Notes under the pieces: generated by a model | What the model was told of the DNA's origin: nothing | Databases searched by the model: none | Seen by the model: the letters and a program-made list of their open reading frames with translations, nothing else | Assembly (NCBI GenBank): GCA_020161505.1 | Contig: JAIUNY010000003.1 | Coordinates: forward strand, 1-64,000 | Origin: Armatimonadota bacterium | Lineage (GTDB): Bacteria > Armatimonadota > Fimbriimonadia > Fimbriimonadales > Fimbriimonadaceae | Direction of reading: 5' to 3' | Length of the DNA: 64,000 nt | Part shown: in pieces, positions 1-64,000 of the stretch | Position numbering within the stretch: the first letter of the stretch is position 1 | How the letters are laid out: every line of letters begins with the position of its first letter | Position numbers and translations under genes: made by a program

Positions 1-29
1 CCCCCCCCCCTAGTTTTATACTCACCTCA

Positions 30-554
30 ATGTTCTGTTCACTAGCACTCATGACGGGATGGTCGCTCTACGGCACGTATAATTTTTACCGAGATGAAAC
101 GTTAACGATCCGCTTGGAGGAGAACTGGGGATCTCAAGGCGTCGTGTACGTGGGATATGATCAGGATGATTACCCAGTCGAGACGACCAGGGAAAACAGC
201 TGTGAGGGCACAGCAACTCAGGCACCTGCTTGGGGCCCCAGGGTCGACACACTTTATCAAAATGATGTTCGTGTTAATTTCAGCTTTAGCTCATATTTGA
301 TTCCGTCGCTACATTTTCGTCACCACTACGTAAAGTGGAATGAAGATGCCTATGCGGAAGTCCACTTTGCGGATGGCGTAAACGCGCAGCTTAGCTTCCC
401 AAACTACCAGTCGCTGCTCAACTGGATGCTTCTGAACGACGGTACTTTGATCGCTGCAAGAGTCGACAGCATCTATCGAGGGACAAGTCACGTCGATATC
501 CTCCCCTTAACGAACGATGGCGGCGAGGAAACTCCGCCCGAAGGTGACAACTAG
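30..554 (+). CDS. Hypothetical protein, possibly 5'-truncated
   Basis: I do not recognise this 174-residue protein. The frame stays open upstream to the window edge, so the ATG used here may be internal to a longer gene. The product is rich in aromatic and acidic residues (Tyr, Trp, Asp, Glu) and ends in a Gly/Glu/Pro-rich acidic tail. A weak hydrophobic stretch at the very start could be the end of a signal peptide. The next gene starts directly after this stop codon, so the two are probably co-transcribed. Base composition is visibly AT-richer than most of the window, which could mean transfer or a gene under different selection. The window opens with ten consecutive C residues, possibly a contig edge artefact. 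Confidence 0.5.
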   Translation: MFCSLALMTGWSLYGTYNFYRDETLTIRLEENWGSQGVVYVGYDQDDYPVETTRENSCEGTATQAPAWGPRVDTLYQNDVRVNFSFSSYLIPSLHFRHHYVKWNEDAYAEVHFADGVNAQLSFPNYQSLLNWMLLNDGTLIAARVDSIYRGTSHVDILPLTNDGGEETPPEGDN

Positions 555-1502
555 TTGAATCTCCCAATGCTGGTTCTTTCTTCGGCACTTCTGGCTCTGA
601 CGCAGGTCAATGAAGTCGTACCGGATCGATTGTTGGTCATGTCGCCCTTGCCGATGTCGGCTGACCTCGTCACCGCTCTGAAAAAGAAACCTGTACTTGC
701 AGCAGCCGAGTCGCTCGCGCCTGAAGGTAGCTACACGGTTCAGGTCGGTTCCCTTCTCGCATGCGACCCGTGGCACGCCACCGGCATCCTTCCGATGAGG
801 GAGAACACACTGTTGCTGAAGAAGCTATCTGGTCTTGGAACTAGTAACACTATTAAATTGTCAGATCTGTCTCCAGAGGAACAGTCGGCACTCTGGGGGG
901 TTGTCTCTCGGATGGATCCGACTATTTCGAACAAGTCGACTGAGTTTGAGTTTGTTGTCGGTCAACAACTTACCGTAGAGATCAACGGAAAAAAGCAACG
1001 TATCCCGCTTACCAGTACGGATCGACCAGGGATTCCCAAAGATGTAGCAACTCGAGAACAACCTGGCCCATCGAAACGTTGGCAACAGGCTTCACCTCCG
1101 CCAAGACTTGTCAACGTCGGTAGTTTGAGCTTCCAGTTTGTCCAACCGAGACCCCAGGCTGGCAAAGATTTGGAGGCTTTGGCCTCTGTTGTGGACACGA
1201 TTGCACGAGACTATTCAAGTAGCCTAACGGAATGGGATAGTGCACTCAATCAACTTCGATCCCAGATTGAGGGCATTAAAGACATTGCTCCAAACACAAC
1301 GTTTTCCTCACTAGATCCGGCTACCCGTCGCGTAGCAGAAGATTTTGTCCGCGCCAATTTCAAGAGTCTCGGATTCGGCTCAGAAACCGATGCCATCGCG
1401 GCGCTCGAAGGATCAAAGGTGTCTAGTTCACGAACAATAGCTGGGCTTCAGTTCAGAACAGGCGAGAATTCCTATACAACTTTGTACGGGCTCGGAGAGT
1501 GA
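555..1502 (+). CDS. Hypothetical secreted protein
   Basis: An unrecognised 315-residue protein. The start codon is TTG, immediately after the TAG of the preceding gene, which points to translational coupling; an ATG four codons later is an alternative. The first ~20 residues (MNLPMLVLSSALLALTQ) look like a signal peptide, so export is likely. The middle is Pro-rich and the C-terminal third is predicted mostly helical (residues ~195-290). No catalytic motif was seen. Like its upstream neighbour it is AT-richer than the rest of the window, so both may belong to an accessory segment. Confidence 0.6.
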   Translation: MNLPMLVLSSALLALTQVNEVVPDRLLVMSPLPMSADLVTALKKKPVLAAAESLAPEGSYTVQVGSLLACDPWHATGILPMRENTLLLKKLSGLGTSNTIKLSDLSPEEQSALWGVVSRMDPTISNKSTEFEFVVGQQLTVEINGKKQRIPLTSTDRPGIPKDVATREQPGPSKRWQQASPPPRLVNVGSLSFQFVQPRPQAGKDLEALASVVDTIARDYSSSLTEWDSALNQLRSQIEGIKDIAPNTTFSSLDPATRRVAEDFVRANFKSLGFGSETDAIAALEGSKVSSSRTIAGLQFRTGENSYTTLYGLGE

Positions 1503-1525
1503 ATTTCGATCGGGCACAAAGTGGA

Positions 1526-1560
1526 GCGGAGGCCGCTCGGCAAGCCGAACGAACCTCCGC
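1526..1560 (+). terminator. Hairpin after the first two genes (weak terminator)
   Basis: GCGGAGG (1526-1532) pairs perfectly with CCTCCGC (1554-1560), with an inner TCGGC/GCCGA helix. It starts 24 nt after the stop codon at 1502. No T-run follows, so it is a terminator candidate by position and structure only. Confidence 0.35.
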
Positions 1561-2131
1561 AGCTCATCGCCCCGAAGGACGAACGAGCAAACTGGCTTTT
1601 CTTTCGTTATAAGGCGAACGTGCTTCGCTCCCGAGAGAGCGGGCCTGCTGCCCTGATCCAACTTTCAATCAGCCAGAGTGCGACTCGAGGGGCTCCCCAA
1701 CGAGCCGAGACTCGTCGAGGAACCGATCTCCTCGCATTTTCGACGGCACGAAGGTCGCTTTCGCGATAAAGTCGTCGCTCGTCGTTTTCCTGCTCTCCTC
1801 CGTCCACCCGAGGGTGTTCAGAAGTGGAGTGTGCAGGCTCTCCTGGGGTTCGTTTCCGATCCTCATTCGAGGGTTCGAATCCTGAGCGCTTTCCGGTTCC
1901 GTTTCCGTCTCCGTTCTGCCTCTTGGCTCGTGTAACTACTGTATCACACCCCAGGGGTCCCCGCAAGATGCATTTAAGAAATCGCTTCAGACTTGTGCAC
2001 AACTTATCCACAAGTTAAGGTGCATAAAGAAGAAGGGACTCTTCGGGCCCCGTAGGAATACCGGATTTCGTGAGTTTCCCCCGTGCAACTACCAGACGGG
2101 GAAAACATCTGCCCCCGCAGCAAAAACCCCC
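1561..2131. other. Gene-poor intergenic stretch
   Basis: Several open frames cross this stretch on both strands, but none has a convincing ribosome-binding site, protein-like composition or recognisable domain. It is rich in short TCG-containing repeats and small inverted repeats such as CCCG-agagag-CGGG near 1632-1645. A tRNA-T-loop-like GGGTTCGAATCC at 1871-1882 has no matching acceptor or anticodon arms. The only specific signals I can support are the DnaA-box pair at 1993-2012 and the promoter that follows. Confidence 0.5.
1993..2012 (+). promoter_or_regulatory. DnaA-box-like pair
   Basis: TTATCCACA at 2004-2012 is an exact match to the classic DnaA box. It abuts the self-complementary TTGTGCACAA at 1993-2002, which reads as a relaxed DnaA box on both strands. 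It lies about 160 bp upstream of the LuxR/PAS regulator. dnaA and dnaN are not in the window, so a regulatory or titration site is more likely than oriC. Confidence 0.45.
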
Positions 2132-2140
2132 TGATATACT
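2132..2140 (+). promoter_or_regulatory. Extended -10 promoter of the LuxR/PAS gene
   Basis: TGATATACT contains an extended TG motif plus TATACT (2135-2140). The predicted transcription start near 2147 lies after the upstream GTG at 2070 and before the ATG at 2169, which favours the ATG as the start of the gene. Confidence 0.5.
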
Positions 2141-2168
2141 GTCTTCCAGCCGGGTCGCACCGGCCACT

Positions 2169-2945
2169 ATGTCGCGTCGCGGAGAGGAAATTCTGCTGCT
2201 TGCCGCTGCAGGCCTCACGGATAAAGAAATAGCTGATGAGTTGTGCATCAGCGTTCGTACGGTAGAGGGTCACTGGAGACGGTTAAGAGAGGAAACAGGG
2301 CAGCCCAACAAGGCTGGCTTGCTAGGACAGATGTTAGCTCAACGTCTGGCCCAGACCGAGCAGAACTTCACCCAGCAACTGGCGGATCTTGAAGCCAAAG
2401 TTGCCCACGCCGAACGCGAGAAAGAGGAGTTGCGACAAAGGCAGGAGCTGGCGGAAACAGAAGCCCGATTGCAGTCTCGCGTACTGCACAATTCTCTGAC
2501 CAAGCTCTACGACGAGGTGAATCGATTGCGAGACGCAAACAACGGAGCGGACGAACTGCGAGCCATTGTCCTGAAGAGCAATGTGCTGGCTTATCGTTGC
2601 GAGCTCGAAGAGCCGCATCGATGTCTGTTCATCTCTGAAAGCGTCCGGGCCCTTGGTTACCGACCAAGTGAATTCCTGCAAGCGGGCCTGCCGCTCTCGA
2701 CCCTGGTGCATCCCGAGGACTTTGCCGAAGTCTGGGCCAAATCTTTGATCCAACTTCGAGAGGGCGCGGAAAGGCTGGATCGCCGGTATCGGTTGATCTC
2801 GCGAAACGGCGATGTCAAGCATGTGATCGACCGGTGCCATATTGAACGACCCGCAGACGGCCCTGCTTCGATCTCGACTTTTGTCTTTGACATCACTCAC
2901 ATGGGCTCGGAAATCTTCACTTCCAATCGTCCGATGATCAAGTAG
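2169..2945 (+). CDS. LuxR-type HTH protein with C-terminal PAS domain
   Basis: A probable transcription regulator of 258 residues. A LuxR/GerE-type helix-turn-helix occupies roughly residues 3-45 (motif GLTDKEIADELCISVRTVEG). An extended, Glu/Gln-rich coiled coil follows (~55-125), then a PAS-fold domain (~135-255) containing LGYRPSEF and the PAC-like RLISRNGDVKHV and VFDITHM. LuxR HTH domains normally sit at the C-terminus, so this order is inverted. An in-frame GTG start at 2070 would add 33 low-complexity residues, but the -10 box at 2135-2140 argues for the ATG at 2169. The ligand and targets are unknown; the PAS domain could sense redox state, a small molecule or a partner. The gene converges on its neighbour and the two overlap by 8 bp. 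Confidence 0.75.
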   Translation: MSRRGEEILLLAAAGLTDKEIADELCISVRTVEGHWRRLREETGQPNKAGLLGQMLAQRLAQTEQNFTQQLADLEAKVAHAEREKEELRQRQELAETEARLQSRVLHNSLTKLYDEVNRLRDANNGADELRAIVLKSNVLAYRCELEEPHRCLFISESVRALGYRPSEFLQAGLPLSTLVHPEDFAEVWAKSLIQLREGAERLDRRYRLISRNGDVKHVIDRCHIERPADGPASISTFVFDITHMGSEIFTSNRPMIK

Positions 2946-3915
2946 ATTGCTCGGTGACGGCATGGGTGGAGAGTGTCGTAAGAGTCACCACGTATTCTCG
3001 ACCATCCTTCGTGCCCAGTCCGGCGAGAGTGCCATCCTCGGCAATCGCGGTGATCGCGGAAACGGTGATGCCCTGCGGCTCAATGACTTCCCCGCTGAGA
3101 ATGACGACCGTGCCATCGGCGAGGATGAGATAGTGACGAAGTTGTCCCTCGGCGTCTGTGCCAAAAGCGAGGATATTGCCTGATCGATCCGCGCCAATCG
3201 GCTGAGCCCTTTCTCCAAGCTGTGGCAGAGGCTCATACGCGCCCTCGGGTTTCCACCATCCAATCTCTTGCGTGCCGGAGGCATACCGAGAGGCGAGGAG
3301 CACGCCCCACTGGCTTTGGATCGCGACGGGGCGACGGTAAGCCCCATTGAGGCTCTCGATTTGCGGTTCCGCCCGGAGGATTTCCGCGTGAGTGGTGCGG
3401 AAGGCCGAGCCATCGGCGAGTTGACCAGCCACGATTCCATCCGAGTTGATGGCGAGGATGCTGGTGAGTTCCCCCGCCAGGAGTTCCGGCCGACCTGACT
3501 CCCAGACCACAGCCCGGTCGGCCTGCGATGCCTCGGCAGTGCCACCGATCAATCCGGGGTGTCCGCACGCTTGGGCGGAGGCTCGATCTGCCCGAGTCGG
3601 AGTGCTCAGATGCTGGAACCCTTCGACCGGGGAGAAGAGAAATGCTTCGTCTCCGAATCCGAGGTGGCCGCATACTCGTCCGTCGGGCATCACAGCGGTG
3701 GCGTACGAGGCGCGCGAGGCGAGCTTGCGGATTCCATCCGAAGCGGAGAAGGTGGCGACGAATGTCTCACCCGAAGTCGCTTCCGTGAAGGATCCGACAA
3801 CCGTTCCGTCCCGCCAAAGGCCAACGACAGAAAGATGGCCTCCTGTGACTTCACCCAAAACTCTAAAAAACCTATTGGTCGCACGAGGCGACATAACAAT
3901 CAACTGTTCGTTCAT
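2938..3915 (-). CDS. HAF-like repeat protein
   Basis: A 325-residue protein with recurring blocks of the form DGTVVGSF, DGRVCGHL, DGIVAGQL and DGTLAGLG. These resemble the HAF repeats of extracellular proteins and suggest a beta-rich repeat or propeller fold. No catalytic motif or clear signal peptide is visible at the chosen start. An alternative ATG seven codons downstream (MSPRATNRFF) is possible, as the upstream ribosome-binding site is weak. It converges on the LuxR/PAS gene. The function is unknown. Confidence 0.6.
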   Translation of the reverse strand: MNEQLIVMSPRATNRFFRVLGEVTGGHLSVVGLWRDGTVVGSFTEATSGETFVATFSASDGIRKLASRASYATAVMPDGRVCGHLGFGDEAFLFSPVEGFQHLSTPTRADRASAQACGHPGLIGGTAEASQADRAVVWESGRPELLAGELTSILAINSDGIVAGQLADGSAFRTTHAEILRAEPQIESLNGAYRRPVAIQSQWGVLLASRYASGTQEIGWWKPEGAYEPLPQLGERAQPIGADRSGNILAFGTDAEGQLRHYLILADGTVVILSGEVIEPQGITVSAITAIAEDGTLAGLGTKDGREYVVTLTTLSTHAVTEQST

Positions 3916-4125
3916 CCTGTTGGAAACGACTTGGCCCGACGGACAAAGTTGGATGGGGGCCGGCTCTCACACCGACCCCTGAACCTTCCACAGCCCGTTC
4001 CGCTGCTTCAGTCGCTCCTCTCTCTTGGCTCTGATTCGAGCCGCTTCCGGGGGTATGCCCCGAAACTTTCTCTTGAGAACCAGCAGATTTACGGGTCGCG
4101 AACCCTCCGTGTCTGCACGGTTCCA
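3916..4125. other. Intergenic, no supported gene
   Basis: No gene could be supported. On the minus strand, about 4110-3965 encodes a basic stretch resembling a small RNA-binding protein (…KRKFRGIPPEAARIRAKREER…), but the frame has no ATG, GTG or TTG start with a ribosome-binding site. It is noted only as a possible relic. Confidence 0.4.
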
Positions 4126-4134
4126 TGCTACAAT
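4126..4134 (+). promoter_or_regulatory. Extended -10 promoter of the putative structured RNA
   Basis: TGCTACAAT, i.e. TGn plus TACAAT at 4129-4134. The predicted start falls at about 4141, right where the first hairpin (GATGG/CCATC) begins. No good -35 box is visible, as is common with extended -10 promoters. Confidence 0.45.
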
Positions 4135-4140
4135 CCTGAT

Positions 4141-4599
4141 TGATGGACTGACGAGGTACTAACCCCGTGCCATCGGATTGTTTGTGCTCCTATATTGATT
4201 TCGACTGTATTGCCACTGAACAAGTGGTCGGCGTCGCAGGAAACGTCCGCCGACCAAGTGCTCTGCCAAGAGCGCTCCGTTCATGAAGCAGTCTCTCGAC
4301 CATTCCGTGCGCTTTTTCCCGCCACCTCCCTTTCGGATGGAAGAAGGAAAAAGTGACCGACAGCGAGGAAAACAACTGTCGGCCATCGGAGAGGTTTGTG
4401 CTTTTTTGCTCTTGTCCCATCGTGCTATGCCGCAGGACTCGTAGACCTTTCGGGTCTGCAAGTCATGATAAGCCCGTTCACTTCAGGGACTGATCCTCTC
4501 AGTCGCCCGTTAGGATCCGGTGGACAATGGATTGACGCACTGTAACCAGTGCAGCTCCTCTCACTCAATCCACCATCCGGATCCTACGCGTGGTTTTTT
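4141..4599 (+). ncRNA. Putative large structured non-coding RNA, unknown class
   Basis: No protein-like frame exists here, but perfect or near-perfect helices follow one another from a promoter to a terminator. They are: GATGG/CCATC (4142-4146/4170-4174); CACT+TGGTCGGCG with CGCCGACCA+AGTG (4214-4217, 4225-4233/4248-4260); GCTCT-gcca-AGAGC (4260-4273); CTTTTTCC/GGAAAAAG (4312-4319/4346-4353); CCGACAG/CTGTCGG (4357-4363/4376-4382); GACT..AGACC-tttcg-GGTCT..AGTC (4436-4464); ACTGA-tcctc-TCAGT (4489-4503); and the branched terminator arm. I compared it from memory with RNase P RNA, tmRNA, SRP RNA and 6S RNA: the conserved core sequences of these are absent. It lies upstream of kynA, so it could be a free RNA or a long leader, but the terminator and a separate promoter-like box before kynA favour a free RNA. 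Confidence 0.5.
4504..4599 (+). terminator. Branched Rho-independent terminator
   Basis: TAGGATCCGG (4511-4520) pairs with CCGGATCCTA (4577-4586). Inside it TGGATTGA (4528-4535) pairs with TCAATCCA (4565-4572), and an apical hairpin GCACTG-taac-CAGTGC spans 4537-4552. The lower stem can extend with mismatches to the T-run at 4594-4599. This is an unusually large and branched terminator, and it is part of the RNA described above. Confidence 0.65.
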
Positions 4600-4859
4600 A
4601 TTGTCAAAGTCGCCTTTCGCTCGTCTTCGCCTCTCGGCTCCAACTTGCTGCTTGCATGGCGATATGATACGGCACCCAGGATTTTTGTGCAATGCGTGAA
4701 ATTGCCCTACTTTGTCGCCGCCATCTGCTCGGCCAGATAGGCGATCCAGAGCCTCATTCCTCGAAAAGCCTCTGACTGAGAGAACTACCTGCGGGTTTTT
4801 ACGTGCATTGCCGCCTCATCACCTTGCTTGACCGCCACCACGACGAAGTCTCTTGGCCC
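4600..4859. other. Gap between the structured RNA and kynA
   Basis: No gene could be supported. A TATGAT box (4663-4668) and a 27-codon ORF (ATG near 4692, MREIALLCRRHLLGQ…) with an AGGA upstream are visible. The ORF has no Trp codons, so it is not an obvious tryptophan leader peptide. A T-run near 4796-4800 lacks a clear stem. Confidence 0.35.
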
Positions 4860-4865
4860 CATAAT
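4860..4865 (+). promoter_or_regulatory. Putative leaderless -10 box of kynA
   Basis: CATAAT ends 5 nt before the ATG at 4871, and there is no Shine-Dalgarno sequence. The spacing places the transcription start at or next to the A of the ATG. Confidence 0.45.
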
Positions 4866-4870
4866 CAGCC

Positions 4871-5710
4871 ATGACACGGGCGTTTGAAGAAACCATCCAT
4901 ACCGATTTTCCCAATCGACTGGATTACGCCACTTACTTGAGACTCGATTTAATCCTGCAGGCGCAGCAGCCCCTCAGCGATCCTGAGCACCACGACGAAA
5001 CCCTCTTCATCATCCAGCACCAAACCAGCGAGCTCTGGATGAAGCTCATCATCCACGAACTTCAGGCGGGGATCCGGTCGATTCAGAACGACCAGCTGGA
5101 GCCTTGCTTCAAAATCTTGGCCCGGGTGAAGCATGTGCAGCGGATGCTGTTTGAACAGTGGGCGGTGCTCGCCACCCTCACCCCAACCGAATACGCAGAG
5201 TTCAGAGGTGCACTGGGCCGGGCGAGTGGGTTTCAATCATGGCAATATCGGCATATCGAATTCCTGCTCGGGAACAAGGATGCCAACGCCCTGCGCGTCT
5301 TCAAGGATCGCCCCGACGAGCAGTCGGCCTTGGCGACCGCCCTCAACTCACCCAGCTTGTACGATGAATTCCTTCGCCATTTGGGGCGGCGCGGACTTCC
5401 CGTCCCTTCCGAGAGCGTCGAGCGATCCTGGCAGGAACCCTACGCGGCTCGCGAAGGCGTGCGGGATGTCTTCAAGATCATCTACGAAAACCCCGCCGCC
5501 CACTGGGACGCCTACGAAATGGCCGAGAAACTGGTGGATGTCGAGGAGCAGTTCAGCCTCTGGCGGTACCGACACATGCTCACCGTTGAGAGGGTGATTG
5601 GTCACAAAACGGGAACGGGCGGAAGCTCCGGGGTCAGCTTTCTGCGGAAGGCGCTGGAGATCCGGCTCTTTCCCGAACTCTGGGATGTTCGGACGGAGAT
5701 CGGCCGGTGA
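4871..5710 (+). CDS. kynA: Tryptophan 2,3-dioxygenase
   Basis: Haem enzyme that opens the indole ring of L-tryptophan to give N-formylkynurenine, the first step of the kynurenine pathway; cytoplasmic. The 279-residue length is normal for bacterial enzymes. Family signatures are all present: [19 protein letters not shown] (substrate Phe and distal His region), [17 protein letters not shown] (substrate Arg), and near the end [18 protein letters not shown] with the proximal haem His. The stop overlaps the GTG start of kynU by 4 bp, so the two form an operon. A kynurenine formamidase (kynB) is not in the window and must be encoded elsewhere. Upstream sits the structured RNA, then a leaderless-type promoter. 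Confidence 0.95.
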
Positions 5711-6909
5711 ACCCACTGATCACGCGAGAGGAAATCGCGCCTCTCTTTTCCCGGCACCTCCAAGTGCCGGGGATCTACCTGGCTAACCATTCTCTTGGTC
5801 GGCCGCTCGACGCCATGCAAGACGAAGTCAATCGGTTCCTCGATGCGTGGTATGCGGAGATGGACGGAGCTTGGGGGGTCTGGCTGGACATGCTCCGGGA
5901 ATACCAGGAGTTGGTGGGAGAACTCCTTGGGCTGACCGACGGCAATCTTGTGGCGCTCAAGACCTCTGCGGGCCAGGGTCTCAGGGCTGTTCTCAATGCG
6001 CTTCCCCAGGACGGTTCCTTGCGTCCGGTGCGCGTGGTCGCCACCCGGGGGGAATTCGATAGCGTTGACTTTATTCTCAAGAGCTATGTCGAGAAAGGCC
6101 GTGCGGAGGTGGTTTGGCTGGAGGCGACCGAAGTGGATGGAGTTCCCGAATATGAGGCGCAGAAGCTGTTGGAACAGTGCCGTACCCATACCCCCGATTT
6201 GTTGGTGTGCAGCAGCGTTCACTTTGCCACCGGCAGAGTGATGCAGGGACTTGACCATGTGATGGAGGAGTGCCGGGCCCTCGGCATCGTCACGCTTATC
6301 GACACCTACCATTCTTTCGGGGTTCTTCCCTCGCCCTGGCCTCGGCAGGCCGACTTCGCGATCGGCGGGAGCTATAAGTACGTCCATGGAGGCCCCGGGG
6401 CATGCTGGCTCGCGATGTCCGAGCATGGCGCGAACCTTGGGCTTCGGACTCTGGATACTGGTTGGTTCGCCAAACGCGATCTCTTTGGCTACGCGCGATC
6501 TGAGAGTGCTGAGCTGTCAACCGATGGTCGAGCCTGGTGGGAATCGACACCCCCGGTCATCGTGGTTGCTCAGGCATTGGCGGGCTTGCGGCTCCTGAAG
6601 TCTCTGACTATCGAACGGCTCCGCGAAACTTCTCTCCACCAGCAAGCAGAGCTCCGGGAGACCTTCGGCAAGCATGGTCTCTCGTTCGCGACCCCTGTAG
6701 AGATCTCCCATCAAGGCGCATTCAGCATATTGCCAGCGGGAAATGCTCACCATGTGGTGGAACAGCTTGCATCACATGGCGTGAAAGTTGATGCCCGCTC
6801 TGGATTTGTGCGCTTCGGCCCTCATCCGCTGAACACAAGCGAGGAGTTTGAGGTCGTCGCTCAGATATTGAGCAAGATCCCAATTACTCCGCGCTCATCA
6901 GGCGATTGA
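5707..6909 (+). CDS. kynU: Kynureninase
   Basis: PLP-dependent hydrolase that cleaves kynurenine to anthranilate and alanine; cytoplasmic. The 400-residue length fits the family. Visible features: [14 protein letters not shown] (phosphate-binding region), [14 protein letters not shown], the [11 protein letters not shown] aspartate region that contacts the PLP ring nitrogen, and [16 protein letters not shown] with the Schiff-base lysine. It starts with GTG inside the kynA stop (GTGA overlap), so translation is coupled. With kynA it would convert tryptophan to anthranilate, either for catabolism or for products built on anthranilate. The 3' end overlaps the converging SGNH hydrolase gene by 26 bp. 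Confidence 0.93.
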
Positions 6910-7711
6910 GCGTCGGCATCATGGATTTTGCCCATACTTCGTAGCCATCTTCGTTCAGATGCAAGTCATCGGGAAAGAGCTCCGTCCTCAGCCGCCCGTC
7001 CTCGTGAGTGAAGTTTTTGGTCATGTCCAAGAACGTCACTCGATCTCGGAGCCCGAGATCACTGACCAACTGGTTAACGCGATTGTTCTTCTCCCGACTC
7101 TCGGTCACGGTCTTATCTCGAGGCAGAATGCCGAGCAGGAGAACGTGGGCTGTTGGCAGCCGGCGTTCGAGATCATCGACGACGGCCACAATGCCCCCGG
7201 CGATCTGCTCGGCCGTGTGGTGCATGGTGTTGTTCGTGCCGATCAAGACCACCGCCACCTTCGGCGAAAGTCCATCCAGCGCCCCGTTTTGGAATCGCCA
7301 AAGCACATGGCCCGTCTGATCCCATCCAAAACCCATATTGATCGGCTTCCACTTCTCAAAACATTCATCCCACAGCTGGGGTGCCGTTCCTTTCCATTGC
7401 GGGCCAGGCTCGGGGACGCCTCCCCAACCATGGGTGATCGAATCGCCAATCAAGATGAGCTTTGTGTCTCGGCGCTCCCGCGCGACCTCCAACACCGCGC
7501 GATGTCGGGCCATCCAGTCAAACGACCCGGCCTCCGTGGGGCCATCGTTTTGCATGGGGATACAGGCAGGGTTTTCAAAAACGGGAGGCAAATCCTCACT
7601 GAGCAGCGAATCGCAAACAACTTTGCACATGGGTCTCTCCACCTGGGTGCGGGAGAGCACCGACGGCGACGAGGTTGCCAGAAATAACGCTATGGCAAAC
7701 CTCATCCCCAT
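6884..7711 (-). CDS. Secreted SGNH/GDSL hydrolase
   Basis: A lipase/esterase-like hydrolase of the platelet-activating-factor acetylhydrolase type. Block I is LILIGDSITHGWGG (nucleophile Ser), block III is VVLIGTNNTMHH (GxND-like, with Asn-Asn), and block V is DDLHLNEDGYEVWAK (Asp/His pair). An N-terminal signal peptide (MRFAIALFLATSS) suggests export, probably acting on acetylated or acylated glycans. A second in-frame ATG two codons downstream (7705) is a good alternative: TATTGT lies 6 nt before it and directly abuts the first ATG, matching the leaderless pattern seen elsewhere here. It is the most downstream of five consecutive minus-strand genes and overlaps kynU convergently. Confidence 0.85.
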   Translation of the reverse strand: MGMRFAIALFLATSSPSVLSRTQVERPMCKVVCDSLLSEDLPPVFENPACIPMQNDGPTEAGSFDWMARHRAVLEVARERRDTKLILIGDSITHGWGGVPEPGPQWKGTAPQLWDECFEKWKPINMGFGWDQTGHVLWRFQNGALDGLSPKVAVVLIGTNNTMHHTAEQIAGGIVAVVDDLERRLPTAHVLLLGILPRDKTVTESREKNNRVNQLVSDLGLRDRVTFLDMTKNFTHEDGRLRTELFPDDLHLNEDGYEVWAKSMMPTLNRLMSAE

Positions 7712-7732
7712 ACAATACCCACTAGAGTATCG

Positions 7733-8644
7733 CTACTGAGACTTGGATGCCCGAATTGTCTGACGAATGACAGAAGTCGTAAGAGGATCGCTGGGATCCG
7801 TGGGCAAGCCTTGCCATCGCACCACTCCATCGGGCGAGATCAACAGAGCGTGAGGGATCGATTCCACACCGACCTCTTGGATCAGCTTCCCTGTTTCATC
7901 GGTCGCCACAGCGAAATCCATCCGGCCTTTGCGCATGAAGTTGTTGACCGTGGAGGCCGGCTCATCGCTGAGTGCCACGATCACTAAGTCCTCGCCAAAC
8001 TCCTTTTGCCACTTATTCAGTTTCGGCATCATCTGGATACATGGGCCGCACCACGTCGCCCAGAACTCGACAAGGATGGTTTTTCCTTTCAGTTCTGGTT
8101 TCGCTGTGATCCACGTCCCAAAGTCCATCGAACTGAGCTTTTGCCCGCGAACATCGTTTGCTGCCCGGAGATCTTTGCCTGCGGCTTCGGGATATCCGGT
8201 TCGATCAATGGTCTTGCCGTAGTTGATCTGCTGTCTAGCGTAATCCGTCCACTGCGTGGGCCCACCATCGCCGAGATAGCCGCTCGTGCCCAGCACGTCA
8301 CCCTCCGCCGAGAGGAAGAGCACGGTCGGGAACGAGGAGACGCCAAATTCGGCCGCTAGCATGTCGTTTTGCTTTTCCAGCTGAGCGGGCAAGGACTTGC
8401 GTCGGGGAAAGTCGACGGTGAGGAGAACGGCATTCTTCGACGCCCACGACTTGAATTCGCTCGTCTGGAAAACTTCCTTGTCCAGCTTCACGCAGTAGGG
8501 GCACCAATCACTCCCGGTAAAGTTCGCGACAATCGGTCTGCCGCTGGCCCGCGAGGCGCTTTTTGCTTGCTCCCAATCGGTGAGCCACCCGCTCGGAATC
8601 GAGGGCTGGGAGAGCATCACGGCGGCGGCGACAAGAGAAATCAT
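7733..8644 (-). CDS. Exported protein with two thioredoxin-fold domains
   Basis: A 303-residue protein with a signal peptide at the start, so it probably works outside the cytoplasm in disulfide exchange. Domain 1 (~20-140) is a DsbD-gamma/thioredoxin_7-like fold with WCPYCVKLDKEVF. Domain 2 (~165-300) is TlpA/ResA-like with WATWCGPCIQMMPKL and the cis-Pro region VESIPHALLI. Pairing two CxxC domains in one chain suggests internal electron relay or a combined reductase/chaperone role for exported proteins such as c-type cytochromes, though no cytochrome gene is adjacent. It lies 21 bp upstream of the SGNH hydrolase in the same direction. Confidence 0.85.
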   Translation of the reverse strand: MISLVAAAVMLSQPSIPSGWLTDWEQAKSASRASGRPIVANFTGSDWCPYCVKLDKEVFQTSEFKSWASKNAVLLTVDFPRRKSLPAQLEKQNDMLAAEFGVSSFPTVLFLSAEGDVLGTSGYLGDGGPTQWTDYARQQINYGKTIDRTGYPEAAGKDLRAANDVRGQKLSSMDFGTWITAKPELKGKTILVEFWATWCGPCIQMMPKLNKWQKEFGEDLVIVALSDEPASTVNNFMRKGRMDFAVATDETGKLIQEVGVESIPHALLISPDGVVRWQGLPTDPSDPLTTSVIRQTIRASKSQ

Positions 8645-8715
8645 GGGATTGGTGTCCGACTCTAACTAGGAATACCTTTTCGTACGACAGGGTTCGCGAT
8701 TCCAGGCACGAGTCC

Positions 8716-9312
8716 CTAGTGACCGCGCGATTTTCTCACCCACGCTCTGATTTTCGGGAGTTCATCGCTCACTGAAGAGCCCGGACAGTCCGTCTCCCCA
8801 GGCGCGTGGTTGATGTGACCCGCAATCCGGCTATCCGGAACCTGGTACTTCTCCGCCAGCATCCAGACCATGCGGTAGAGCGCGAGTCTCTGAGCTTCGG
8901 TGAACTCATCAGTGGGAAAAGTGCCTTCGAGCACCACGAGGGCATGACCGGTTGGATCGTAGCTGGTGTTGGTGTCTCCCACCACGTCAATCGGGCGGCA
9001 CTCAGCGATTTCGCCTTGCCAGTCAATGTAAAAGTGATATGGGATATCGGGCCAGGCTGGCTTGTCTTTCTCCCCAACTTTGCCCGGCTTCTGTGACCAG
9101 CTTTGGAGTCCCCTGAGCTTATCGACGAACGAGCGATCCTTGTTCTGCCGCGTGCCTGTGTGGTGCAACGTGATCCAAGTGATCTTCTGCTTCGGTGGAT
9201 CGAGGATCACCGGTTGAGCCCCCCACTCCGCCCGGGAGATGATCTTCGGCGCAGAGAGTCGGTTGTCGGGAGGAGCCTCGCCCACGAGGGCGGACATCAG
9301 CAGCGAAATCAT
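8716..9312 (-). CDS. N-acetylmuramoyl-L-alanine amidase (Amidase_2/PGRP-like)
   Basis: Zinc amidase that cleaves the bond between MurNAc and L-Ala in peptidoglycan; exported. Zinc-ligand motifs are ITLHHTGT (His) and AGHINHAPGETDCPG (His and Cys), and the region between them (YHFYIDWQGEIAECRP) is typical of the family. The start was placed at 9312 (MISLLMSALVG, signal peptide) with GAGGGA just upstream. The longer open frame upstream overlaps the DUF423 gene in another frame and is not coding. 198 residues is a normal size. It lies 8 bp downstream of the DUF423 gene, so it is probably in one operon with it and the Rieske oxygenase. Confidence 0.9.
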   Translation of the reverse strand: MISLLMSALVGEAPPDNRLSAPKIISRAEWGAQPVILDPPKQKITWITLHHTGTRQNKDRSFVDKLRGLQSWSQKPGKVGEKDKPAWPDIPYHFYIDWQGEIAECRPIDVVGDTNTSYDPTGHALVVLEGTFPTDEFTEAQRLALYRMVWMLAEKYQVPDSRIAGHINHAPGETDCPGSSVSDELPKIRAWVRKSRGH

Positions 9313-9320
9313 GAAATCCC

Positions 9321-9689
9321 TCACGCGTGGTCGTCTTCGACCCGCCTCCCCAGTATAGTGCCGAGCCACAGAAAAGTGCCAATCCAGATCACTCCGCCGA
9401 TCGGAGTGATCGCCCCGAGCACCCGAATATCCGTGACCGCCATGGTGTACAGACTCCCGGAAAAGAAGAAGGTACCGGCTAGAATCAGTCCGCCGAAGCG
9501 TTTGTGAGGGAGCTTTGCGGGCGCCACCAGAGCAACCGCCAGCCAAGCGACCGCCACCCACATGTGGTACGAGTGCCCGGTTTTGAACCACTCCATTCCC
9601 TGCTCACTGATGCGCCCTTTGAGCCCGTGAGCCCCGAAAGCACCGAGGGCGATCGCGGCCGCTAGATTCCACGCAGCCGCTCGGATCAT
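9321..9689 (-). CDS. DUF423 family membrane protein
   Basis: A 122-residue inner-membrane protein with about four hydrophobic helices and the family hallmarks AIALGAFGAHGLKG and GTFFFSGSLYTMAV. DUF423 (YgdD-like) proteins are widespread but of unknown function. The ATG overlaps the stop of the Rieske oxygenase gene by 4 bp and the amidase follows 8 bp later, so all three are likely co-transcribed, although their functions have no obvious link. Confidence 0.9.
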   Translation of the reverse strand: MIRAAAWNLAAAIALGAFGAHGLKGRISEQGMEWFKTGHSYHMWVAVAWLAVALVAPAKLPHKRFGGLILAGTFFFSGSLYTMAVTDIRVLGAITPIGGVIWIGTFLWLGTILGRRVEDDHA

Positions 9690-10777
9690 CCGTTCATCGC
9701 CTCGGAAATCATGCGGTGGAACTGATGGACGCCAAGCTCGCGCACCGGCGAGTAGCGCCCGCGATCATAGAACCGTGATCGGACTCCTCTTTGGGTGAGC
9801 TCAACCACCACTTCATCCTCTCGTTCGACGCGATCCAGCGCGCCACCGGAGCCTTGATCCAGATATTCCGGCCGCCAGACGAACGGCACAAAACTCACCT
9901 TGGTTCGCTCGTGGCTCAGGGGCTGCACCAGGTTCAGGCTCAGTCCCCAAGGATAGAAGTTCAGCATCAGATTCGGGAACATCCAGAAATAGAAGGCACT
10001 GATCCTCTCGCCATGCTCGGGGTGGCCGGGTGGAAGGTCGAAAACATGCTCCCCATCGCTCGCGGCTCCGACTTGGAGGTTTCCGTGGGGAAGCAGAATG
10101 GTGCGGTAGCTCCCGTAGTCGAGCGTCGCGTTCAGAGCGGCGTGGATATAGGGGATGTGAAATCCTTCCAGGTAGTTGTCGACATAAAGAGCCCAGTGGC
10201 CATTCACCAGGTAGTCGCGAGCGCGCTCCGGCGCATGGATGAACTGATCGAGCGGAAGGAAGCTGATCCGCTCGGTCACCCCCTGCATGTATTCCTCCAT
10301 GCTCGGACCGGTTGGGCTCACGCGGGCGAAAAGGAGCGACTGCCACTCGGCAAACGTGACCTTGGGCAGGTGATCGCTCTGGGCGGGGAAATTCTCGACG
10401 CCTTCGAACTCCGGCATCGACTGGAAGCTCCCGTCCAGGCCAAATCGGCGACCGTGGTAGCGGCACCGGAGAGAATTCGCATGGCCCGCACCTTCGCAGA
10501 CAAGATTTCCCCGGTGGGTGCAGACGTTGCTCAGGCAGTGGATTTGGTCATCGCGATCCCGGCTCCAAAGGAGCGGCTCGTCGAGGCATCCTTCGAGGAG
10601 GGTGAACGGAAGAACCGAGCCAGGGGTCTTGATCTGCGCTCCCCAGCCCGCCCACTGCCATGAATTCGCAAAGATCTGTCTCTTGCTCTGTTCGTACAAG
10701 CTTGGATCGGTGTAGAAGGCTGATGGGATCGTCCATGCCTTGCGGATATCGGGGTCAACCTGGAGCTCGTGCAGCAC
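9686..10777 (-). CDS. Rieske non-haem iron oxygenase, alpha subunit
   Basis: A 363-residue ring-hydroxylating-type oxygenase large subunit. The N-terminal Rieske domain (~40-150) carries both [2Fe-2S] ligand pairs, CTHRGNL and CRYHGRRF. The C-terminal SRPBCC domain has DNYLEGFHIPYIH, the expected Asn/Glu-His-His pattern of the mononuclear iron site. The substrate cannot be read from the sequence: relatives act on aromatic rings and also on quaternary amines such as choline or betaine. No reductase or ferredoxin gene lies nearby, so an electron donor must come from elsewhere. It is the first gene of the minus-strand operon ending at 8716. Confidence 0.88.
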   Translation of the reverse strand: MLHELQVDPDIRKAWTIPSAFYTDPSLYEQSKRQIFANSWQWAGWGAQIKTPGSVLPFTLLEGCLDEPLLWSRDRDDQIHCLSNVCTHRGNLVCEGAGHANSLRCRYHGRRFGLDGSFQSMPEFEGVENFPAQSDHLPKVTFAEWQSLLFARVSPTGPSMEEYMQGVTERISFLPLDQFIHAPERARDYLVNGHWALYVDNYLEGFHIPYIHAALNATLDYGSYRTILLPHGNLQVGAASDGEHVFDLPPGHPEHGERISAFYFWMFPNLMLNFYPWGLSLNLVQPLSHERTKVSFVPFVWRPEYLDQGSGGALDRVEREDEVVVELTQRGVRSRFYDRGRYSPVRELGVHQFHRMISEAMNG

Positions 10778-10818
10778 AGTGTGATGCTACCTCTCGGCGG
10801 GCGTGGGTTCAAACGAAC

Positions 10819-10847
10819 GAGCCCCGATGAGATCATCACCGGGGCTC
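10819..10847 (-). terminator. Hairpin downstream of the PEP-CTERM gene
   Basis: GAGCCCCG (10819-10826) pairs with CGGGGCTC (10840-10847). On the minus strand it is followed by a T-rich GTTCGTTTG, consistent with termination of the PEP-CTERM gene before the Rieske gene. Confidence 0.55.
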
Positions 10848-10875
10848 CGCTCTCACGTTTGGAAACGAGGGAGAC

Positions 10876-11988
10876 TTACTTGCTGTTCTTGCGTCGTCGT
10901 CGGGCAGCCAGGGCACCGAGGGCGAGCAGGGTCATGGTCGCCGGTTCCGGCACCGCGTCGAACTCATAGGCTTGGATGCCGTTGTTCGTGTTCATCGCGT
11001 AGATAACCGCCTTGCTTCCGTTGACAGCGCCCCATCGGATTTGACCGGTGGCGCCGACGTTGGCAAGACCATCACCGACGAGGTCATTGCGTCCGCTCGC
11101 CACGAGAACCGGAGCTGCCGGGTTCGTCATGTCGTAGACGCGAACTCGGTTTCGGTTGCCCGTACCGTCTGTCTGCAGGGTGGCCAGGTACTCGACACCG
11201 TTGATGATCGTCGAATCGAGGAATCGCTCGTTCGCGTCCGCGAGGACGAGAGCGCTGGTTCGAGGACCGCCGATCGTGCTGACGCTGGACACGGCTCCGC
11301 CTTGGGTTCCGTAGACATTGCTGCCCGAGCCAAAGGTAATTCCGAGTCGGTGAGCGTCAATCGGAGCACCCGTTGCTGCCTGATAAGTACCACCGAAGCT
11401 GCCGGATCCGGAGGGACGGGTGAGGTGGAGATATCCGCCGCCGCCCGTTGCCGAATCGAGACCGAGCACCATTTCGATATTGTTGCCCGATCCGCGGACA
11501 TCAAGCGTATCGCCGAGTCGCGCGCCGGTGATGCCAGCTTCGGTGAAGGTCGAGTTGTAAACCACGGTCGGAGCAGCCGACAGATCCGACCACTCGTACA
11601 CCTTGAGGGCACTGCTCGCCGCAGTGGTCGTCAGGTTGGCGACGTAGAGCTTGCCATCCCCTGAAGCGCCAGCCATGTTGACGGTAAAGGTGCCGCCCGT
11701 GATACCGGTGTCGTTGACTTCACCCGGCTGAATCGTGCCGGTCACGCCATCAATGACGCGGATGTTGACGCCACCTTGGCGGTTGACAACAATCACCTGT
11801 CCATTGGACATCACGGCCATGCCGCGGGTCAGGTTTCCTTGGTCGAGAGTGATGTCGCCGGCTGCGGAGGCCAAGTGACCATTGTTTCCGAAGCTCGTGT
11901 AGTTCGTCAGAGTCTGAGCTTGAGCGCCACCAGCAAGAAGTGCCGAGAGAGCGACGACGCCGAGCGTCGCGATATTTTTCCTTCTCAT
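10876..11988 (-). CDS. PEP-CTERM sorting domain protein
   Basis: An exported surface or exopolysaccharide-associated protein of 370 residues. It starts with a clear signal peptide (MRRKNIATLGVVALSALLAGGAQA) and ends with the PEP-CTERM tripartite tail: the VPEPATM motif, a hydrophobic helix (TLLALGALAA) and the basic end RRRRKNSK. Such tails are normally removed by an exosortase; none is in the window. The middle, with Gly/Ser/Thr-rich strands, looks like a beta-propeller or adhesin-like fold. The start at 11988 is supported by AGGTGA 8-9 nt upstream; the long frame extending further upstream to 12480 is not coding. A hairpin terminator follows at 10819-10847. Confidence 0.88.
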   Translation of the reverse strand: MRRKNIATLGVVALSALLAGGAQAQTLTNYTSFGNNGHLASAAGDITLDQGNLTRGMAVMSNGQVIVVNRQGGVNIRVIDGVTGTIQPGEVNDTGITGGTFTVNMAGASGDGKLYVANLTTTAASSALKVYEWSDLSAAPTVVYNSTFTEAGITGARLGDTLDVRGSGNNIEMVLGLDSATGGGGYLHLTRPSGSGSFGGTYQAATGAPIDAHRLGITFGSGSNVYGTQGGAVSSVSTIGGPRTSALVLADANERFLDSTIINGVEYLATLQTDGTGNRNRVRVYDMTNPAAPVLVASGRNDLVGDGLANVGATGQIRWGAVNGSKAVIYAMNTNNGIQAYEFDAVPEPATMTLLALGALAARRRRKNSK

Positions 11989-12421
11989 AATACAAATCAC
12001 CTTTGATCTGCAGCGAGATTGTTCTGGAAAGCACACCAGACCCTCTTCGCCTGAATCCAAGATCACCACTAGCATAACGTAATTGCGGGTGGAATGCCAC
12101 GGTACTTTTACTAGCTGATGCCATTGTTCCGAGACAATTACGGGCCTGAACCTAAACTGTTCCGAATTTGAACCTGACAATCCTTCCGGGATCACCCCCG
12201 AAAAGGCCACAAAGGGGACAAGAGTCCCGATACGGTTAAGAAACGCCCATTCCGACCTAGGCCACCCTCGGGTTTCCCCTATCCAAACCGTAACAATAGG
12301 TGGGCGGCAGTGATGTCGCCATTGGCTCGGGACAATGTTCGTCCCGGCTGCGGACAAGGATTCTGTCCGGCCGTTCCACGGGTTGACGTGGGTTCTCGAA
12401 AGAGAAGGAGGAAAACCGAAC
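11989..12421. other. Divergent regulatory gap with tandem hairpins
   Basis: This separates the PEP-CTERM gene (minus) from a small plus-strand ORF. On the plus strand two similar hairpins lie 4 nt apart: CGGGAC-aatgttc-GTCCCG (12328-12346) and CGGACA-aggattc-TGTCCG (12351-12369). Both have 6-bp stems and 7-nt loops and lie in the presumed leader of the small ORF. A TTGACG (12383-12388) has no partner -10 box. Toward the PEP-CTERM gene a TATGCT is visible around 12072-12077. No protein gene is supported. Confidence 0.4.
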
Positions 12422-12601
12422 ATGATCGTCAGCAAGCTGACTCTCCCCCGAGTCCTTCGCCTGCCGGCCCTTACCCTCAAGCGAACCGTGCGCCAGCACC
12501 GGCTTCAGAGAGAGAATGCCCCCAGCCTGGTCAACCAGGCCGAAAAGATGATGTCGTTCAACGTCGGACTGATGTTCAACGACACGGAAAGAGGATCGTA
12601 A
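12422..12601 (+). CDS. Small basic protein, unknown
   Basis: A 59-residue ORF with a textbook ribosome-binding site (AAGGAGG at 12405-12411, 10 nt before the ATG) and a strong terminator 30 nt after the stop. These signals make it much more credible than a random small frame. The product begins MIVSKLTLPRVLRLPAL, is basic in its first half, and has no membrane helix, cysteine pairs or recognised domain. Its leader carries two tandem hairpins, suggesting post-transcriptional control. The frame is open 29 codons further upstream, but that part lacks a start signal. Confidence 0.6.
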   Translation: MIVSKLTLPRVLRLPALTLKRTVRQHRLQRENAPSLVNQAEKMMSFNVGLMFNDTERGS

Positions 12602-12630
12602 ACGCACGACCTCGCAGAGTGATGCACGTT

Positions 12631-12660
12631 GCCAGGGCCCTGCGCCCTGGCTCTTTTTTT
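12631..12660 (+). terminator. Strong Rho-independent terminator
   Basis: GCCAGGG (12631-12637) pairs with CCCTGGC (12645-12651) and is followed by TCTTTTTTT. It ends the transcript of the 59-residue ORF. Confidence 0.85.
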
Positions 12661-12674
12661 CGCCCTTCGCGCGC

Positions 12675-12809
12675 GTGCCCCGACCCCTTTAGGGTCGGGA
12701 TTTCTTGCTCTGGAGGGATGGGATGAGCGAAAATTTCCCTCCCGGAGGCTCCGGGGCTCGGGCTCGGTGGTGAATTCAGAAGCACCCGACCCTGAAGGGC
12801 TCGGGGCAC
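12675..12809. repeat. REPIN-like element (inverted pair of REP-like palindromes), copy 1
   Basis: The left end (12675-12700) begins GTGCCCCGACCC, then cttta, then GGGTCGGGA. The right end (12785-12809) reads CCCGACCCTGAAGGG followed by CTCGGGGCAC, the reverse complement of the left end with few changes. Each end is itself a small palindrome, and together they form ~25-bp terminal inverted repeats around an ~84-bp core that contains further GC-rich repeats. Copy 2 has the same architecture at 28269-28348 and a single palindrome lies at 45091-45112. No RAYT transposase is in the window. Confidence 0.7.
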
Positions 12810-12891
12810 GCTGGCGGAAGAATATGGTCTGCGGCAGCAGAAAAGGCACCGGTGTCTCAAACTCTCCCCTCCAATGCCCCTTGCTTCGGGA

Positions 12892-12897
12892 TATGAT
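12892..12897 (+). promoter_or_regulatory. Putative leaderless -10 box of the beta-lactamase-like gene
   Basis: TATGAT ends 7 nt before the ATG at 12905. If it is the -10 box, the upstream in-frame ATG at 12893 lies inside the promoter and cannot be the start. Confidence 0.45.
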
Positions 12898-12904
12898 TCA
12901 GGGC

Positions 12905-13849
12905 ATGTCTGCTCTCGCCGCGCTGATCGCCGCCGGGCTTCTCGCTCCTCCCAAGGCTCCAGCCTCTCACCTCCTCGGTTTGAAGCCGAAGCTCGACGCG
13001 GTCGCCCACAGCTTCCAAGGCAGGCTTGGCTACTGCGCGATGGATCTCACGACTGGCACGGTCATTGGCTACCGCCACGAGGAGCGATACCCCAGCGCGA
13101 GCACGATCAAGACCGTGGTGATGCTGGAACTTTACAAGCAGGTCGAGGAGGGCAAGCTCAAGATGACCGACAAGCTGGAGGTCCCCCCAGTTGGCAAGCG
13201 GAACATGAGCATGTGGACGGCCCACCTGCTGGAGGGCACCAAGGTCGATCTGGATGGCCTGACCCAGCTGATGATGAACGTCAGCGACAACACGGCAACC
13301 GTGATGCTCGCGAACCACGTCGGGGTCGAGAACATCGAGAAGCGGATGCTTGGCTGGGGATTTGAGAACACCGCCTGCACGATCAATGTCCCGGCGACGA
13401 ACGAGCGACTCGTCCGGCTCCGCAAGACCTTCGCCAACATGGGCGTGACCTCGCCTTACGAGATGGCCCAGATTCTCAAGATGATCCACGAGGGCAAAGC
13501 TGCTTCTCCCGAGGCCTGCGAGAAGATGATTCGGATCATGTCGAGCCAGTATTGGGATGATTTCATCGACTGGAGCGTGCCGAATGATGTCGTCATCGCG
13601 AGCAAGGTGGGAGCGCTGCAAAGGAGTCGATCCGACAGCGCCATCGTCTATGGCCCGCGCCCCTACATCATCACGGTCTACACCGATAACGCCAAGGATC
13701 GACGGTGGGAGTGGGACACCGAAGGCCACACCGCGATCCGCAAGATCGGCGAAATCTTGTGGAACGGCATGAACCCCGAGCGTCCCTACTTCGCCAAACC
13801 CGCGTCCCAGAAATGGGCTCCGACAGGCGGTGGAGTGGAAGATTCCTGA
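12905..13849 (+). CDS. Class A beta-lactamase-like serine hydrolase
   Basis: A 314-residue exported penicillin-recognising serine hydrolase. Motif 1 is S66-T-I-K69, motif 2 is the S-D-N at about 127-129, and motif 3 is S233-K-V-G236 (Val where Thr or Ser is usual). A Glu in TNERLVRL may stand in for the general-base Glu of the omega loop, but the usual ExxLN is not clear, so activity on beta-lactams is uncertain; it may be a housekeeping cell-wall hydrolase. The start at 12905 gives a signal peptide (MSALAALIAAGLLAPP) and fits the -10 box; ATG 12893 is the alternative. The REPIN-like element lies just upstream. The gene converges on the next one with a 9-bp gap. Confidence 0.85.
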   Translation: MSALAALIAAGLLAPPKAPASHLLGLKPKLDAVAHSFQGRLGYCAMDLTTGTVIGYRHEERYPSASTIKTVVMLELYKQVEEGKLKMTDKLEVPPVGKRNMSMWTAHLLEGTKVDLDGLTQLMMNVSDNTATVMLANHVGVENIEKRMLGWGFENTACTINVPATNERLVRLRKTFANMGVTSPYEMAQILKMIHEGKAASPEACEKMIRIMSSQYWDDFIDWSVPNDVVIASKVGALQRSRSDSAIVYGPRPYIITVYTDNAKDRRWEWDTEGHTAIRKIGEILWNGMNPERPYFAKPASQKWAPTGGGVEDS

Positions 13850-13858
13850 GATTCGCGC

Positions 13859-15154
13859 TTACGGCGCAGGGATCTTCGCGATGACGGTGCCTCCGCGGCC
13901 CTGAGCGTTTGCGACACTTTGGATCGTCCAGAGATCGGTCAGATTGTCGCCATCGACCACGCTGCCGGAGTAGTCGCCCCAGGCTCCGCCTTCGGTTGCG
14001 GCAACGCCTTCGCCCAACCGAATGATTTCGCGGAGAGTCCCTTTCGGATCACTGAATCGGCGAATCGCCGCTCGCCCGGAAATGAACATCCCTGGCCCCG
14101 TCTCTTGGAAGCCGACCAGAACGTCAAGCCTTTTGTTCACCGCCAGTGTGGTTTGGATATAAGAATTCTGCGCATGCGCAAGGAGTCCCGTCTGAACCAG
14201 GCTCCCATCGAGCCCAAACTGATGCCACTGCACCCCAGCTCGGCCGTTGACGTTCACGGTGTGCGAAAACCACAGATGCTTGCCCTGGATCACGAGATTC
14301 TTTGGGTTCCGGTCGCCGGAGGCGGTTTTCTTGTCCGTCCCTTTCATCGGTGATTGCGGCGGCCAGCCGAAGTTCTTGAAGCCATGCTTGGCCTTGGTCT
14401 CAGTGAGGATAACCGGGGTTCCAGAGCCATCATCGCCGACGCGCTTCAGGATGATCTCTTGGTCGGTGAGGGTGACAAAGTAAAGATCGTCCATCGGATC
14501 CTGCGTCGCGACAGGGTGTCCGAGCGAGCCTTTGAAGTGGAACACCTTCGTCGGTTTGCCCTCCTTGGCGTCCTTCAGCGGCATCACGAATGTCTGCTCG
14601 GAGCCGCCCGGAAATGAGTAACCAATCCACTTACGGCTGTATCCAATCCCCCCGCCATCAACGCCGTTTGGCGCGGGAACGGGGTAGGTGTTCCAGCCTC
14701 GACGAGGATCGCTTCGCTCGCTCACCGAGATGTTCACGGGCTTCTTCTTCGCGGCGTCCCAAGGATTCCACAGATCAAACCCGAACACTTTGTTGTGAGG
14801 GCAATAGAACAGCTTCGGGTCGATTCCGTCATTGAATTCGCTCTGAGGGACACCGTCGATGTAGTTTCCAGACTTGTCGTAAATCACGATCCCGCTGTTC
14901 GTCCCGTGGAGCACATAACCTCCGCCGACAGCAATCTGGGGGTCCACCTGTCGGTTGCCATCTTGCGAGCCATCGAACAGGAGAATTTTGCCTACCCGAC
15001 GCGGGTTTCCGCCTTGGACGCGCTTTTTGGCGGTGCCGCCTTTGTCAAAGCTCACATTTCGGATCGGTGTGATGACTTCGCTGCGCACCGGGCGCACTGG
15101 CTCCTGGGAGGTGGGAGAAAATAGCGTCGCGTAAAGGCAAGCAAGCAGGCTCAT
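13859..15154 (-). CDS. Hypothetical secreted protein, probable beta-propeller
   Basis: A 431-residue protein with a likely signal peptide (MSLLACLYATLFSPTSQ). Repeating patterns such as DPQIAVGGGYVLHGTNSGIVIYDK, DDLYFVTLTDQEIILKRV and GKHLWFSHTVNVNGRA suggest blades of a propeller fold. I know of similar secreted proteins without assigned function and recognise no catalytic motif. It is convergent with the beta-lactamase-like gene and lies 29 bp upstream of the start side of nothing obviously related; the next minus-strand gene upstream is an alpha/beta hydrolase. Confidence 0.65.
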   Translation of the reverse strand: MSLLACLYATLFSPTSQEPVRPVRSEVITPIRNVSFDKGGTAKKRVQGGNPRRVGKILLFDGSQDGNRQVDPQIAVGGGYVLHGTNSGIVIYDKSGNYIDGVPQSEFNDGIDPKLFYCPHNKVFGFDLWNPWDAAKKKPVNISVSERSDPRRGWNTYPVPAPNGVDGGGIGYSRKWIGYSFPGGSEQTFVMPLKDAKEGKPTKVFHFKGSLGHPVATQDPMDDLYFVTLTDQEIILKRVGDDGSGTPVILTETKAKHGFKNFGWPPQSPMKGTDKKTASGDRNPKNLVIQGKHLWFSHTVNVNGRAGVQWHQFGLDGSLVQTGLLAHAQNSYIQTTLAVNKRLDVLVGFQETGPGMFISGRAAIRRFSDPKGTLREIIRLGEGVAATEGGAWGDYSGSVVDGDNLTDLWTIQSVANAQGRGGTVIAKIPAP

Positions 15155-15183
15155 CTTGCCCTGAGTCTTACCCGATGAGAAGG

Positions 15184-16023
15184 TTATGGCGCGCAGAAAT
15201 CTGCGACGCTTTCGTAGACTTCTTTGCTCCGCAAGATCCGGTAGTGACCGAGACCCTTCGTGCGGACGAGCTGCGACCCGGCCCAGCTTTGATGCAAAGA
15301 CTCAGCCTGCGCGATCAGGATTTCGCTGTCCTCCTCGTCGTGGGTGATCAGTGCGGGCTGGGTGAAGCTGCTCGCCGCAACATCTCCGTGAAACTCCTCG
15401 ATTTCGCCGAATCCGAAGAACTCCTCGGCGAGTGTCCACATCTCCCGCTCACCCGCCTCATCAAGCCCCACCGCAACGGCAAACTCGAAGAATCGCTGCT
15501 TGATCCAGACTAACGGGCTCACAAGAGCGACGCGATCCACGGGCAATCCACGCTTTAAACCGACATTGATTGCACATCCTCCGAACGAGTGTCCCACCAC
15601 CGCATGGAGGGGCGCGACCTCTTCGGCGATTCCGAACAGACACTCCGCGACCATCGGGGCGTAACAGAGTTCGCCAGGGCTGTCGCCGTGGCCCGGCGCA
15701 TCGAAGGCAAGCACCCGGAGATTGCGGACGACAAGCGACTCCACAAACCCCGACATCGCCGCACCTCGGCCGTTCCACCCATGCAGGAGAACCGCCAGGG
15801 GAGCGTCTGGACTTCCCCACTCCCGACCCACGATCTCGCGGATTGCGGGCGAGGCTTGCCACGGTCGACCAGCTTCCCAAACCGCTCGCTCTTTGCGCGC
15901 CATTTCGACCCTGACTGGGGTCATGAAGAGGCGGAAGGCTTCCTCGGGGGTCGGTACGTTGCCGATCAGCTCGGGGAGCCGAAGCATCGAGTCAGGGACG
16001 CGGCAACGGTCAGAATCGCTCAC
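15184..16023 (-). CDS. Alpha/beta hydrolase
   Basis: A 279-residue serine hydrolase, probably cytoplasmic since no signal peptide is seen. Typical elements are LLHGWNGRGAAM (oxyanion-hole region), FDAPGHGDSPG, the nucleophile elbow VVGHSFGG, and a late GLGHYRIL that supplies the catalytic His. The substrate is unknown; the family includes esterases and C-C hydrolases. It lies 44 bp downstream of uvrB in the same direction and may be read from the uvrB promoter. Confidence 0.85.
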   Translation of the reverse strand: MSDSDRCRVPDSMLRLPELIGNVPTPEEAFRLFMTPVRVEMARKERAVWEAGRPWQASPAIREIVGREWGSPDAPLAVLLHGWNGRGAAMSGFVESLVVRNLRVLAFDAPGHGDSPGELCYAPMVAECLFGIAEEVAPLHAVVGHSFGGCAINVGLKRGLPVDRVALVSPLVWIKQRFFEFAVAVGLDEAGEREMWTLAEEFFGFGEIEEFHGDVAASSFTQPALITHDEEDSEILIAQAESLHQSWAGSQLVRTKGLGHYRILRSKEVYESVADFCAP

Positions 16024-16067
16024 CGCTCTATTTTGATGGCTGTCACAAAGCGGGGCTCGCCAAGGGG

Positions 16068-18170
16068 CTACTTTCCGTAAGGCGACCGCCCGCCTCGGGT
16101 GCGGGCCGACGGGAGTTTGCGCTTGTCCACTCCGATCGCGCCATCGCTGACGCCCATCGTCTTGCGCAGGGCGGCGATTTCGTCGCGGATCTCCGCCGCT
16201 CGCTCGAATTCCATCGACTTCGCCAGCTCCTTCATCTGCTTTTCCAGGCTGGCGATGAGGATCGGGATATCTTCAACACGCACAGGCGAGCCGTCGGCGG
16301 CGAGTCGTTGTTGGGTTTCTTCGCCGTACTGGGCGACCACTTCGGCGACTGCGTCGTAGCTCCGAACTGTCTCCCGGATCTCCTTCTTCACCGTCATGGG
16401 GGTGAGGCCGTGGTCGTCGTTGTACTTTTGCTGAACGGCTCGGCGACGGTCGGTTTCGTCAATCGCAGCGCGCATGGATCGGGTGATCGTGTCGGCGTAG
16501 AGGAGCACGAGACCTCCCGCGTTTCGGGCGGCGCGTCCGATAGTCTGGATGAGCGACGTTTCCGAGCGGAGAAAGCCTTCCTTGTCCGCATCCAGGATCG
16601 CCACCAGCGTGACTTCGGGGAGGTCAAGGCCTTCCCGGAGCAGGTTGACTCCCACCACAACGTCGTAAACGCCGAGCCGGAGGTCGCGCAGGATTTCCGG
16701 GCGATCAAGCGAGTGGACGTTGGAGTGAATGTAGTTCACCTTCACGTTCAGCTCTTCCAAGTAATGGCTCAAGTCTTCGGCCATTTTCTTGGTGAGGGTC
16801 GTGACGAGGGTTCGTTCACCTCGGGCCACGCGGATTTGGATTTCGCCAATCAAGTCGTCGATCTGGCCTTCGGTCGGGCGGATTTCGATCTGAGGATCGA
16901 CGACGTAGGTGGGGCGGATGATCTGCTCGGCACGGCTCGCCTCGTTTTCAATCTCGAACGGGCCAGGGGTCGCGCTGACAAAGACAACTTGGGGCACGCG
17001 CTCCAGGAACTCCTCGAACTTGAGCGGGCGATTGTCCAGCGCGCTCGGGAGTCGGAAGCCGTAGTCCACGAGCACGGATTTTCTCTGCCGGTCGCCGTTA
17101 TACATCGCCCGAATCTGAGGCAGGGTTTGATGGCTTTCGTCGATGAAGACAATCGCATCCTTCGGCAAGAAGTCAAGCAGGGTGAAGGGGGCGTCGCCCG
17201 GTTTGCGGCCGTCGAAGTAGCGAGAGTAGTTTTCGATCCCGTTGCAGTAGCCAACCTCCCGGATCATTTCGAGGTCAAACGTCGTGCGTTGCTCCAGACG
17301 CTGGGCTTCCAAAAGTTTGTTCTGAGACCGCATGAAGGCCACCTGGTCATTGGCCTCCTTCTGAATCTGCTCCAGAACGACGTCGATTTTTTCCCAAGGA
17401 GTCACGTAGTGCGTCGCCGGGAAGATCGAGCACCGCGCCGGCTCATCGAAGACCTCTTGCGTCAACGGATCGACGAGACGAATTCGCTCCACGGTGTCGC
17501 CGAAATACTCGATCTTCGTGACGATCTCCTCGTCCTTCGGTTGGATCTCGAGGATGTCGCCCTTGACACGGAAGGTGCCTCGCTCCAGCACGAAATCGTT
17601 GCGGGTGAATTGAAGCTGAATCAAGCGACGCATGGCGTCGTCCATGCTGAAATCCACCCCTTTCTCAAAGGTGATCACGCTGTCCGCGTAAAGATCGGGT
17701 GAGCCAAGGCCGTAGATGCAGCTCACGCTGGCAATGACAATCACATCGCGCCGCTCCAGCAACGCCTGGGTCGCCGCGTGGCGGAGCCGCTCGATTTCGT
17801 CGTTGACGCTGGAGTCTTTTTCGATGTAAAGATCAGCGCCCGGCACGTAGGCTTCCGGCTGGTAGTAGTCGTAGTAGCTGATGAAGTAATGAACAGCGTT
17901 ATCCGGGAAGAACGACCGGAACTCCTGACAGAGCTGGGCGGCCAGCGTCTTGTTGTGGGCCATGATGAGCGCAGGACGCTGGGATTTCTCGATGACATTC
18001 GCCATCGTGAAGGTTTTTCCGGTTCCGGTGGCACCAAGGAGGGTTTGGAACCGCAGACCGGAGTCGAGGCCATCGAGCAGACTTGCAATCGCCGTCGCCT
18101 GGTCACCCTTGGGGGTGAAATCCTGGCTCAGCTGCAAGGGGGAATCGTAGCGGACGATGGTCGACGCCAT
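16068..18170 (-). CDS. uvrB: Excinuclease ABC subunit B
   Basis: DNA-damage recognition helicase of nucleotide excision repair, working with UvrA and UvrC. It has 700 residues, slightly longer than usual because of a basic C-terminal tail. Visible: Walker A GATGTGKTFTMANV, the damage-probing beta-hairpin YYDYYQPEAYVPGADLYIEK, the DESHQTLPQIRAMY motif, helicase motif VI QTIGRAARNAGG, and a C-terminal UVR domain with the paired Glu/Arg helix that binds UvrC. The start at 18170 is strongly supported by a consensus -10 box 5 nt upstream. uvrA and uvrC are elsewhere. Confidence 0.97.
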   Translation of the reverse strand: MASTIVRYDSPLQLSQDFTPKGDQATAIASLLDGLDSGLRFQTLLGATGTGKTFTMANVIEKSQRPALIMAHNKTLAAQLCQEFRSFFPDNAVHYFISYYDYYQPEAYVPGADLYIEKDSSVNDEIERLRHAATQALLERRDVIVIASVSCIYGLGSPDLYADSVITFEKGVDFSMDDAMRRLIQLQFTRNDFVLERGTFRVKGDILEIQPKDEEIVTKIEYFGDTVERIRLVDPLTQEVFDEPARCSIFPATHYVTPWEKIDVVLEQIQKEANDQVAFMRSQNKLLEAQRLEQRTTFDLEMIREVGYCNGIENYSRYFDGRKPGDAPFTLLDFLPKDAIVFIDESHQTLPQIRAMYNGDRQRKSVLVDYGFRLPSALDNRPLKFEEFLERVPQVVFVSATPGPFEIENEASRAEQIIRPTYVVDPQIEIRPTEGQIDDLIGEIQIRVARGERTLVTTLTKKMAEDLSHYLEELNVKVNYIHSNVHSLDRPEILRDLRLGVYDVVVGVNLLREGLDLPEVTLVAILDADKEGFLRSETSLIQTIGRAARNAGGLVLLYADTITRSMRAAIDETDRRRAVQQKYNDDHGLTPMTVKKEIRETVRSYDAVAEVVAQYGEETQQRLAADGSPVRVEDIPILIASLEKQMKELAKSMEFERAAEIRDEIAALRKTMGVSDGAIGVDKRKLPSARTRGGRSPYGK

Positions 18171-18175
18171 GCCCT

Positions 18176-18181
18176 ATTATA
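18176..18181 (-). promoter_or_regulatory. Consensus -10 box directly before uvrB
   Basis: On the minus strand TATAAT is followed by AGGGC and then the ATG. The 5-nt gap implies a leaderless or nearly leaderless mRNA. This is the clearest case of the pattern in the window. Confidence 0.6.
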
Positions 18182-18218
18182 CGTCTGCCGCCTCTGATCC
18201 GGTAGCCTTTCGTCTACA

Positions 18219-20318
18219 TTAGGCAGCTTTTGCGTCGCTCGGCTGCTGGTCGGCGAGGAAGCGCTCCAGATTCTCTTTTGAGAGCCCCGGGGCGTAATGG
18301 AATCCTTGCGCGGACTGGCACCCCAACGACCGCAATCGTTCGGCTTGGATGGGAGTTTCAACCCCTTCTGCAACCACGAACAGACCGAGGGAATCCGCGA
18401 GGGACGTGATCAGTTTGGTCAGGTTGAGAGCTCGGGCGTCTTCTTCCATCATCTTCACGAAAGCGCGGTCGATTTTCACGACATCGAGCGGAAGCTGAAC
18501 CAACATGCTGAGCGACGAATATCCCGTGCCAAAGTCATCGAGAGCAATGCGGATCCCGTGCAGTCGGAGTTGCTGGAGCTTCTGGGAAATCCGCATCGGA
18601 TCGTTCATCATCAGCGATTCCGTGATTTCGAGCGTCAATCGCGAGGGATCAACGTGGTGTCGCTGAAGCATCGCGAAAACGTTGTGGACGAACTGATCTT
18701 CCTCCAACTGTCTAAGCGAGACGTTGACGGAGAGCCGAAGCATCTTTGTGCTCGAAGAGCGCTTCCAATCGGCAAGGGTCTGGCACGCTTGCTCAAGGGC
18801 GAAGTAGCCGAGGCGATCAATGAGCCCAGCCTGTTCCGCAACCGGAATGAAGGCTCCGGGCGAGACCGAAGAGCCATCAGGCTTGGTCCATCGCATCAGG
18901 CCTTCGGCCCCCAGAACTTGGCCCGTTCGCAAATCGACGATCGGTTGCCACGCCATCCACAGCTCCTGATTGGACATGGCAACGCGCAGCTCGCTTTCGA
19001 GAAGAGCGCGATGGCGAATCTGGTCGTCCATGTCCGACGTGTAGCCCAAACAGGATCCCACGCCCGCGATCTCGGCCCGGTGAAGGGCCAGGTTGGCCCG
19101 GCGAATCATCTCGATTCCGTCGGGAAGCTCTTCGTCTTCGGTCATCACATAGCCGTAGCACGCGGCCAGCTCATGATGGCGATCGTTCAGTTCGACCCCG
19201 ACAGCAAGGTAACTCTGAATCCCACGGAAGGCCTTCGTGAGCAGGATGCCGGCTTGTCGGTCTTTGTAGGCGACGCCGAACTCATCCGCAGCGAGTCGTG
19301 CGACGACGCCTCCCATCGAGAGAGCCTCGAGATGCTTGGCCACATCTTGGAGGACAAGATCTCCCTCCTCATGGCCATAGATTTCGTTGATACGGGCAAA
19401 TCGGTTGAGGTTGATCAAGCCCAGACTAACCACTTCGTCGGGAGCGCAACTGGAGAGCATTTCGTCGAGACGCAGTTCGAACCCGGTTCGTGAAAGCAGG
19501 CCGGTCAAGCGATCAGTGGTCGCCTGAGCGTGGAGCGTCTCGTTTTTCTGGGCGAGGATCTCGTTGGTCTCGTCCAGTTCGAGTTGCTGCAGAATCATCT
19601 TGCCAATAACCGCTTGGAGTCGAAGCGCGGCATAGCTCGCGACGCCGCCGGCCACGACTGCCTGGATCAGCGCCAGCCAAAACCAGCCTTCATACTCTTG
19701 CCGAGACTGCTTGAGCGTGGCGACAAAGTCCTCGTATCGCACATCCACGCCGACAATGCACTCAAGTTTCCCCGCCGCGTCGAAAACTGGCGCGTACGAG
19801 CTGACGAAGGTGCCCCACTTGTCTGTCTCCGGCCTCATGGTCGCGACAGCCTCACCTAATCTGAGCGCTCGCAGCAGAGCATCGTCGGGATGCTCGTACC
19901 GCTCCATCACGTAAGATTTATCATCGACTCCATCGCCTTCCCGGTCGCCCGTCGGCGTGGGATCCACGATAAAGTAAGGCTCCCCATCCTTGTTGATGAT
20001 GGTGTAGATGTAGGCGATTCGCGGATCAGAATCAAGAACCCCTTTCAGCCGCTGAGAAATCTCGGCGTAATGATCCCCGGTCTGATCGCTCGCAGACCGA
20101 ATCTTCGCGTGGGTCTCTGCCGGAACGCGCGAGGCGGCTCGGAGGGCCGTGCTCTCTAATTCAGCGTAGAACTTCTGCTGAATCAGGCCGGCTGATCTTT
20201 CCATCGCCTGCCAGCCCACCACGCCGGAGGTGATAAAAAAAATGACGCCGACGAAGATTCCAATGAGGAATGAGTTTCGTCGGACCGTCGCGGGAATCGT
20301 TAGCTGGCGTAAGGCCAC
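18219..20318 (-). CDS. Membrane GGDEF-EAL sensor protein with degenerate cyclase site
   Basis: A cyclic-di-GMP signalling protein of about 699 residues. Order: short cytoplasmic N-terminus, TM1 (IGIFVGVIFFITSG), an extracytoplasmic sensor of Cache/CHASE type (~50-240) containing DPTPTGDREGDGVDDKS, TM2 (LALIQAVVAGGVASYA), GGDEF-like domain and EAL domain. The cyclase signature is AADEF rather than GGDEF, so cyclase activity is doubtful. The EAL domain has EGL for EAL but keeps VNVS, LEITES, DDFGTGYSS, KIDRAFV and EGVET, so phosphodiesterase activity is plausible. The GTG start at 20318 (VALRQLT) is a choice: the open frame extends into the upstream paralogue. The gene follows that paralogue by ~90 bp. 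Confidence 0.85.
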   Translation of the reverse strand: MALRQLTIPATVRRNSFLIGIFVGVIFFITSGVVGWQAMERSAGLIQQKFYAELESTALRAASRVPAETHAKIRSASDQTGDHYAEISQRLKGVLDSDPRIAYIYTIINKDGEPYFIVDPTPTGDREGDGVDDKSYVMERYEHPDDALLRALRLGEAVATMRPETDKWGTFVSSYAPVFDAAGKLECIVGVDVRYEDFVATLKQSRQEYEGWFWLALIQAVVAGGVASYAALRLQAVIGKMILQQLELDETNEILAQKNETLHAQATTDRLTGLLSRTGFELRLDEMLSSCAPDEVVSLGLINLNRFARINEIYGHEEGDLVLQDVAKHLEALSMGGVVARLAADEFGVAYKDRQAGILLTKAFRGIQSYLAVGVELNDRHHELAACYGYVMTEDEELPDGIEMIRRANLALHRAEIAGVGSCLGYTSDMDDQIRHRALLESELRVAMSNQELWMAWQPIVDLRTGQVLGAEGLMRWTKPDGSSVSPGAFIPVAEQAGLIDRLGYFALEQACQTLADWKRSSSTKMLRLSVNVSLRQLEEDQFVHNVFAMLQRHHVDPSRLTLEITESLMMNDPMRISQKLQQLRLHGIRIALDDFGTGYSSLSMLVQLPLDVVKIDRAFVKMMEEDARALNLTKLITSLADSLGLFVVAEGVETPIQAERLRSLGCQSAQGFHYAPGLSKENLERFLADQQPSDAKAA

Positions 20319-20410
20319 AACAAGATTGTCGGAGAACGAGAGCGGGACAAACCTGCGTGAAGTTGCTTTCCTACGCGCAATTCCCGCGCAGACCGAGCGG
20401 ATTCGAACCG

Positions 20411-22558
20411 CTAGGCAACCTTTTGGCTCTCGATGTCTCCATCCAGATACGCCATGAGCTGACGAGAATCCAAGCCGGCAGAGAAGAAGAAGCCTTGGCC
20501 GAGGTGGCTGCTCAAGCGGTGAAGCTCCTCCACATGCCAATTGGTTTCCACGCCTTCCGCCACCATCGTCAGACCGAGGGAATCGCCCATCCGGAGCAGC
20601 GATTTGGTGAGAGAGTAGCTCCGGGCGTCGCTCTCCATATCCATCACGAAGGCTCGGTCGATCTTGAGGATATCGAGCGGGAGCTTGACGAGCATGCTCA
20701 GCGAGGAATATCCCGTGCCGAAGTCGTCAAGGGCGATCAGACAGCCAAACTCCCTCAGCTCTTCGAGCCGAGACGAGATCGTCCCGACGTCCTCCATCAA
20801 GATGGACTCCGTGACTTCGAGGGTCAGGCGTCGCTCGGGAACTCCAAACCGAGCCATGACGGCAAGGACAAGGGGAACAAACTCGGGGTTGGCGAGCTGC
20901 TTTGCCGAAACATTGACGGTGAGTCTCAGGTGCTCTCGACCTGGGGTGGATTTCCACTCGCCGAGCAAGGCGCATGCCTCCTCCAGCACTTGGGTTCCCA
21001 TCGCTTCGATGAGACCGGTTTCCTCGGCCACCGGGATGAATTCCGCTGGGGATACGGGCATCCCGCTCGGGTGACGCCATCGGAGGAGTGCCTCGGCGGC
21101 GACCATCTTTCGCGTCGAGAGATCGACGATCGGCTGCCACGCCACCCAGAGCTCTCGCTCTTCGATCGCCCGACGGAGTTCGTCCTCCAGCTTCAGACGG
21201 CGACGGAGTTTTTCCTCCATGAGAGGGGTGAAAACAGCGAGTTGGTTCTTGCCTGCGGCCTTCGCGGCGTACATCGCCGAGTCGGCTTGACGCATGAGAT
21301 CGCTTGCCGACCGAGTGCCCTCGCGCCAGACCGAAATGCCAATGCTGGCGGTCGGATGAATCCGGTGCTCTTGGAGAACGATCGGACGGGCCAGGCGGAG
21401 CAAAATGTTGTACGCGACCAAGGAGAGGACATTCTCGGCATCGTCACTGAGGCAAACAATCACGAGCTCATCGCCGCCAAACCGCCCCACCATGTGACCA
21501 GAAGAAAGATCTTCCACATGCCCGCACACAAACCGGAGAAGCACGTCGCCGTACTCGTGCCCGTGGGCATCATTCACGAGTTTGAAGTTGTCGAGATCGA
21601 GGAAGGCGATGGCAATTCTGCCTTCGCGCTCTTCCTCCGGAAGTTGGGCGAGCTCGTTGAGTTTGGACTCGATGGCTGCGCGATTGGCAAGTCCGGTGAG
21701 CTTATCCGTGCGTGCTTCCAGGGCGAGTCGTTTGGTGAGGGCCTCGAAGTCGGCGATCTTTGCATCGAGCGCGTGGTTGGTCTCGACCAGTGAATCGAAG
21801 GTCGTCCTCAGGCGGCGAGTAAGGGCGAGCACCAGGGTTCCGAACGCAAGCGAGGCGAGTGCCGAAATGCCGAGCCACGTCGTGAGCCCACGCTGCAACT
21901 CAGCAAATCGAGCCTGATAGGAGGCGTAGTTCATGTCAACCCCAACCAGTCCGACAAAGGAGCCCTTGGAGTCAAAAATCGGAGCATAGCCCGTGACGAA
22001 CGTGCCCCACTTATCAGATTCCGCATTCAAAGATGCGACAGGAATCTGCTGACGCATGGCCTCCCGCAGCCTCTCGCTGTCATGGTCGTACACCTCGAAC
22101 GGAAGGGACTTGTCCTCGATCCCGTCACCGTCCGCATCGCCAAGTGGTGTCGGGTCTAGAACGAAGGAGATTCCCGCTCTTGAAGGGATCATTGAGTAAA
22201 CATAAACGATATCGGGACGGCTCTTGAGGTAGGCATCGAGACGCCCGTTGAGCTCCACGTAGGTCGGGTCTTCGAGACTGACACCCGGCTTGATCGACTG
22301 ATGCTTGTCCCCATCGATCAGGCTCGCGGCGGACACCGCAGCGGTTTGCAATCCATTCAGCACGTCTCGGCGGAGCAGCTTGCTGCTTTGATCGTAGCTC
22401 ACCCAGCCGAACAGGCCAAGAAGCACAAACAATAGCAACCCGCTCACCCAAGGTAAGCAATGACGAATCTTATGGCCTCGATCCGGATTCGGCGAGGTTG
22501 TGTGACATGGCTGCGACACCCGAATTCGATTTTCGGCCTCTGAGAGGTGGATTCTCAC
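20411..22558 (-). CDS. Membrane GGDEF-EAL sensor protein
   Basis: Paralogue of the next gene downstream, 715 residues, with the same layout: TM1 (WVSGLLLFVLLGLFGWV), extracytoplasmic sensor with DPTPLGDADGDGIEDKS and DKWGTFVTGYAPIFDSKG, TM2 (ALASLAFGTLVLAL), GGDEF and EAL. Here the cyclase signature is GGDEL, close to consensus, and the EAL motif is intact (AEALLRW) with VNVSAKQL, LEVTES, DDFGTGYSS, KIDRAFV and EGVET. It could make or degrade c-di-GMP. The start is GTG at 22558 without a clear ribosome-binding site; an in-frame GTG 13 codons later is an alternative. The D-rich loop in the sensor resembles calcium-binding loops. Confidence 0.88.
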   Translation of the reverse strand: MRIHLSEAENRIRVSQPCHTTSPNPDRGHKIRHCLPWVSGLLLFVLLGLFGWVSYDQSSKLLRRDVLNGLQTAAVSAASLIDGDKHQSIKPGVSLEDPTYVELNGRLDAYLKSRPDIVYVYSMIPSRAGISFVLDPTPLGDADGDGIEDKSLPFEVYDHDSERLREAMRQQIPVASLNAESDKWGTFVTGYAPIFDSKGSFVGLVGVDMNYASYQARFAELQRGLTTWLGISALASLAFGTLVLALTRRLRTTFDSLVETNHALDAKIADFEALTKRLALEARTDKLTGLANRAAIESKLNELAQLPEEEREGRIAIAFLDLDNFKLVNDAHGHEYGDVLLRFVCGHVEDLSSGHMVGRFGGDELVIVCLSDDAENVLSLVAYNILLRLARPIVLQEHRIHPTASIGISVWREGTRSASDLMRQADSAMYAAKAAGKNQLAVFTPLMEEKLRRRLKLEDELRRAIEERELWVAWQPIVDLSTRKMVAAEALLRWRHPSGMPVSPAEFIPVAEETGLIEAMGTQVLEEACALLGEWKSTPGREHLRLTVNVSAKQLANPEFVPLVLAVMARFGVPERRLTLEVTESILMEDVGTISSRLEELREFGCLIALDDFGTGYSSLSMLVKLPLDILKIDRAFVMDMESDARSYSLTKSLLRMGDSLGLTMVAEGVETNWHVEELHRLSSHLGQGFFFSAGLDSRQLMAYLDGDIESQKVA

Positions 22559-22704
22559 CTTGGGCGAACGATATTTCAGAGGAATTCACAACTTGCGGTT
22601 CCCAGCGCAAGAAACGCCGCGGAGCCCATGATTTGAACGAGAGACCTGGGCCATCCGGGCGGGGTTCCCGAGCGGCATGTCTGGATGCAAGCACAATTCC
22701 CAGC

Positions 22705-23571
22705 ATGAGCACCCCGATTGATGAGCGAGGCTACGCCCACCCAGGCGTTCTGGTCTCCACAGAATGGGTTGACGCGCACCGAGACTCGGGCCAGTTCATC
22801 CTCGTGGAATCCAACGAGGATCCTCTTCTGTACCCGTCCGGGCACATTCCGGGCGCGTATGAGATCGACTGGGCGAATGATCTCAACGATCCGATTGTTC
22901 GGGATTACGTTTCCGGCGAAGCATTTGCCGAGCTCATGTCCAAAATCGGCGCGACGCCAGACAGCCACATCGTCCTCTATGGAGATCGCTCGAACTGGTG
23001 GGCATGCTATACGCTTTGGGTGTTCCACCTCTTTGGCCACACGAACTGCTCGATCATGGATGGCGGGCGACTGAAATGGGTGCAAGAAGGGCGAGAAGTG
23101 ACACGGGAAAAGCCGGTAGTCCTCGACTCGAACTACCCGATCCGCGAGCGCAATGACTCGGAATTCCGTGCGTTTCGCGATGCCGTCCGGGCGCACGCGG
23201 CCGAGGGCGGTCAGCTCGTCGACGTGCGCTCGCCCCAGGAATTCACGGGCGAGAAGCTCCACATGGACGGCTACCCGAACGAAGGGGCTCTGCGCGGTGG
23301 CCACATTCCCGGTGCAAAGAATGTCCCTTGGGCGAAGGCTGTCGACGCCGAGACGAGCGAATTCCTCTCTGCGGATGCTCTTCGAGAGCTTTATCTTCAG
23401 GGTCAAGCACTCGATGCGAACAGGGAGACCGTGACCTACTGCCGGATCGGCGAGCGCAGCAGCCATACCTGGTTCGCTCTCAAGTTCCTGCTAGGATTTG
23501 ACAAGGTGAAGAACTACGACGGCAGCTGGACCGAGTGGGGCAACAGCGTGGGCTTTCCGATCGAAAAGTGA
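22705..23571 (+). CDS. Thiosulfate sulfurtransferase (two rhodanese domains)
   Basis: Transfers sulfane sulfur from thiosulfate or a similar donor to a thiol acceptor; 288 residues, cytoplasmic. The N-terminal rhodanese domain (~1-145) is inactive-type, with structural motifs such as ESNEDPLLYPSGHIPGA. The C-terminal domain (~160-285) contains LVDVRSPQEF and the active-site loop TYCRIGERSSHTW with Cys246. The last base of its TGA is the first base of the sufE ATG, so the pair is translationally coupled and probably works in sulfur transfer for Fe-S cluster assembly. It is transcribed divergently from the GGDEF-EAL pair across a 146-bp gap. Confidence 0.92.
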   Translation: MSTPIDERGYAHPGVLVSTEWVDAHRDSGQFILVESNEDPLLYPSGHIPGAYEIDWANDLNDPIVRDYVSGEAFAELMSKIGATPDSHIVLYGDRSNWWACYTLWVFHLFGHTNCSIMDGGRLKWVQEGREVTREKPVVLDSNYPIRERNDSEFRAFRDAVRAHAAEGGQLVDVRSPQEFTGEKLHMDGYPNEGALRGGHIPGAKNVPWAKAVDAETSEFLSADALRELYLQGQALDANRETVTYCRIGERSSHTWFALKFLLGFDKVKNYDGSWTEWGNSVGFPIEK

Positions 23572-24002
23572 TGAGCACACTTCCCCCGAAAATCGCCGAA
23601 ATCCTCGACGATCTCTCGTTCTTTACCGAGCGGGATGAGCGGATACAAGCGTTGATTTCGCTTGGGCAAAAGTTTGTCGCCCATGTTCCAGATGGAGAAG
23701 ACCCCTATCCCGAATCGCGAAAGGTGCCGGGGTGTGAAAGCGAGGTCTATGCGTGGGTTGGATTGACCGAATCGGGTGGGCTCGATGTGAAGTTCGCGGT
23801 ACGAAACCCCCAGGGAATCTCGGCAATGGCCCTGGCTGAGGTGCTCATTCAGGGACTCCAAGGTGAGAAGCCAACCCTCGCTCAGGACATCCCGGAAAGC
23901 CTCGCGATTGACCTGTTCGGCGAGAGTCTGAGCATGGGTAAATCTCTTGGCTTGACGAACATGATCCGACTCGTCCGCGCCGAAGCAGCGAAGCTGACTT
24001 AA
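23571..24002 (+). CDS. sufE: SufE-family sulfur acceptor
   Basis: Accepts persulfide sulfur from a cysteine desulfurase (SufS-type) and passes it on for Fe-S cluster assembly. It has 143 residues, normal for SufE. The sulfur-carrying residue is Cys55 in VPGCESEVYAWV, and the C-terminal FGESLSMGKSLGLTNMIRLV helix is conserved. Its ATG overlaps the rhodanese stop by one base, suggesting the rhodanese feeds or takes sulfur from SufE. No sufBCDS genes are present in the window. The 3' end overlaps the converging TfoX-N gene by 4 bp. Confidence 0.92.
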   Translation: MSTLPPKIAEILDDLSFFTERDERIQALISLGQKFVAHVPDGEDPYPESRKVPGCESEVYAWVGLTESGGLDVKFAVRNPQGISAMALAEVLIQGLQGEKPTLAQDIPESLAIDLFGESLSMGKSLGLTNMIRLVRAEAAKLT

Positions 24003-24355
24003 CGCTTCTTCTTCGCTTTCTTGAGAGCGGCTCTTTCGGCAGCCGCTTGCCCGAGTTCCATCCAAGACCGAAGCTTTGCCGAGTCGTTCCAATCCTCGGG
24101 AGGGATGGAGTAGTAGCTCATCGCCATGGGAGCATCGCCGCCTGTCCAGATGAACGGGCCTCCACCGACCTCCTCAAACGCCGCACGATTCTCATCATCG
24201 ACCTTAAAGTAAGTCTGGTCAATCGCGTAGAGGGCGAACATCGGGCCGCCTTCGCTGTAGAAGCCGTAGCCTCCGAACATCGCCCGGCTGGTTGTCGGCG
24301 AGAGGGCGTTCATGGTTTGCAGGTCTGTTTCGGCGCGTGGATCTTTCAGAGGCAT
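23999..24355 (-). CDS. TfoX N-terminal domain protein
   Basis: A 118-residue protein made only of the TfoX N-terminal domain: MFGGYGFYSEGGPMFALY is the family signature and YFKVDDENRAAFEE follows. Full TfoX (Sxy) controls competence genes in Gammaproteobacteria; single-domain versions are common in other phyla and have no proven role. The Lys-rich tail (KKAKKKR) could contact nucleic acid. The start at 24355 avoids overlap with the divergent amidohydrolase gene; an ATG at 24382 would overlap it. Confidence 0.85.
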   Translation of the reverse strand: MPLKDPRAETDLQTMNALSPTTSRAMFGGYGFYSEGGPMFALYAIDQTYFKVDDENRAAFEEVGGGPFIWTGGDAPMAMSYYSIPPEDWNDSAKLRSWMELGQAAAERAALKKAKKKR

Positions 24356-24368
24356 GGCGTTTCCCCGG

Positions 24369-24374
24369 TAAGCT
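24369..24374 (+). promoter_or_regulatory. Putative leaderless -10 box of the M20 amidohydrolase gene
   Basis: TAAGCT ends 6 nt before the ATG at 24381, with no Shine-Dalgarno sequence between. It fits the TAnnnT-plus-6 pattern seen at other starts. Confidence 0.4.
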
Positions 24375-24380
24375 GATTGC

Positions 24381-25601
24381 ATGATACGCGAGTCGATCCT
24401 TGCCGACCATGCTGCCCTCACGGAAATCCGACGAGAAATCCACCGGCATCCCGAGCTGATGTTCCAAGAGCACAATACGTCGGCGATCGTCCAGCGGGAA
24501 CTCAGCAAGATCGGCGTCGAGTTCGTGGCGGGTCTGGCGAAAGGGACGGGGGTTCTGGGTTACCTCACGGCGACCGAACCCGGCGGCTCCACGATTGCCC
24601 TCCGCGCTGATATGGATGCTCTGCCGATCACCGAGGACACAGGCGTTCCCTACACCAGCGAGTGTCCGGGGGTCATGCACGCCTGCGGACACGATGGCCA
24701 TACCGCGATCCTGATCGGCGTCGCCCGGGCTCTCGCGAAGGAGAAGGTGCGCCGGAACAATGTGCTTTTCGTGTTCCAACCCGCCGAAGAAGGCGGGGCG
24801 GGCGGCGAGCAGATGTGCCTCGATGGCTGTCTCGATGGCTCACGCCTCGGCACCAAAGCAGACGTGATCTACGGACTGCATGGGTGGCCAGAGGTTGAGA
24901 AGCATCGCCTTCTCTGGAAAGTCGGCCCCATGATGGCGGCAACCAACGAGTTCCGCATCCGTGTGAATGGGCGTGGTGGACACGCCGCCGCTCCTCACCT
25001 GACGATTGATCCGGTGGTTGCGGCCGCGCAGATCATTGTCGCCCTCCAGTCGATCGCCGCCCGGAACATCGACCCGCTGGATTCGATTGTCTTCACCGTC
25101 GGGGCGATTCATGGTGGTGAAGCGAACAACGTCATCCCCGACTATGTGGACCTGCGCGGCACCATGCGCACTCTCCGGGCAGAAACGCAGGAATATGGCG
25201 AGCAGAGATTCCGGGAAGTGGTGAACGGCATCGCCACAGCAATGGGATGCACTGTCGAAATTCAGTGGCCCGGTGGATACCCGGTGACCTTCAACGAGAA
25301 AACCGCGACTCTCCGGTTCCGCCAACTTGCGGAAGCCAAGTACGGCGACATGGTCGAAGAACTCGTCAATCCTGTGATGGGCGGCGAAGACTTCAGCTAC
25401 TACGGAGCGTACGTTCCAGCATGCTTCTACTTCCTCGGGCTTCGACGGGATGGCGACGAGAATCCGGCCTCTGTGCACACGCCGCGCTTTGATTTCAACG
25501 ACGAAGTTATCCCGACGGCGGTGGAAATGATGACGGAGCTGGCTCTTCAACCGCTGAATCTCGCTCCGGCGAGCAGCAATGGCGCGCTCTCTCATGCGTG
25601 A
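24381..25601 (+). CDS. M20 family amidohydrolase (N-acyl-amino-acid hydrolase type)
   Basis: A 406-residue metalloamidase of the hippurate hydrolase/IAA-amino acid hydrolase branch. It removes acyl groups from amino acids or similar amides in the cytoplasm. Metal-site motifs are LRADMDALPI, MHACGHDGHTA and QPAEEGGAGG, with GLHGWPE and the late MGGEDFSYY also diagnostic. The dimerisation/lid domain spans ~185-300. The substrate cannot be told from sequence. It starts 25 bp from the divergent TfoX-N gene and is followed by a strong hairpin before the next gene. Confidence 0.92.
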   Translation: MIRESILADHAALTEIRREIHRHPELMFQEHNTSAIVQRELSKIGVEFVAGLAKGTGVLGYLTATEPGGSTIALRADMDALPITEDTGVPYTSECPGVMHACGHDGHTAILIGVARALAKEKVRRNNVLFVFQPAEEGGAGGEQMCLDGCLDGSRLGTKADVIYGLHGWPEVEKHRLLWKVGPMMAATNEFRIRVNGRGGHAAAPHLTIDPVVAAAQIIVALQSIAARNIDPLDSIVFTVGAIHGGEANNVIPDYVDLRGTMRTLRAETQEYGEQRFREVVNGIATAMGCTVEIQWPGGYPVTFNEKTATLRFRQLAEAKYGDMVEELVNPVMGGEDFSYYGAYVPACFYFLGLRRDGDENPASVHTPRFDFNDEVIPTAVEMMTELALQPLNLAPASSNGALSHA

Positions 25602-25616
25602 GTCGAGCAATTTTGC

Positions 25617-25646
25617 CGGGCCCCTGTCTTGCAGAACAGGGGCCCG
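25617..25646. terminator. Perfect 11-bp hairpin between genes
   Basis: CGGGCCCCTGT (25617-25627) pairs with ACAGGGGCCCG (25636-25646) around an 8-nt loop. No T-run follows on either strand, so it may be a T-less terminator, an mRNA-stabilising hairpin or a control element for the next gene, whose GGAGG begins 13 nt later. Confidence 0.5.
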
Positions 25647-25674
25647 AGCGATTACGATGGAGGTACGGGAATCT

Positions 25675-26415
25675 ATGAAAGCTCTCTTGACCGGATCAAT
25701 GCTGATGCTGGGCGTCGGCTCGGCCCTTGCCCAGACCATTGAGGACTTCGAGAATGCGCTCCTGGATGCGCAAACGATGTTCCGGGCTCCCCGCTACAGC
25801 GGATCCACTTCGGCGATGCTCGAAACCAAGTGGAGTGTCGGCCGGGTAACCCGGATGCCCCGCCCGCTCTCAACTTTGAGCCTCGCCGGGGTTCAAGTCT
25901 TCGAGGCCCAGTTTGAGTTCAAGTGGAACCGAGAGGATCGCTGGTGTCGACTGACCACCTTCAACACGACCGGTCGCCCCAACCCCTACATCGACGTGAC
26001 GAAGAAGCTCAAGCTCGACCTGTGGGTCTCCGCCCCGGTGCGACTGGCACTCGGCGTCCGAGAAGTCGGCGGCGTGGGGGCGATCGGGAACAACGGTGGC
26101 ACAAGCGGCCCGATCGAATGGGTTGCTCCGAGCGGACTCGTCTCAAATGGACAAGCCTTCCGTCCCGGCGGATTGCTCCTCACGGGCGGTCAGTGGCAAA
26201 CCGTGGAAATTGATCTCTCGGCGATTCCCAAAGGCATCGCCGCTCCTGGTCAGGTCGCTTCGTTTGTCGGCAATGGACGGTTGGATAGCCCAGGCGGCTA
26301 TGTTTTGGAGCATCTTGCCTTTTCGGGCGAGGGCCTTCACTACTCCGTGCAAGTGATGATCGACCGGATCTACCAGACCTCGCCCTCCGAGACTTCCCGT
26401 GGCGACAAGGGCTGA
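25675..26415 (+). CDS. Hypothetical secreted beta-rich protein
   Basis: A 246-residue protein with a clear signal peptide (MKALLTGSMLMLGVGSALAQ) and a good ribosome-binding site (GGAGG at 25659-25663). The mature part begins TIEDFENALLDAQTMFRAPRYSGST and reads like a carbohydrate-binding, jelly-roll type module (patterns WCRLTTFNTTGRPNPYIDVTKKLKLDLWV and WQTVEIDLSAIP). I infer polysaccharide binding from this pattern only. It lies 18 bp upstream of the GHL10-like gene in the same direction and probably belongs with it. Confidence 0.7.
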   Translation: MKALLTGSMLMLGVGSALAQTIEDFENALLDAQTMFRAPRYSGSTSAMLETKWSVGRVTRMPRPLSTLSLAGVQVFEAQFEFKWNREDRWCRLTTFNTTGRPNPYIDVTKKLKLDLWVSAPVRLALGVREVGGVGAIGNNGGTSGPIEWVAPSGLVSNGQAFRPGGLLLTGGQWQTVEIDLSAIPKGIAAPGQVASFVGNGRLDSPGGYVLEHLAFSGEGLHYSVQVMIDRIYQTSPSETSRGDKG

Positions 26416-26433
26416 TCCGGGTAAGAATTCGGA

Positions 26434-28206
26434 ATGATTGGCGCAGTCGCCTTCGCCGCCATCGGTTCGACGATGGTGGGCGCGCAGTCTCTTTCCACCG
26501 AGAGTCGATTCGAGCGCGTTCGTCCCCTGAATCTTCCCAGCATTCGGATCCACGAGTCTCTGGCGAAGTATGGCGTCGCCCAGAGCACCGCACGGCGGAT
26601 GGGACTCCAGGGGCGCGTTCTGTGGATCGATGCCACCGCGAATCTCGGCCGCGTGAACAGCGACGAAAAGATCGAGGCTCTGTTCAGCACGATCCAAGAT
26701 GTCGGCTTCAACACGGTGGTGTTCGATGTCAAGCCGATCAACGGGTACACGATGTACCCGAGCAAGCTGACCGAGCAGATCACCTTTTGGCGCACCAGCA
26801 CGATGCCCAAGGGATACGACCCCTTGGCCAAGATGGTCACAGAGGCGAAGAAGCACGGCCTCTCACTGCTGGTCGCTCTGAATGCCTTCAGCGAGGGTCA
26901 CTCGTTTGGAAAGCGCGACTTTGGTAAGGCGGACAACCAGTTTTTCAAACCCGGATGGGGCTACGAGAATCCTGACTTGCAGACCGTGCGCTACATTCCC
27001 CGCCCGACGGTCGCGGGGCTCGATGTCCATCCGGCGCTTGACCCGAAGAGTTTCAGCGAGCCCGTCGCGATTTTCACGAACCCCGCACTGGCACCCGATG
27101 AAGGTTTCTTCTTGCTGGTCGATCGGAACCGGTTGGTGACCTACGCGGGCTCCACCAAGCCGACTGAGCTGAATGGGAATGCGCTCTATGCCGGGCAGGG
27201 AGACGGCGCTCGCGTTCTCTCCGGGTTCGGTGTGGGATCGCGGCTCATCGTGGATTCTCGTCCGACGTACGTTCCCATCGGTGATGCGCAGAACCAAGTG
27301 CCCCTCATGATGAATCCTCACCGGGAGGAGAATCAGCAACGCGCTCTGGACTTTGTGCGTGAGATCATGTCGGGGTACGACGTCGATGGCCTTCTGTACG
27401 ACGATCGCCTGCGCTACGGCGGGCTGGATTCTGACTTCAGCGAGCACACACGGGGGCTGTTCGAGAAGGAAATCGGGCGCAAAGTGCGATGGCCGGATGA
27501 AGTCTATTCGACCATCTATTCGCCGAGCCTGACACCGGGCGTGAAACCTGGGCCGCTCTATGATGCGTGGCTCACCTTCCGCTCACGCGAGATGCAGCGG
27601 TTCATGGGCCGAGTCCGGGCCGAAGTCGAGCGGAACCGGCCTGGCGCGTTGCTCGGGATCTACGCCGGAAGTTGGTACGGAGACTATCAACGCTACGGCA
27701 CCAACTACGGGTCGCAGGATATCAATGCGGGCTATCCCTTCTTGACCCGCAGCTATCGGGAGACGGGATTTGCCAACCAGCTTGATTTGCTCATCACGGG
27801 TTGCTACTATCCGTTTGGCACGGTGGAGGAAGCGATTGTCGGAGGCGGAGTTCCGGGGCGCACCGTGGAAGCAGGGGGAATCCTGACCAACCGCGTGGCG
27901 CGGAGCCAGTCGTGGAGCTACGCGGGGATCATGATCTCCGATTTCTGGCCCGATCCGCAGAAGATCGAATCGGCGTTGCAAGCGGCGACCGCGACCACTC
28001 AGGGCGTCATGGTCTTTGATCTCAGCCACAACATTGATCAGTTCTGGCCCGTGTTCAAACGGGCTTTTGCGGAGAAGCGAAAGGCCCCGCATACCGTGAA
28101 GGGGTTGTTGCATGAAGTTCGGGCGACGAAGGCGGATCAGGATCGGCGTGGTTTCAAAGAGCCTCCCTTCCCCACGTTTGAAGGGGCTCCGGGGGCTGGG
28201 TTCTAG
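26434..28206 (+). CDS. GHL10-like putative glycoside hydrolase, exported
   Basis: A 590-residue protein related to the glycosyl-hydrolase-like 10 (DUF187-type) family, a TIM-barrel group expected to act on polysaccharides. Recognisable parts: GRVLWIDATANLGRVNSDEKI, TIQDVGFNTVVFDVKPINGY, VTEAKKHGLSLLVALNAF, the MNPHREENQQRALDFVREI and VDGLLYDDRLRYGG motifs (putative acidic catalytic residues), and GIYAGSWYGDY. The N-terminus is a short signal peptide. Its last residues (PTFEGAPGAGF) are encoded by a GC-rich stretch resembling the nearby REP-like repeat, so the 3' end may have been altered by repeat insertion. It is probably co-transcribed with the preceding secreted protein. Confidence 0.78.
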   Translation: MIGAVAFAAIGSTMVGAQSLSTESRFERVRPLNLPSIRIHESLAKYGVAQSTARRMGLQGRVLWIDATANLGRVNSDEKIEALFSTIQDVGFNTVVFDVKPINGYTMYPSKLTEQITFWRTSTMPKGYDPLAKMVTEAKKHGLSLLVALNAFSEGHSFGKRDFGKADNQFFKPGWGYENPDLQTVRYIPRPTVAGLDVHPALDPKSFSEPVAIFTNPALAPDEGFFLLVDRNRLVTYAGSTKPTELNGNALYAGQGDGARVLSGFGVGSRLIVDSRPTYVPIGDAQNQVPLMMNPHREENQQRALDFVREIMSGYDVDGLLYDDRLRYGGLDSDFSEHTRGLFEKEIGRKVRWPDEVYSTIYSPSLTPGVKPGPLYDAWLTFRSREMQRFMGRVRAEVERNRPGALLGIYAGSWYGDYQRYGTNYGSQDINAGYPFLTRSYRETGFANQLDLLITGCYYPFGTVEEAIVGGGVPGRTVEAGGILTNRVARSQSWSYAGIMISDFWPDPQKIESALQAATATTQGVMVFDLSHNIDQFWPVFKRAFAEKRKAPHTVKGLLHEVRATKADQDRRGFKEPPFPTFEGAPGAGF

Positions 28207-28268
28207 GGTTTCTCGCGAGCTCGTCCCCCACCCTGCCCTCCCCCAGGGATGGTGGAGGAAAACCATGG

Positions 28269-28348
28269 GTGCCCGGCTCCCTTTAGGGGCCGGATTTGCT
28301 TCTCGCCATCGGACGCAGAGCTATCCCGTCCCTGAAGGGTCGGGGCAC
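28269..28348. repeat. REPIN-like element, copy 2
   Basis: The left end (28269-28294) reads GTGCCCGGCTCCC, then ttta, then GGGGCCGGA. The right end (28324-28348) reads TCCCGTCCCTGAAGGG followed by TCGGGGCAC. The two ends face each other as in copy 1 (12675-12809), but the core is shorter (29 bp). It sits in the gap between the GHL10-like gene and hisC. Confidence 0.68.
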
Positions 28349-28381
28349 GGCTAACTTTCTGGGCACCGATCTGCGGCTCGG

Positions 28382-28387
28382 TACACT
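28382..28387 (+). promoter_or_regulatory. Putative leaderless -10 box of hisC
   Basis: TACACT ends 7 nt before the ATG at 28395, with no Shine-Dalgarno sequence between. It lies 34 bp after the REPIN-like element. Confidence 0.4.
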
Positions 28388-28394
28388 CTCGCGC

Positions 28395-29486
28395 ATGCCG
28401 ATTCCTCTCCGGTCGAACGTGCTCCGCATGACGCCCTACACCCCAGGGAAACCGATTGACGAAGTCAAGCGCGAACTGGGGCTCAGCGAAGTGGTCAAGC
28501 TGGCAAGCAACGAGAATCCCCTCGGCCCGAGCCCGCTTGCCATCCAAGCTGTTCAAGAAGCGGCCCCGCAGATGCACCTTTATCCTGATGCGAGCGGATA
28601 CTCCGTCAAGGAGAAAATCGCGACGAAGTTTGGCGTCGAACGAAACAACGTCCTCCTCGGCAACGGCAGCGACGAGCTGATCCACCTCCTCGGACTCGTG
28701 CTGCTGGAGCCTGGCACGAACATGGTTGTCGGCAACCCCACCTTCGTGCGCTATGATGCCGCCGCGCACCTTGCGGATATCGAACTGCGCAAGGTGCCTC
28801 TCACCGAGACCTGGCACCACGATCTGGATGCTATGGCGGCAGCATGCGATTCCCAAACCCGGCTCGTCTTTGTCGCCAACCCCCACAACCCAACCGGCAC
28901 CGTGCGGGAAAAGGCCGACTTTGAGGCATTTCTTGCCAAGCTCCCCAGCACTGCGGTCTGCGTCATTGATGAAGCCTACGTGGAATATGCCTCCGATTTG
29001 GATTTGCCCGATTCCGTCGGATATGTGCGCGAGGGACGCCCGGTGGTTGCTCTCCGCACCTTCAGCAAAGCGTACGGGCTCGCCGGTATCCGCGTGGGCT
29101 ACGGCATTGCGCCAGCGGAAATCGTCGATGCGATCGACCGGGCACGCGAGCCGTTTGATGTCAACAGCCTCGCCCAAATCGCCGCGATCGCCGCACTCGA
29201 CGACGAAAAGCACCTTGCCGAATCTCGAAAGGTCAATGCCGAAGGGATGGCTCGGATCGCGGCTTTGGCGACCGAGCTCGGTCTCACGACGGTGCCGAGC
29301 CGGGCCAACTTTATCTGCATCCACGTGAAGCGACCGGGCCAAGAGGTGTTTGATGCCCTGCTCAAGCGCGGGGTGATCGTCCGCTCCGGCGGGCCGCTCG
29401 GGATGACGGACTACGTGAGGGTCAGCATCGGAACACCCGATGAGGTCTCGGCCTTCCTCACTGCCTTCCGCGAAGTGATGGCCTGA
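28395..29486 (+). CDS. hisC: Histidinol-phosphate aminotransferase
   Basis: PLP enzyme of histidine biosynthesis that converts imidazole-acetol phosphate to histidinol phosphate; 363 residues, cytoplasmic. Visible: KLASNENPLGPSP at the start, NGSDELIHLLG, NPHNPTGTV (Asn contacting PLP), DEAYVEYA, and FSKAYGLAGIRVGYG with the Schiff-base Lys and phosphate-binding Arg. Members of this group can also act on phenylalanine/tyrosine or other amino acids, so exact specificity is inferred. No other his genes are near. The last base of its TGA is the first base of the DUF2798 gene's ATG. Confidence 0.92.
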   Translation: MPIPLRSNVLRMTPYTPGKPIDEVKRELGLSEVVKLASNENPLGPSPLAIQAVQEAAPQMHLYPDASGYSVKEKIATKFGVERNNVLLGNGSDELIHLLGLVLLEPGTNMVVGNPTFVRYDAAAHLADIELRKVPLTETWHHDLDAMAAACDSQTRLVFVANPHNPTGTVREKADFEAFLAKLPSTAVCVIDEAYVEYASDLDLPDSVGYVREGRPVVALRTFSKAYGLAGIRVGYGIAPAEIVDAIDRAREPFDVNSLAQIAAIAALDDEKHLAESRKVNAEGMARIAALATELGLTTVPSRANFICIHVKRPGQEVFDALLKRGVIVRSGGPLGMTDYVRVSIGTPDEVSAFLTAFREVMA

Positions 29487-29716
29487 TGCTGAACCAGCTG
29501 CGAACCCCGCGATTTCTCTTCCCGACGATCATGGCGCTCATCATGAGCGGAGTGATCTCGCTCGTGAACACGATTCTCCGAGGTGGCATTGCGGCGGTCG
29601 CGGTGTGGCCTGTGAACTGGGGCACCGCGTTTCTGATCGCCTGGCCTGTGGCCTACTTTGTGGTTCCCATCGTCCGCAGCCTCGTGGACAAGTGGTCGGT
29701 TCCGCCCGCCGCGTAG
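29486..29716 (+). CDS. DUF2798 family small membrane protein
   Basis: A 76-residue protein with two membrane helices (FPTIMALIMSGVISLVNTI and AFLIAWPVAYFVVPIV), the pattern of DUF2798. The function is unknown. It starts in the hisC stop codon and converges on mtnA, whose stop lies 3 bp beyond its own. Confidence 0.85.
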   Translation: MLNQLRTPRFLFPTIMALIMSGVISLVNTILRGGIAAVAVWPVNWGTAFLIAWPVAYFVVPIVRSLVDKWSVPPAA

Positions 29717-29719
29717 CCC

Positions 29720-30697
29720 CTACTCGAAGGCGTAGGGCGCACGGGCGATGCCCTTTTCAGTGACAATCGCGGCGATCAAGTCGCCCGGCGTCACATCGAA
29801 GGCCGGATTCCAGACGGGGCACCCGGCAGGGGCGACCCTCACACCTTCGATCTCGGTGAGTTCCTCCGCCTCGCGCTCTTCAATCGGGATGAGATCGCCC
29901 GTCGGCAACGTCGGATCGAGGGTTGAGGAGGGGGCGGCGATCACGAACGGAATCCCGTAGTGATGGGCCAAGACAGCAAGCATCAGAGTCCCAATCTTGT
30001 TCGCCGTGTCCCCGTTGGCGGTGATTCGGTCGGCTCCCGCAACCACAAAGTCGATCTTCCCCGCTCGCATCAGACTGGCGGCGGCACTGTCGGCAATGCT
30101 CTGGAACGGGATCTGATCTTTCATCAGCTCATAAGCGGTCAGACGAAGTCCTTGCTGCCGGGGGCGGGTTTCGCATGAGAAGACATGCTTCACTTTGCCT
30201 TGCGCGTGAGCGGTGCGGATGATCCCGAGAGCGGTTCCATGACCTGCGGTGGCCAGAGAGCCCGTGTTGCAGATGGTGAGGATCGTCGCGTTTTCTGGCA
30301 CAAGCGAGGCCCCGAATTCACCGATCTTGAGGTTCATCGCAAGGTCTTCTGTTTCGATGTCCGTCGCCTCAGCGAGGACGGACGCGGGGGATCGATCCGT
30401 GAGGCGATCCATGCGTTCAAGCGCCCAGAAGAGGTTGACTGCCGTCGGACGAGAAGCGGCGAGCCCTGCGCGAGCGGTGTCCCAGTCCTCACCGGATGCA
30501 GTGGCGAGCGCCATCCCGTAGGCCGCCGCGACCCCAATCGCCGGAGCCCCTCGGACCGCCATCGACCGGATTCCTTCAGCGACTTCCTGCCAGGTGCGCA
30601 AAGTCAGCCACGTTTCAGTGCCAGGCAAAATGCGCTGATCGAGCATCAAAAGGGCACCGTTTTCCCAGCGCAGAGGCACAACCACGGAAGTCGTCAT
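29720..30697 (-). CDS. mtnA: S-methyl-5-thioribose-1-phosphate isomerase
   Basis: Converts methylthioribose-1-phosphate to methylthioribulose-1-phosphate in the methionine salvage pathway; 325 residues, cytoplasmic. Family motifs: VRGAPAIGVAAAYGM, NLFWALERM, ICNTGSLATAGHGTALG with the catalytic Cys, ETRPRQQGLRLTAYEL, and VVAGADRITANGDTANKIGT with the catalytic Asp. Similarity to eIF2B-alpha-type subunits is expected. No other salvage genes are nearby. It is divergent from the pseudo-receiver gene across 59 bp. Confidence 0.95.
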   Translation of the reverse strand: MTTSVVVPLRWENGALLMLDQRILPGTETWLTLRTWQEVAEGIRSMAVRGAPAIGVAAAYGMALATASGEDWDTARAGLAASRPTAVNLFWALERMDRLTDRSPASVLAEATDIETEDLAMNLKIGEFGASLVPENATILTICNTGSLATAGHGTALGIIRTAHAQGKVKHVFSCETRPRQQGLRLTAYELMKDQIPFQSIADSAAASLMRAGKIDFVVAGADRITANGDTANKIGTLMLAVLAHHYGIPFVIAAPSSTLDPTLPTGDLIPIEEREAEELTEIEGVRVAPAGCPVWNPAFDVTPGDLIAAIVTEKGIARAPYAFE

Positions 30698-30756
30698 GAT
30701 GCGGCAAGGGTACCTAGCGCGGTGACCTCGGGCCCGCGACGCGCGTACCAGAAACC

Positions 30757-31107
30757 ATGCGCGTTTTGGTTTTGGAAGACAACCTCATGTGGTCCGCTCG
30801 GCTGCGACAAAGCTTGGTGGGGCTGGGGCATGAGGCGATCATGCTCGACCGAATCCCCGAGGAACTCCCCCAGGCGGACGTCGCGATCCTCAACCTCGGA
30901 TCGGACAAGCTGTGGAGCGCCGAACTCGTCTCGGCCCTCAAAGACCAGGGCGCTCACGTGGTCGGGCATGCGGGGCATAAGGAGAAGCAGCTGCTCGCCG
31001 CTGGCCGCGAGGAAGGATGCCACCAGGTCGTTTCGAACTCAACGCTCACGTTCAAGCTCGCAGATGTGCTGGATCAAGCTGGTATTTCTACCAGACCGAC
31101 ATCCTGA
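30757..31107 (+). CDS. Stand-alone pseudo-receiver domain protein
   Basis: A 116-residue single domain with the CheY-like fold. It begins MRVLVLEDNLMWSARLRQ, keeping the acidic pair Glu7/Asp8 that binds Mg2+ in receivers. The phosphoacceptor position, where VLLDL would be expected, reads VAILNLG with Asn46, so normal phosphorylation is unlikely. It could act as a constitutive or protein-binding regulator. There is no kinase next to it. A strong terminator lies 85 bp after the stop. Confidence 0.75.
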   Translation: MRVLVLEDNLMWSARLRQSLVGLGHEAIMLDRIPEELPQADVAILNLGSDKLWSAELVSALKDQGAHVVGHAGHKEKQLLAAGREEGCHQVVSNSTLTFKLADVLDQAGISTRPTS

Positions 31108-31191
31108 TTCCGAACATGGCAGGCGAGGTGTATGTCTCAATACTGTCATTCGACTGGAACGTGTGGAGCAATCCAGTACTTGCAAATTTGG

Positions 31192-31228
31192 CGCGGATTT
31201 GACCTCTCTGAAGTCATCCGCGTTTTTT
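31192..31228 (+). terminator. Rho-independent terminator
   Basis: CGCGGAT (31192-31198) pairs with ATCCGCG (31216-31222), with an inner GAC/GTC helix, followed by TTTTTT at 31223-31228. It ends the pseudo-receiver transcript and insulates scoA. Confidence 0.88.
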
Positions 31229-31259
31229 CTTTGTCTCCCTGACTGGACTCGACCTTGTG

Positions 31260-31265
31260 TAAACT
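31260..31265 (+). promoter_or_regulatory. Possible -10 box of scoA
   Basis: TAAACT lies 24 nt before the ATG at 31290. The short predicted leader holds GGAG 5 nt before the ATG, so this gene, unlike many here, would have a leadered mRNA. Confidence 0.35.
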
Positions 31266-31289
31266 CCGGTCTTCGGCATCGGAGCCCCT

Positions 31290-31994
31290 ATGGACAAACT
31301 GGTTAGCAGCGCCGCCACCGCCCTCGAAGGCCTTCTTTTCGACGGAATGACGATCATGACCGGAGGCTTTGGCCTCTGCGGGATTCCGGAGCACCTGATT
31401 CTCGCTCTGCGCGATTCCGGCGTCAAGGAGATCACGGTCATCAGCAACAACTGTGGTGTCGATGATTTCGGCATGGGGCTGTTGCTGCAAACCCGCCAGA
31501 TCAAGAAGATGGTGAGCAGCTATGTCGGCGAGAACGCAGAGTTCGAGCGGCAATACTTAAGCGGCGAACTGGAGCTGGAGTTCAATCCTCAGGGGACGCT
31601 GGCTGAGCGGATTCGGGCAGGCGGTGCCGGGATTCCTGCCTTTTTCGTCAAGACGGGCTACGGAACTCTCGTCGCCGAGGGCAAGGAAACGCGCGAATTC
31701 GATGGGGAGATGTATGTGATGGAGACCGCCCTCAAGGCGGATCTCAGCATCGTCAAGGCCTGGCGCGGGGATCGATGGGGCAACCTGCAATATCGCAAGA
31801 CGGCGCGCAACTTCAATCCAATGATGGCGAGCGCAGGAAAAGTCTGCGTCGCAGAAGTAGAAGAGCTCGTCGAGGTCGGCCAATTAGATGCCGATCAGAT
31901 CCACACACCCAGCATTTTTGTGGATCGGATGATAGTCGGAACCGCTTACGAAAAGCGGATCGAGCGGCTCACCACCCGTCCAAAAGAGGCATAG
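31290..31994 (+). CDS. scoA: 3-oxoacid CoA-transferase subunit A
   Basis: Alpha subunit of a succinyl-CoA:3-ketoacid (or related) CoA-transferase, which moves CoA between succinyl-CoA and acetoacetate. It has 234 residues, normal size. Visible: [17 protein letters not shown] (CoA-binding GxGGF-type region), [40 protein letters not shown], and [22 protein letters not shown]. The catalytic Glu is on subunit B, which is encoded 3 kb downstream at 35001 rather than adjacent; a chemoreceptor and an L,D-transpeptidase gene lie between. It is preceded by its own promoter-like box and GGAG. Confidence 0.93.
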
Positions 31995-32208
31995 ATCAGC
32001 CTTCGCTTATTCATCACTCACCGGAAACGGGAATCCTTCCATTTCATTCCGGTTTCAAATGATATAAGTGATACTTGACGCAACTTTCGCAACTGCGTTC
32101 CCAGGTTCATCTGATCTTCTCTGTATTTGCAGCCAATGATATGACTCGTCGCTAACATCATCCGTGCATGATTTTTGTATACGGGTCGATACAGCAGGGT
32201 TTGAACAG
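31995..32208. other. Gap upstream of the chemoreceptor gene
   Basis: No gene or clear terminator. The stretch is AT-richer than its surroundings. A TATACG box (~32178-32183) preceded by a T-rich GATTTTTG could be the chemoreceptor promoter. The ATG at 32164 is in frame with the gene but lies upstream of this box. Confidence 0.3.
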
Positions 32209-34164
32209 ATGTCTTGGTTTCAGAATCTCAAGGTTGGACAAAAGATTGCGGTGGCCTTCGGCACCGTCCTTTGTCTTCTTGTCGTCGTCGCAGGAGTGAG
32301 CCTGCGTTCCGCCGCGCTCATGCGGGCGGAAGCCGCTAGTCTCTACAACGACAGCGTCATCGGAAGTGCGAGCATGGGCAAAATCAGCCAGCTCGTCACA
32401 GAGAAAAGGCTCATCCAACTCCGATGGTACGCCGAAGTCGATGCCGGAAAGAAGTCGGATGGAGCGGAAAAGCTTGCCGAGCTGCGTGGCCAACTCAAGG
32501 AGGCGACGGCGGTCTATGACAAGAGCATCACCCAAGCAGACGACCGCGCGATGTTTGACGAACTCACGCAGGCCCTGGAAGAGTACGACACCATTTCTGC
32601 CCCGATCGAGTCAGCCCTGAGTGCGGGCCGCGCAAAAGGTGCCTACACGGGACTCACCGCCGAAGCGCGCACGTCCTTCAACGAGAATCTGATTCCGGTC
32701 GTCGACAAGCTGGTTGCTTGGAACGAGACGTATGGTGCTGCCAGCTTTCGAGATGCGGAAGCCGCCGCCACGGAAGCCAAGACGCTGATTGTCTCGGTGA
32801 GTGTTTTCGCCTTTGCGAGCGCCTTGTTCCTCGCCTGGAGCACCTACAAGTTCATTGTGCCGCCCGTCCAGACCGTTCTTTCGAAGTTCGAATTTCTCGG
32901 CGCGAACTGCATCACCGATCTGAACGCGGCGATGTCTTCGATGGCTCAGGGCGACCTGACCACCTCGGTGACTCCGCAGACCACCCCGATTGACTATCAA
33001 GCCAAAGACGAAATCGGCCAGCTTGCCGGTGGATTCAATGTCGTGCTGGGCATGATTCAAGGAGTGGTTGGAAACTTCAACGACACCCAAGAAAAGCTCC
33101 GCAATCTGCTGCGGGAAGTGGATCAAGCCGCCAACGGCGTGAGCCATACCAGCGAGACGCTTTCGCAAACTTCCGGCCAGACCGCCGAAGCAGCGCAGAG
33201 CGTGGCTCAGACCATGGACGAAGTCGCCCGGGCTGTCCAAGAAACCAGCCACACGAGCGACCAAATCGCCCAGGGCTCCGAGCAACTTGCGACCAGTGCC
33301 CAAGATGCCGCGCTTGAAATGAGCAAGCTCAAGAGCGCGGTGGAGCAAGTGCAAGAAGGCAGCGAATCTCAGCGAAACGCCGCCGTCCGGGCCAGCGAAG
33401 TGGCGACCCAAGGCGGCGAAGCGGTGGCTCAAACCATCTCGAGCATGGAAAGCATCGAAGCCAAGGTGGCGCAATCCACCGAGGTTGTGCGGGAGCTGGG
33501 CGAGAAGCAAGCGCAGATCGGAAGCATCGTCCAGACCATCGACGACATCGCGGCTCAGACGAACCTTCTTGCCCTCAACGCCGCCATCGAAGCTGCACGA
33601 GCTGGAGAGCATGGTCGAGGCTTTGCCGTCGTCGCCGACGAAGTGCGCAAGCTTGCCGAGAAGTCGGCGGATGCCACCAAGGAGATTGCCACTCTCATCG
33701 GAAGCGTGAGCGAAGGCGTCGAACAAGCGATCAAGGCGATGGATGCAAGCGTCCAAGAAGTGACCGAAGGCTCTCAATACAGCGCATCGGCTCGCGCCGC
33801 GCTTGAAGAAATCCTCGAGGCAATTTCGGACGTTCAATCCAGAGCGCAGGAGAGCGAGAAGCTCGTGTCCGCCATGGCCAAGAACGCGGAGAAGGTTGAA
33901 GAGTCCATCTCCAGCGTCGCAAGCGTTTCGCAAGAAACCGCTGCCGGAGCTGAAGAACTCAACGCCACCAGCGAAGAGATGGCGGCTTCGGCTGAGGAAG
34001 TCACGGCGGCGGTGCAAGAGCAGACCGCCAGCATCGAGGAGATCTCGAACATGGCCTCGCAACTTAGCGATGCTAGCCAAAACCTCAAAGCCTTGGTCAG
34101 CCAGTTCAAGACTGACGAAGGCACCAACCAGGGTGGCAACAGCCACCTTCGCGTGGCTGCTTAA
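32209..34164 (+). CDS. Methyl-accepting chemotaxis protein
   Basis: A membrane chemoreceptor of 651 residues. Order: TM1 (~12-32, [15 protein letters not shown]), a four-helix-bundle type extracytoplasmic sensor (~33-190), TM2 (~190-212, [21 protein letters not shown]), HAMP (~213-280) and a long cytoplasmic coiled-coil signalling domain. The kinase-contact tip is intact ([41 protein letters not shown]). The start at 32209 ([13 protein letters not shown]) was chosen over ATG 32164 because the extra 15 residues look unrelated. No CheA/W genes are near. It sits between scoA and scoB, splitting a normally adjacent pair. Confidence 0.92.
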
Positions 34165-34184
34165 CTCGCGCAGCCAAGCTCCCG

Positions 34185-34223
34185 TGCCCCCGAGCCGACC
34201 GATGTCTGGCTCGGGGGCATTTT
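34185..34223 (+). terminator. Rho-independent terminator
   Basis: TGCCCCCGAGCC (34185-34196) pairs perfectly with GGCTCGGGGGCA (34208-34219), followed by TTTT. It ends the chemoreceptor transcript and also sits next to the stop of the converging L,D-transpeptidase gene. Confidence 0.85.
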
Positions 34224-34224
34224 C

Positions 34225-34956
34225 CTATTCGGCATTGCGGTACTCGCCGCCGCGAATCCGGTACGCCCAGGGCTGGCCCGCTTCGAGAAAGTGACGGTAG
34301 CCCGGGAGCAACTCATCGCGCCAGAAATCCGACCACTCGGGGTACTCACGCAAGCGCTGATCGAGCTTCGCGCCTTCCATTCGGAAAGGATAGATCTCCA
34401 CGCGAATCCGGTGGTCGAGAGCTCGGGCTTCCTCAGCGATGGCATAGATGCGCTCAATCGCCGGGTCGCCCATCGCCAAACACCCGATACTGACCGCGCT
34501 CCCGTGGATGAAGATGTCACCGCCAGGGGTCTCGGGGTCGCTGCGTGGGCGGTCGCGATTGTTCGGGTAATTGATCCCTAGCGAGAGATGGAACTTGCTG
34601 TTGGGGTTGAAACGATCCACGAAATAGAAACCCTCTGGCACCTGGAGATCTCCCTCCTTGAGTTTTGGGCCGGGGCCGCCCGAGTCTTTGAGCACCGGGA
34701 AAGTTTCCCAAAGAGCGTAGCGTGACTCGCCCTCCGGCAGAACCCAGATCTCGAGCTCCTTCTCTTCTTTGAATGCGCGAAAAAGCAGTCCTTCCATGTT
34801 TTCGGTCTTCGGCGGAACTCGGGCCTCGATCGGCTCGGCGGGGCTGCGAGGCGGCTGCGGGCTCCGCGTGGCGACGAAGGCTCCACTTGCGATGAGTACC
34901 GTGGCGGCGAACAGCATGATGACGCGTCTCCCGCGCCTCGTCAATCGGCGGGTCAC
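34225..34956 (-). CDS. L,D-transpeptidase (YkuD fold), membrane-anchored
   Basis: A 243-residue enzyme expected to form 3-3 peptidoglycan cross-links or attach proteins to the wall. The N-terminus has a signal anchor ([20 protein letters not shown]). The catalytic motif is [20 protein letters not shown] with the His-Gly and the Ser-x-Gly-Cys pattern. The substrate-facing region [16 protein letters not shown] precedes it. The start codon is GTG at 34956, with a -10 box 6 nt upstream on the minus strand. The promoter region is shared with the divergent scoB gene. Confidence 0.88.
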
Positions 34957-34962
34957 GTGGCT

Positions 34963-34994
34963 ATTCTACGACCAGCCCGCCTTGCTTGTATACT
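34963..34994. promoter_or_regulatory. Overlapping divergent leaderless promoters (L,D-transpeptidase / scoB)
   Basis: Only 44 bp separate the two start codons. On the minus strand TAGAAT (34963-34968) ends 6 nt before the GTG at 34956. On the plus strand TATACT (34989-34994) ends 6 nt before the ATG at 35001. With standard spacing, each -35 region falls on or next to the other promoter's -10 box, so simultaneous occupation by two polymerases would be hard. Confidence 0.5.
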
Positions 34995-35000
34995 CGCGCC

Positions 35001-35660
<660 letters not shown>

Positions 35661-35664
35661 ATTT

Positions 35665-36951
35665 ATGAGTGTCTCGATTCTTGATCTGATTGCGGTGCGC
35701 CGGGATGGCGGCGTGCATTCGAGGAGCGAGCTCGACCGCTTAGCTCTTGGGGCCGCGCAGGGGATGGTGCCGGATTACCAGCTGGCGGCCTGGCTGATGG
35801 CGGCCTATTTGAATCCGCTTTCTCCGCAAGAGACGGCTGATTTGACCCTTGCCATGGCGGCAAGCGGCGAACGGCTCGATCTGACCGGTCTGCCGAAGCC
35901 TTGGGTGGACAAGCACTCGACTGGTGGAGTCGGAGACAAAACCACGTTGGTTCTCACTCCTCTGCTCGCAGCGTGCGGACTGACGGTCGTGAAGATGAGC
36001 GGGCGCGGGCTTGGAATCACGGGAGGAACAATCGACAAGCTGGAATCGGTGCCAGGGTTCCGAACCAACCTTTCGGTGGAAGAAATGAAGGATCAGGCAG
36101 GTCGAATCGGCTTGGCCCTCACCGGGCAGACCCCTTCCCTGGCCCCCGCTGATAAAGCCCTCTATGCGCTGCGGGATGTCACCGCGACCGTGCCGAGTTT
36201 GCCGCTCATCGTGAGCTCGATCCTCAGCAAGAAGATCGCGGGAGGGGCCGAGACCGTGGTGCTCGATGTGAAATGTGGGCGAGGGGCGTTCATGGAGACC
36301 TTGCCAGCGGCTGAGGAGCTTGCCGGTGCTCTGCGCTCGGTCGGCGAGCTGGCAGGGCTGACCATCCGAACCGCGATCACCGACATGGATCAACCGCTTG
36401 GTCGAACGGCGGGCAATGCGCTTGAAGTCAAGGAAGCCATCCGGGTGTTGGCAGGCAAAGAGTCAGGACGGTTCGGCGACCTCTGCGTTCATCTCGCAAC
36501 CGTCGTCATGGAAGCAGTCGGTGAGTCTGACCCGCGAGGCAAGGTGAACGCGGCCTTGTCATCAGGCCAGGCTCTGGCTAAGGCCAAAGAGTGGTTCGCG
36601 GCTCAGGGAGGCGATATTCAGGTTTTTGAGAGCGAAAACTGGCAGGTGGCGCCGGTGCAGATCACTCTCGCCGCCGACCATTCAGGATGGATTGAGAGGA
36701 TTGATGCCCGCGCGGTGGGTCAAGCAGTGGTCGATCTCGGTGGCGGAAGGAAAACCAAAGACTCCATACTCAACCATTCGGTGGGCATCGAGACGCAGGT
36801 GGAAGTCGGAAGCCAAGTCGAATCCGGTCAGCCGATTTTCACCATCCATGCCGCGACGGCAGGCGATGCTGATTCTGTTCGTGCCTCACTCCAAACAGGG
36901 GTCAGGATCAGCGCCAGCCCGATCGACAAGCGCCCCGTGATCCTCGCCTGA
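35665..36951 (+). CDS. Pyrimidine-nucleoside / thymidine phosphorylase
   Basis: Cleaves thymidine, uridine or deoxyuridine with phosphate to base and (deoxy)ribose-1-phosphate; 428 residues, cytoplasmic. The family signature is KHSTGGVGDKTTLVLTPLLAACG, followed by KMSGRGLGITGGTIDKLESVPGF. Phosphate and nucleoside contacts lie in ALRDVTATVPSLPLIVSSILSKKIA. The C-terminal all-beta domain ends IFTIHAATAGDADSV. Sequence alone does not separate DeoA from Pdp, so no symbol is given. It is tightly coupled to scoB by a 4-bp gap with no obvious metabolic link. Confidence 0.92.
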   Translation: MSVSILDLIAVRRDGGVHSRSELDRLALGAAQGMVPDYQLAAWLMAAYLNPLSPQETADLTLAMAASGERLDLTGLPKPWVDKHSTGGVGDKTTLVLTPLLAACGLTVVKMSGRGLGITGGTIDKLESVPGFRTNLSVEEMKDQAGRIGLALTGQTPSLAPADKALYALRDVTATVPSLPLIVSSILSKKIAGGAETVVLDVKCGRGAFMETLPAAEELAGALRSVGELAGLTIRTAITDMDQPLGRTAGNALEVKEAIRVLAGKESGRFGDLCVHLATVVMEAVGESDPRGKVNAALSSGQALAKAKEWFAAQGGDIQVFESENWQVAPVQITLAADHSGWIERIDARAVGQAVVDLGGGRKTKDSILNHSVGIETQVEVGSQVESGQPIFTIHAATAGDADSVRASLQTGVRISASPIDKRPVILA

Positions 36952-36961
36952 ATCCGACGGG

Positions 36962-38572
36962 CTACATGCGGAACATGCTGAATCCCGCTTCGGAAACGGG
37001 GGCGTTGCGTGCGGCTTCGATCCCGAGTGCCACGACGCGGCGCGTGTGAACCGGGTCGATGATTCCGTCATCCCAGAGCCGAGCCGAGGCATAGTAAGCG
37101 TTCGATTCCTCGGCATATTTCGCCAGAGTCGGAGCCTTGAACGCCGCTTGCTCCTCCTCGCTCATCGACTTCCCTTCCGCCGCGAATTGGTCTTTTTTAA
37201 CCGTCAGGAGGACATTTGCGGCTTGTTCTCCTCCCATCACGCTGATCCCCGCGTTGGGCCACATCCACATTTGTCGAGGCTGGAATGCTCGTCCGCACAT
37301 CCCATAGTTGCCCGCACCGTACGATCCACCGACGATCACCGTGAACTTCGGCACGTTTGCCGTGCTCACCGCCGTGACCAGCTTGGCTCCGTGCTTAGCG
37401 ATGCCTTCGTTTTCATACTTCCGGCCGACCATGAATCCTGTGATGTTCTGCAGAAACAGAAGCGGAATCTGCCGTTGATTGCACAGCTCGATGAAGTGGG
37501 CTCCTTTTTGCGCGCTCTCGCTGAACAGAATCCCGTCGTTCGCGAGGATCCCGACCGGGTGTCCGTGGATACGGGCAAACCCGCAGATCAGGGTCGTGCC
37601 AAAGCGGGCTTTGAACTCATGCAGCCGTGAACCATCGACGATCCGCGCGATCACTTGGCGCATCGCCATCGGCTTCTTCGTGTCGCTCGGCACCAAGGAA
37701 TAAAGTTCCTCGGCGGGATAGAGCGGTTCCTCGATCGCATCCGGATCAGCCAAAGACGCCGATTTGCGCGGGCCAAGGTTTTCCACGATATTCCGCACGA
37801 TCTGAAGAGCGTGGCCGTCATCGTCCGCCATATGGTCAGCGACTCCGCTGAGCCGGGTGTGGACATCCGCGCCGCCCAAATCTTCGACGCTGACTTCTTC
37901 GCCGGTCGCGGCCTTGACCAGCGGAGGTCCGCCGAGGAAGATCGTGCCTTGGTTTTTCACGATCACCGTCTCATCACTCATGGCAGGAACATAGGCGCCG
38001 CCCGCCGTGCAGCTCCCGAGCACCGCCGCAATCTGGGGAATCTTGCGCGCGCTCATCTGGGCTTGGTTGTAAAAAATCCGTCCGAAATGGTCGCGATCGG
38101 GGAAGACTTCAGCCTGCAAAGGCAAAAACGCCCCGCCCGAATCGACCAAATAGATGCAGGGCAGATGATTTTCCAGAGCGACTTCCTGCGCGCGCAGGTG
38201 CTTCTTTACCGTGAGAGGGAAATACGTGCCGCCCTTCACCGTCGCATCATTGGCGACGATCATGCACTCGCGACCATGAATCCGGCCAATTCCTGTGACC
38301 ACGCCTGCGCAGGGAGCCGCGCCATCGTACATCCCGTATGCCGCGAAGGGAGAGAATTCCAGGAAGGGTGAGCCGTCGTCGAGCAGGGCATCGATCCGAT
38401 CTCGGGCGAGGAGTTTGCCGCGTTCCGTGTGTTTGGCCACCGCTTTTTCGCCGCCGCCCGCCATCATCTGGGCCATACGCTCGCGGTAGGTCGTCATGTG
38501 GACGTCCATCGCGGCGCGGTTCGCGCGGTGCTCTTCGTCGTTGAAGTCAACCTGGGAAAGGATCACATCCAT
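36962..38572 (-). CDS. Acyl-CoA carboxylase, carboxyltransferase (beta) subunit, MccB-like
   Basis: Carboxyltransferase subunit of a biotin-dependent acyl-CoA carboxylase, most like 3-methylcrotonyl-CoA carboxylase of leucine degradation; propionyl-CoA is a possible alternative. It has 536 residues. Visible: [29 protein letters not shown], the [16 protein letters not shown] motif, [19 protein letters not shown], and the C-terminal [27 protein letters not shown], which is typical of the MCC branch. The true start is ATG 38572 ([10 protein letters not shown]); the frame continuing into the next gene is antisense shadow. The biotin carboxylase/carrier subunit is not in the window. It is divergent from the ornithine aminotransferase gene across 114 bp. 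Confidence 0.9.
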
Positions 38573-38686
38573 GCCTCCGCGATGATACCGGTTTCCCTTC
38601 CCCGCCGCTTCCCGGCCGCCGACGATTCCGGGCCATCCTCCCCGTGGGGGTACCGCTGGATGGCCTCTATCCATCAGAATGAATCT

Positions 38687-39967
38687 ATGGCCTGCACACA
38701 AGATAAGGCAATGTGGGAAAAGATCAAGTCCGGTGGACTTCGAAGCATGGTGGATTCGCTCTCCATGCAGGAAGCAACCGACCTGACGTTTACCTACGGC
38801 ACCATGAACTACAAGCCGCTCCCGGTGAACATCATCCGCGGCGAAAACGCTCGTGTGTGGGACGAAACCGGGCGCGAATACATCGACTGCATCGGAGCCT
38901 ATTCTGCGGTGTCCCATGGACACCTCTCCCCGAACGTTGTCAAGATCGCCAAGGAGCAGCTCGACAACATCGCCGTCGTGAGCCGGGCGTTCATCAATGC
39001 GGAAGTCGGACTCTTCCTGCATGGGCTCGCCACCTTCTGCGAACTCGACCGCGTCTGCCCGATGAACACGGGCGCCGAAGCCATCGAGACCTGCATCAAG
39101 CTCGCCCGCAAGTGGGGTTACACCAAGAAGGGTGTTGCTCTCGGCGATGCGGAGATCATTGTTTTTGACAACAACTTCCACGGCCGAACCACGACCATCG
39201 TTGGGTTCAGCACGGAGGGTGACTACAACAAATACTTCGGGCCGTATGGGGCTGGCTTCAAGTCGGTGCCGTTCGGTGACATTGATGCTCTGCGGGCTGC
39301 AATCACGCCGAACACGGTCGCGATTCTTGCCGAACCGATCCAAGCCGAGGGCGGCATCCTCATTCCGCCCGATGGTTGGATGACCCAAGTTCGCGAACTC
39401 GCGGACGAGCACAACGCGCTCGTGATCTGGGATGAAATCCAGGTCGGTTTCTATCGCACGGGCAAGAAGTTTGCCTGGATGCACGAATCGGGTGCGGAAC
39501 CAGATCTGATCGCGGTGGGCAAGCCGCTTGGCGGCGGAATCCTCCCGGTGAGCGCTGCCGTCGGCAAGAACCACGTGATGGAAGTCTTCCAGCCGGGCGA
39601 CCACGGCAGCACCTTCGGCGGCAATCCGCTCGGATCGGCAGTGGCCCTTGCCGCGCTCGCCGAGTTCGAGACCAGCGATATTCCGACTCGCGTTGCGGAA
39701 CTCGGCGGGAAGGCGATGGACTTCCTGAACAACATGAACCTGCCTCACGTGCAGGAAGTGCGCGGACGCGGACTCCTGCTCGGCATCGAGGTGAAGGAAG
39801 GCGTGGACACCAAGGCTCTGAGCCAAGAACTCATGGCCCAAGGCGTTCTCACCAAGGAAACCCGCAAGCGAACCTTCCGTCTCACCCCGCCACTCACCAT
39901 CGAAGAAGACACCCTGATGGATGCTCTCCAACGCGTTGAGAAAGCGATGAGCGCGGTGCCCGTCTAA
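38687..39967 (+). CDS. rocD: Ornithine aminotransferase (class III)
   Basis: PLP enzyme that transfers the delta-amino group of ornithine to 2-oxoglutarate, giving glutamate semialdehyde; 426 residues. Family landmarks: [37 protein letters not shown], the [20 protein letters not shown] stretch characteristic of ornithine aminotransferase, [15 protein letters not shown] (Asp contacting PLP), [13 protein letters not shown] with the Schiff-base Lys, and [10 protein letters not shown]. Two candidate starts exist, ATG 38660 and ATG 38687; the second matches family alignment better and has CAGAAT 6 nt upstream. pheS begins 12 bp after its stop. Confidence 0.88.
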
Positions 39968-39978
39968 GCGAGAAGCCG

Positions 39979-40974
39979 ATGGAGCAGATTTCCACTCTCG
40001 AAGCCGAAGCCCTCGCCGCGATCCGATCCGCCAAGAACACGGCGGATTTACGCGAAGTTGAGCTGAAGTATCTCGGCAAAAATGGCCTGATCAGCGGCTT
40101 GATGCGCGGGATCGGCGCGCTTCCGAACGAGGAGAAGCCCATCTTTGGCGCGAAGGTCAACGAGTGCCGGGCTCGTGTCGAAGGCGAGCTCGGGGCTCGC
40201 AACCACGAACTGCGCCAGGCCGAGTTGCTGCGTCAGTTCGAGGCCGAGAGGATCGACATCACGCTTCCTTCTCGATCGGCTCGCGTCGGCAAGGAGCACA
40301 TCCTCCAGCAGACGACGAACAAGATCAAGCGGGTGCTTGGCTCGATGGGATTCGTCTACATGGAGTCGCCGGAGCTTGAGGACTTCAAGTACAACTTCGA
40401 CGCCCTGAACTATCCGCCCGACCACCCGGCGATGGATGAACAGGACACGTTTTACGTCGAGGATCGCAAGGTTCTGCGGACTCAGTGCACCGCTCTGCAA
40501 GGCCGTGTTTTTGAATCGACGAAGCCGCCCCTGCGTGTCTTCACCGTCGGACGAACCTTCCGGAATGAGGCGGTTGACCGCACCCACAGCCACACCTTCC
40601 ATCAAGTCGACTGCTTCATGATCGACCGTGGGATCAACATGGCCCACCTGAAGGGGACGCTCGGCGTTTTTGCCCGAGAAATGTTCGGCCCCGAAGTCAC
40701 GGTGCGATTCCGCCCCGACTTCTTCCCCTTTGTCGAACCCGGCGTGGACTACGCGATCTCCACGCCCAAGCTGTTTGGCGGGAAATGGGTGGAACTCGGG
40801 GGAGCTGGCCTGATCCATCCCAACATCCTGGAGAGCTACGGAATCGACCCCGAAGAGTTCAGCGGATTCGCCTTTGGCCTCGGGGTCGAGCGCATTCCGA
40901 TGATGGCCTACGGCGTCGATGACCTCCGGCTTTTCCTCGAAAACGACCTCCGATTCCTCTCGCAGTTCGCCTGA
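39979..40974 (+). CDS. pheS: Phenylalanine-tRNA ligase alpha subunit
   Basis: Catalytic class II subunit that charges tRNA-Phe; 331 residues, normal for bacteria. The N-terminal coiled coil (~1-85) contacts tRNA. Motif 2 is [28 protein letters not shown], and motif 3 is [29 protein letters not shown]. The phenylalanine pocket ([12 protein letters not shown]) is conserved. It forms an operon with pheT 22 bp downstream and perhaps with the aminotransferase upstream. Confidence 0.97.
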
Positions 40975-40996
40975 TTTTCCCTTCCCTCTCGAAACC

Positions 40997-43030
40997 ATGA
41001 AGTTCACCGAATCCATGCTCCGCGACTACGTCCAGTCGTCGCTCTCTGCCGAAGCCATTGCCGATCTTCTCACAATGACCGGGTTTGAGCTGGAGGAGAT
41101 CACGGAAGTCGAGGGCGAGAAGGTGCTCGACATCAACATCATGGCGAACCGAGGCGACGGAGCGAGCGTGCTCGGCATGGCTCGCGAGGTTCTGGCGAAG
41201 GATTCCAACGCCAAGCCGACTGATCTTTATCTGCGCGCCACCGAGAGATTCCCGGCTTCGGATGCAGGGAATCGGGATATATGGGCCAAAACGAGCGTCG
41301 CGGTAGAAACGCCGAACTGCACCCGATACGCCTGCCGAGTCTTTGAAGGCTTGAGCAATGGCGATGCCCCCGGATGGATCCAAGAACGACTCCGAAAGGT
41401 TGGCCAGCGCCCGATCTCTCTTCTCGTGGACTTGACCAACTATGTGATGTTGGAAACCGGCCAGCCGCTCCACGCTTTTGATCTCGATAAGCTCGCGGGC
41501 GAGCGGATCGTGGTTCGGCAGGCGGAAAAAGGCGAAAAGCTGACCACGCTCGACGGCACGGAGCACGAGCTTCAGCCGAGCCAAATGATGATCTGCGATG
41601 CGTCACGACCGGTGGCGGTCGCGGGCGTCATGGGCGGAGAGGACACCGAAGTCGGCGCAACGACCACTCGGTGCCTGCTCGAGTCGGCGCACTTCGTCAA
41701 CACCTCGGTGCGGGCCACCCGGAAAGCACTGGGACTCTTCACCGAAGCCAGCTACCGGTTCGAGCGACACGTTGATCCGGAAGGGGTGGTGGCCGCGCTC
41801 AACCGATTCGCCGAACTCCTCTACGAAGCCACGGGGAATCGCCCGATTGGCGGCGTGCTCGATGTCTATCCGATCAAGCCTGAATTGAGCACCCTCAAGG
41901 TGCGGGTGAGCAAGGCGTCGGCTCTGCTTGGGATGCCGGTGAGTTTCGATGAAGCCCGCGAGGCTCTGAAGCGACTCGGCTACGTGATTTCCGGGCAAGA
42001 CGGCGAGACCCTGACGATTGTCCCCCCCACCTGGCGGATCGATATCCAACGTGAAGAAGATCTGGTCGAAGAGATTGGGCGCGTTGTCGGATACGAAAAG
42101 ATCCCAGAAGCCTTACCGATTGGTTCGACGCCACTTGGCGGAGCGCATGGATTCGAGCTTCTTGTGGACACAGTGCGCGAGCAACTTCTGCGCTCTGGGC
42201 TCGATCAAACGATCAGCCACAGTCTGCGCGACGTCCACCCGCTCGATGCTCCCACCGAGCGAGTGATGGTACGCAACCCCCATGCTCCGGAAATGGCGTA
42301 CCTTCGCAACTCGATGCTCCCGAGTCTTTGCGATGCCGCAATACGTAATGGCGGAAACAACCTCCACCTGTTTGAGATTGGGCGCGCCCACGCCGCAGGC
42401 TCCGAGGAAACTCTGCTCGGCATTTTGAGCGTGGGTGCCTTTGAAGGACCGAGTTGGTCGCCCCGGGATACCACCCAAGCCGACTTCTTCAGCCTCAAGG
42501 GGATCGTCGAAGCGGTTGCTCGTGCGCTGCGCATCTGTTTGGAACTCAAGCGGGGCACGATGGATCCACGGTTCCATCCCACCCGACAAGCCCGCGTTTT
42601 CCTCGGCGGAGTGGAAGTGGGGGTATTCGGGCAGATTCATCCGGAACGGGCCGATGAAACCGATCTTCCCGCCAGCGCAGTGCTCGGCGAGATCAATCTG
42701 AGCCAGGTGCCGCTAAAGCAAGACGCGCAGATCAACCTACGTTCGGTCAGCCGAAACCCAGCGGCCCGACGCGACATCGCGATCTTGATCGACAAGAAAG
42801 TTCCCTACTCCGAACTCGAGGCAGCGATCGTCTCGGCGGGCGGATCGGAGCTCGAAAAGCATTGGCTGTTCGACATCTACGACGGTCAGGGCGTTCCCGA
42901 TGGGCAACACTCTCTAGCCATCGCTCTTCAATTCCGCAAGGTGGGCTCCAACTTCACCGACGAAGAAGCCAATGCCCTTCGCGATCAGATTATTGGTGCC
43001 CTCACCGCCCTCGGAGGAAAGCTCCGATAA
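40997..43030 (+). CDS. pheT: Phenylalanine-tRNA ligase beta subunit, lacking the N-terminal tRNA-binding (EMAP/OB) domain
   Basis: Partner of PheS with editing and tRNA-anticodon contacts. It is only 677 residues, about 110-120 shorter than the usual ~790-800. The start is conserved (MKFTESMLRDYVQSSLSAEAIADLLTMTGFELEEI), but the text then jumps straight to VLDINIMANRGDGASVLGMAREV. In typical PheT, a ~115-residue OB-fold tRNA-binding domain sits between these two blocks. The rest is complete: B3/B4 editing region (RPISLLVDLTNYVML, MMICDASRPVAVAGVMGG), B5, catalytic-like core, and the C-terminal ferredoxin-fold anticodon-binding domain (NPAARRDIAILIDKKVPYSEL…). The frame is uninterrupted, so this looks like a natural compact form, not a break. 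Confidence 0.94.
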   Translation: MKFTESMLRDYVQSSLSAEAIADLLTMTGFELEEITEVEGEKVLDINIMANRGDGASVLGMAREVLAKDSNAKPTDLYLRATERFPASDAGNRDIWAKTSVAVETPNCTRYACRVFEGLSNGDAPGWIQERLRKVGQRPISLLVDLTNYVMLETGQPLHAFDLDKLAGERIVVRQAEKGEKLTTLDGTEHELQPSQMMICDASRPVAVAGVMGGEDTEVGATTTRCLLESAHFVNTSVRATRKALGLFTEASYRFERHVDPEGVVAALNRFAELLYEATGNRPIGGVLDVYPIKPELSTLKVRVSKASALLGMPVSFDEAREALKRLGYVISGQDGETLTIVPPTWRIDIQREEDLVEEIGRVVGYEKIPEALPIGSTPLGGAHGFELLVDTVREQLLRSGLDQTISHSLRDVHPLDAPTERVMVRNPHAPEMAYLRNSMLPSLCDAAIRNGGNNLHLFEIGRAHAAGSEETLLGILSVGAFEGPSWSPRDTTQADFFSLKGIVEAVARALRICLELKRGTMDPRFHPTRQARVFLGGVEVGVFGQIHPERADETDLPASAVLGEINLSQVPLKQDAQINLRSVSRNPAARRDIAILIDKKVPYSELEAAIVSAGGSELEKHWLFDIYDGQGVPDGQHSLAIALQFRKVGSNFTDEEANALRDQIIGALTALGGKLR

Positions 43031-43041
43031 ATCCGCTCGGG

Positions 43042-43093
43042 ACTGTGTGAAATCTGCGGGGGAACGTGGAACAACCCCCGTAGGGTTCACAGT
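43042..43093 (+). promoter_or_regulatory. Hairpin overlapping the leaderless-type promoter of fliL
   Basis: ACTGTG(t)GAA (from 43042) can pair with TTCACAGT (ending 43093). Inside it CTGCGGGGG faces CCCCCGTAG, giving one long imperfect stem-loop between pheT and the next ATG. TAGGGT (43081-43086), 7 nt before that ATG, is a candidate -10 box. The structure may end the phe operon (no T-run) or extrude around the promoter. Confidence 0.4.
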
Positions 43094-43705
43094 ATGGCGG
43101 ACAAGAAAGAAGGCAAAAAGAAGGGCGGCAAGCTGCCCATCATCCTCGTGGCGGTGCTCGTGGTTGCGGGCGGCGGCTTCTTTGCGATGAATGGGAGCAA
43201 GAAATCCGAGGAGCCGGAAGAAGAGCCGGAAGTGAAACTCGGAGCCGTTGTGAAACTCGGCGACGAGATCATTGTCAACCTTAAGGACGGCAAAACCTTC
43301 CTCGTCACCCAGATCAGCGTGCAAACCGAAGAAGGCGCGCACGTCACCGATCCGGCAGGCGGAGACGGGAAAGAAGGCGATCACGGCGGCGGCGACAAGG
43401 GCGGAAGCTACTCCGTGGCTCGCGATGCGATCAACCAAGTTCTCTCCCACAAGTCCATCGAGGACATCACCAAACCTGGCGCGATGAAGTATCTCAAGCG
43501 GGAGCTCGCGGCGGCAATGAACCACAACCTCCACGCCTCGCATCCTCCCGAGAAGGGCGACAAAAAGAAGAAGAAAAAGAAGAAGGAAGACGAGGAGCAC
43601 GGCCACGCTGAGATCGACCACGAATGGCTGGACGAGATCGGGATGGATGCTGAAGAAGGCCCGATCCTCAAAGTGTTCTTCGATAAGTTCATGTTCACAA
43701 AGTAA
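43094..43705 (+). CDS. FliL-like flagellar basal-body-associated protein
   Basis: A 203-residue single-pass membrane protein: Lys-rich cytoplasmic start, TM helix (LPIILVAVLVVAGGGFFAM), and an extracytoplasmic domain with the FliL pattern KLGDEIIVNLKDGKTFLVTQISVQTE, ARDAINQVLSHKSIEDITKPGAMKYLKREL, and the end ILKVFFDKFMFTK. FliL supports stator function in the flagellar motor. Two low-complexity inserts (Gly/Asp/His-rich ~95-112 and a run of Lys ~155-163) are unusual. No other flagellar gene is in the window, although a chemoreceptor lies 9 kb upstream. Confidence 0.75.
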   Translation: MADKKEGKKKGGKLPIILVAVLVVAGGGFFAMNGSKKSEEPEEEPEVKLGAVVKLGDEIIVNLKDGKTFLVTQISVQTEEGAHVTDPAGGDGKEGDHGGGDKGGSYSVARDAINQVLSHKSIEDITKPGAMKYLKRELAAAMNHNLHASHPPEKGDKKKKKKKKEDEEHGHAEIDHEWLDEIGMDAEEGPILKVFFDKFMFTK

Positions 43706-43714
43706 GCCCCGCGC

Positions 43715-45058
43715 CTACTCAGTGACATCCCATGGATCGGGAAGCGGTTGCTTCCCGATCCATTCTTGTAAGCTCGCCACGAACCCTCCGATCAGCATGA
43801 CCTGGAACGGAATCGTGACAAATCCGAATCTGCCGTTCCCGAAAAAGACACTCGTAACGAGAGCCACCCAAGCGATTTGAACCGCACAAATCCACGCCAT
43901 TCTCCTGCCACGGTCTCCGCCTAAGCTGAGAACGAAGGCGACCCCCGCCGTGAGGAGCAAACCAATCGTGACCCCGATATTGATCTGCTTGAAGGCGAGG
44001 AACAGCTCACGGCGGGTGTCCATCCCAGGCGTTTCCAGCTTGTCGTAGGTGAACTGGAACGCCCAATAGGGAGCGTCGGTGCCGCTGAGAAACGTGGCTT
44101 GGAGCTTGGTGGGAATCAGCGCGAGAGACCGGCTCGGGTCAGCCTGAATGGCGGTCATCGCCTCCGACTTTGTCCGCTTGTCGTTCGCCAGTTCATTCAT
44201 CGGCGTATCGGGCTTGCCCGGAGGAGTTCGGTACCGACCATCCGCACCTTCGGTGTGACCAATCCAAAGATTGTCGCCCCCGTTGGTGCTCACCAGGAGG
44301 AACTCGCCGAAGAGGTTCTTGTTGCGCATGGTGATCGGAGCGAGAGCGAGTGTGAGGCCAATCAGGGAACCGATGAGAAACACCCAAGGCTTGGGCTTGT
44401 TTCGACTGGAGTTCGGCGCGACAGGCCAGAGTCCGACTAAGCTGAGCAATGGCTGGAGAACCGCCTGAGGTCGCACCATGGTCCCAAGACCAGCCATGAG
44501 CCCGCTGGCGAACCACGCGAATCGGCTCCGGGTCGCCCGAACGATCATCCAGATGCTGAGGAGCGTGGCGACGGCGAAGAGGGGCTCGCTCGCGAGGATG
44601 CCGCTGTAGGCGAGCATCGTGGGGTGAAGGGCAAGTGCCACACCCACCACAGCGGCCCCCATTTTCGAGCCTGTGATACGGAAGGTCAGGCTGCAAGCGA
44701 TGAGCGCGATCAGGGTCGTGAGAATCGCATTGAAGTTCCGCGCGACCTCGACCGTTGCGCCGAAAGCGGTCAGCACGAGCGAGAGGACATAAGGGTATCC
44801 AGCAGGCCAGTAGGCGGTGGCGACGCCATTGACCGCATAGCCTTCGCCCTGGGAAAGTCCAATGGCACGCTCAAAATACCAGGCGAAGTCGGTGGTTGGT
44901 TGGGTGGGGACGGCGTTCAGCCAGGCGATCCGCGCTCCCGCCGCGAGGATCACCACCATCAGGGGAATCCACGCGGGCAGGCGCGTCTCGTCGCGATCGC
45001 TCACAGGGCTATTGTGGCGGGAGTCGGCTTTGGGTTGCTTGATTTGTCGAATCAGCAA
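43715..45058 (-). CDS. GT39-like (PMT/ArnT-type) membrane glycosyltransferase
   Basis: A polytopic membrane protein of 447 residues with about ten hydrophobic segments. The N-terminal loop after TM1 (NAVPTQPTTDFAWYFERAIGLSQGEGYAVNGVATAYWPAGYPY) carries the acidic Asp/Glu and the WPxGYP pattern typical of dolichyl- or undecaprenyl-phosphate sugar transferases. LAPITMRNKNLFGEFLLVSTNGGDNLWIGHTEGADG is the second characteristic loop. The likely role is transfer of a lipid-linked sugar to a protein or glycan outside the membrane; donor and acceptor are unknown. A single REP-like palindrome lies just upstream, between it and the fucosidase. Confidence 0.8.
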   Translation of the reverse strand: MLIRQIKQPKADSRHNSPVSDRDETRLPAWIPLMVVILAAGARIAWLNAVPTQPTTDFAWYFERAIGLSQGEGYAVNGVATAYWPAGYPYVLSLVLTAFGATVEVARNFNAILTTLIALIACSLTFRITGSKMGAAVVGVALALHPTMLAYSGILASEPLFAVATLLSIWMIVRATRSRFAWFASGLMAGLGTMVRPQAVLQPLLSLVGLWPVAPNSSRNKPKPWVFLIGSLIGLTLALAPITMRNKNLFGEFLLVSTNGGDNLWIGHTEGADGRYRTPPGKPDTPMNELANDKRTKSEAMTAIQADPSRSLALIPTKLQATFLSGTDAPYWAFQFTYDKLETPGMDTRRELFLAFKQINIGVTIGLLLTAGVAFVLSLGGDRGRRMAWICAVQIAWVALVTSVFFGNGRFGFVTIPFQVMLIGGFVASLQEWIGKQPLPDPWDVTE

Positions 45059-45090
45059 CCAAGATTCCGGGAGATGAGGTCACGTATTCT

Positions 45091-45112
45091 CGACCCTGAA
45101 GGGTCGGGGCAC
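45091..45112. repeat. Solo REP-like palindrome
   Basis: CGACCC-tgaa-GGGTCG followed by GGGCAC, the same unit as the right-hand ends of the elements at 12675-12809 and 28269-28348. Here it is single, 5 bp from the stop of the fucosidase gene. Confidence 0.65.
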
Positions 45113-45116
45113 CGGG

Positions 45117-47474
45117 TTACTCCATGCGTCCCTCGCCTGCGATTTGAACCGGATCTGAGCCGACCTGGATCCCGAGCGGTTTCCCTTCTCCGATCCGCAC
45201 TCTGATCTCCTTTGCCCCCTTGGCGGGGTGAATCGTCGCCGACGCCAGCTTCCCCTCTTCCCAAGAGAGATCCACGCGGTGCCCGCCGCGAACCCGCAGA
45301 CCCTTCGCCGAGCCGGAGGGCCACTCTTTGGGCAAACAGGGCAGCAGATGGATATCCCCCCGATGCGACTGCACGAGCATCTCTGCGATTCCCGCCGTGG
45401 CGCCGAAGTTGCCATCAATTTGGAACGGAGGATGCGCGCCGAAGAGGTTCGCGTACACGCCCCCCACTCCAGGGTTCGTCTTGGGATCAGCCATCACCAT
45501 CACCCGTTTGACCATGCCGTAGGCTTTCTCTGGATCGCGAAGCCTCGCCCAGAGACACATCCGCCACGCCATCGCCCAACCGGTGGATTGATCGCCCCGA
45601 ATCTCCATGGATTGGCGCACCGCACGGGCGAGGGTCGGCGTGTCGTCGACATTGATCTCGCTCCCCGGAAAAGCCGCCCAGAGATGACTGAGGTGACGGT
45701 GATTGACTTCCGTCTCGGGGAAATCGTCGAGCCATTCCTGAAGCTGCCCGCGCGAACCGACGAGGAATCGGTGCACCTGCTCCCTCTTTTCCGACCAGTC
45801 AGGATCGGGTGCGACACCGAGAATTCGAGCTGCTTCCTCGGCATCCGCCAGCACTTGCTTAATGATCCCCAGATCCATCGCGGCACCGACGCCGACGGCA
45901 GGAGCCAGATCGCCCTTCACTCGGAAGTTGATCTCTGGCGAGGTGGAGGGCGCGGTCACCAGCTTGCCGTCTCGGTTCGGATCGGCGACAAGCCAAGCCG
46001 CACAGAAGTCAGCCGAGCCCTTCAAGGCGGAAAAATCGCGCGCTAGCTGCTTCTTGTCCCCGGTGAACCGATAGTGCTCCATGATATGGGTCGCCGACCA
46101 AGGGCCTCCCAGCGCCCAGTTCGCCCAGCCCGGCCATCCTGCGAGATCGCCCACCGGTGCAGAGTGTCGCCAGAGATCGCTGTTGTGGTGCACCGTCCAG
46201 CCCGGCATGCCGTAGTTGACTTTCGCCGTTTCGGTGCCGGTGCGCATCTGCTCGCGGGTCATCTGGAGGAAAGCCTCGTGGGTTTCCGGGAGAGCGCTCA
46301 CCAACGCGGGCCAGTAGTTCATCTGGGCGTTGATGTTCATCGTGTAGTTGGCACTCCACGGGGGCCGCATGTCTTGATTCCAGATTCCCTGGAGATTTGC
46401 CGCCTGGCTTCCCGGTTGCGAGGAGCTGACCAGGAGATACCGGCCGTATTGGTAGAGCAGGCTCACCAACCCAGGATCGCTGGTTTGGTTGAACTCGGCT
46501 ACGCGCTGGTTGGTCGGGATACTCGTTCGATCCGGCCCCTCCAGCGAGATCCCATTGCGCTCCATCATCGGGCGGAAGAGCTTGGTGTGGCGGGCCAGGA
46601 GATCGCGCTTGTTCTTCGCGGCAGCCAGGTCTTTCTTGGCGCGGACAATGGGATCAGGGCCGAGGTGCGGAGCCGTGAAGGGATCGACGAAACTCGTGCG
46701 GAGAGCGAGAAGAAGGGTGACCTTGCTCCCGCCTTTGATCTCCAGACCATGGCCGTTGACCTTCACCGAAACTCCTTCTCCGAGAGCCTGCAGAACTCCG
46801 GCAAACGCCATTCCGCGACCTTCCTTGTATCGAATCGGATCGGGCGTGTTGCCTAAATAGTTGGGATCGGCGTGCACCGGGGCTCGGCCTGACATCACGA
46901 GAAGCTCGCCATCGCCCTTCACCGTGTGGGTCACTTGACTCGTGAGGATCGCGTGGAGGTCGATTCCCTCGGGATCCGAGCTTGTGAGTTCCACGACGAT
47001 CACCTGATCGGCGAGGCTCGCGTAAACCTTCTGAGTGACATTTCCGGCTCGGCTCGTGGCCACTCCATCAGCCAGTTCAAGAACCCGTGCGTAAGGCTGA
47101 TTGCTCGATCTCCGATGCTTGAGGATCAAGTCGCCAAAGGGGAGGTAGCTCTGAGTGTAAGGCCCCTGCATCTGGATGGCGAGCCCGTCGACCTTTTCCC
47201 ATTCTCCTGCGAATAAAGCGCGTCGGATCTCCGGGAGAAGCTCCTTGGCTTTCGGATTGTTCCAGTTCTTCGGCTCGCCCGCCCAGAACGTGTCTTCGTT
47301 CAGCGCGATGCGCTCTTGAGCCACACCTCCGAAGACCATCGCGCCGAGACGCCCGTTTCCGACGGGCAAGGCTTCAATCCACTGCTCGGCGGGGCGATCG
47401 TACAGCAGTCGGGATTCGCCCGTCATGTTCGGGCGGTCGGGCAACGAAAGGATGCTGAGCAAACAAGGCAACAC
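45117..47474 (-). CDS. GH95 family glycoside hydrolase (alpha-L-fucosidase type)
   Basis: A 785-residue inverting glycosidase that removes alpha-1,2-linked fucose, or in some members galactose. The N-terminal beta domain starts [26 protein letters not shown], a GH95 hallmark. The catalytic region holds [18 protein letters not shown] (the paired Asn residues that activate the base), TSPEINF (general-acid Glu) and [19 protein letters not shown] (Asp). The first 16 residues are only a short hydrophobic stretch, so export is uncertain. GATACT lies 3 nt before the ATG. With the sialidase and GHL10 genes it suggests host- or plant-glycan or EPS degradation. Confidence 0.92.
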
Positions 47475-47506
47475 ATCTTAGTATCCCTCTCCACCGAACG
47501 CGGAAT

Positions 47507-48250
47507 CTAGATCAGCTCGGCAAGCGAATCGGGATTGAGAATGGAAATCGTGCGACTCTCGGTTTCGATCCATTTCTTCTTTTGCCAGGCACTCATCACC
47601 CGGATCGTGGATTCCACCGTCGTGCCGGCCATTTCGGCGATGTCCTGCCGGGTCAGCGGCACGTTGATCCGGATCGTTTTGCCGTCTTCCGTGCCGTAGC
47701 TCTCGGCAACCATGAACAGAATCGCGGCAATTCTCTGATCAACCTTGCCGGTGCTCATCCGGGCAATCATCTCGTAGCTCGATCGAAGTCGGGTCGTGGT
47801 GCGCCGTACGAGGGCTTCTTTCAGCACCAGGTTTTCCCGGTAAACATCGAAGAAGCGACGCTTGGGAACTTTGAGATACCAGGTGTTGCAGACGGCCTTT
47901 GCGGTCTGGGGGCATCCGGAACCTTCTAGGGCCCCGAGCAAGCCAAAGACCTGACCTGGCCCCATCAGTTCCGTGGTCACGTCGTGACCAGCGGCAGTGG
48001 ATCGGGTCATCTTGACGAAACCAATGCCGACCACGCCGAAGAAATCGACGTCGCTGCCGTTGATCCAGATCGTTTCGGCGCGCTCGGCGTACGCCATGTG
48101 TGAGACCCCACCGAGGTCAGAGATCTGATCCTCGGTGAGGCTGTTGAGCAAGGTGCTCGCGCGGAGCACTTGGAGGTTCGTGGGTGCTTCGGGATACGCT
48201 GCCATTCCGCCATCAGGCCAGTACCGCACAGAGGAATCCCGATGCGGCAT
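47507..48250 (-). CDS. Crp/Fnr family transcription regulator
   Basis: A 247-residue regulator: cyclic-nucleotide-binding beta-roll (~25-140), dimerisation helix (~145-170) and a winged HTH (~185-240). The recognition helix reads TTVESTIRVMSAWQKKK. Its Val-Glu and final Arg match the positions that contact the TGA half-site in FNR and CRP; the FNR-specific Ser is replaced. It lacks the N-terminal Cys cluster of Fe-S FNR, so oxygen sensing by a cluster is unlikely. It begins directly after the ccsA stop (TAG-ATG), last in the nrfHA-resB-ccsA cluster, and so is a strong candidate regulator of that cluster. Confidence 0.88.
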   Translation of the reverse strand: MPHRDSSVRYWPDGGMAAYPEAPTNLQVLRASTLLNSLTEDQISDLGGVSHMAYAERAETIWINGSDVDFFGVVGIGFVKMTRSTAAGHDVTTELMGPGQVFGLLGALEGSGCPQTAKAVCNTWYLKVPKRRFFDVYRENLVLKEALVRRTTTRLRSSYEMIARMSTGKVDQRIAAILFMVAESYGTEDGKTIRINVPLTRQDIAEMAGTTVESTIRVMSAWQKKKWIETESRTISILNPDSLAELI

Positions 48251-49039
48251 CTAGTCCACCTGCGTGTAAGTATGCACGCTTTCCTTGGCCGTGGGAAGAT
48301 AGTTGACCCCAAACCAGCAACCCATGAGCACGGCAAACCCAATGACCAAGAGCCCGATGTTCAGGCTCGGCTTCATCGCGTGGCGATGCTTCACGTGAAG
48401 GTAGATGAGATACGCAGCCCAGGTAAGGAACGCCCATGTCTCCTTGGGATCCCACGTCCAGTAGTGTCCCCACGCTTCCTTCGCCCAGAACGCTCCAAAC
48501 AAGAGACCCGTGGTGAGAAGCGGCAAGCCGACCATCACCAGTTTGTGAGGGGCTTCGACGTCTTCCGGTTGAACGGCTTCGCCCTTGAGCTTGCGTTGAA
48601 TGAACACCCAGGCTCCGACCAAGCTGCTCAGCCCAAGAGCCGAGTAGGCGACCATATAGACCACGACGTGTGGGACAAACCACGGGCTCTGCAGAGCCGG
48701 CATCAAGGTTTTATCCATATACTCGGGGTGGGCCAGGTTGATCCCGGCGAACATCGCGCCCATCAGGCAGCTGGGGATCGCGAGGATCTTGGTATCAAAC
48801 CGCCAGCCGATCAAGATTCCCAGGAACGGCACGGTGATGGCGTACCACCAGCGCGTTTCGCCCAGAGTGCGCATCGGCGGACGACCGAGGGTCATCCAGA
48901 GAGAGGTGAGGAATACAACTCCTGCGATCACGCCGAGCATGGTGAGCACGTCGCCAATCCAGGGTCGTTTGCGTTGAAGAAGATACGCGCCGCTTGCTGC
49001 AATCCAGCTGCCAAGGGCGAATTGAGCGACCATTGTCAT
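48251..49039 (-). CDS. ccsA: Cytochrome c biogenesis protein CcsA (haem exporter/lyase half)
   Basis: System II cytochrome c maturation protein with about eight membrane helices, 262 residues. The haem-handling WWD motif is WGHYWTWDPKETWAFLTW, and conserved His residues flank it (PHVVVYMVAYSAL, HVKHRHAM). The ATG overlaps the resB stop (ATGA), so the two halves of the system are made together. The ATG at 49039 was chosen for this reason over a nearby ATG at 49033. Adjacent nrfA has a CxxCK haem site, which in Wolinella needs a dedicated CcsBA-type lyase (NrfI) encoded beside nrfHA. Confidence 0.92.
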   Translation of the reverse strand: MTMVAQFALGSWIAASGAYLLQRKRPWIGDVLTMLGVIAGVVFLTSLWMTLGRPPMRTLGETRWWYAITVPFLGILIGWRFDTKILAIPSCLMGAMFAGINLAHPEYMDKTLMPALQSPWFVPHVVVYMVAYSALGLSSLVGAWVFIQRKLKGEAVQPEDVEAPHKLVMVGLPLLTTGLLFGAFWAKEAWGHYWTWDPKETWAFLTWAAYLIYLHVKHRHAMKPSLNIGLLVIGFAVLMGCWFGVNYLPTAKESVHTYTQVD

Positions 49040-50367
49040 TTCTTTGAACCTCGTCCGTTGGTCGTGCCAACGCCATTCCACAGGTGGAGCACCGATCCGA
49101 AAATCAGGAGTCCCATGCCGAAATACACCACGCCGATGCCTGGGTCACGGACGGCTTCCAGCGTTGAATACTGGGAGGCCGCACCCATCTTTTGGTCGTA
49201 GCTGAGTTGATAGAGCGTCCATCCGTCGCGGGTGATCGGCTCGTTGACTTTGATCGTGTGCTTCTCTTCCCCAGCGCCGTTCTTGATCGTGATGTCGGAG
49301 CGGAATTCCTTCGGCCGCGGATCGGGCATCACGATCGCGCTCGTTTCGCCGAGTCGGATGTGGTTGGGAGGAGCATCGACGGAGCCGCAGCTCACCCAGC
49401 CTTCGAACGTCTCGCCCTTCGGGGTCGTGACTGCCAACTCAGCCGCCGGAGGAGCAGTCTTCCAGGGAGCGGCTTGCCAGCCGTCCGCGCCGAAGATCGC
49501 CTTGGGGAGGTACTTCTTGACCTTGATCTTGTAGCCCGCGACGTCGGTGGTCAGGCCTTCTTTCAAGAGGTCTTCGCCCGGAGTGACATCCACGCCGCCC
49601 TCGACTTTGGGGTCAAGTTCGGCGAGGGCCAAGACGGGCGGGAAGGAGGTGAGAACGAACTCATTGAGCGTGATCTCGAACGGAAGTTTGACCTCTGTGT
49701 TGTCCTTCTTCACCGCCACTGTCGTCGGCTGCCCGTGGAAGAGCACGATGATGTCGCGCTCAAGGAAAAGTGAAGAGCCGGCCCCGCCGATGATCGCGAT
49801 GGCAAGACCGGCGTGAGTCGTGAAATACACGACATTGGTGTAGTTGATCGGCCAGCATCGCTTGCCGACGGATCCAACCAGGTTGACGAGCATCAGGGCC
49901 ACGAGGAGCACGAACGGCCAGCTCACCCACACGCTTTCGACCTGAAACTGCTCTTGCAGAGTCTGAAGTGGGACGATTCCCCCGACCAGACCGAGAATTC
50001 CTACCGCGCTTGTCACGACGACTGCAACCGGGATGCTCGTCAGCCAGTGGATGACTCGGTTCTTGCGCCCCACACGGCCCGCAATCAGCGAACCTGGGAC
50101 AGCGAGGGCGAGTAACCACATGACTGGGTTGAGCATCGGAGGGATTCGGTAGCCGATCGTCGCGTGGAGAGCGACGCCGAGGGCAACCAAGTATCCGCAC
50201 AGCACCACGGCGTGCGGATATCCGAGAGTGCCCTGCCAAAACGCTTCTTTGACCTTTCGGTCGAGATTGGGATTGAGTCCACCCGAGGGAGCCTCAGGGG
50301 AAACGGCTTCAGGTTCGAGAACCTGCCCGCTTGAGGGTTTGGGTTTTCGAGGATGTGCGATCATCAC
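49036..50367 (-). CDS. resB: ResB/Ccs1-like cytochrome c biogenesis protein
   Basis: The second half of the System II cytochrome c synthase, 443 residues. An N-terminal cytoplasmic tail is followed by two or three TM helices (VVLCGYLVALGVALHAT, MWLLALAVPGSLIA, WPFVLLVALMLVNLVG), then FTTHAGLAIAIIGGAGSSLF, a large extracytoplasmic domain (~200-405), and a last TM helix (IGVVYFGMGLLIFGSVLHLW). The late YQLSYDQKMGAASQYSTLEAVRDPGIGVVYFGM is characteristic of ResB. It delivers apocytochromes and haem to CcsA. It lies 165 bp downstream of nrfA with a terminator between, so part of its expression may come from read-through or a separate promoter. Confidence 0.9.
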   Translation of the reverse strand: MMIAHPRKPKPSSGQVLEPEAVSPEAPSGGLNPNLDRKVKEAFWQGTLGYPHAVVLCGYLVALGVALHATIGYRIPPMLNPVMWLLALAVPGSLIAGRVGRKNRVIHWLTSIPVAVVVTSAVGILGLVGGIVPLQTLQEQFQVESVWVSWPFVLLVALMLVNLVGSVGKRCWPINYTNVVYFTTHAGLAIAIIGGAGSSLFLERDIIVLFHGQPTTVAVKKDNTEVKLPFEITLNEFVLTSFPPVLALAELDPKVEGGVDVTPGEDLLKEGLTTDVAGYKIKVKKYLPKAIFGADGWQAAPWKTAPPAAELAVTTPKGETFEGWVSCGSVDAPPNHIRLGETSAIVMPDPRPKEFRSDITIKNGAGEEKHTIKVNEPITRDGWTLYQLSYDQKMGAASQYSTLEAVRDPGIGVVYFGMGLLIFGSVLHLWNGVGTTNGRGSKK

Positions 50368-50465
50368 CCTTATCGTGCGCCGACCCAGGTTTTGAAACTA
50401 TGACGGCCATCATGTCCTAGTCTTTTGTTGAAAAAAGTTCGGAAAGTCGACTTCAACCAAGGAAA

Positions 50466-50493
50466 ATCCCCCGACCCAGGTGGATCGGGGGAT
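50466..50493 (-). terminator. Terminator or attenuator after nrfA
   Basis: ATCCCCCGA (50466-50474) pairs with TCGGGGGAT (50485-50493). On the minus strand it is followed by TTTTCC, so it would stop or attenuate transcription between nrfA and resB. Confidence 0.7.
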
Positions 50494-50532
50494 GGAATCC
50501 AGGAGACTCTCGTTCCTGCAGAGCAGGCCTGG

Positions 50533-52026
50533 TTATCGACTGATTGTCTTCATCTTCGGTGCGTTTTTCACCTGTTTCTTTTGCTGTTCCTCGGCGGCAG
50601 CCTTCGCTTCTTCAGCCTTTTTCTTGGCGTTTTGGGCATCAACGTAAGGCTTGATGTAAGCCTGAGCCTTTTCCTTGGTGCCGATGTCGGGCGTGGAGGC
50701 GACGGCGGCCAGACCGAGCTTGGTACGGACTCCGGCGAGTACCAATCGACCTTCGCTGGCGATGTTCAGAGCCTTGCTGAGAACTCGAACCGACTCTTGC
50801 GGAGCGTGGAAGCCGAAGCCGTTGTTGGCACTGATGTAGTCCCAGTACATTTGGGCTTTGCTGACCAGCTCACGAGGCTTGGCGAGTTGCTCTTCGGTGG
50901 CACCCTTTTGCGCGGCTTCGCCGATGCTTAGGTGGAGATTCGTGATTGCGACTTCTGCCGCATCCATGACTTCATGGTGCTTGGCTTGCATCGAATACAC
51001 GCGATCCTTGATGTCCTTCTCGCTCCACTTGTGGCAGACCTGGCACGAGTTCTCGATGTTGAGAAGCGGGCTCTGGATTTGGTGATCCGAGAACTTCACG
51101 CCGCCTTCTTGCTTGTATGGCATATGGCAGTCGGCGCAGCTGACGCCTCGAGCGGCGTGGACGCCTTGCGAGAACACCTCGTAATCCGGGTGCTGCATCT
51201 TGATCATCTTCGCGCCAGAGATCGCGTGCGTCCAGTCCACGTGACCGGATTCCGCGTAGTACTCTTCCATGTTCTCGGCGGTCATGCCTTTGTCCCATGG
51301 GAAGGTGAGGTACTGCTCTTTTTTGCCTTTGAAGTAGTACTCCACGTGGCACTGCGCGCAGACGAGAGAGCGCATCTCTTGGTGAGTCAGCTTGGCGATA
51401 TCCTTGCCCTGTCGCGTGAGAGCTTCCTTCAGGGCCGGTCGGGAAATTTGCAGAGCCATCGTCTTTTCGTCGTGGCAGTCCGCGCAGCCGATCGGGTTCG
51501 TCACATCTTGAACGTAGTGATCGAACTTCTCGGCGTAGTACTCCTTCACGCCATCGCGGGCCATGACTCGGGGGACATCGGGGCTCTTGCAGGTCCAGCA
51601 GGTTGCCGGAGTTTTGTCGTTGCGACGCGGAGTGTTTTTCACGTCGTCAATCGCATGCATGTGTCCCCGAGGAGCGTTGTAGCCCTTGGCGAAGGCGTAG
51701 CCCGCCCACATCACAACGAGTTTCGGGTTGTTGGCCAGGTGATCGCGCTCGACGTTGCCGCCGTACTTCGTTTCCCCGTCCATCTTTTCCGTCGCAAGCC
51801 AGGTGTTGTATTCGCGCGGGAAGTTAACGCCCCATTTGGAGTTGTCAGATTCCCATTCGCCCACAGGTTGCTTGATGGTCAATCGCCCGACCACCGCTTC
51901 TTCGCGGCGTTCGAGAATCGAACTTGCCAGAAGACCGAGCGCGACGACACCGAGGGCAGATCCACCAAGAACCCACCAGCCCAGCGCGGAACCGCGAGGT
52001 CGAGATGATTGATTGTCACTATTCAT
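50533..52026 (-). CDS. nrfA: Ammonia-forming cytochrome c nitrite reductase
   Basis: Pentahaem enzyme that reduces nitrite to ammonium with six electrons outside the membrane; 497 residues. The active-site haem motif is CWTCK (143-147), with Lys as axial ligand. The other four are CADCH (181-185), CAQCH (223-227), CADCH (297-301) and CQVCH (328-332). Catalytic Tyr and His candidates lie in CHVEYYF and KMQHPDYE. The N-terminus carries an uncleaved-looking anchor (LGWWVLGGSALGVVALGLLA), and the C-terminus ends in a long Lys/Ala/Glu helix that is longer than usual. It overlaps nrfH by 4 bp. Confidence 0.97.
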   Translation of the reverse strand: MNSDNQSSRPRGSALGWWVLGGSALGVVALGLLASSILERREEAVVGRLTIKQPVGEWESDNSKWGVNFPREYNTWLATEKMDGETKYGGNVERDHLANNPKLVVMWAGYAFAKGYNAPRGHMHAIDDVKNTPRRNDKTPATCWTCKSPDVPRVMARDGVKEYYAEKFDHYVQDVTNPIGCADCHDEKTMALQISRPALKEALTRQGKDIAKLTHQEMRSLVCAQCHVEYYFKGKKEQYLTFPWDKGMTAENMEEYYAESGHVDWTHAISGAKMIKMQHPDYEVFSQGVHAARGVSCADCHMPYKQEGGVKFSDHQIQSPLLNIENSCQVCHKWSEKDIKDRVYSMQAKHHEVMDAAEVAITNLHLSIGEAAQKGATEEQLAKPRELVSKAQMYWDYISANNGFGFHAPQESVRVLSKALNIASEGRLVLAGVRTKLGLAAVASTPDIGTKEKAQAYIKPYVDAQNAKKKAEEAKAAAEEQQKKQVKNAPKMKTISR

Positions 52027-52604
52027 CGAGATTTCTCCGTTGATTCAGGATTTTTGAAACTGTCAAACCCCGTGCGCGGGAGGCCAGGGGTGAGAGTGTT
52101 GGGAGCGGAGCTCAGGCTGCTTGCGCGACCGTGAGGGGTTTCACGGTGGCAATCAACGCAAGAGCGATCCCCTCCGTGAACGTTGATGCCGTTGAGTTCC
52201 GAGACCAATTCGGTGTGGCAGCGCACGCAGTTGCCTTGGATCACATGCTTGGCTTCTTCGGTCGCGCGGAGGACTTGGGGCTCCTTGCGCAGAGTGAAGA
52301 TCGTGCTGTGGCGCATGCCATCTTTGGCCTTGAAGAGATACTTGTTCAAGGTCGTGTCGTGGGGCACGTGGCAGTCGTTGCACGTCGCCACCCGGGCATG
52401 GCTGGAGTGTTGCCATGAAGCGTAGTAAGGCTTCATCACATGGCAGTTGATACAGGTTGTGGGGTCGTCGCTGAGATAGCTCCCGGCGCGGCTGATCCTT
52501 GCCACGTAGATCCCTGAGCCGAGCAAGACCCCCAAGGAGACAAAGCACGCCATCCGAACTTTCGGAGGCACATCGGCCAGTGTGACGAGGGATCGAATAT
52601 CCAC
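52023..52604 (-). CDS. nrfH: NrfH-type tetrahaem quinol dehydrogenase
   Basis: Membrane-anchored NapC/NirT-family cytochrome that takes electrons from menaquinol and passes them to NrfA; 193 residues. One TM helix (VRMACFVSLGVLLGSGIYVARI) is followed by four haem motifs: CINCH, CNDCH, CVRCH and CVDCH. The GTG start at 52604 (VDIRSLVTLADVPPK) is preceded by GGAG at good distance; the longer open frame upstream runs into the sialidase gene and is shadow. The C-terminal ~35 residues after the last haem are Ser/Pro-rich. It is the first gene of the ammonification cluster, with a Crp/Fnr-like palindrome 72 bp upstream of the start. Confidence 0.95.
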   Translation of the reverse strand: MDIRSLVTLADVPPKVRMACFVSLGVLLGSGIYVARISRAGSYLSDDPTTCINCHVMKPYYASWQHSSHARVATCNDCHVPHDTTLNKYLFKAKDGMRHSTIFTLRKEPQVLRATEEAKHVIQGNCVRCHTELVSELNGINVHGGDRSCVDCHRETPHGRASSLSSAPNTLTPGLPRTGFDSFKNPESTEKSR

Positions 52605-52675
52605 CTGTGATCTCCATTCCGTGGCGGTTGGGCCACGTTTCTGAGTCCATCCTGGGCGAGATTCAGGACGTCGTC

Positions 52676-52691
52676 TATGACGAGCGTCATA
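52676..52691. promoter_or_regulatory. Crp/Fnr-type operator candidate (TATGA-N6-TCATA)
   Basis: TATGACGAGCGTCATA is a 16-bp inverted repeat with the TGA-N6-TCA spacing shared by CRP and FNR sites. Its centre is 79 bp upstream of the nrfH start codon and 50 bp upstream of the sialidase start. The cluster's own Crp/Fnr gene at 47507-48250 is the natural candidate to bind it. Confidence 0.55.
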
Positions 52692-52721
52692 CCTAGGAAC
52701 TTTTCGCCGGGACAGATCGGC

Positions 52722-52727
52722 TAGACT
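52722..52727 (+). promoter_or_regulatory. Putative leaderless -10 box of the sialidase gene
   Basis: TAGACT ends 6 nt before the ATG at 52734, with no Shine-Dalgarno sequence. Confidence 0.45.
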
Positions 52728-52733
52728 CGCGAA

Positions 52734-53831
52734 ATGATGCTGATTCCCCTTGTTCTGGGGCTCGCCGAAGTGCAGGTCAGCGAGCCAGAAGTGGTCTTCC
52801 AGAGCCAAGCTCTGGATGCCACCGCGAAGTTTGAAACGTACCGAATTCCGGCCCTCGCGATGACTCGGCGCGGCACGCTGCTCGCTTTTGCCGAAGGGCG
52901 GCAATCCGTCCATGATCAGGCGGCGAACACCTTGGTGCTTCGACGCAAGTTGAAGAATGGCCAAAGTTGGGAGCCGATGCAGGTTGTGTTCGATTGGTCG
53001 CCCGCCTCCTTGAACAACCCCACCGTGCTCGTGGGGAGTTCGGGGCGAATCTGGCTGATGTTCCAGATGTATCCCAAGGGGATCGGCGAATACACGGTTC
53101 AAACAGGCTTTGATCCCCTCACGACCAACCAGGCATTTCTGAGCTACAGCGATGACGATGGCAAAACCTGGAGTCAGCCGAAGGACTTGACCCGGATTGT
53201 GAAGCGCCCGGAAGTGAAAACCATCGCGAGCGGCCCGGGCATCGGCATCGAACTGACTCGAGGCAAGCATCTGGGCAGACTCCTCTTTCCCTTCAACGAA
53301 CGCGAAGGGACTTCTTGGACCACCTACTCGGTTCTCTCAGATGACAAGGGCGTGACCTGGCAAAGGGGTGCGCTGACCCCGAAGCCGGAGGGGACCCATC
53401 CGAATGAGGTCCAGTTCTCCGAACTGGCCGATGGGTCAGTGCTGCTCAATGCCCGGAATCAGGCCAGTGCGCGTCAACGACTTCAAGCTGTGAGCACGGA
53501 TGGCGGTGCGACTTGGTCTTCGGCAGAACTTCGCCCTGACCTCACCGATCCGGTGTGCATGGGATCGGTGATTCGCGTCGGATTCAAGCCGGATCTTCTC
53601 GCGTTTTCTAACCCGGAGAGCACCCATTCGCGCACGAATGGCGTCCTCAAGCTTTCACGGGATGGCGGAAAAACTTGGGCGAAAGCTGCCGTGATTGATG
53701 CCGGCTCGTTTGCCTATTCGAGCCTGGTGGCTCTCTCCGAAAAGAAGATTGGCGCGCTTTACGAGCAGGTCACCCGAGTGAACGGACGCGAGGGTTACTC
53801 TCTGCTCTACCGCCAAATCGCTCTGCCCTAG
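52734..53831 (+). CDS. Sialidase/BNR-repeat glycosidase
   Basis: An exo-sialidase-like six-bladed propeller of 365 residues. The YRIPALA motif supplies the first Arg of the substrate triad, and FAEGRQSVHD follows. Four Asp boxes are visible: SYSDDDGKTWSQP, LSDDKGVTWQRG, STDGGATWSSA and SRDGGKTWAKA. The end GREGYSLLYRQI is typical. The N-terminus is a short signal-like stretch (MMLIPLVLGLAEVQV). Actual specificity (sialic acid, rhamnogalacturonan or other) is not certain from motifs. It is divergent from nrfH with a shared 129-bp gap. Confidence 0.88.
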   Translation: MMLIPLVLGLAEVQVSEPEVVFQSQALDATAKFETYRIPALAMTRRGTLLAFAEGRQSVHDQAANTLVLRRKLKNGQSWEPMQVVFDWSPASLNNPTVLVGSSGRIWLMFQMYPKGIGEYTVQTGFDPLTTNQAFLSYSDDDGKTWSQPKDLTRIVKRPEVKTIASGPGIGIELTRGKHLGRLLFPFNEREGTSWTTYSVLSDDKGVTWQRGALTPKPEGTHPNEVQFSELADGSVLLNARNQASARQRLQAVSTDGGATWSSAELRPDLTDPVCMGSVIRVGFKPDLLAFSNPESTHSRTNGVLKLSRDGGKTWAKAAVIDAGSFAYSSLVALSEKKIGALYEQVTRVNGREGYSLLYRQIALP

Positions 53832-53837
53832 AGCAGT

Positions 53838-53867
53838 GCTGCCCCGTGAAGTGATTCCCGGGGCAGC
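53838..53867. terminator. Bidirectional hairpin terminator
   Basis: GCTGCCCCG (53838-53846) pairs with CGGGGCAGC (53859-53867) between the converging sialidase and lipoprotein genes. On the plus strand a TTTT follows 9 nt later. Confidence 0.6.
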
Positions 53868-53886
53868 TGCGTCGATTTTGGATACC

Positions 53887-54084
53887 TTACTGATCCGTCG
53901 CGGCTTCGTCGACCTTGTTCGACGTTCCGCCACCTGCGGCATCCGGGCCACCGGATTGACCAGTCTCGAACTGGCTGCTTCCCGATTCGGGAGCGGCATC
54001 CGGCTTATCGTAGTTCTCGGTTCCCGAGCACGCCACGAGGCTCAGCACGGCACCGAAGAGAAGGGTGAGAGCAAGGACTCGCAT
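53887..54084 (-). CDS. Small putative lipoprotein
   Basis: A 65-residue protein with a lipoprotein signal peptide (MRVLALTLLFGAVLSLVAC, Cys19 as the lipidation site) and a hydrophilic Gly/Ser/Asp/Glu-rich remainder without structure. It begins 2 bp after the stop of the prepilin gene and is probably co-transcribed with it. Small acidic lipoproteins next to such prepilins recur in this kind of genome, to my knowledge without known function. Confidence 0.7.
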   Translation of the reverse strand: MRVLALTLLFGAVLSLVACSGTENYDKPDAAPESGSSQFETGQSGGPDAAGGGTSNKVDEAATDQ

Positions 54085-54086
54085 TC

Positions 54087-54989
54087 TTAGTTCTCACGAT
54101 CCGGGCGGAACATGCACCAGTAGAACGGCACGGTTGCCGCGCTGCCGGTGGGTCGGCATCCGGTGTAGGTCAGACCGAGGCCAGCCGCGTCATAACTTGC
54201 GAACGGATCGCGCAGCACGTCGAACCCAGAGGTTCCGCCACCTGCTCGTCCAATCGGAAGGAACTTTGCGCTGGAGTCGGTTCGGACAAACACGTTGCCA
54301 CGACCGTACGCCCAGTGGGTGGTTGCGCCGCCGGGCACAAACCAAGCCGAGGCGAATTGGTTACCCGAACCGTTGCTGGAGTCGGGATATCCGCCCGGGT
54401 TGAACACGCACGGGCCGTTCGCGATCGGTGCGCTGCAACGCAGGGCCGGAACCGGGAGCGACTGACCGACACGGTTCGTGTTGCCTTGACCGTACCAGAG
54501 CAGTGGTAGAACGCTCGGAGCATTGACCGCAGTCGTGGAGTAGGAGCTGAGCAGACCATTCATCGTCAGGCCCATCTTTGCCGGCTCGCGACCGAGGGTC
54601 GTGGTGGAAGCACCCGTTTGATCCTTGTTGCCCGTGTGAGCATAGATCTGCAGGTTCTTCATGTAGGGACGCAGGCTGTTCGCCCAGTAGATCTCGTGTC
54701 AGGCATGAGTCGCCGGGGTGCTGATGCGCCAATCGACCGGAACCTCGGCGAGCAGGTTGAACTGCCAAGCGCCAGCTGAGCTGTAGATCAAGCTCAGAGG
54801 CATGAGGTCATCGTAGTCGGTCGTGTAGATCATCATCGCCGTGCCGGTTTGCTTGGCATTGCTGAGACCTTGGGTTTTCTTCGCAGCTTCCTTCGCTTGA
54901 GCGAATACGGGGAAGAGGATGGCCGCCAGAATGGCAATGATCGCGATCACCACCAGCAGTTCAATCAGGGTAAAAGCTGAGCGCTTCAT
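54087..54989 (-). pseudogene. Prepilin-type (DUF1559-like) protein, interrupted by an in-frame TGA
   Basis: The first part (54699-54989) starts with a prepilin leader and the [20 protein letters not shown] helix, preceded by AGGAG 8 nt upstream. It runs to [13 protein letters not shown], where TGA occurs at 54699-54701. The same frame then continues without shift through HEIYWANSLRPY (54663-54698) and M-K-N-L-Q-I-Y to the normal end at 54087. The family pattern crosses the stop smoothly: a WANxxxPYxKN block normally follows. Restoring the codon gives one protein of 300 residues. Options are a nonsense mutation, a sequencing error or TGA read-through (the next base is C, a leaky context). UGA is a normal stop elsewhere in the window. 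Confidence 0.85.
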
Positions 54990-55137
54990 TATGAGTACTC
55001 CTGGAGCGCCCCACGGCAATCCGTGGTAAGGCTGTCTCCAATTAACGTACATTACAAGAAAATCCGGCAAAAGTTTCCACGGAAACCCGGGAATCTTTAC
55101 TTTTTTCTGATGGTATCCGGCCCAAAGTCCGGGGTTG
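54990..55137. other. Promoter/leader region of the prepilin gene
   Basis: On the minus strand the leader holds a CCACGG-attg-CCGTGG hairpin (around 55008-55023) shortly before the AGGAG. A TTGCCG followed after ~18 nt by GTTAAT is a possible promoter. No gene was seen. Confidence 0.3.
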
Positions 55138-55908
55138 CTACGACCAAGCGGAGTTCGCGATCGCTTCCAGAGCCCTCATTCGAGACTCCAAGAGCATGAT
55201 CGACAGGCTGTCATGGCGATCCTGATCGGGGATCAACTCGCTGAGCCACCCTTCAAAACCCGTGATTTTGGGGAATTCGATGAGGATATCGAGCAGCCGG
55301 GCGGCTTCCTCGCTCAACCCCTCGTAAGTGGACTCCGGCAGGACATGGGCGATCTCGCCCTCCCCCTTGATCGACTCGCGGTATTCCAGCCAAGTCTTTC
55401 CCCAATCCTTGAGGTCGGAGTCAAAGGCATGGGTGGCGGTCATCGAGAGGGCCTGGACCAAGCGCTCCTGCGCAACCTCCAACGGAAGGTCCGGGCGAGA
55501 GAGTCGCTGGCTGGGGATCTGATCAAATCGGTGGCGCCACGGTTCCTGGTCGCGTAGATGCTCCTCGCGCCAGACTTCCTCCGTTTTCACGCCATGGGCG
55601 AACAGGAATCCCGTCTCGCACCCCGCCACTTTGCCGATCCAGCTAAAGTGCCCCCCCTGCCATTCCTTGAGCTTTGGGAAGGCATACCGGAGGCTGAATT
55701 CCGTGGCTCCCCGGGAGAGAGCGCCCTCCACCCATTGCTCGATATCGGTTCGCCAGAGAAGGGCATCGGGGTCGAAGAGGCCATCGAAACTATCTGGGCG
55801 AGGCAGGGCGACGCTTCCCTTTCCTTGGCTCAAGCCCCGAGCCCCAATCACCAGGGGCATCACATTTCGAATCATTCCCGTCCCGTCGTCCTTCCGTGGT
55901 TGTTCCAC
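55138..55908 (-). CDS. Hypothetical protein
   Basis: An unrecognised soluble protein of up to 256 residues, rich in Trp, Glu and Arg, without signal peptide, membrane helix or known catalytic motif. The region [18 protein letters not shown] and the acidic C-terminal half suggest a globular, mostly helical fold. Internal ATGs at codons 12 and 17 (MIRNVM, MPLVIG) are plausible later starts. It is followed, with 148 bp between, by the prepilin gene in the same direction. Confidence 0.6.
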
Positions 55909-55969
55909 AGTCGTGGATCAAAGTCCAAGACGTGCGGCTCTTGCTGGGAGCCTCACGTGGGTCATGCGA

Positions 55970-56419
55970 TCAACCTCGCTTTGCGAGAACCGCCTGGAGC
56001 TTGGACGCTTGCTGGCTGCCGATCAGCATCTTTCGTCCACTCTTCAATTCTAGCTGGACACCTTCATCGCCCTGGGCGGAGAGGCATTGCACGGGAAATC
56101 CCCGGATTCCCCATCCACCATAGTCCCGGATCGGCTGGTACTTGACCTTCTGCGCCGCAGAAATATCCGCGAGTGGGAACGTGCAACGGTAGCTGGGAAC
56201 CCAGCCAAAGGAAACCGTGAGCTTCTCCCCGTCCACTTCGGTGACCATCCGAAAGAGAAACACCCATACGAGGAGAAGAGACGCGGGGATTGCCAGAAGC
56301 CAGATCGACCAAGTCTCCTTCCCCAGGTTCACGGAAAGGATCGGCATCAAGACCCCGATGAGAACCAGGAGCCCCTCCGCCCAAAGCGGAAAGCGTTGGA
56401 CTTCACGAAATCGCGCCAC
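55970..56419 (-). CDS. Membrane protein with PH-like domain
   Basis: A 149-residue protein with two N-terminal membrane helices (AEGLLVLIGVLMPILSV and WLLAIPASLLLVWVFLF) and a C-terminal beta-rich domain (TVSFGWVPSYRCTFPLADISAAQKVKY … GIRGFPVQCLSAQGDEGVQLELKSGRKMLIGSQQA). This layout and pattern resemble bacterial PH-like (bPH) domain proteins of unknown function. It starts after a strong hairpin that follows the RND gene. Confidence 0.7.
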   Translation of the reverse strand: MARFREVQRFPLWAEGLLVLIGVLMPILSVNLGKETWSIWLLAIPASLLLVWVFLFRMVTEVDGEKLTVSFGWVPSYRCTFPLADISAAQKVKYQPIRDYGGWGIRGFPVQCLSAQGDEGVQLELKSGRKMLIGSQQASKLQAVLAKRG

Positions 56420-56431
56420 ATCTCTCTTGAC

Positions 56432-56470
56432 GATCTCCCGGCGTCGGCGGGTTGCACACGCCGGGAGATC
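56432..56470 (-). terminator. Perfect 13-bp hairpin after the RND gene
   Basis: GATCTCCCGGCGT (56432-56444) pairs with ACGCCGGGAGATC (56458-56470), 3 bp beyond the RND stop. There is no T-run, so it may act as a T-less terminator or as a barrier to 3' decay. Confidence 0.55.
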
Positions 56471-56473
56471 CGT

Positions 56474-59400
56474 CTACGGCGACTGGGCGTCGACAGGCTC
56501 CGGCTCGCTGGCTCCCGCCGAGGCGGGGCTCGGCTCGACACCCTGAGCGGGAGCCAGATCGCGCTGATCGCCCCGCGCTTTGCGAGCGAGATCATCGAAG
56601 AACGAATAAACGACGGGCACGACGAAAAGCGTGAGAATCGTCGAGGTCGTTACGCCGCCGACGACAACCGTCGCCAGAGGCGCTTGGAGATCCGAATTCG
56701 CTCCTGGGGCCGCAGCAATCGGGAGCATGCCGAGAACCGTCGCGACGCTGGTCATCAAGATCGGGCGCAGTCGGGTGGGAGAAGCAAGCAGAATCGCCTC
56801 ATCCCGTTGCATTCCGCGTCCGCGTAGCTGATTCGTGTAATCGACGAGGAGAATCCCGTTCTTCACGACAATCCCCACCAGCATCAGGATGCCAATAAAC
56901 GCAGTGAGACCAAACGCTCTGTCGGTGAGGAAAAGAGAGAGCACGATGCCCACAGCGCACAGCGGCACGGTCGTGAGCACGACCAGTGGATAGATGAAGC
57001 TCTCGAACTGAGAGGCAAGAAGCATATAGATCAAGACCACGGCGAGGCCGACCGCCAAGCCGAGACCGGCGAACTCTTCGGCTTTGCGCCGCTGGCGCTC
57101 GCCCCAGTCCCATGTCACGCCCTGCGGCGTCTCGAAGCCCGCCATCTTCTTCTCCACATCCGCGATGACCTCGCTTTCCTTGCGATCCCCAAAGCGACCA
57201 CTTACCGAGATATACCGACGGCGGTCGAGGCGGTTGATCTGGTTCGGGCCACCCGTGATTTCAGGCTTTGCCACCTGACGCAACAGAATCTGAGTTCCCG
57301 TGGCGGGGTTGCGCTTGATGGGAATGTTGAGCAGGTCATCGACCGATTCGCGATCCGCTTCGGGAAGCTGGACATAGATCGGATACTGGAATCCGTCCTC
57401 TTGGAAGTAAGTGGAGAGCGTTCCGTTGGTGCTCGTGTTGATCGCGCTCGCGATCTCCTGGTAACTCACTCCCAGCGACTGCGCCGCTTGCCGATCGACT
57501 TCCCAGGTCAGTTCGGGGGTGGCTTCCTCAATGCTCACATCAACCCCTTCGAGTCCCACCACATCGGAGATCTCCTCCTTCACCTGATCGGCGACGGCGG
57601 AGATCTGCTGCATGTTGTTGCCAAAGATGTCGATCTGCATCCCCTGGTTGTTGCCACCCAGGATGTTGGAAACGAGATCAAACGGCTGTGCGGAGGCGCG
57701 GATGCCCGAGATTGGCCGCAGTTGGGCTTCGAGTCGTTTGGCGACCTCCTCAGTGGTGCCGGATCGCTCCTTTTTCAGCCGGATATTCGCGGCACCCGAG
57801 TTGGCTTGGGCTCCGCCCACGGATCCCCGGAACGAAATCCCGGCTCCGACGGCGAGGAAGACCGTCTCGATATCCTTGTCAGCCAGCAGAACCTTTTCCA
57901 CTTGCTCCATCTTGTCGATGGTCGTGCTGAGGGCGGTTCCGACGGGAAGACGAACGCGCACGTTGAGGTCGCCTGTGTCGGTTTTGGGGAGATTCTCATT
58001 GCCGACCCGATCCCATAGAGGGATGACGGCAAGCGTGACCACCGTGACCGCGCCGACCACTGTCCAACGATGCCGCAGCGCCCAGACCAAGCCTCGGCGA
58101 TACGACTCATCAAGCCGGTTGAACGCCAGACCCATCTTTGCGGAGAGCCGTTTGAAGAAGTTTGGCGCCGCCAGTTGCTCTTCCGGATGCTCGAGTTCGT
58201 GAACTTCCTTGCTGCTCACCACCCGGGAGGCCAGCATCGGAACGACGGTGGTCGCATCGAGGAGCGAGACGGCGAGAGAGAAAATCACAACCAGAGCGAG
58301 CTGAGTAAAAATCTGCCCCGACTGGCCTTGAATCAAGAAAAGAGGCACGAAGACAACCATCACCGTGATCGTTGAGGCGACCACTGCCTGCATGATCTCG
58401 TTCGGGCCGGAGATGCTCGCATCAACCGCCGACTTCTTGTCCCGCTCCATGTGCCGGAAGATGTTCTCCAGAATGACTATGGCGTCATCGACAATCAACC
58501 CGGTGGCAAGGGCCAGGCCGCTGAGAGAGATGGTGTTGAGCGTAAAGCCCATGAAGTACATCAGGGCGAACGTGCTGGTGATCGAAATCGGGATGGAGAG
58601 TGCGACCACGATGGTGGAACGCACATTGCGCAGGAAGAAGAGGATCGCAAGAATGGCGAGGGTTCCGCCGATGATGGCGTGCTCCTGGAGTTTGTGGACG
58701 GAATCCTTGATGAATCCGGCCTGCTCATAGGCCACGGCGAACTTGAGATCGGGGTAGGCGCGTTCGATCTCCTTGACCTTCTCCTTCACCGCCGCGACGG
58801 TGTCGATGGTGTTCGCTTCGCGCTGCTTGGTGATGCTGAGGCCCACGGCGTTCTCGCCGTTGACACGGGTGAAAACTCTTTGCTCGCGCGCTTCGTCGGT
58901 GATCGTCGCGACTTCCTTGAGCAGAACTTGGCGACCATCCGTGGTTCTCAGAGGAGTGTTCTCTGCATCCTGAAGCGACTTGAAGTAGCCGCTGGATCGG
59001 ATGATGTATTCCTTTTCGCCCGCTTTTGCAATGCCGGCGGGCTGACTCAGGTTCTCGGCGCGAATTCGGCCGACCACCTCGCTCAACGTGATGTTGTACG
59101 CCTGGAGCTTCTCCGGCTTCACGTTGATGATGATCGCGCGTTCCCGGCCCCCCGTGACACTCACCTGAGCCACGCCAGGGGTCGATTCGATCATTGGCGC
59201 GATCTCGTTGACCAGCAGCGTACGGAGCTTGATCGGATCCTCCATGCCGGTGACGCCGAAGATGGTGATCGGGAAACTGTTGGGATCGAATTTGAAAACG
59301 ACCGGAGGCGTGATGTTCGGGTCGTTGGGAAACTGACGGTACGCGCGTTGGACGAACTGAAGAACATCTACCGCAGCGCGATCGACATCCACCCCGTAGT

Positions 59401-59686
59401 TCAGGGTCACCCGGACCGAGGATTGCCCCAGTTCCGATGTGGACGATACCGAGTACAAACCTGGGATCGTGGAGACCGCTTGCTCCACCGGGCGGGTGAT
59501 TTGGGTTTCGATTTCTTGCGGCGGAGTGTTTGGCCAGTTCGTGTTCACCGCCACCACGGGGAGGTCAACCCTCGGGAGCAGATCGACCGGGAGCCGGGTG
59601 AAACAGATGATGCCCAGGAGGACGAGCGCGGCAATTCGCATCGTCACCGCGACGGGTCGGCTGACCGACCACCGTGCGACGCTCAT
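56474..59686 (-). CDS. RND efflux transporter (AcrB/HAE1 family)
   Basis: Inner-membrane proton-driven pump of 1070 residues with the expected 12 TM layout and two large periplasmic loops. The proton-relay acids are in LALATGLIVDDAIVILENIF (Asp-Asp in TM4). Other signatures are RPVAVTMRIAALVLLGIICF at the start, GREPAIIINVK-like porter text (GGRERAIIINVKPEKLQAY), IGGTLAILAILFFLRNVRST and GIVVKNGILLVDYTNQLRGRG. Substrates could be drugs, lipids or metabolites. It overlaps the adaptor gene by 4 bp. An outer-membrane TolC-type channel is not in the window. The C-terminus has a Pro/Ala/Glu-rich tail. Confidence 0.95.
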   Translation of the reverse strand: MSVARWSVSRPVAVTMRIAALVLLGIICFTRLPVDLLPRVDLPVVAVNTNWPNTPPQEIETQITRPVEQAVSTIPGLYSVSSTSELGQSSVRVTLNYGVDVDRAAVDVLQFVQRAYRQFPNDPNITPPVVFKFDPNSFPITIFGVTGMEDPIKLRTLLVNEIAPMIESTPGVAQVSVTGGRERAIIINVKPEKLQAYNITLSEVVGRIRAENLSQPAGIAKAGEKEYIIRSSGYFKSLQDAENTPLRTTDGRQVLLKEVATITDEAREQRVFTRVNGENAVGLSITKQREANTIDTVAAVKEKVKEIERAYPDLKFAVAYEQAGFIKDSVHKLQEHAIIGGTLAILAILFFLRNVRSTIVVALSIPISITSTFALMYFMGFTLNTISLSGLALATGLIVDDAIVILENIFRHMERDKKSAVDASISGPNEIMQAVVASTITVMVVFVPLFLIQGQSGQIFTQLALVVIFSLAVSLLDATTVVPMLASRVVSSKEVHELEHPEEQLAAPNFFKRLSAKMGLAFNRLDESYRRGLVWALRHRWTVVGAVTVVTLAVIPLWDRVGNENLPKTDTGDLNVRVRLPVGTALSTTIDKMEQVEKVLLADKDIETVFLAVGAGISFRGSVGGAQANSGAANIRLKKERSGTTEEVAKRLEAQLRPISGIRASAQPFDLVSNILGGNNQGMQIDIFGNNMQQISAVADQVKEEISDVVGLEGVDVSIEEATPELTWEVDRQAAQSLGVSYQEIASAINTSTNGTLSTYFQEDGFQYPIYVQLPEADRESVDDLLNIPIKRNPATGTQILLRQVAKPEITGGPNQINRLDRRRYISVSGRFGDRKESEVIADVEKKMAGFETPQGVTWDWGERQRRKAEEFAGLGLAVGLAVVLIYMLLASQFESFIYPLVVLTTVPLCAVGIVLSLFLTDRAFGLTAFIGILMLVGIVVKNGILLVDYTNQLRGRGMQRDEAILLASPTRLRPILMTSVATVLGMLPIAAAPGANSDLQAPLATVVVGGVTTSTILTLFVVPVVYSFFDDLARKARGDQRDLAPAQGVEPSPASAGASEPEPVDAQSP

Positions 59687-61368
59687 CGTGATCCGCCTCC
59701 ACCAGGTCTGCCCGATCCGCCACCCTGGGCACCACCCGGCCCACCTGGCCCGCCTTCTGGCTTCTTGACTTCGATCACCCGGCGGGTTCCGTCAAGTCCC
59801 CGCTCGGCGGAAACCGTGACACCACTTCCCTCCCGAACGGGACTGAAGCTGAGCACCACAACTTTGTCCCCCAGGGCCAAGCCGCTCAGAATTTCTGCAT
59901 TGTTGGCGTCCGACTCTCCGACGGTCACCTTCTTTTTGACGGCTTTGCCGTCGGGGCCAATTGCCGTGACACTACCCTCTTGAATTGCATCCTTAGGAAT
60001 AGCGATCTGGGCTTCGGTTCGGCGCAACTCGATCGCTACTTTGGCAAACATGCCCGGCTTCAGCATCGCGCTTTGGTCGGAAATCCGAATGCGCACCAGA
60101 GCTTGCCGGTCTTGGGGATCGGCGCTCGGAACCACCCGTTCGACCCGGCCCTGAATCGAGTCGGCACCCAGACCGTCGATGGTGAGGCGAGCCACGGTGC
60201 CGCGCTGAATGCGACCTGCTTGGTCAATCGGCACCGAGGCGTTGATGAGGAGGTTCTTTGTTGATTCGACCACCAGAACCGGGGATCCTGGTGAGGCAAT
60301 GGCTCCCGGATCGGCGTTGCGTTTGGTGACGGTGCCAGCAATCGTGGAGCGTAGTTCGGTGTCGGACTTTTGGGAAGCAGCGGATTGGACTTGGGCCTCT
60401 GCCGAATCGACACCGGCCCGGAGCGCTTCGAGATTCGCCTGGTTCGCCGGGATTTGGGCTCGACCGGCTTCGGCGGACGTGAGAAAAGCTCTGGCCTGAT
60501 CCAGTCTTGCCTTGGCGGCTTCGATCTCCGCCTCGGCGGAGGCCTTGATCGACTTCAGGTTCGTCACGGCGGAGGCTTGCCGAGCCTTGGCGGTGTTGAC
60601 GTCGGCGACAGCGGACTCCACCTCACCCTGTCGGACTTCCAGGTTCGCGGCGGCACTAGCTCTTGCGGTGGTTGCGTCGTCCCGATCCGCTGCCGAAACA
60701 AAGCCCTTTTCGTACAGGTTTTGGAGTCTCGTGGCTTTGGCTTCCGCATTGTCTAGAGTGGCGCGGGCCGCCTTCACTTGAGCCTGCCGATTCTTCAGCT
60801 CAGCCTGAGCCGCCACCAACTCCGCATCCGCCTCTTTCAGGTTCGCCTCCGAAGTCGCGATTCTCGCCTCGGTGTTTCGTTGCACCTGAGTCAGATTCGC
60901 GCGAGCATTCGCCACCTCGGCCCGAGCCTGCCGCACATTCTGTTCAATCTGGATATTGTTCGCCTGCACCGTCGCTTGGGCTTGGGCGAGCCGACTGCGC
61001 GACTCGTTCGCCCGGGCCTTTGCATCCAAAACTCCCGCTTCCGCTTGATCGGGGTCGATTCGGGCCAAAAGCTGTCCTGGCTGGACTGGTTCGCCCTCCC
61101 GAACTTCGAGATAAATGATCCGCCCGGTAACGCGCGAGGCGATGTTCACCGTGAATTCGGGCGTGACGGTGCCCACGGTCTCAATGGCCTCAATAATGGG
61201 AAAGCTCTGAGCAGTCGCGACTTCGACACTGGAGGCAGCGCCCCGACGAGCACCTGCCTCTTTCTTTTGGTCGGCTTCCTTGGCGTCCATCGTCTGCATT
61301 CGCCAGAAAACCATGCCGCCGAGGGCCACCACCGGCACCAAAATCGATGCCCACGTCTTAAACGCCAT
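59683..61368 (-). CDS. RND membrane fusion protein with extra-long coiled-coil hairpin
   Basis: Periplasmic adaptor that links the RND pump to an outer-membrane channel; 561 residues, well over the usual 370-420. Order: signal anchor (SILVPVVALGGMVFW), lipoyl half (EAIETVGTVTPEFTVNIASRVTGRI), an alpha-helical hairpin of roughly 230 residues (~115-345) full of Ala/Gln/Glu heptads, lipoyl half 2, beta-barrel (VPIDQAGRIQRGTVARLTIDGL), membrane-proximal domain, and a Gly/Pro-rich tail. The hairpin is about twice as long as normal, implying a long reach across the envelope. AAGGTG and a TATAAC box lie just before the ATG. Confidence 0.9.
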   Translation of the reverse strand: MAFKTWASILVPVVALGGMVFWRMQTMDAKEADQKKEAGARRGAASSVEVATAQSFPIIEAIETVGTVTPEFTVNIASRVTGRIIYLEVREGEPVQPGQLLARIDPDQAEAGVLDAKARANESRSRLAQAQATVQANNIQIEQNVRQARAEVANARANLTQVQRNTEARIATSEANLKEADAELVAAQAELKNRQAQVKAARATLDNAEAKATRLQNLYEKGFVSAADRDDATTARASAAANLEVRQGEVESAVADVNTAKARQASAVTNLKSIKASAEAEIEAAKARLDQARAFLTSAEAGRAQIPANQANLEALRAGVDSAEAQVQSAASQKSDTELRSTIAGTVTKRNADPGAIASPGSPVLVVESTKNLLINASVPIDQAGRIQRGTVARLTIDGLGADSIQGRVERVVPSADPQDRQALVRIRISDQSAMLKPGMFAKVAIELRRTEAQIAIPKDAIQEGSVTAIGPDGKAVKKKVTVGESDANNAEILSGLALGDKVVVLSFSPVREGSGVTVSAERGLDGTRRVIEVKKPEGGPGGPGGAQGGGSGRPGGGGSR

Positions 61369-61469
61369 ATCACCTTAGTTATACGCGTTCCGTGGCGACC
61401 GATTGGCGGGATTGCGGGCATCTTGATGGAATCTAAATGGTTGGCCCGGAAGTTGGGTAGAACCCAAGC

Positions 61470-62072
61470 ATGTCCAGTGCCCTCTCACAGGAAGTGGAGC
61501 GGAAGATTGTCGCCTACTGGGAGTGGTTTGGCGTCAATGCAGGCAAACTGCGATCCATCGGGCCTGACGCCGCCATGGAGCAACTGGCCACCCGGCTTTT
61601 CCAGATCATTCCCGGCGTCGGGATTGGGCTCCGGGGGAATCCGGGCGATGATGAATGGATGATCGAAGTCTCGCCGAATGGCCAGCGCGAAATGATCTCC
61701 ACTGTGGAGCAGATTGCTTCCCTGGCCCCAAGTGCTCCCGGGTGGCGGGTCGTGCCATTCCGACAGCCCGCACCGATTGCCGAACAGCACATCCATCTCG
61801 GGCCCTACAAACTCGATTTCGATCGAGTTCTCTACGAGATCACCGATCGACGAGGCGAGATGCTGGCGCTCCGCGTTTTTGTGCCTCTGCCCAAGGAACT
61901 AGGCCATGAAGCCTTGCTGATGGCGGCGTTCATTGCCGTGGACTCGGCTTTGGGGGAATACACGTCGATGATGCGGGTGGACGAGATCGAGTACGCCCTC
62001 CCCGAACTCGCCCCCGAGTCCGCCCGGCCCCTTCGGTATCTCCGAGGCGAAGTCCGGCGCGACTTGAATTGA
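61470..62072 (+). CDS. Hypothetical protein
   Basis: A 200-residue soluble protein without signal peptide that I do not recognise. Text such as PGVGIGLRGNPGDDEWMIEVSPNGQREMISTVEQI and LLMAAFIAVDSALGEYTSMMRVDEIEYAL suggests an alpha/beta fold with a conserved acidic C-terminus, of the kind found in proteins annotated DUF or immunity-like. TAGAAC lies 6 nt before the ATG, a weak version of the leaderless promoter pattern. It converges on the M15 peptidase gene with a 4-bp gap. Confidence 0.6.
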   Translation: MSSALSQEVERKIVAYWEWFGVNAGKLRSIGPDAAMEQLATRLFQIIPGVGIGLRGNPGDDEWMIEVSPNGQREMISTVEQIASLAPSAPGWRVVPFRQPAPIAEQHIHLGPYKLDFDRVLYEITDRRGEMLALRVFVPLPKELGHEALLMAAFIAVDSALGEYTSMMRVDEIEYALPELAPESARPLRYLRGEVRRDLN

Positions 62073-62076
62073 ATGA

Positions 62077-62541
62077 CTACGGCTTTTCGAAGTGCTGATA
62101 GTCTTTGGCGCCGCGCCAATCGCCGCCCCATCTCCAGCCGTATTTCTTGAAAATCTTCACCGCTCGGCTCGTCCGCGTGAGGGAGGCAGGGTGCGCGGGG
62201 TCGTAGCGGCGGGGGGATTTCCCGCTTGCGGAGACGAAGGGGTTGTAGTACGGATCCAGGTCGATGGCTCGACCAGTGGCATGCTTGGAGAGCTTTTTGC
62301 TTCGAATCCCGGGCCCCTCGATCGTACGATAGTTGAACCCGGATGTATTGTTGTCATCCACCGAAGACTGATCGTGCCAGCGATACTTCACCACGGGAAC
62401 CACTTTTTCGATGGGGTATTCCGCTGCCTCTAGATCGCGAAAGATCTGTTTGACTTCGCCGGCAAGCCGCCGATCGACGACGATCTGCCCTTGGTGCTTT
62501 TTCCCGTCAAACCCCCAGTACGTGACGGTAACGACTTCCAT
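62077..62541 (-). CDS. M15-type D,D/L,D-carboxypeptidase, catalytic part (frameshifted from its anchor)
   Basis: The catalytic domain of an M15-family peptidase that trims peptidoglycan stem peptides: VVTVTYWGFDGKKHQGQIVV, SKHATGRAIDLDPYYNPF (zinc His and Asp) and GWRWGGDWRGAKDYQHFEKP (second zinc His). As called it has 154 residues and no signal peptide, although these enzymes work outside the membrane. Reading this frame further upstream is open and gives YDPRPGTWSKQVSAIRS, but without a start. The overlapping ORF at 62430-62768, in another frame, supplies a signal anchor. The best explanation is one gene split by a frameshift around 62545-62560. Confidence 0.8.
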   Translation of the reverse strand: MEVVTVTYWGFDGKKHQGQIVVDRRLAGEVKQIFRDLEAAEYPIEKVVPVVKYRWHDQSSVDDNNTSGFNYRTIEGPGIRSKKLSKHATGRAIDLDPYYNPFVSASGKSPRRYDPAHPASLTRTSRAVKIFKKYGWRWGGDWRGAKDYQHFEKP

Positions 62542-62768
62542 CGAGCGGATGGCGGAAACTTGTTTCGACCAAGTGCCTGGGCGCGGGTCATACGGCTGTC
62601 CACGATCAGAGTGGGGGCCTCGGCATTCTTGACTTTCAGAGGGCGCTGCGGCGGGGCTTTTTTCGACTTCCGGACGGTCGGTCGCGGGTTATTCCAGACC
62701 CAAATCGCGGCTCCCGCTCCTGCGAGCGCGATTCCGCAGATCACCCCGAGGAGCACTCGCTTTCCCAT
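62430..62768 (-). CDS. N-terminal signal-anchor part of the M15 peptidase (frameshifted)
   Basis: A 112-residue ORF that begins with a classic signal anchor (MGKRVLLGVICGIALAGAGA) and a Lys/Pro-rich linker, then SRMTRAQALGRNKFPPSAR. After that point the translation turns into Ser/Gly/Arg-rich text typical of a wrong frame, exactly where the other frame starts to show the conserved VTYWGFDG motif of M15 peptidases. The ATG at 62768 has TAAACT 6 nt upstream. If a -1-type shift near the end of NKFPPSAR is corrected, the two ORFs join into one exported enzyme of ~230 residues. Confidence 0.65.
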   Translation of the reverse strand: MGKRVLLGVICGIALAGAGAAIWVWNNPRPTVRKSKKAPPQRPLKVKNAEAPTLIVDSRMTRAQALGRNKFPPSARWKSLPSRTGGLTGKSTKGRSSSIGGLPAKSNRSFAI

Positions 62769-62774
62769 GGGAGC

Positions 62775-62813
62775 AGTTTAGCCCTTCGCGCTCAGCGGAG
62801 CGATTGGTAAAGT
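62775..62813. promoter_or_regulatory. Divergent leaderless promoters (M15 peptidase / macrodomain)
   Basis: Only 51 bp separate the two ATGs. On the minus strand TAAACT (62775-62780) ends 6 nt before the ATG at 62768. On the plus strand TAAAGT (62808-62813) ends 6 nt before the ATG at 62820. Confidence 0.48.
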
Positions 62814-62819
62814 GAGCAC

Positions 62820-63371
62820 ATGGTGAGCGGCACCTTTACGCTGGTACGAGGATCGGTGACGGATCAGCCCGTCGATGCGATCGTGAATGCCGCGAACACG
62901 CTGATGCGCGGAGGTGGAGGAATTGATGGGCGGATTCATCAACTCGCCGGGCCGAAGATGCTGGAAGAGCTGCGCCGCGTGGCCAAACGAGCCACGGAGG
63001 TTGCGGAAGCCGTGGTGACCCCTGGATTCGATCTTCCTCAAACGTGGGTGATCCACGTCGCGGGGCCGATCTGGCGCGGCGGTGATCAGAACGAAGACGA
63101 ACTCTTAGAAGCGTCTTATCGGAACTGCGTTTCCAAAGCCGTCGAACTGGGGTGCGGGAGCCTCGCCTTATGCTCGCTGTCGACGGGGGCGTATCGCTTC
63201 CCAAAAGAGCGGGCCGCCCGGCTTGTCCTGCCACTCTTAGCCGATGCCGCCCAGGACTCTGGCCTTGAGATCGTTCTCGCGCTCTACGGAGAGGAGGAGT
63301 TCGAGCTCTTCCTCCGAGTCCAAGAGGAGCTGCAGACGGGGCGCTCAGTTTCACACTCAGATTCCGCCTAG
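62820..63371 (+). CDS. Macrodomain ADP-ribose hydrolase (O-acetyl-ADP-ribose deacetylase type)
   Basis: A 183-residue single macrodomain that binds ADP-ribose and probably deacetylates O-acetyl-ADP-ribose or removes ADP-ribose from proteins. Motifs: RGSVTDQPVDAIVNAANTLMRGGGGIDGRIH (adenine Asp region and the Asn/Gly-rich catalytic loop) and LSTGAYRFPKERAARL (phosphate loop). It is close to the YmdB/MacroD group. It starts from a leaderless-type promoter and the class III cyclase follows 21 bp later, also with its own -10 box. The link between them is unknown. Confidence 0.92.
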   Translation: MVSGTFTLVRGSVTDQPVDAIVNAANTLMRGGGGIDGRIHQLAGPKMLEELRRVAKRATEVAEAVVTPGFDLPQTWVIHVAGPIWRGGDQNEDELLEASYRNCVSKAVELGCGSLALCSLSTGAYRFPKERAARLVLPLLADAAQDSGLEIVLALYGEEEFELFLRVQEELQTGRSVSHSDSA

Positions 63372-63378
63372 GCTCTGC

Positions 63379-63384
63379 TAAACT
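63379..63384 (+). promoter_or_regulatory. Putative leaderless -10 box of the cyclase gene
   Basis: TAAACT ends 8 nt before the ATG at 63393, only 7 bp after the macrodomain stop. Confidence 0.4.
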
Positions 63385-63392
63385 CCGGGGCG

Positions 63393-64000
63393 ATGGAGCC
63401 CCGGCGATACACCTTTCTCCACTCGGATATCGCCGATAGCTCGCCAACCTGGGAGAAGGCGGCGAGTGAAATGTCCGGGCTCGTTGAATACATCTTCTCG
63501 GTGATTCGTCAGTCGACGGAGCGGCATGCGGGACGCGTGTACAAGAGCCTGGGAGACGGCCTTGCCTGCGTGTTCGAGAACTCCGCCGACGCCGTGAAGG
63601 CGGCGGCCGATATGCAGCTGAGGTTAGGTGCCGACAAGTCTCGCTTGCGCATAGGCATCCACGTCGGCGAGGCTACCGAAGTTGAAATGGACTTCATGGG
63701 AGCCTGCCTGAACCGGGTCTCGCGGATCACGAATGCCGGACACGCCGGGCAGATTTTGGTCAGCGAGGAAGCGTGGCGCGACGCAGAATCAGGATCGCTC
63801 GATCAGCTTTCGGCGATCGATCTTGGCCACCACTTGACCAAGGGACATCAGGTAGCGGAACGGATTCTTCAGGTTCGCGGCCCCCATCTACCCGCGAGCT
63901 TTCCGCCGCTGCGAAACGTCGTCGGGCTTTCGTCATTGCCGAGGTCTTTGACGCCGGTCATCGGACGCCAACAAGATATTTCTCGGCTCCTGGGCTGGCT
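63393..64000 (+). CDS. Class III adenylate/guanylate cyclase-ATPase fusion, 3' end outside the window
   Basis: The first 202 codons of a gene that continues past the window. Residues ~5-165 form a class III nucleotide cyclase domain: YTFLHSDIADSSPTWEK (metal Asp; family form is TDIEGST..WE), HAGRVYKSLGDGLACVFENSADAVKAA (second metal Asp in GDG), RIGIHVGEATEVEMDFMGACLNRVSRI and GQILVSEEAW. It then continues LPRSLTPVIGRQQDISRLLGW, the usual lead into a STAND/AAA-type ATPase, as in large cyclase-ATPase regulators that end in repeats. The start at 63393 is the first ATG and fits the promoter. Confidence 0.85.
   Translation, partial: MEPRRYTFLHSDIADSSPTWEKAASEMSGLVEYIFSVIRQSTERHAGRVYKSLGDGLACVFENSADAVKAAADMQLRLGADKSRLRIGIHVGEATEVEMDFMGACLNRVSRITNAGHAGQILVSEEAWRDAESGSLDQLSAIDLGHHLTKGHQVAERILQVRGPHLPASFPPLRNVVGLSSLPRSLTPVIGRQQDISRLLGW

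Follow-up and report, generated by a model that had tools for sequence, protein, structure and literature searches.

A candidate structured RNA with opposing promoter-like sequences in a small chromosomal cassette of Fimbriimonadaceae

Comparative genomics has yielded candidate structured RNA motifs that are intergenic, non-coding and covarying, and that combine conserved helices with unpaired motifs (PMC2864571). Going by excerpts of two further reports, the OLE, GOLLD and ROOL RNAs (PMC12286853) and raiA (PMC11706538) extend over several hundred nucleotides, with many helices, a conserved core, and roles that are unknown or partly known. In excludon-type overlaps, transcription of the opposite strand runs against a long 5' leader (PMC7154746). 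RNase P RNA and tmRNA are likewise structured and similar in length to the RNA considered here.

The locus described in this study lies near the start of a 64,000-nucleotide stretch of contig JAIUNY010000003.1 (assembly GCA_020161505.1, Armatimonadota), the whole of which is referred to as the window. It shares all the above properties of the comparative-genomics motifs, but is limited to one genus-level clade of five lineages and matches no Rfam model. OLE, GOLLD, ROOL and raiA, as the excerpts present them, are its nearest counterparts in size and style; they differ from the present RNA, which lacks an Rfam match, is tied to one small chromosomal cassette and is probably a leader. The excludon resembles the arrangement proposed here, in which a long 5' leader would meet transcription of the opposite strand, with the difference that the present overlap consists of covarying structured RNA and that the overlapping transcription is predicted solely from promoter sequences. 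RNase P RNA and tmRNA have their genes elsewhere in this genome, and the present RNA is missing from two nearly complete genomes of the same genus. We regard it as a new structured RNA candidate of narrow distribution whose general kind, a large structured leader or non-coding RNA, is known; the promoter-like sequences facing each other around it are an unusual arrangement.

A structured RNA without a known family

A preliminary description, made from the sequence alone, had placed a large structured RNA that fits no recognised class at positions 4126-4600, between two coding regions. Rfam scans, relatives and covariation all bear this out. The stretch is intergenic, between a divergent gene for an uncharacterised HAF-like protein and kynA (Table 1), and positions 4138-4600 fold with a minimum free energy of -171.2 kcal/mol, compared with -142.6 +/- 5.4 kcal/mol for shuffled sequences (z -5.3; none of 100 shuffles as low). 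The covariance-model check that the preliminary description proposed matched no family anywhere in the window (4,227 families, Rfam 15, gathering cut-off), and a search of 3800-5000 at E values up to 10 returned two chance-level matches only (E 3.6 and 4). No tRNA or tmRNA was found in the window, and a scan of viral contigs with two patterns gave no match. The RNase P RNA (RF00010) and tmRNA (RF00023) genes, rightly said not to lie at this locus, are at C6:61068-61393 and C5:4709-5062, respectively; a misplaced housekeeping RNA was rejected because both genes sit elsewhere in the genome and because the RNA is absent from two relatives. The structured RNA is real, belongs to no known family and measures about 460 bases. 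Its extent had been drawn too short: on one side conserved elements extend as far as about 4692, and on the other as far as about 3956.

Homologues were sought with BLAST and with a covariance model built from the RNA core (R1). The core is present in five of seven genomes of the same genus (G001, G003, G005, G006 and G007), in the same position adjoining kynA, and is lacking from the nearly complete genomes G002 and G004. With the window's own genome there are six carriers, counted as five lineages, all of them Fimbriimonadaceae. These are the six carriers among 291 genomes of the phylum at E<=1e-28, and no homologue was accepted beyond the one genus. The next best match had an E value of 4.9e-4; this and other weak covariance-model matches in other genera were taken as chance, leaving 285 further phylum genomes without a convincing match.

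Several helices recur in the relatives with compensatory changes. In the core helices P5-P8, 14-15 pairs have changed on both sides, a number reached in none of 500 shuffles whether pairs or cells are counted, and the paired fraction drops to 33-50% in slid controls, so that compensatory change exceeds both kinds of control. RNAalifold on the full region, set against column shuffles, gave z scores from -6.4 (five lineages) to -11.2 (three lineages). P1, P9, P9b and P10 are present in all lineages, the last three built from quite different sequences. The conserved unpaired motifs, in minus-strand notation, are AGCACAAAC (two copies), GAGAGGAGC and CCUCUCCGAUGGCC. A predicted long-range pairing joins GAGAGG at 4557-4562 to CCUCUC, forming a pseudoknot with P9; G001 carries CCUUUC instead, with which the pairing is retained on the minus strand only. 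A short minus-strand frame (4386-4330 in the window) overlaps hairpin P6 in five lineages and is probably not protein-coding.

Table 1. Features of the locus in window coordinates
Feature	Positions	Strand	Basis or remark
LuxR-type regulator with PAS domain, third cassette member	2070-2945	plus	Pfam GerE and PAS_3
Uncharacterised protein, 325 aa, HAF-repeat-like by eye only	2938-3915	minus	Relatives in six RNA-bearing genomes
G+C-rich leader hairpin H3	3956-3979	minus	About 40 nt upstream of start codon
GAACGGGCU, second copy	3992-4000	minus	First copy at 4471-4479
GAGAGGAGC, second copy, nearer HAF-like gene	4014-4022	minus	GAGGAGC in four of five lineages
Imperfect palindrome, 18 bp, operator-like	4079-4096		31-32 bp upstream of plus -10 in five lineages
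-10 element TACAAT, just before P1	4129-4134	plus	TATAAT at same position in all relatives
Hairpin P1 (GAUGG/CCAUC)	4142-4174	minus	Kept in relatives; block alone favours plus in 5/6 genomes
AGCACAAAC, copy 1, conserved motif	4180-4188	minus	Comparison of relatives
Hairpin P5, A/U-rich stem	4310-4355	minus	Conserved; alone, strands about equal
Hairpin P6, loop CGUUUUCCUCG	4355-4384	minus	Paired cells 100% against 91.4% on plus; three pairs double-changed
CCUCUC, predicted partner of GAGAGG 4557-4562	4389-4394	minus	RNAalifold consensus
AGCACAAAC, copy 2 (GUUUGUGCU on plus)	4394-4402	minus	Invariant in five lineages
Hairpin P7	4414-4438	minus	Paired cells 100% against 86.7% on plus
Hairpin P8	4439-4461	minus	Six of nine pairs changed on both sides
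P9 domain, long stem 4577-4585/4512-4520 and 4565-4572/4528-4535	4512-4585	minus	Formed in five lineages
P10, inner hairpin of P9	4547-4552/4537-4542	minus	Formed in five lineages with differing sequences
GAGAGGAGC, conserved single-stranded, inside P9	4554-4562	minus	Core in five lineages
-10 hexamer TATCAT	4664-4669	minus	Conserved promoter pattern, also from simple scan; start expected near 4657
-35 hexamer TTGCAC	4687-4692	minus	TTGNNN-N17-KATMMT at same place in all six genomes, spacing exactly 17 nt
kynA, tryptophan 2,3-dioxygenase, neighbour outside RNA unit	4871-5710	plus	Kept in RNA-less G002 and G004

Strand, promoter-like sequences and operator-like palindrome

The preliminary description had read the RNA on the plus strand. 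Its structure stands, but that strand is probably wrong, as strand statistics, consensus energies and the conserved -35 and -10 sequences favour the minus strand. The test by base-pair statistics follows the idea of RNAstrand, as given in an excerpt of PMC1892782. For the same four helices, 88.4% of cells are paired on the minus strand and 82.1% on the plus strand. A tally of non-Watson-Crick pairs over all helices gave 19 A.C, six G.U and one other on the plus strand, which become 19 G.U and six A.C on the minus strand; the helix list was built by hand and chosen while reading the plus strand, and five of the 19 A.C are one A.C beside P6 that is identical in all lineages. RNAalifold energies are lower for the minus strand in five of six subsets, with A.C rare in the minus-strand runs, and five of the six genomes have the lower single-sequence energy on it, three of them by 14-18 kcal/mol; in the RNase P RNA and tmRNA of the same genome, used as controls, the true strand is favoured by about 8 kcal/mol. 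The plus strand is favoured by P1 and by the subset of G006, G007 and G003. Helices resemble each other on the two strands, so that a single-sequence, helix-by-helix strand call can err. The minus strand, leading away from kynA, is quite likely the transcribed one.

Beyond P9, about 80 nt beyond it in the window, all six genomes carry the minus promoter sequence TTGNNN-N17-(T/G)AT(A/C)(A/C)T. Directly upstream of the minus -35 lies a short palindrome-like conserved patch (4693-4705), which reads GTGATTTCAC in G001 and GGGATTTCCC in G006. At the opposite end, the promoter-like sequence that had been seen near 4126 is indeed present, as the plus -10 element of Table 1. The branched terminator with a T-run that had been proposed fared less well: the stem at 4512-4585 is real, but TTTTTT occurs in the window only, the relatives having at most a loosely U-rich tail after P9, and a terminator scan of 3800-5000 found no terminator-like site. 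Around the plus -10, G001 contains two further copies of TTTGTGCTC; one of these lies in the HAF-like leader, where it is fused to GCTCCTCTC.

The operator-like palindrome upstream of the plus -10 has the consensus CCNNGYA-N4-TRCNNGG and recurs genome-wide in the genus, with a further copy in the window at 2048-2065. With a matrix built from the RNA-locus palindromes alone, the best other sites near the cassette in G005, G006, G003 and G001 include one that precedes luxR and one that precedes kynA, and in three of five lineages the palindrome is common to the RNA locus, luxR and kynA. At other loci it is counted about 1.6 to 2 times as often as the control in G004-G007, with no excess over the control in G000, G001 and G003, and several of these sites precede genes for secreted-looking (PEP-CTERM-like) proteins. 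It is found also in genomes without the cassette. A site for the cassette's own regulator only was rejected, the palindrome being more widespread and its distance to a -10 varying at other genes. Since it occurs at other loci and in cassette-free genomes, the palindrome seems to serve as operator for a regulator of wider reach. Together, the plus -10 and the palindromic operator upstream of it suggest a regulated antisense RNA.

The cassette and the probable leader of the HAF-like gene

In the carriers, the RNA and the HAF-like gene are grouped next to kynA with the LuxR-PAS gene, whose true start is probably near 2169, and a conserved peptidase-like gene, named by eye, flanks the other side of this cassette where the contig extends that far (G003, G005 and G006). 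In G002 and G004 the peptidase-like gene abuts kynA, and all three members of the cassette are absent. In a kynA tree, drawn open, these two genomes fall within the carriers (support for the inner clade 91/89), which suggests that the cassette was lost from them as a unit. Because they lack all three members and keep kynA, the RNA belongs to the LuxR-PAS/HAF-like cassette and not to the kyn operon; a kyn-operon leader was rejected on the same two relatives. Of the regulatory link with tryptophan breakdown that had been raised, what remains is the palindrome common to the RNA locus, luxR and kynA; the RNA itself goes with the cassette. Elsewhere in the family, LuxR-PAS matches stand alone, lacking both the HAF-like gene and the RNA, and a second occurrence of the cassette there was discarded for this reason.

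The HAF-like protein matched nothing in Pfam or NCBIfam, and its predicted structure is of low confidence, indicating a beta-rich fold only. A fast-evolving protein here adjoins a slow-evolving RNA: the window's protein shares 18-26% identity with its relatives, next to a nearly invariant RNA core. Between the palindrome and this gene, hairpins H1-H3 fold better on the minus strand by 10-20 kcal/mol in six genomes, and RNAalifold on the leader gave z -5.2 for the minus and -3.3 for the plus strand. The minus preference of H1-H3, along with the lack of a terminator-like site in 3800-5000, supports one long minus transcript running from about 4657 into the gene. Both copies of GAACGGGCU are found in the window and in G006 and G005, and the upstream copy also in G007.

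Readings of the locus

The reading that we favour, at about an even chance, is that the structured stretch forms the middle of a folded minus-strand 5' leader of about 740 nt, which belongs to the divergent HAF-like gene, acts in cis and is opposed by a plus-strand antisense RNA. Covariation in five lineages, the minus promoter sequence, the better minus-strand pairing and co-occurrence in the cassette support it, and both the strand statistics and the synteny fit the HAF-like gene as the downstream gene that is kept on the same strand. Transcription would begin at the promoter at 4692-4664 and pass through 4600 to 4140 to the start codon at 3915, and the leader would control the HAF-like gene in cis. 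CCUCUC at 4389-4394 could swap partners, pairing either with GAGAGG at 4557-4562, which closes the pseudoknot, or with the GAGAGG copy at 4017-4022 near the gene. The plus promoter and palindromic operator inside the leader may give rise to the antisense RNA when the regulator is active or the operator occupied, and this RNA would adjust both the folding of the leader and the expression of the HAF-like gene; that the regulator is the cassette's LuxR-PAS protein is a guess. Two observations sit poorly with such a leader: the plus -10 is placed right at the beginning of P1, where a discrete plus-strand RNA gene would be expected to have it, and conservation of the core far exceeds that of the HAF-like protein, an odd pattern if the RNA is a simple cis-regulator.

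The first of these fits a rather unlikely alternative, in which a discrete plus-strand non-coding RNA of about 460 nt starts at the TATAAT under the regulated operator and ends at the P9 stem; it would act on the leader of the HAF-like mRNA or else in trans. Besides the conserved -10 with its palindrome at a constant distance, the P1 block and, in the window, the U-run after P9 argue for it, as do two patches of the RNA whose complements lie co-linearly in the HAF-like leader, with one in 300 shuffles as high in a combined exact-match test; these patches could equally be direct repeats in a minus-strand leader, and nothing could be learned from duplex energies of the whole RNA with the leader. 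The other strand is favoured by the base-pair and energy statistics, a conserved terminator is lacking, and the conserved motif's complement shows no enrichment, either genome-wide or near start codons. A trans-acting RNA with GUUUGUGCU as its seed was rejected: AGCACAAAC has 30 matches in the genome against 31 for the control, and 32 against 28 in G006. Outside the locus, AGCACAAAC occurs at the same position in one orthologous gene pair, inside the frame. A bolder idea, which we think unlikely, is a new class of large pseudoknotted bacterial RNA, transcribed on both strands from the conserved opposing promoters and working as a switch or a ribonucleoprotein with the LuxR-PAS regulator and the fast-evolving beta-rich protein. 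It is likewise unlikely that the regulated plus antisense RNA and the minus leader, which it would fully overlap, make up an excludon-like on/off pair in which both strands matter; conserved promoter-like sequences do face each other across the structured stretch in six genomes, but antisense transcription alone leaves the strong conservation of the core unexplained.

Two further readings keep to the minus strand. A stand-alone RNA, whether a ribozyme or part of a ribonucleoprotein, that is processed from the HAF-like transcript or ends before that gene would account for the invariant core, the pseudoknot-like long-range pairing, the A-rich conserved unpaired residues and the greater conservation of RNA than of protein; we consider it very improbable, as the scan for terminators found none between P1 and the gene, the leader hairpins continue on the same strand and the RNA is confined to one genus. 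That the conservation reflects protein coding, through the short frame beginning in the conserved CCGATGGC (MA-xxx-FPRCRS-x-FP), is hardly credible. This frame is present in all five lineages with several changes at third codon positions, but those are the covarying positions of P6, whose other arm alters amino acids freely; in G007 the frame stops at 17 codons and in G001 at 29, and no Shine-Dalgarno-like sequence precedes it.

The locus offers the lesson that the strand of a structured RNA is decided by G.U versus A.C pairs in its relatives. If confirmed, the leader or RNA would add to the large structured RNAs a family from the Armatimonadota, a phylum that has been little studied, and would do so within a clear genetic unit of regulator, RNA and protein that is missing as a whole from two relatives.
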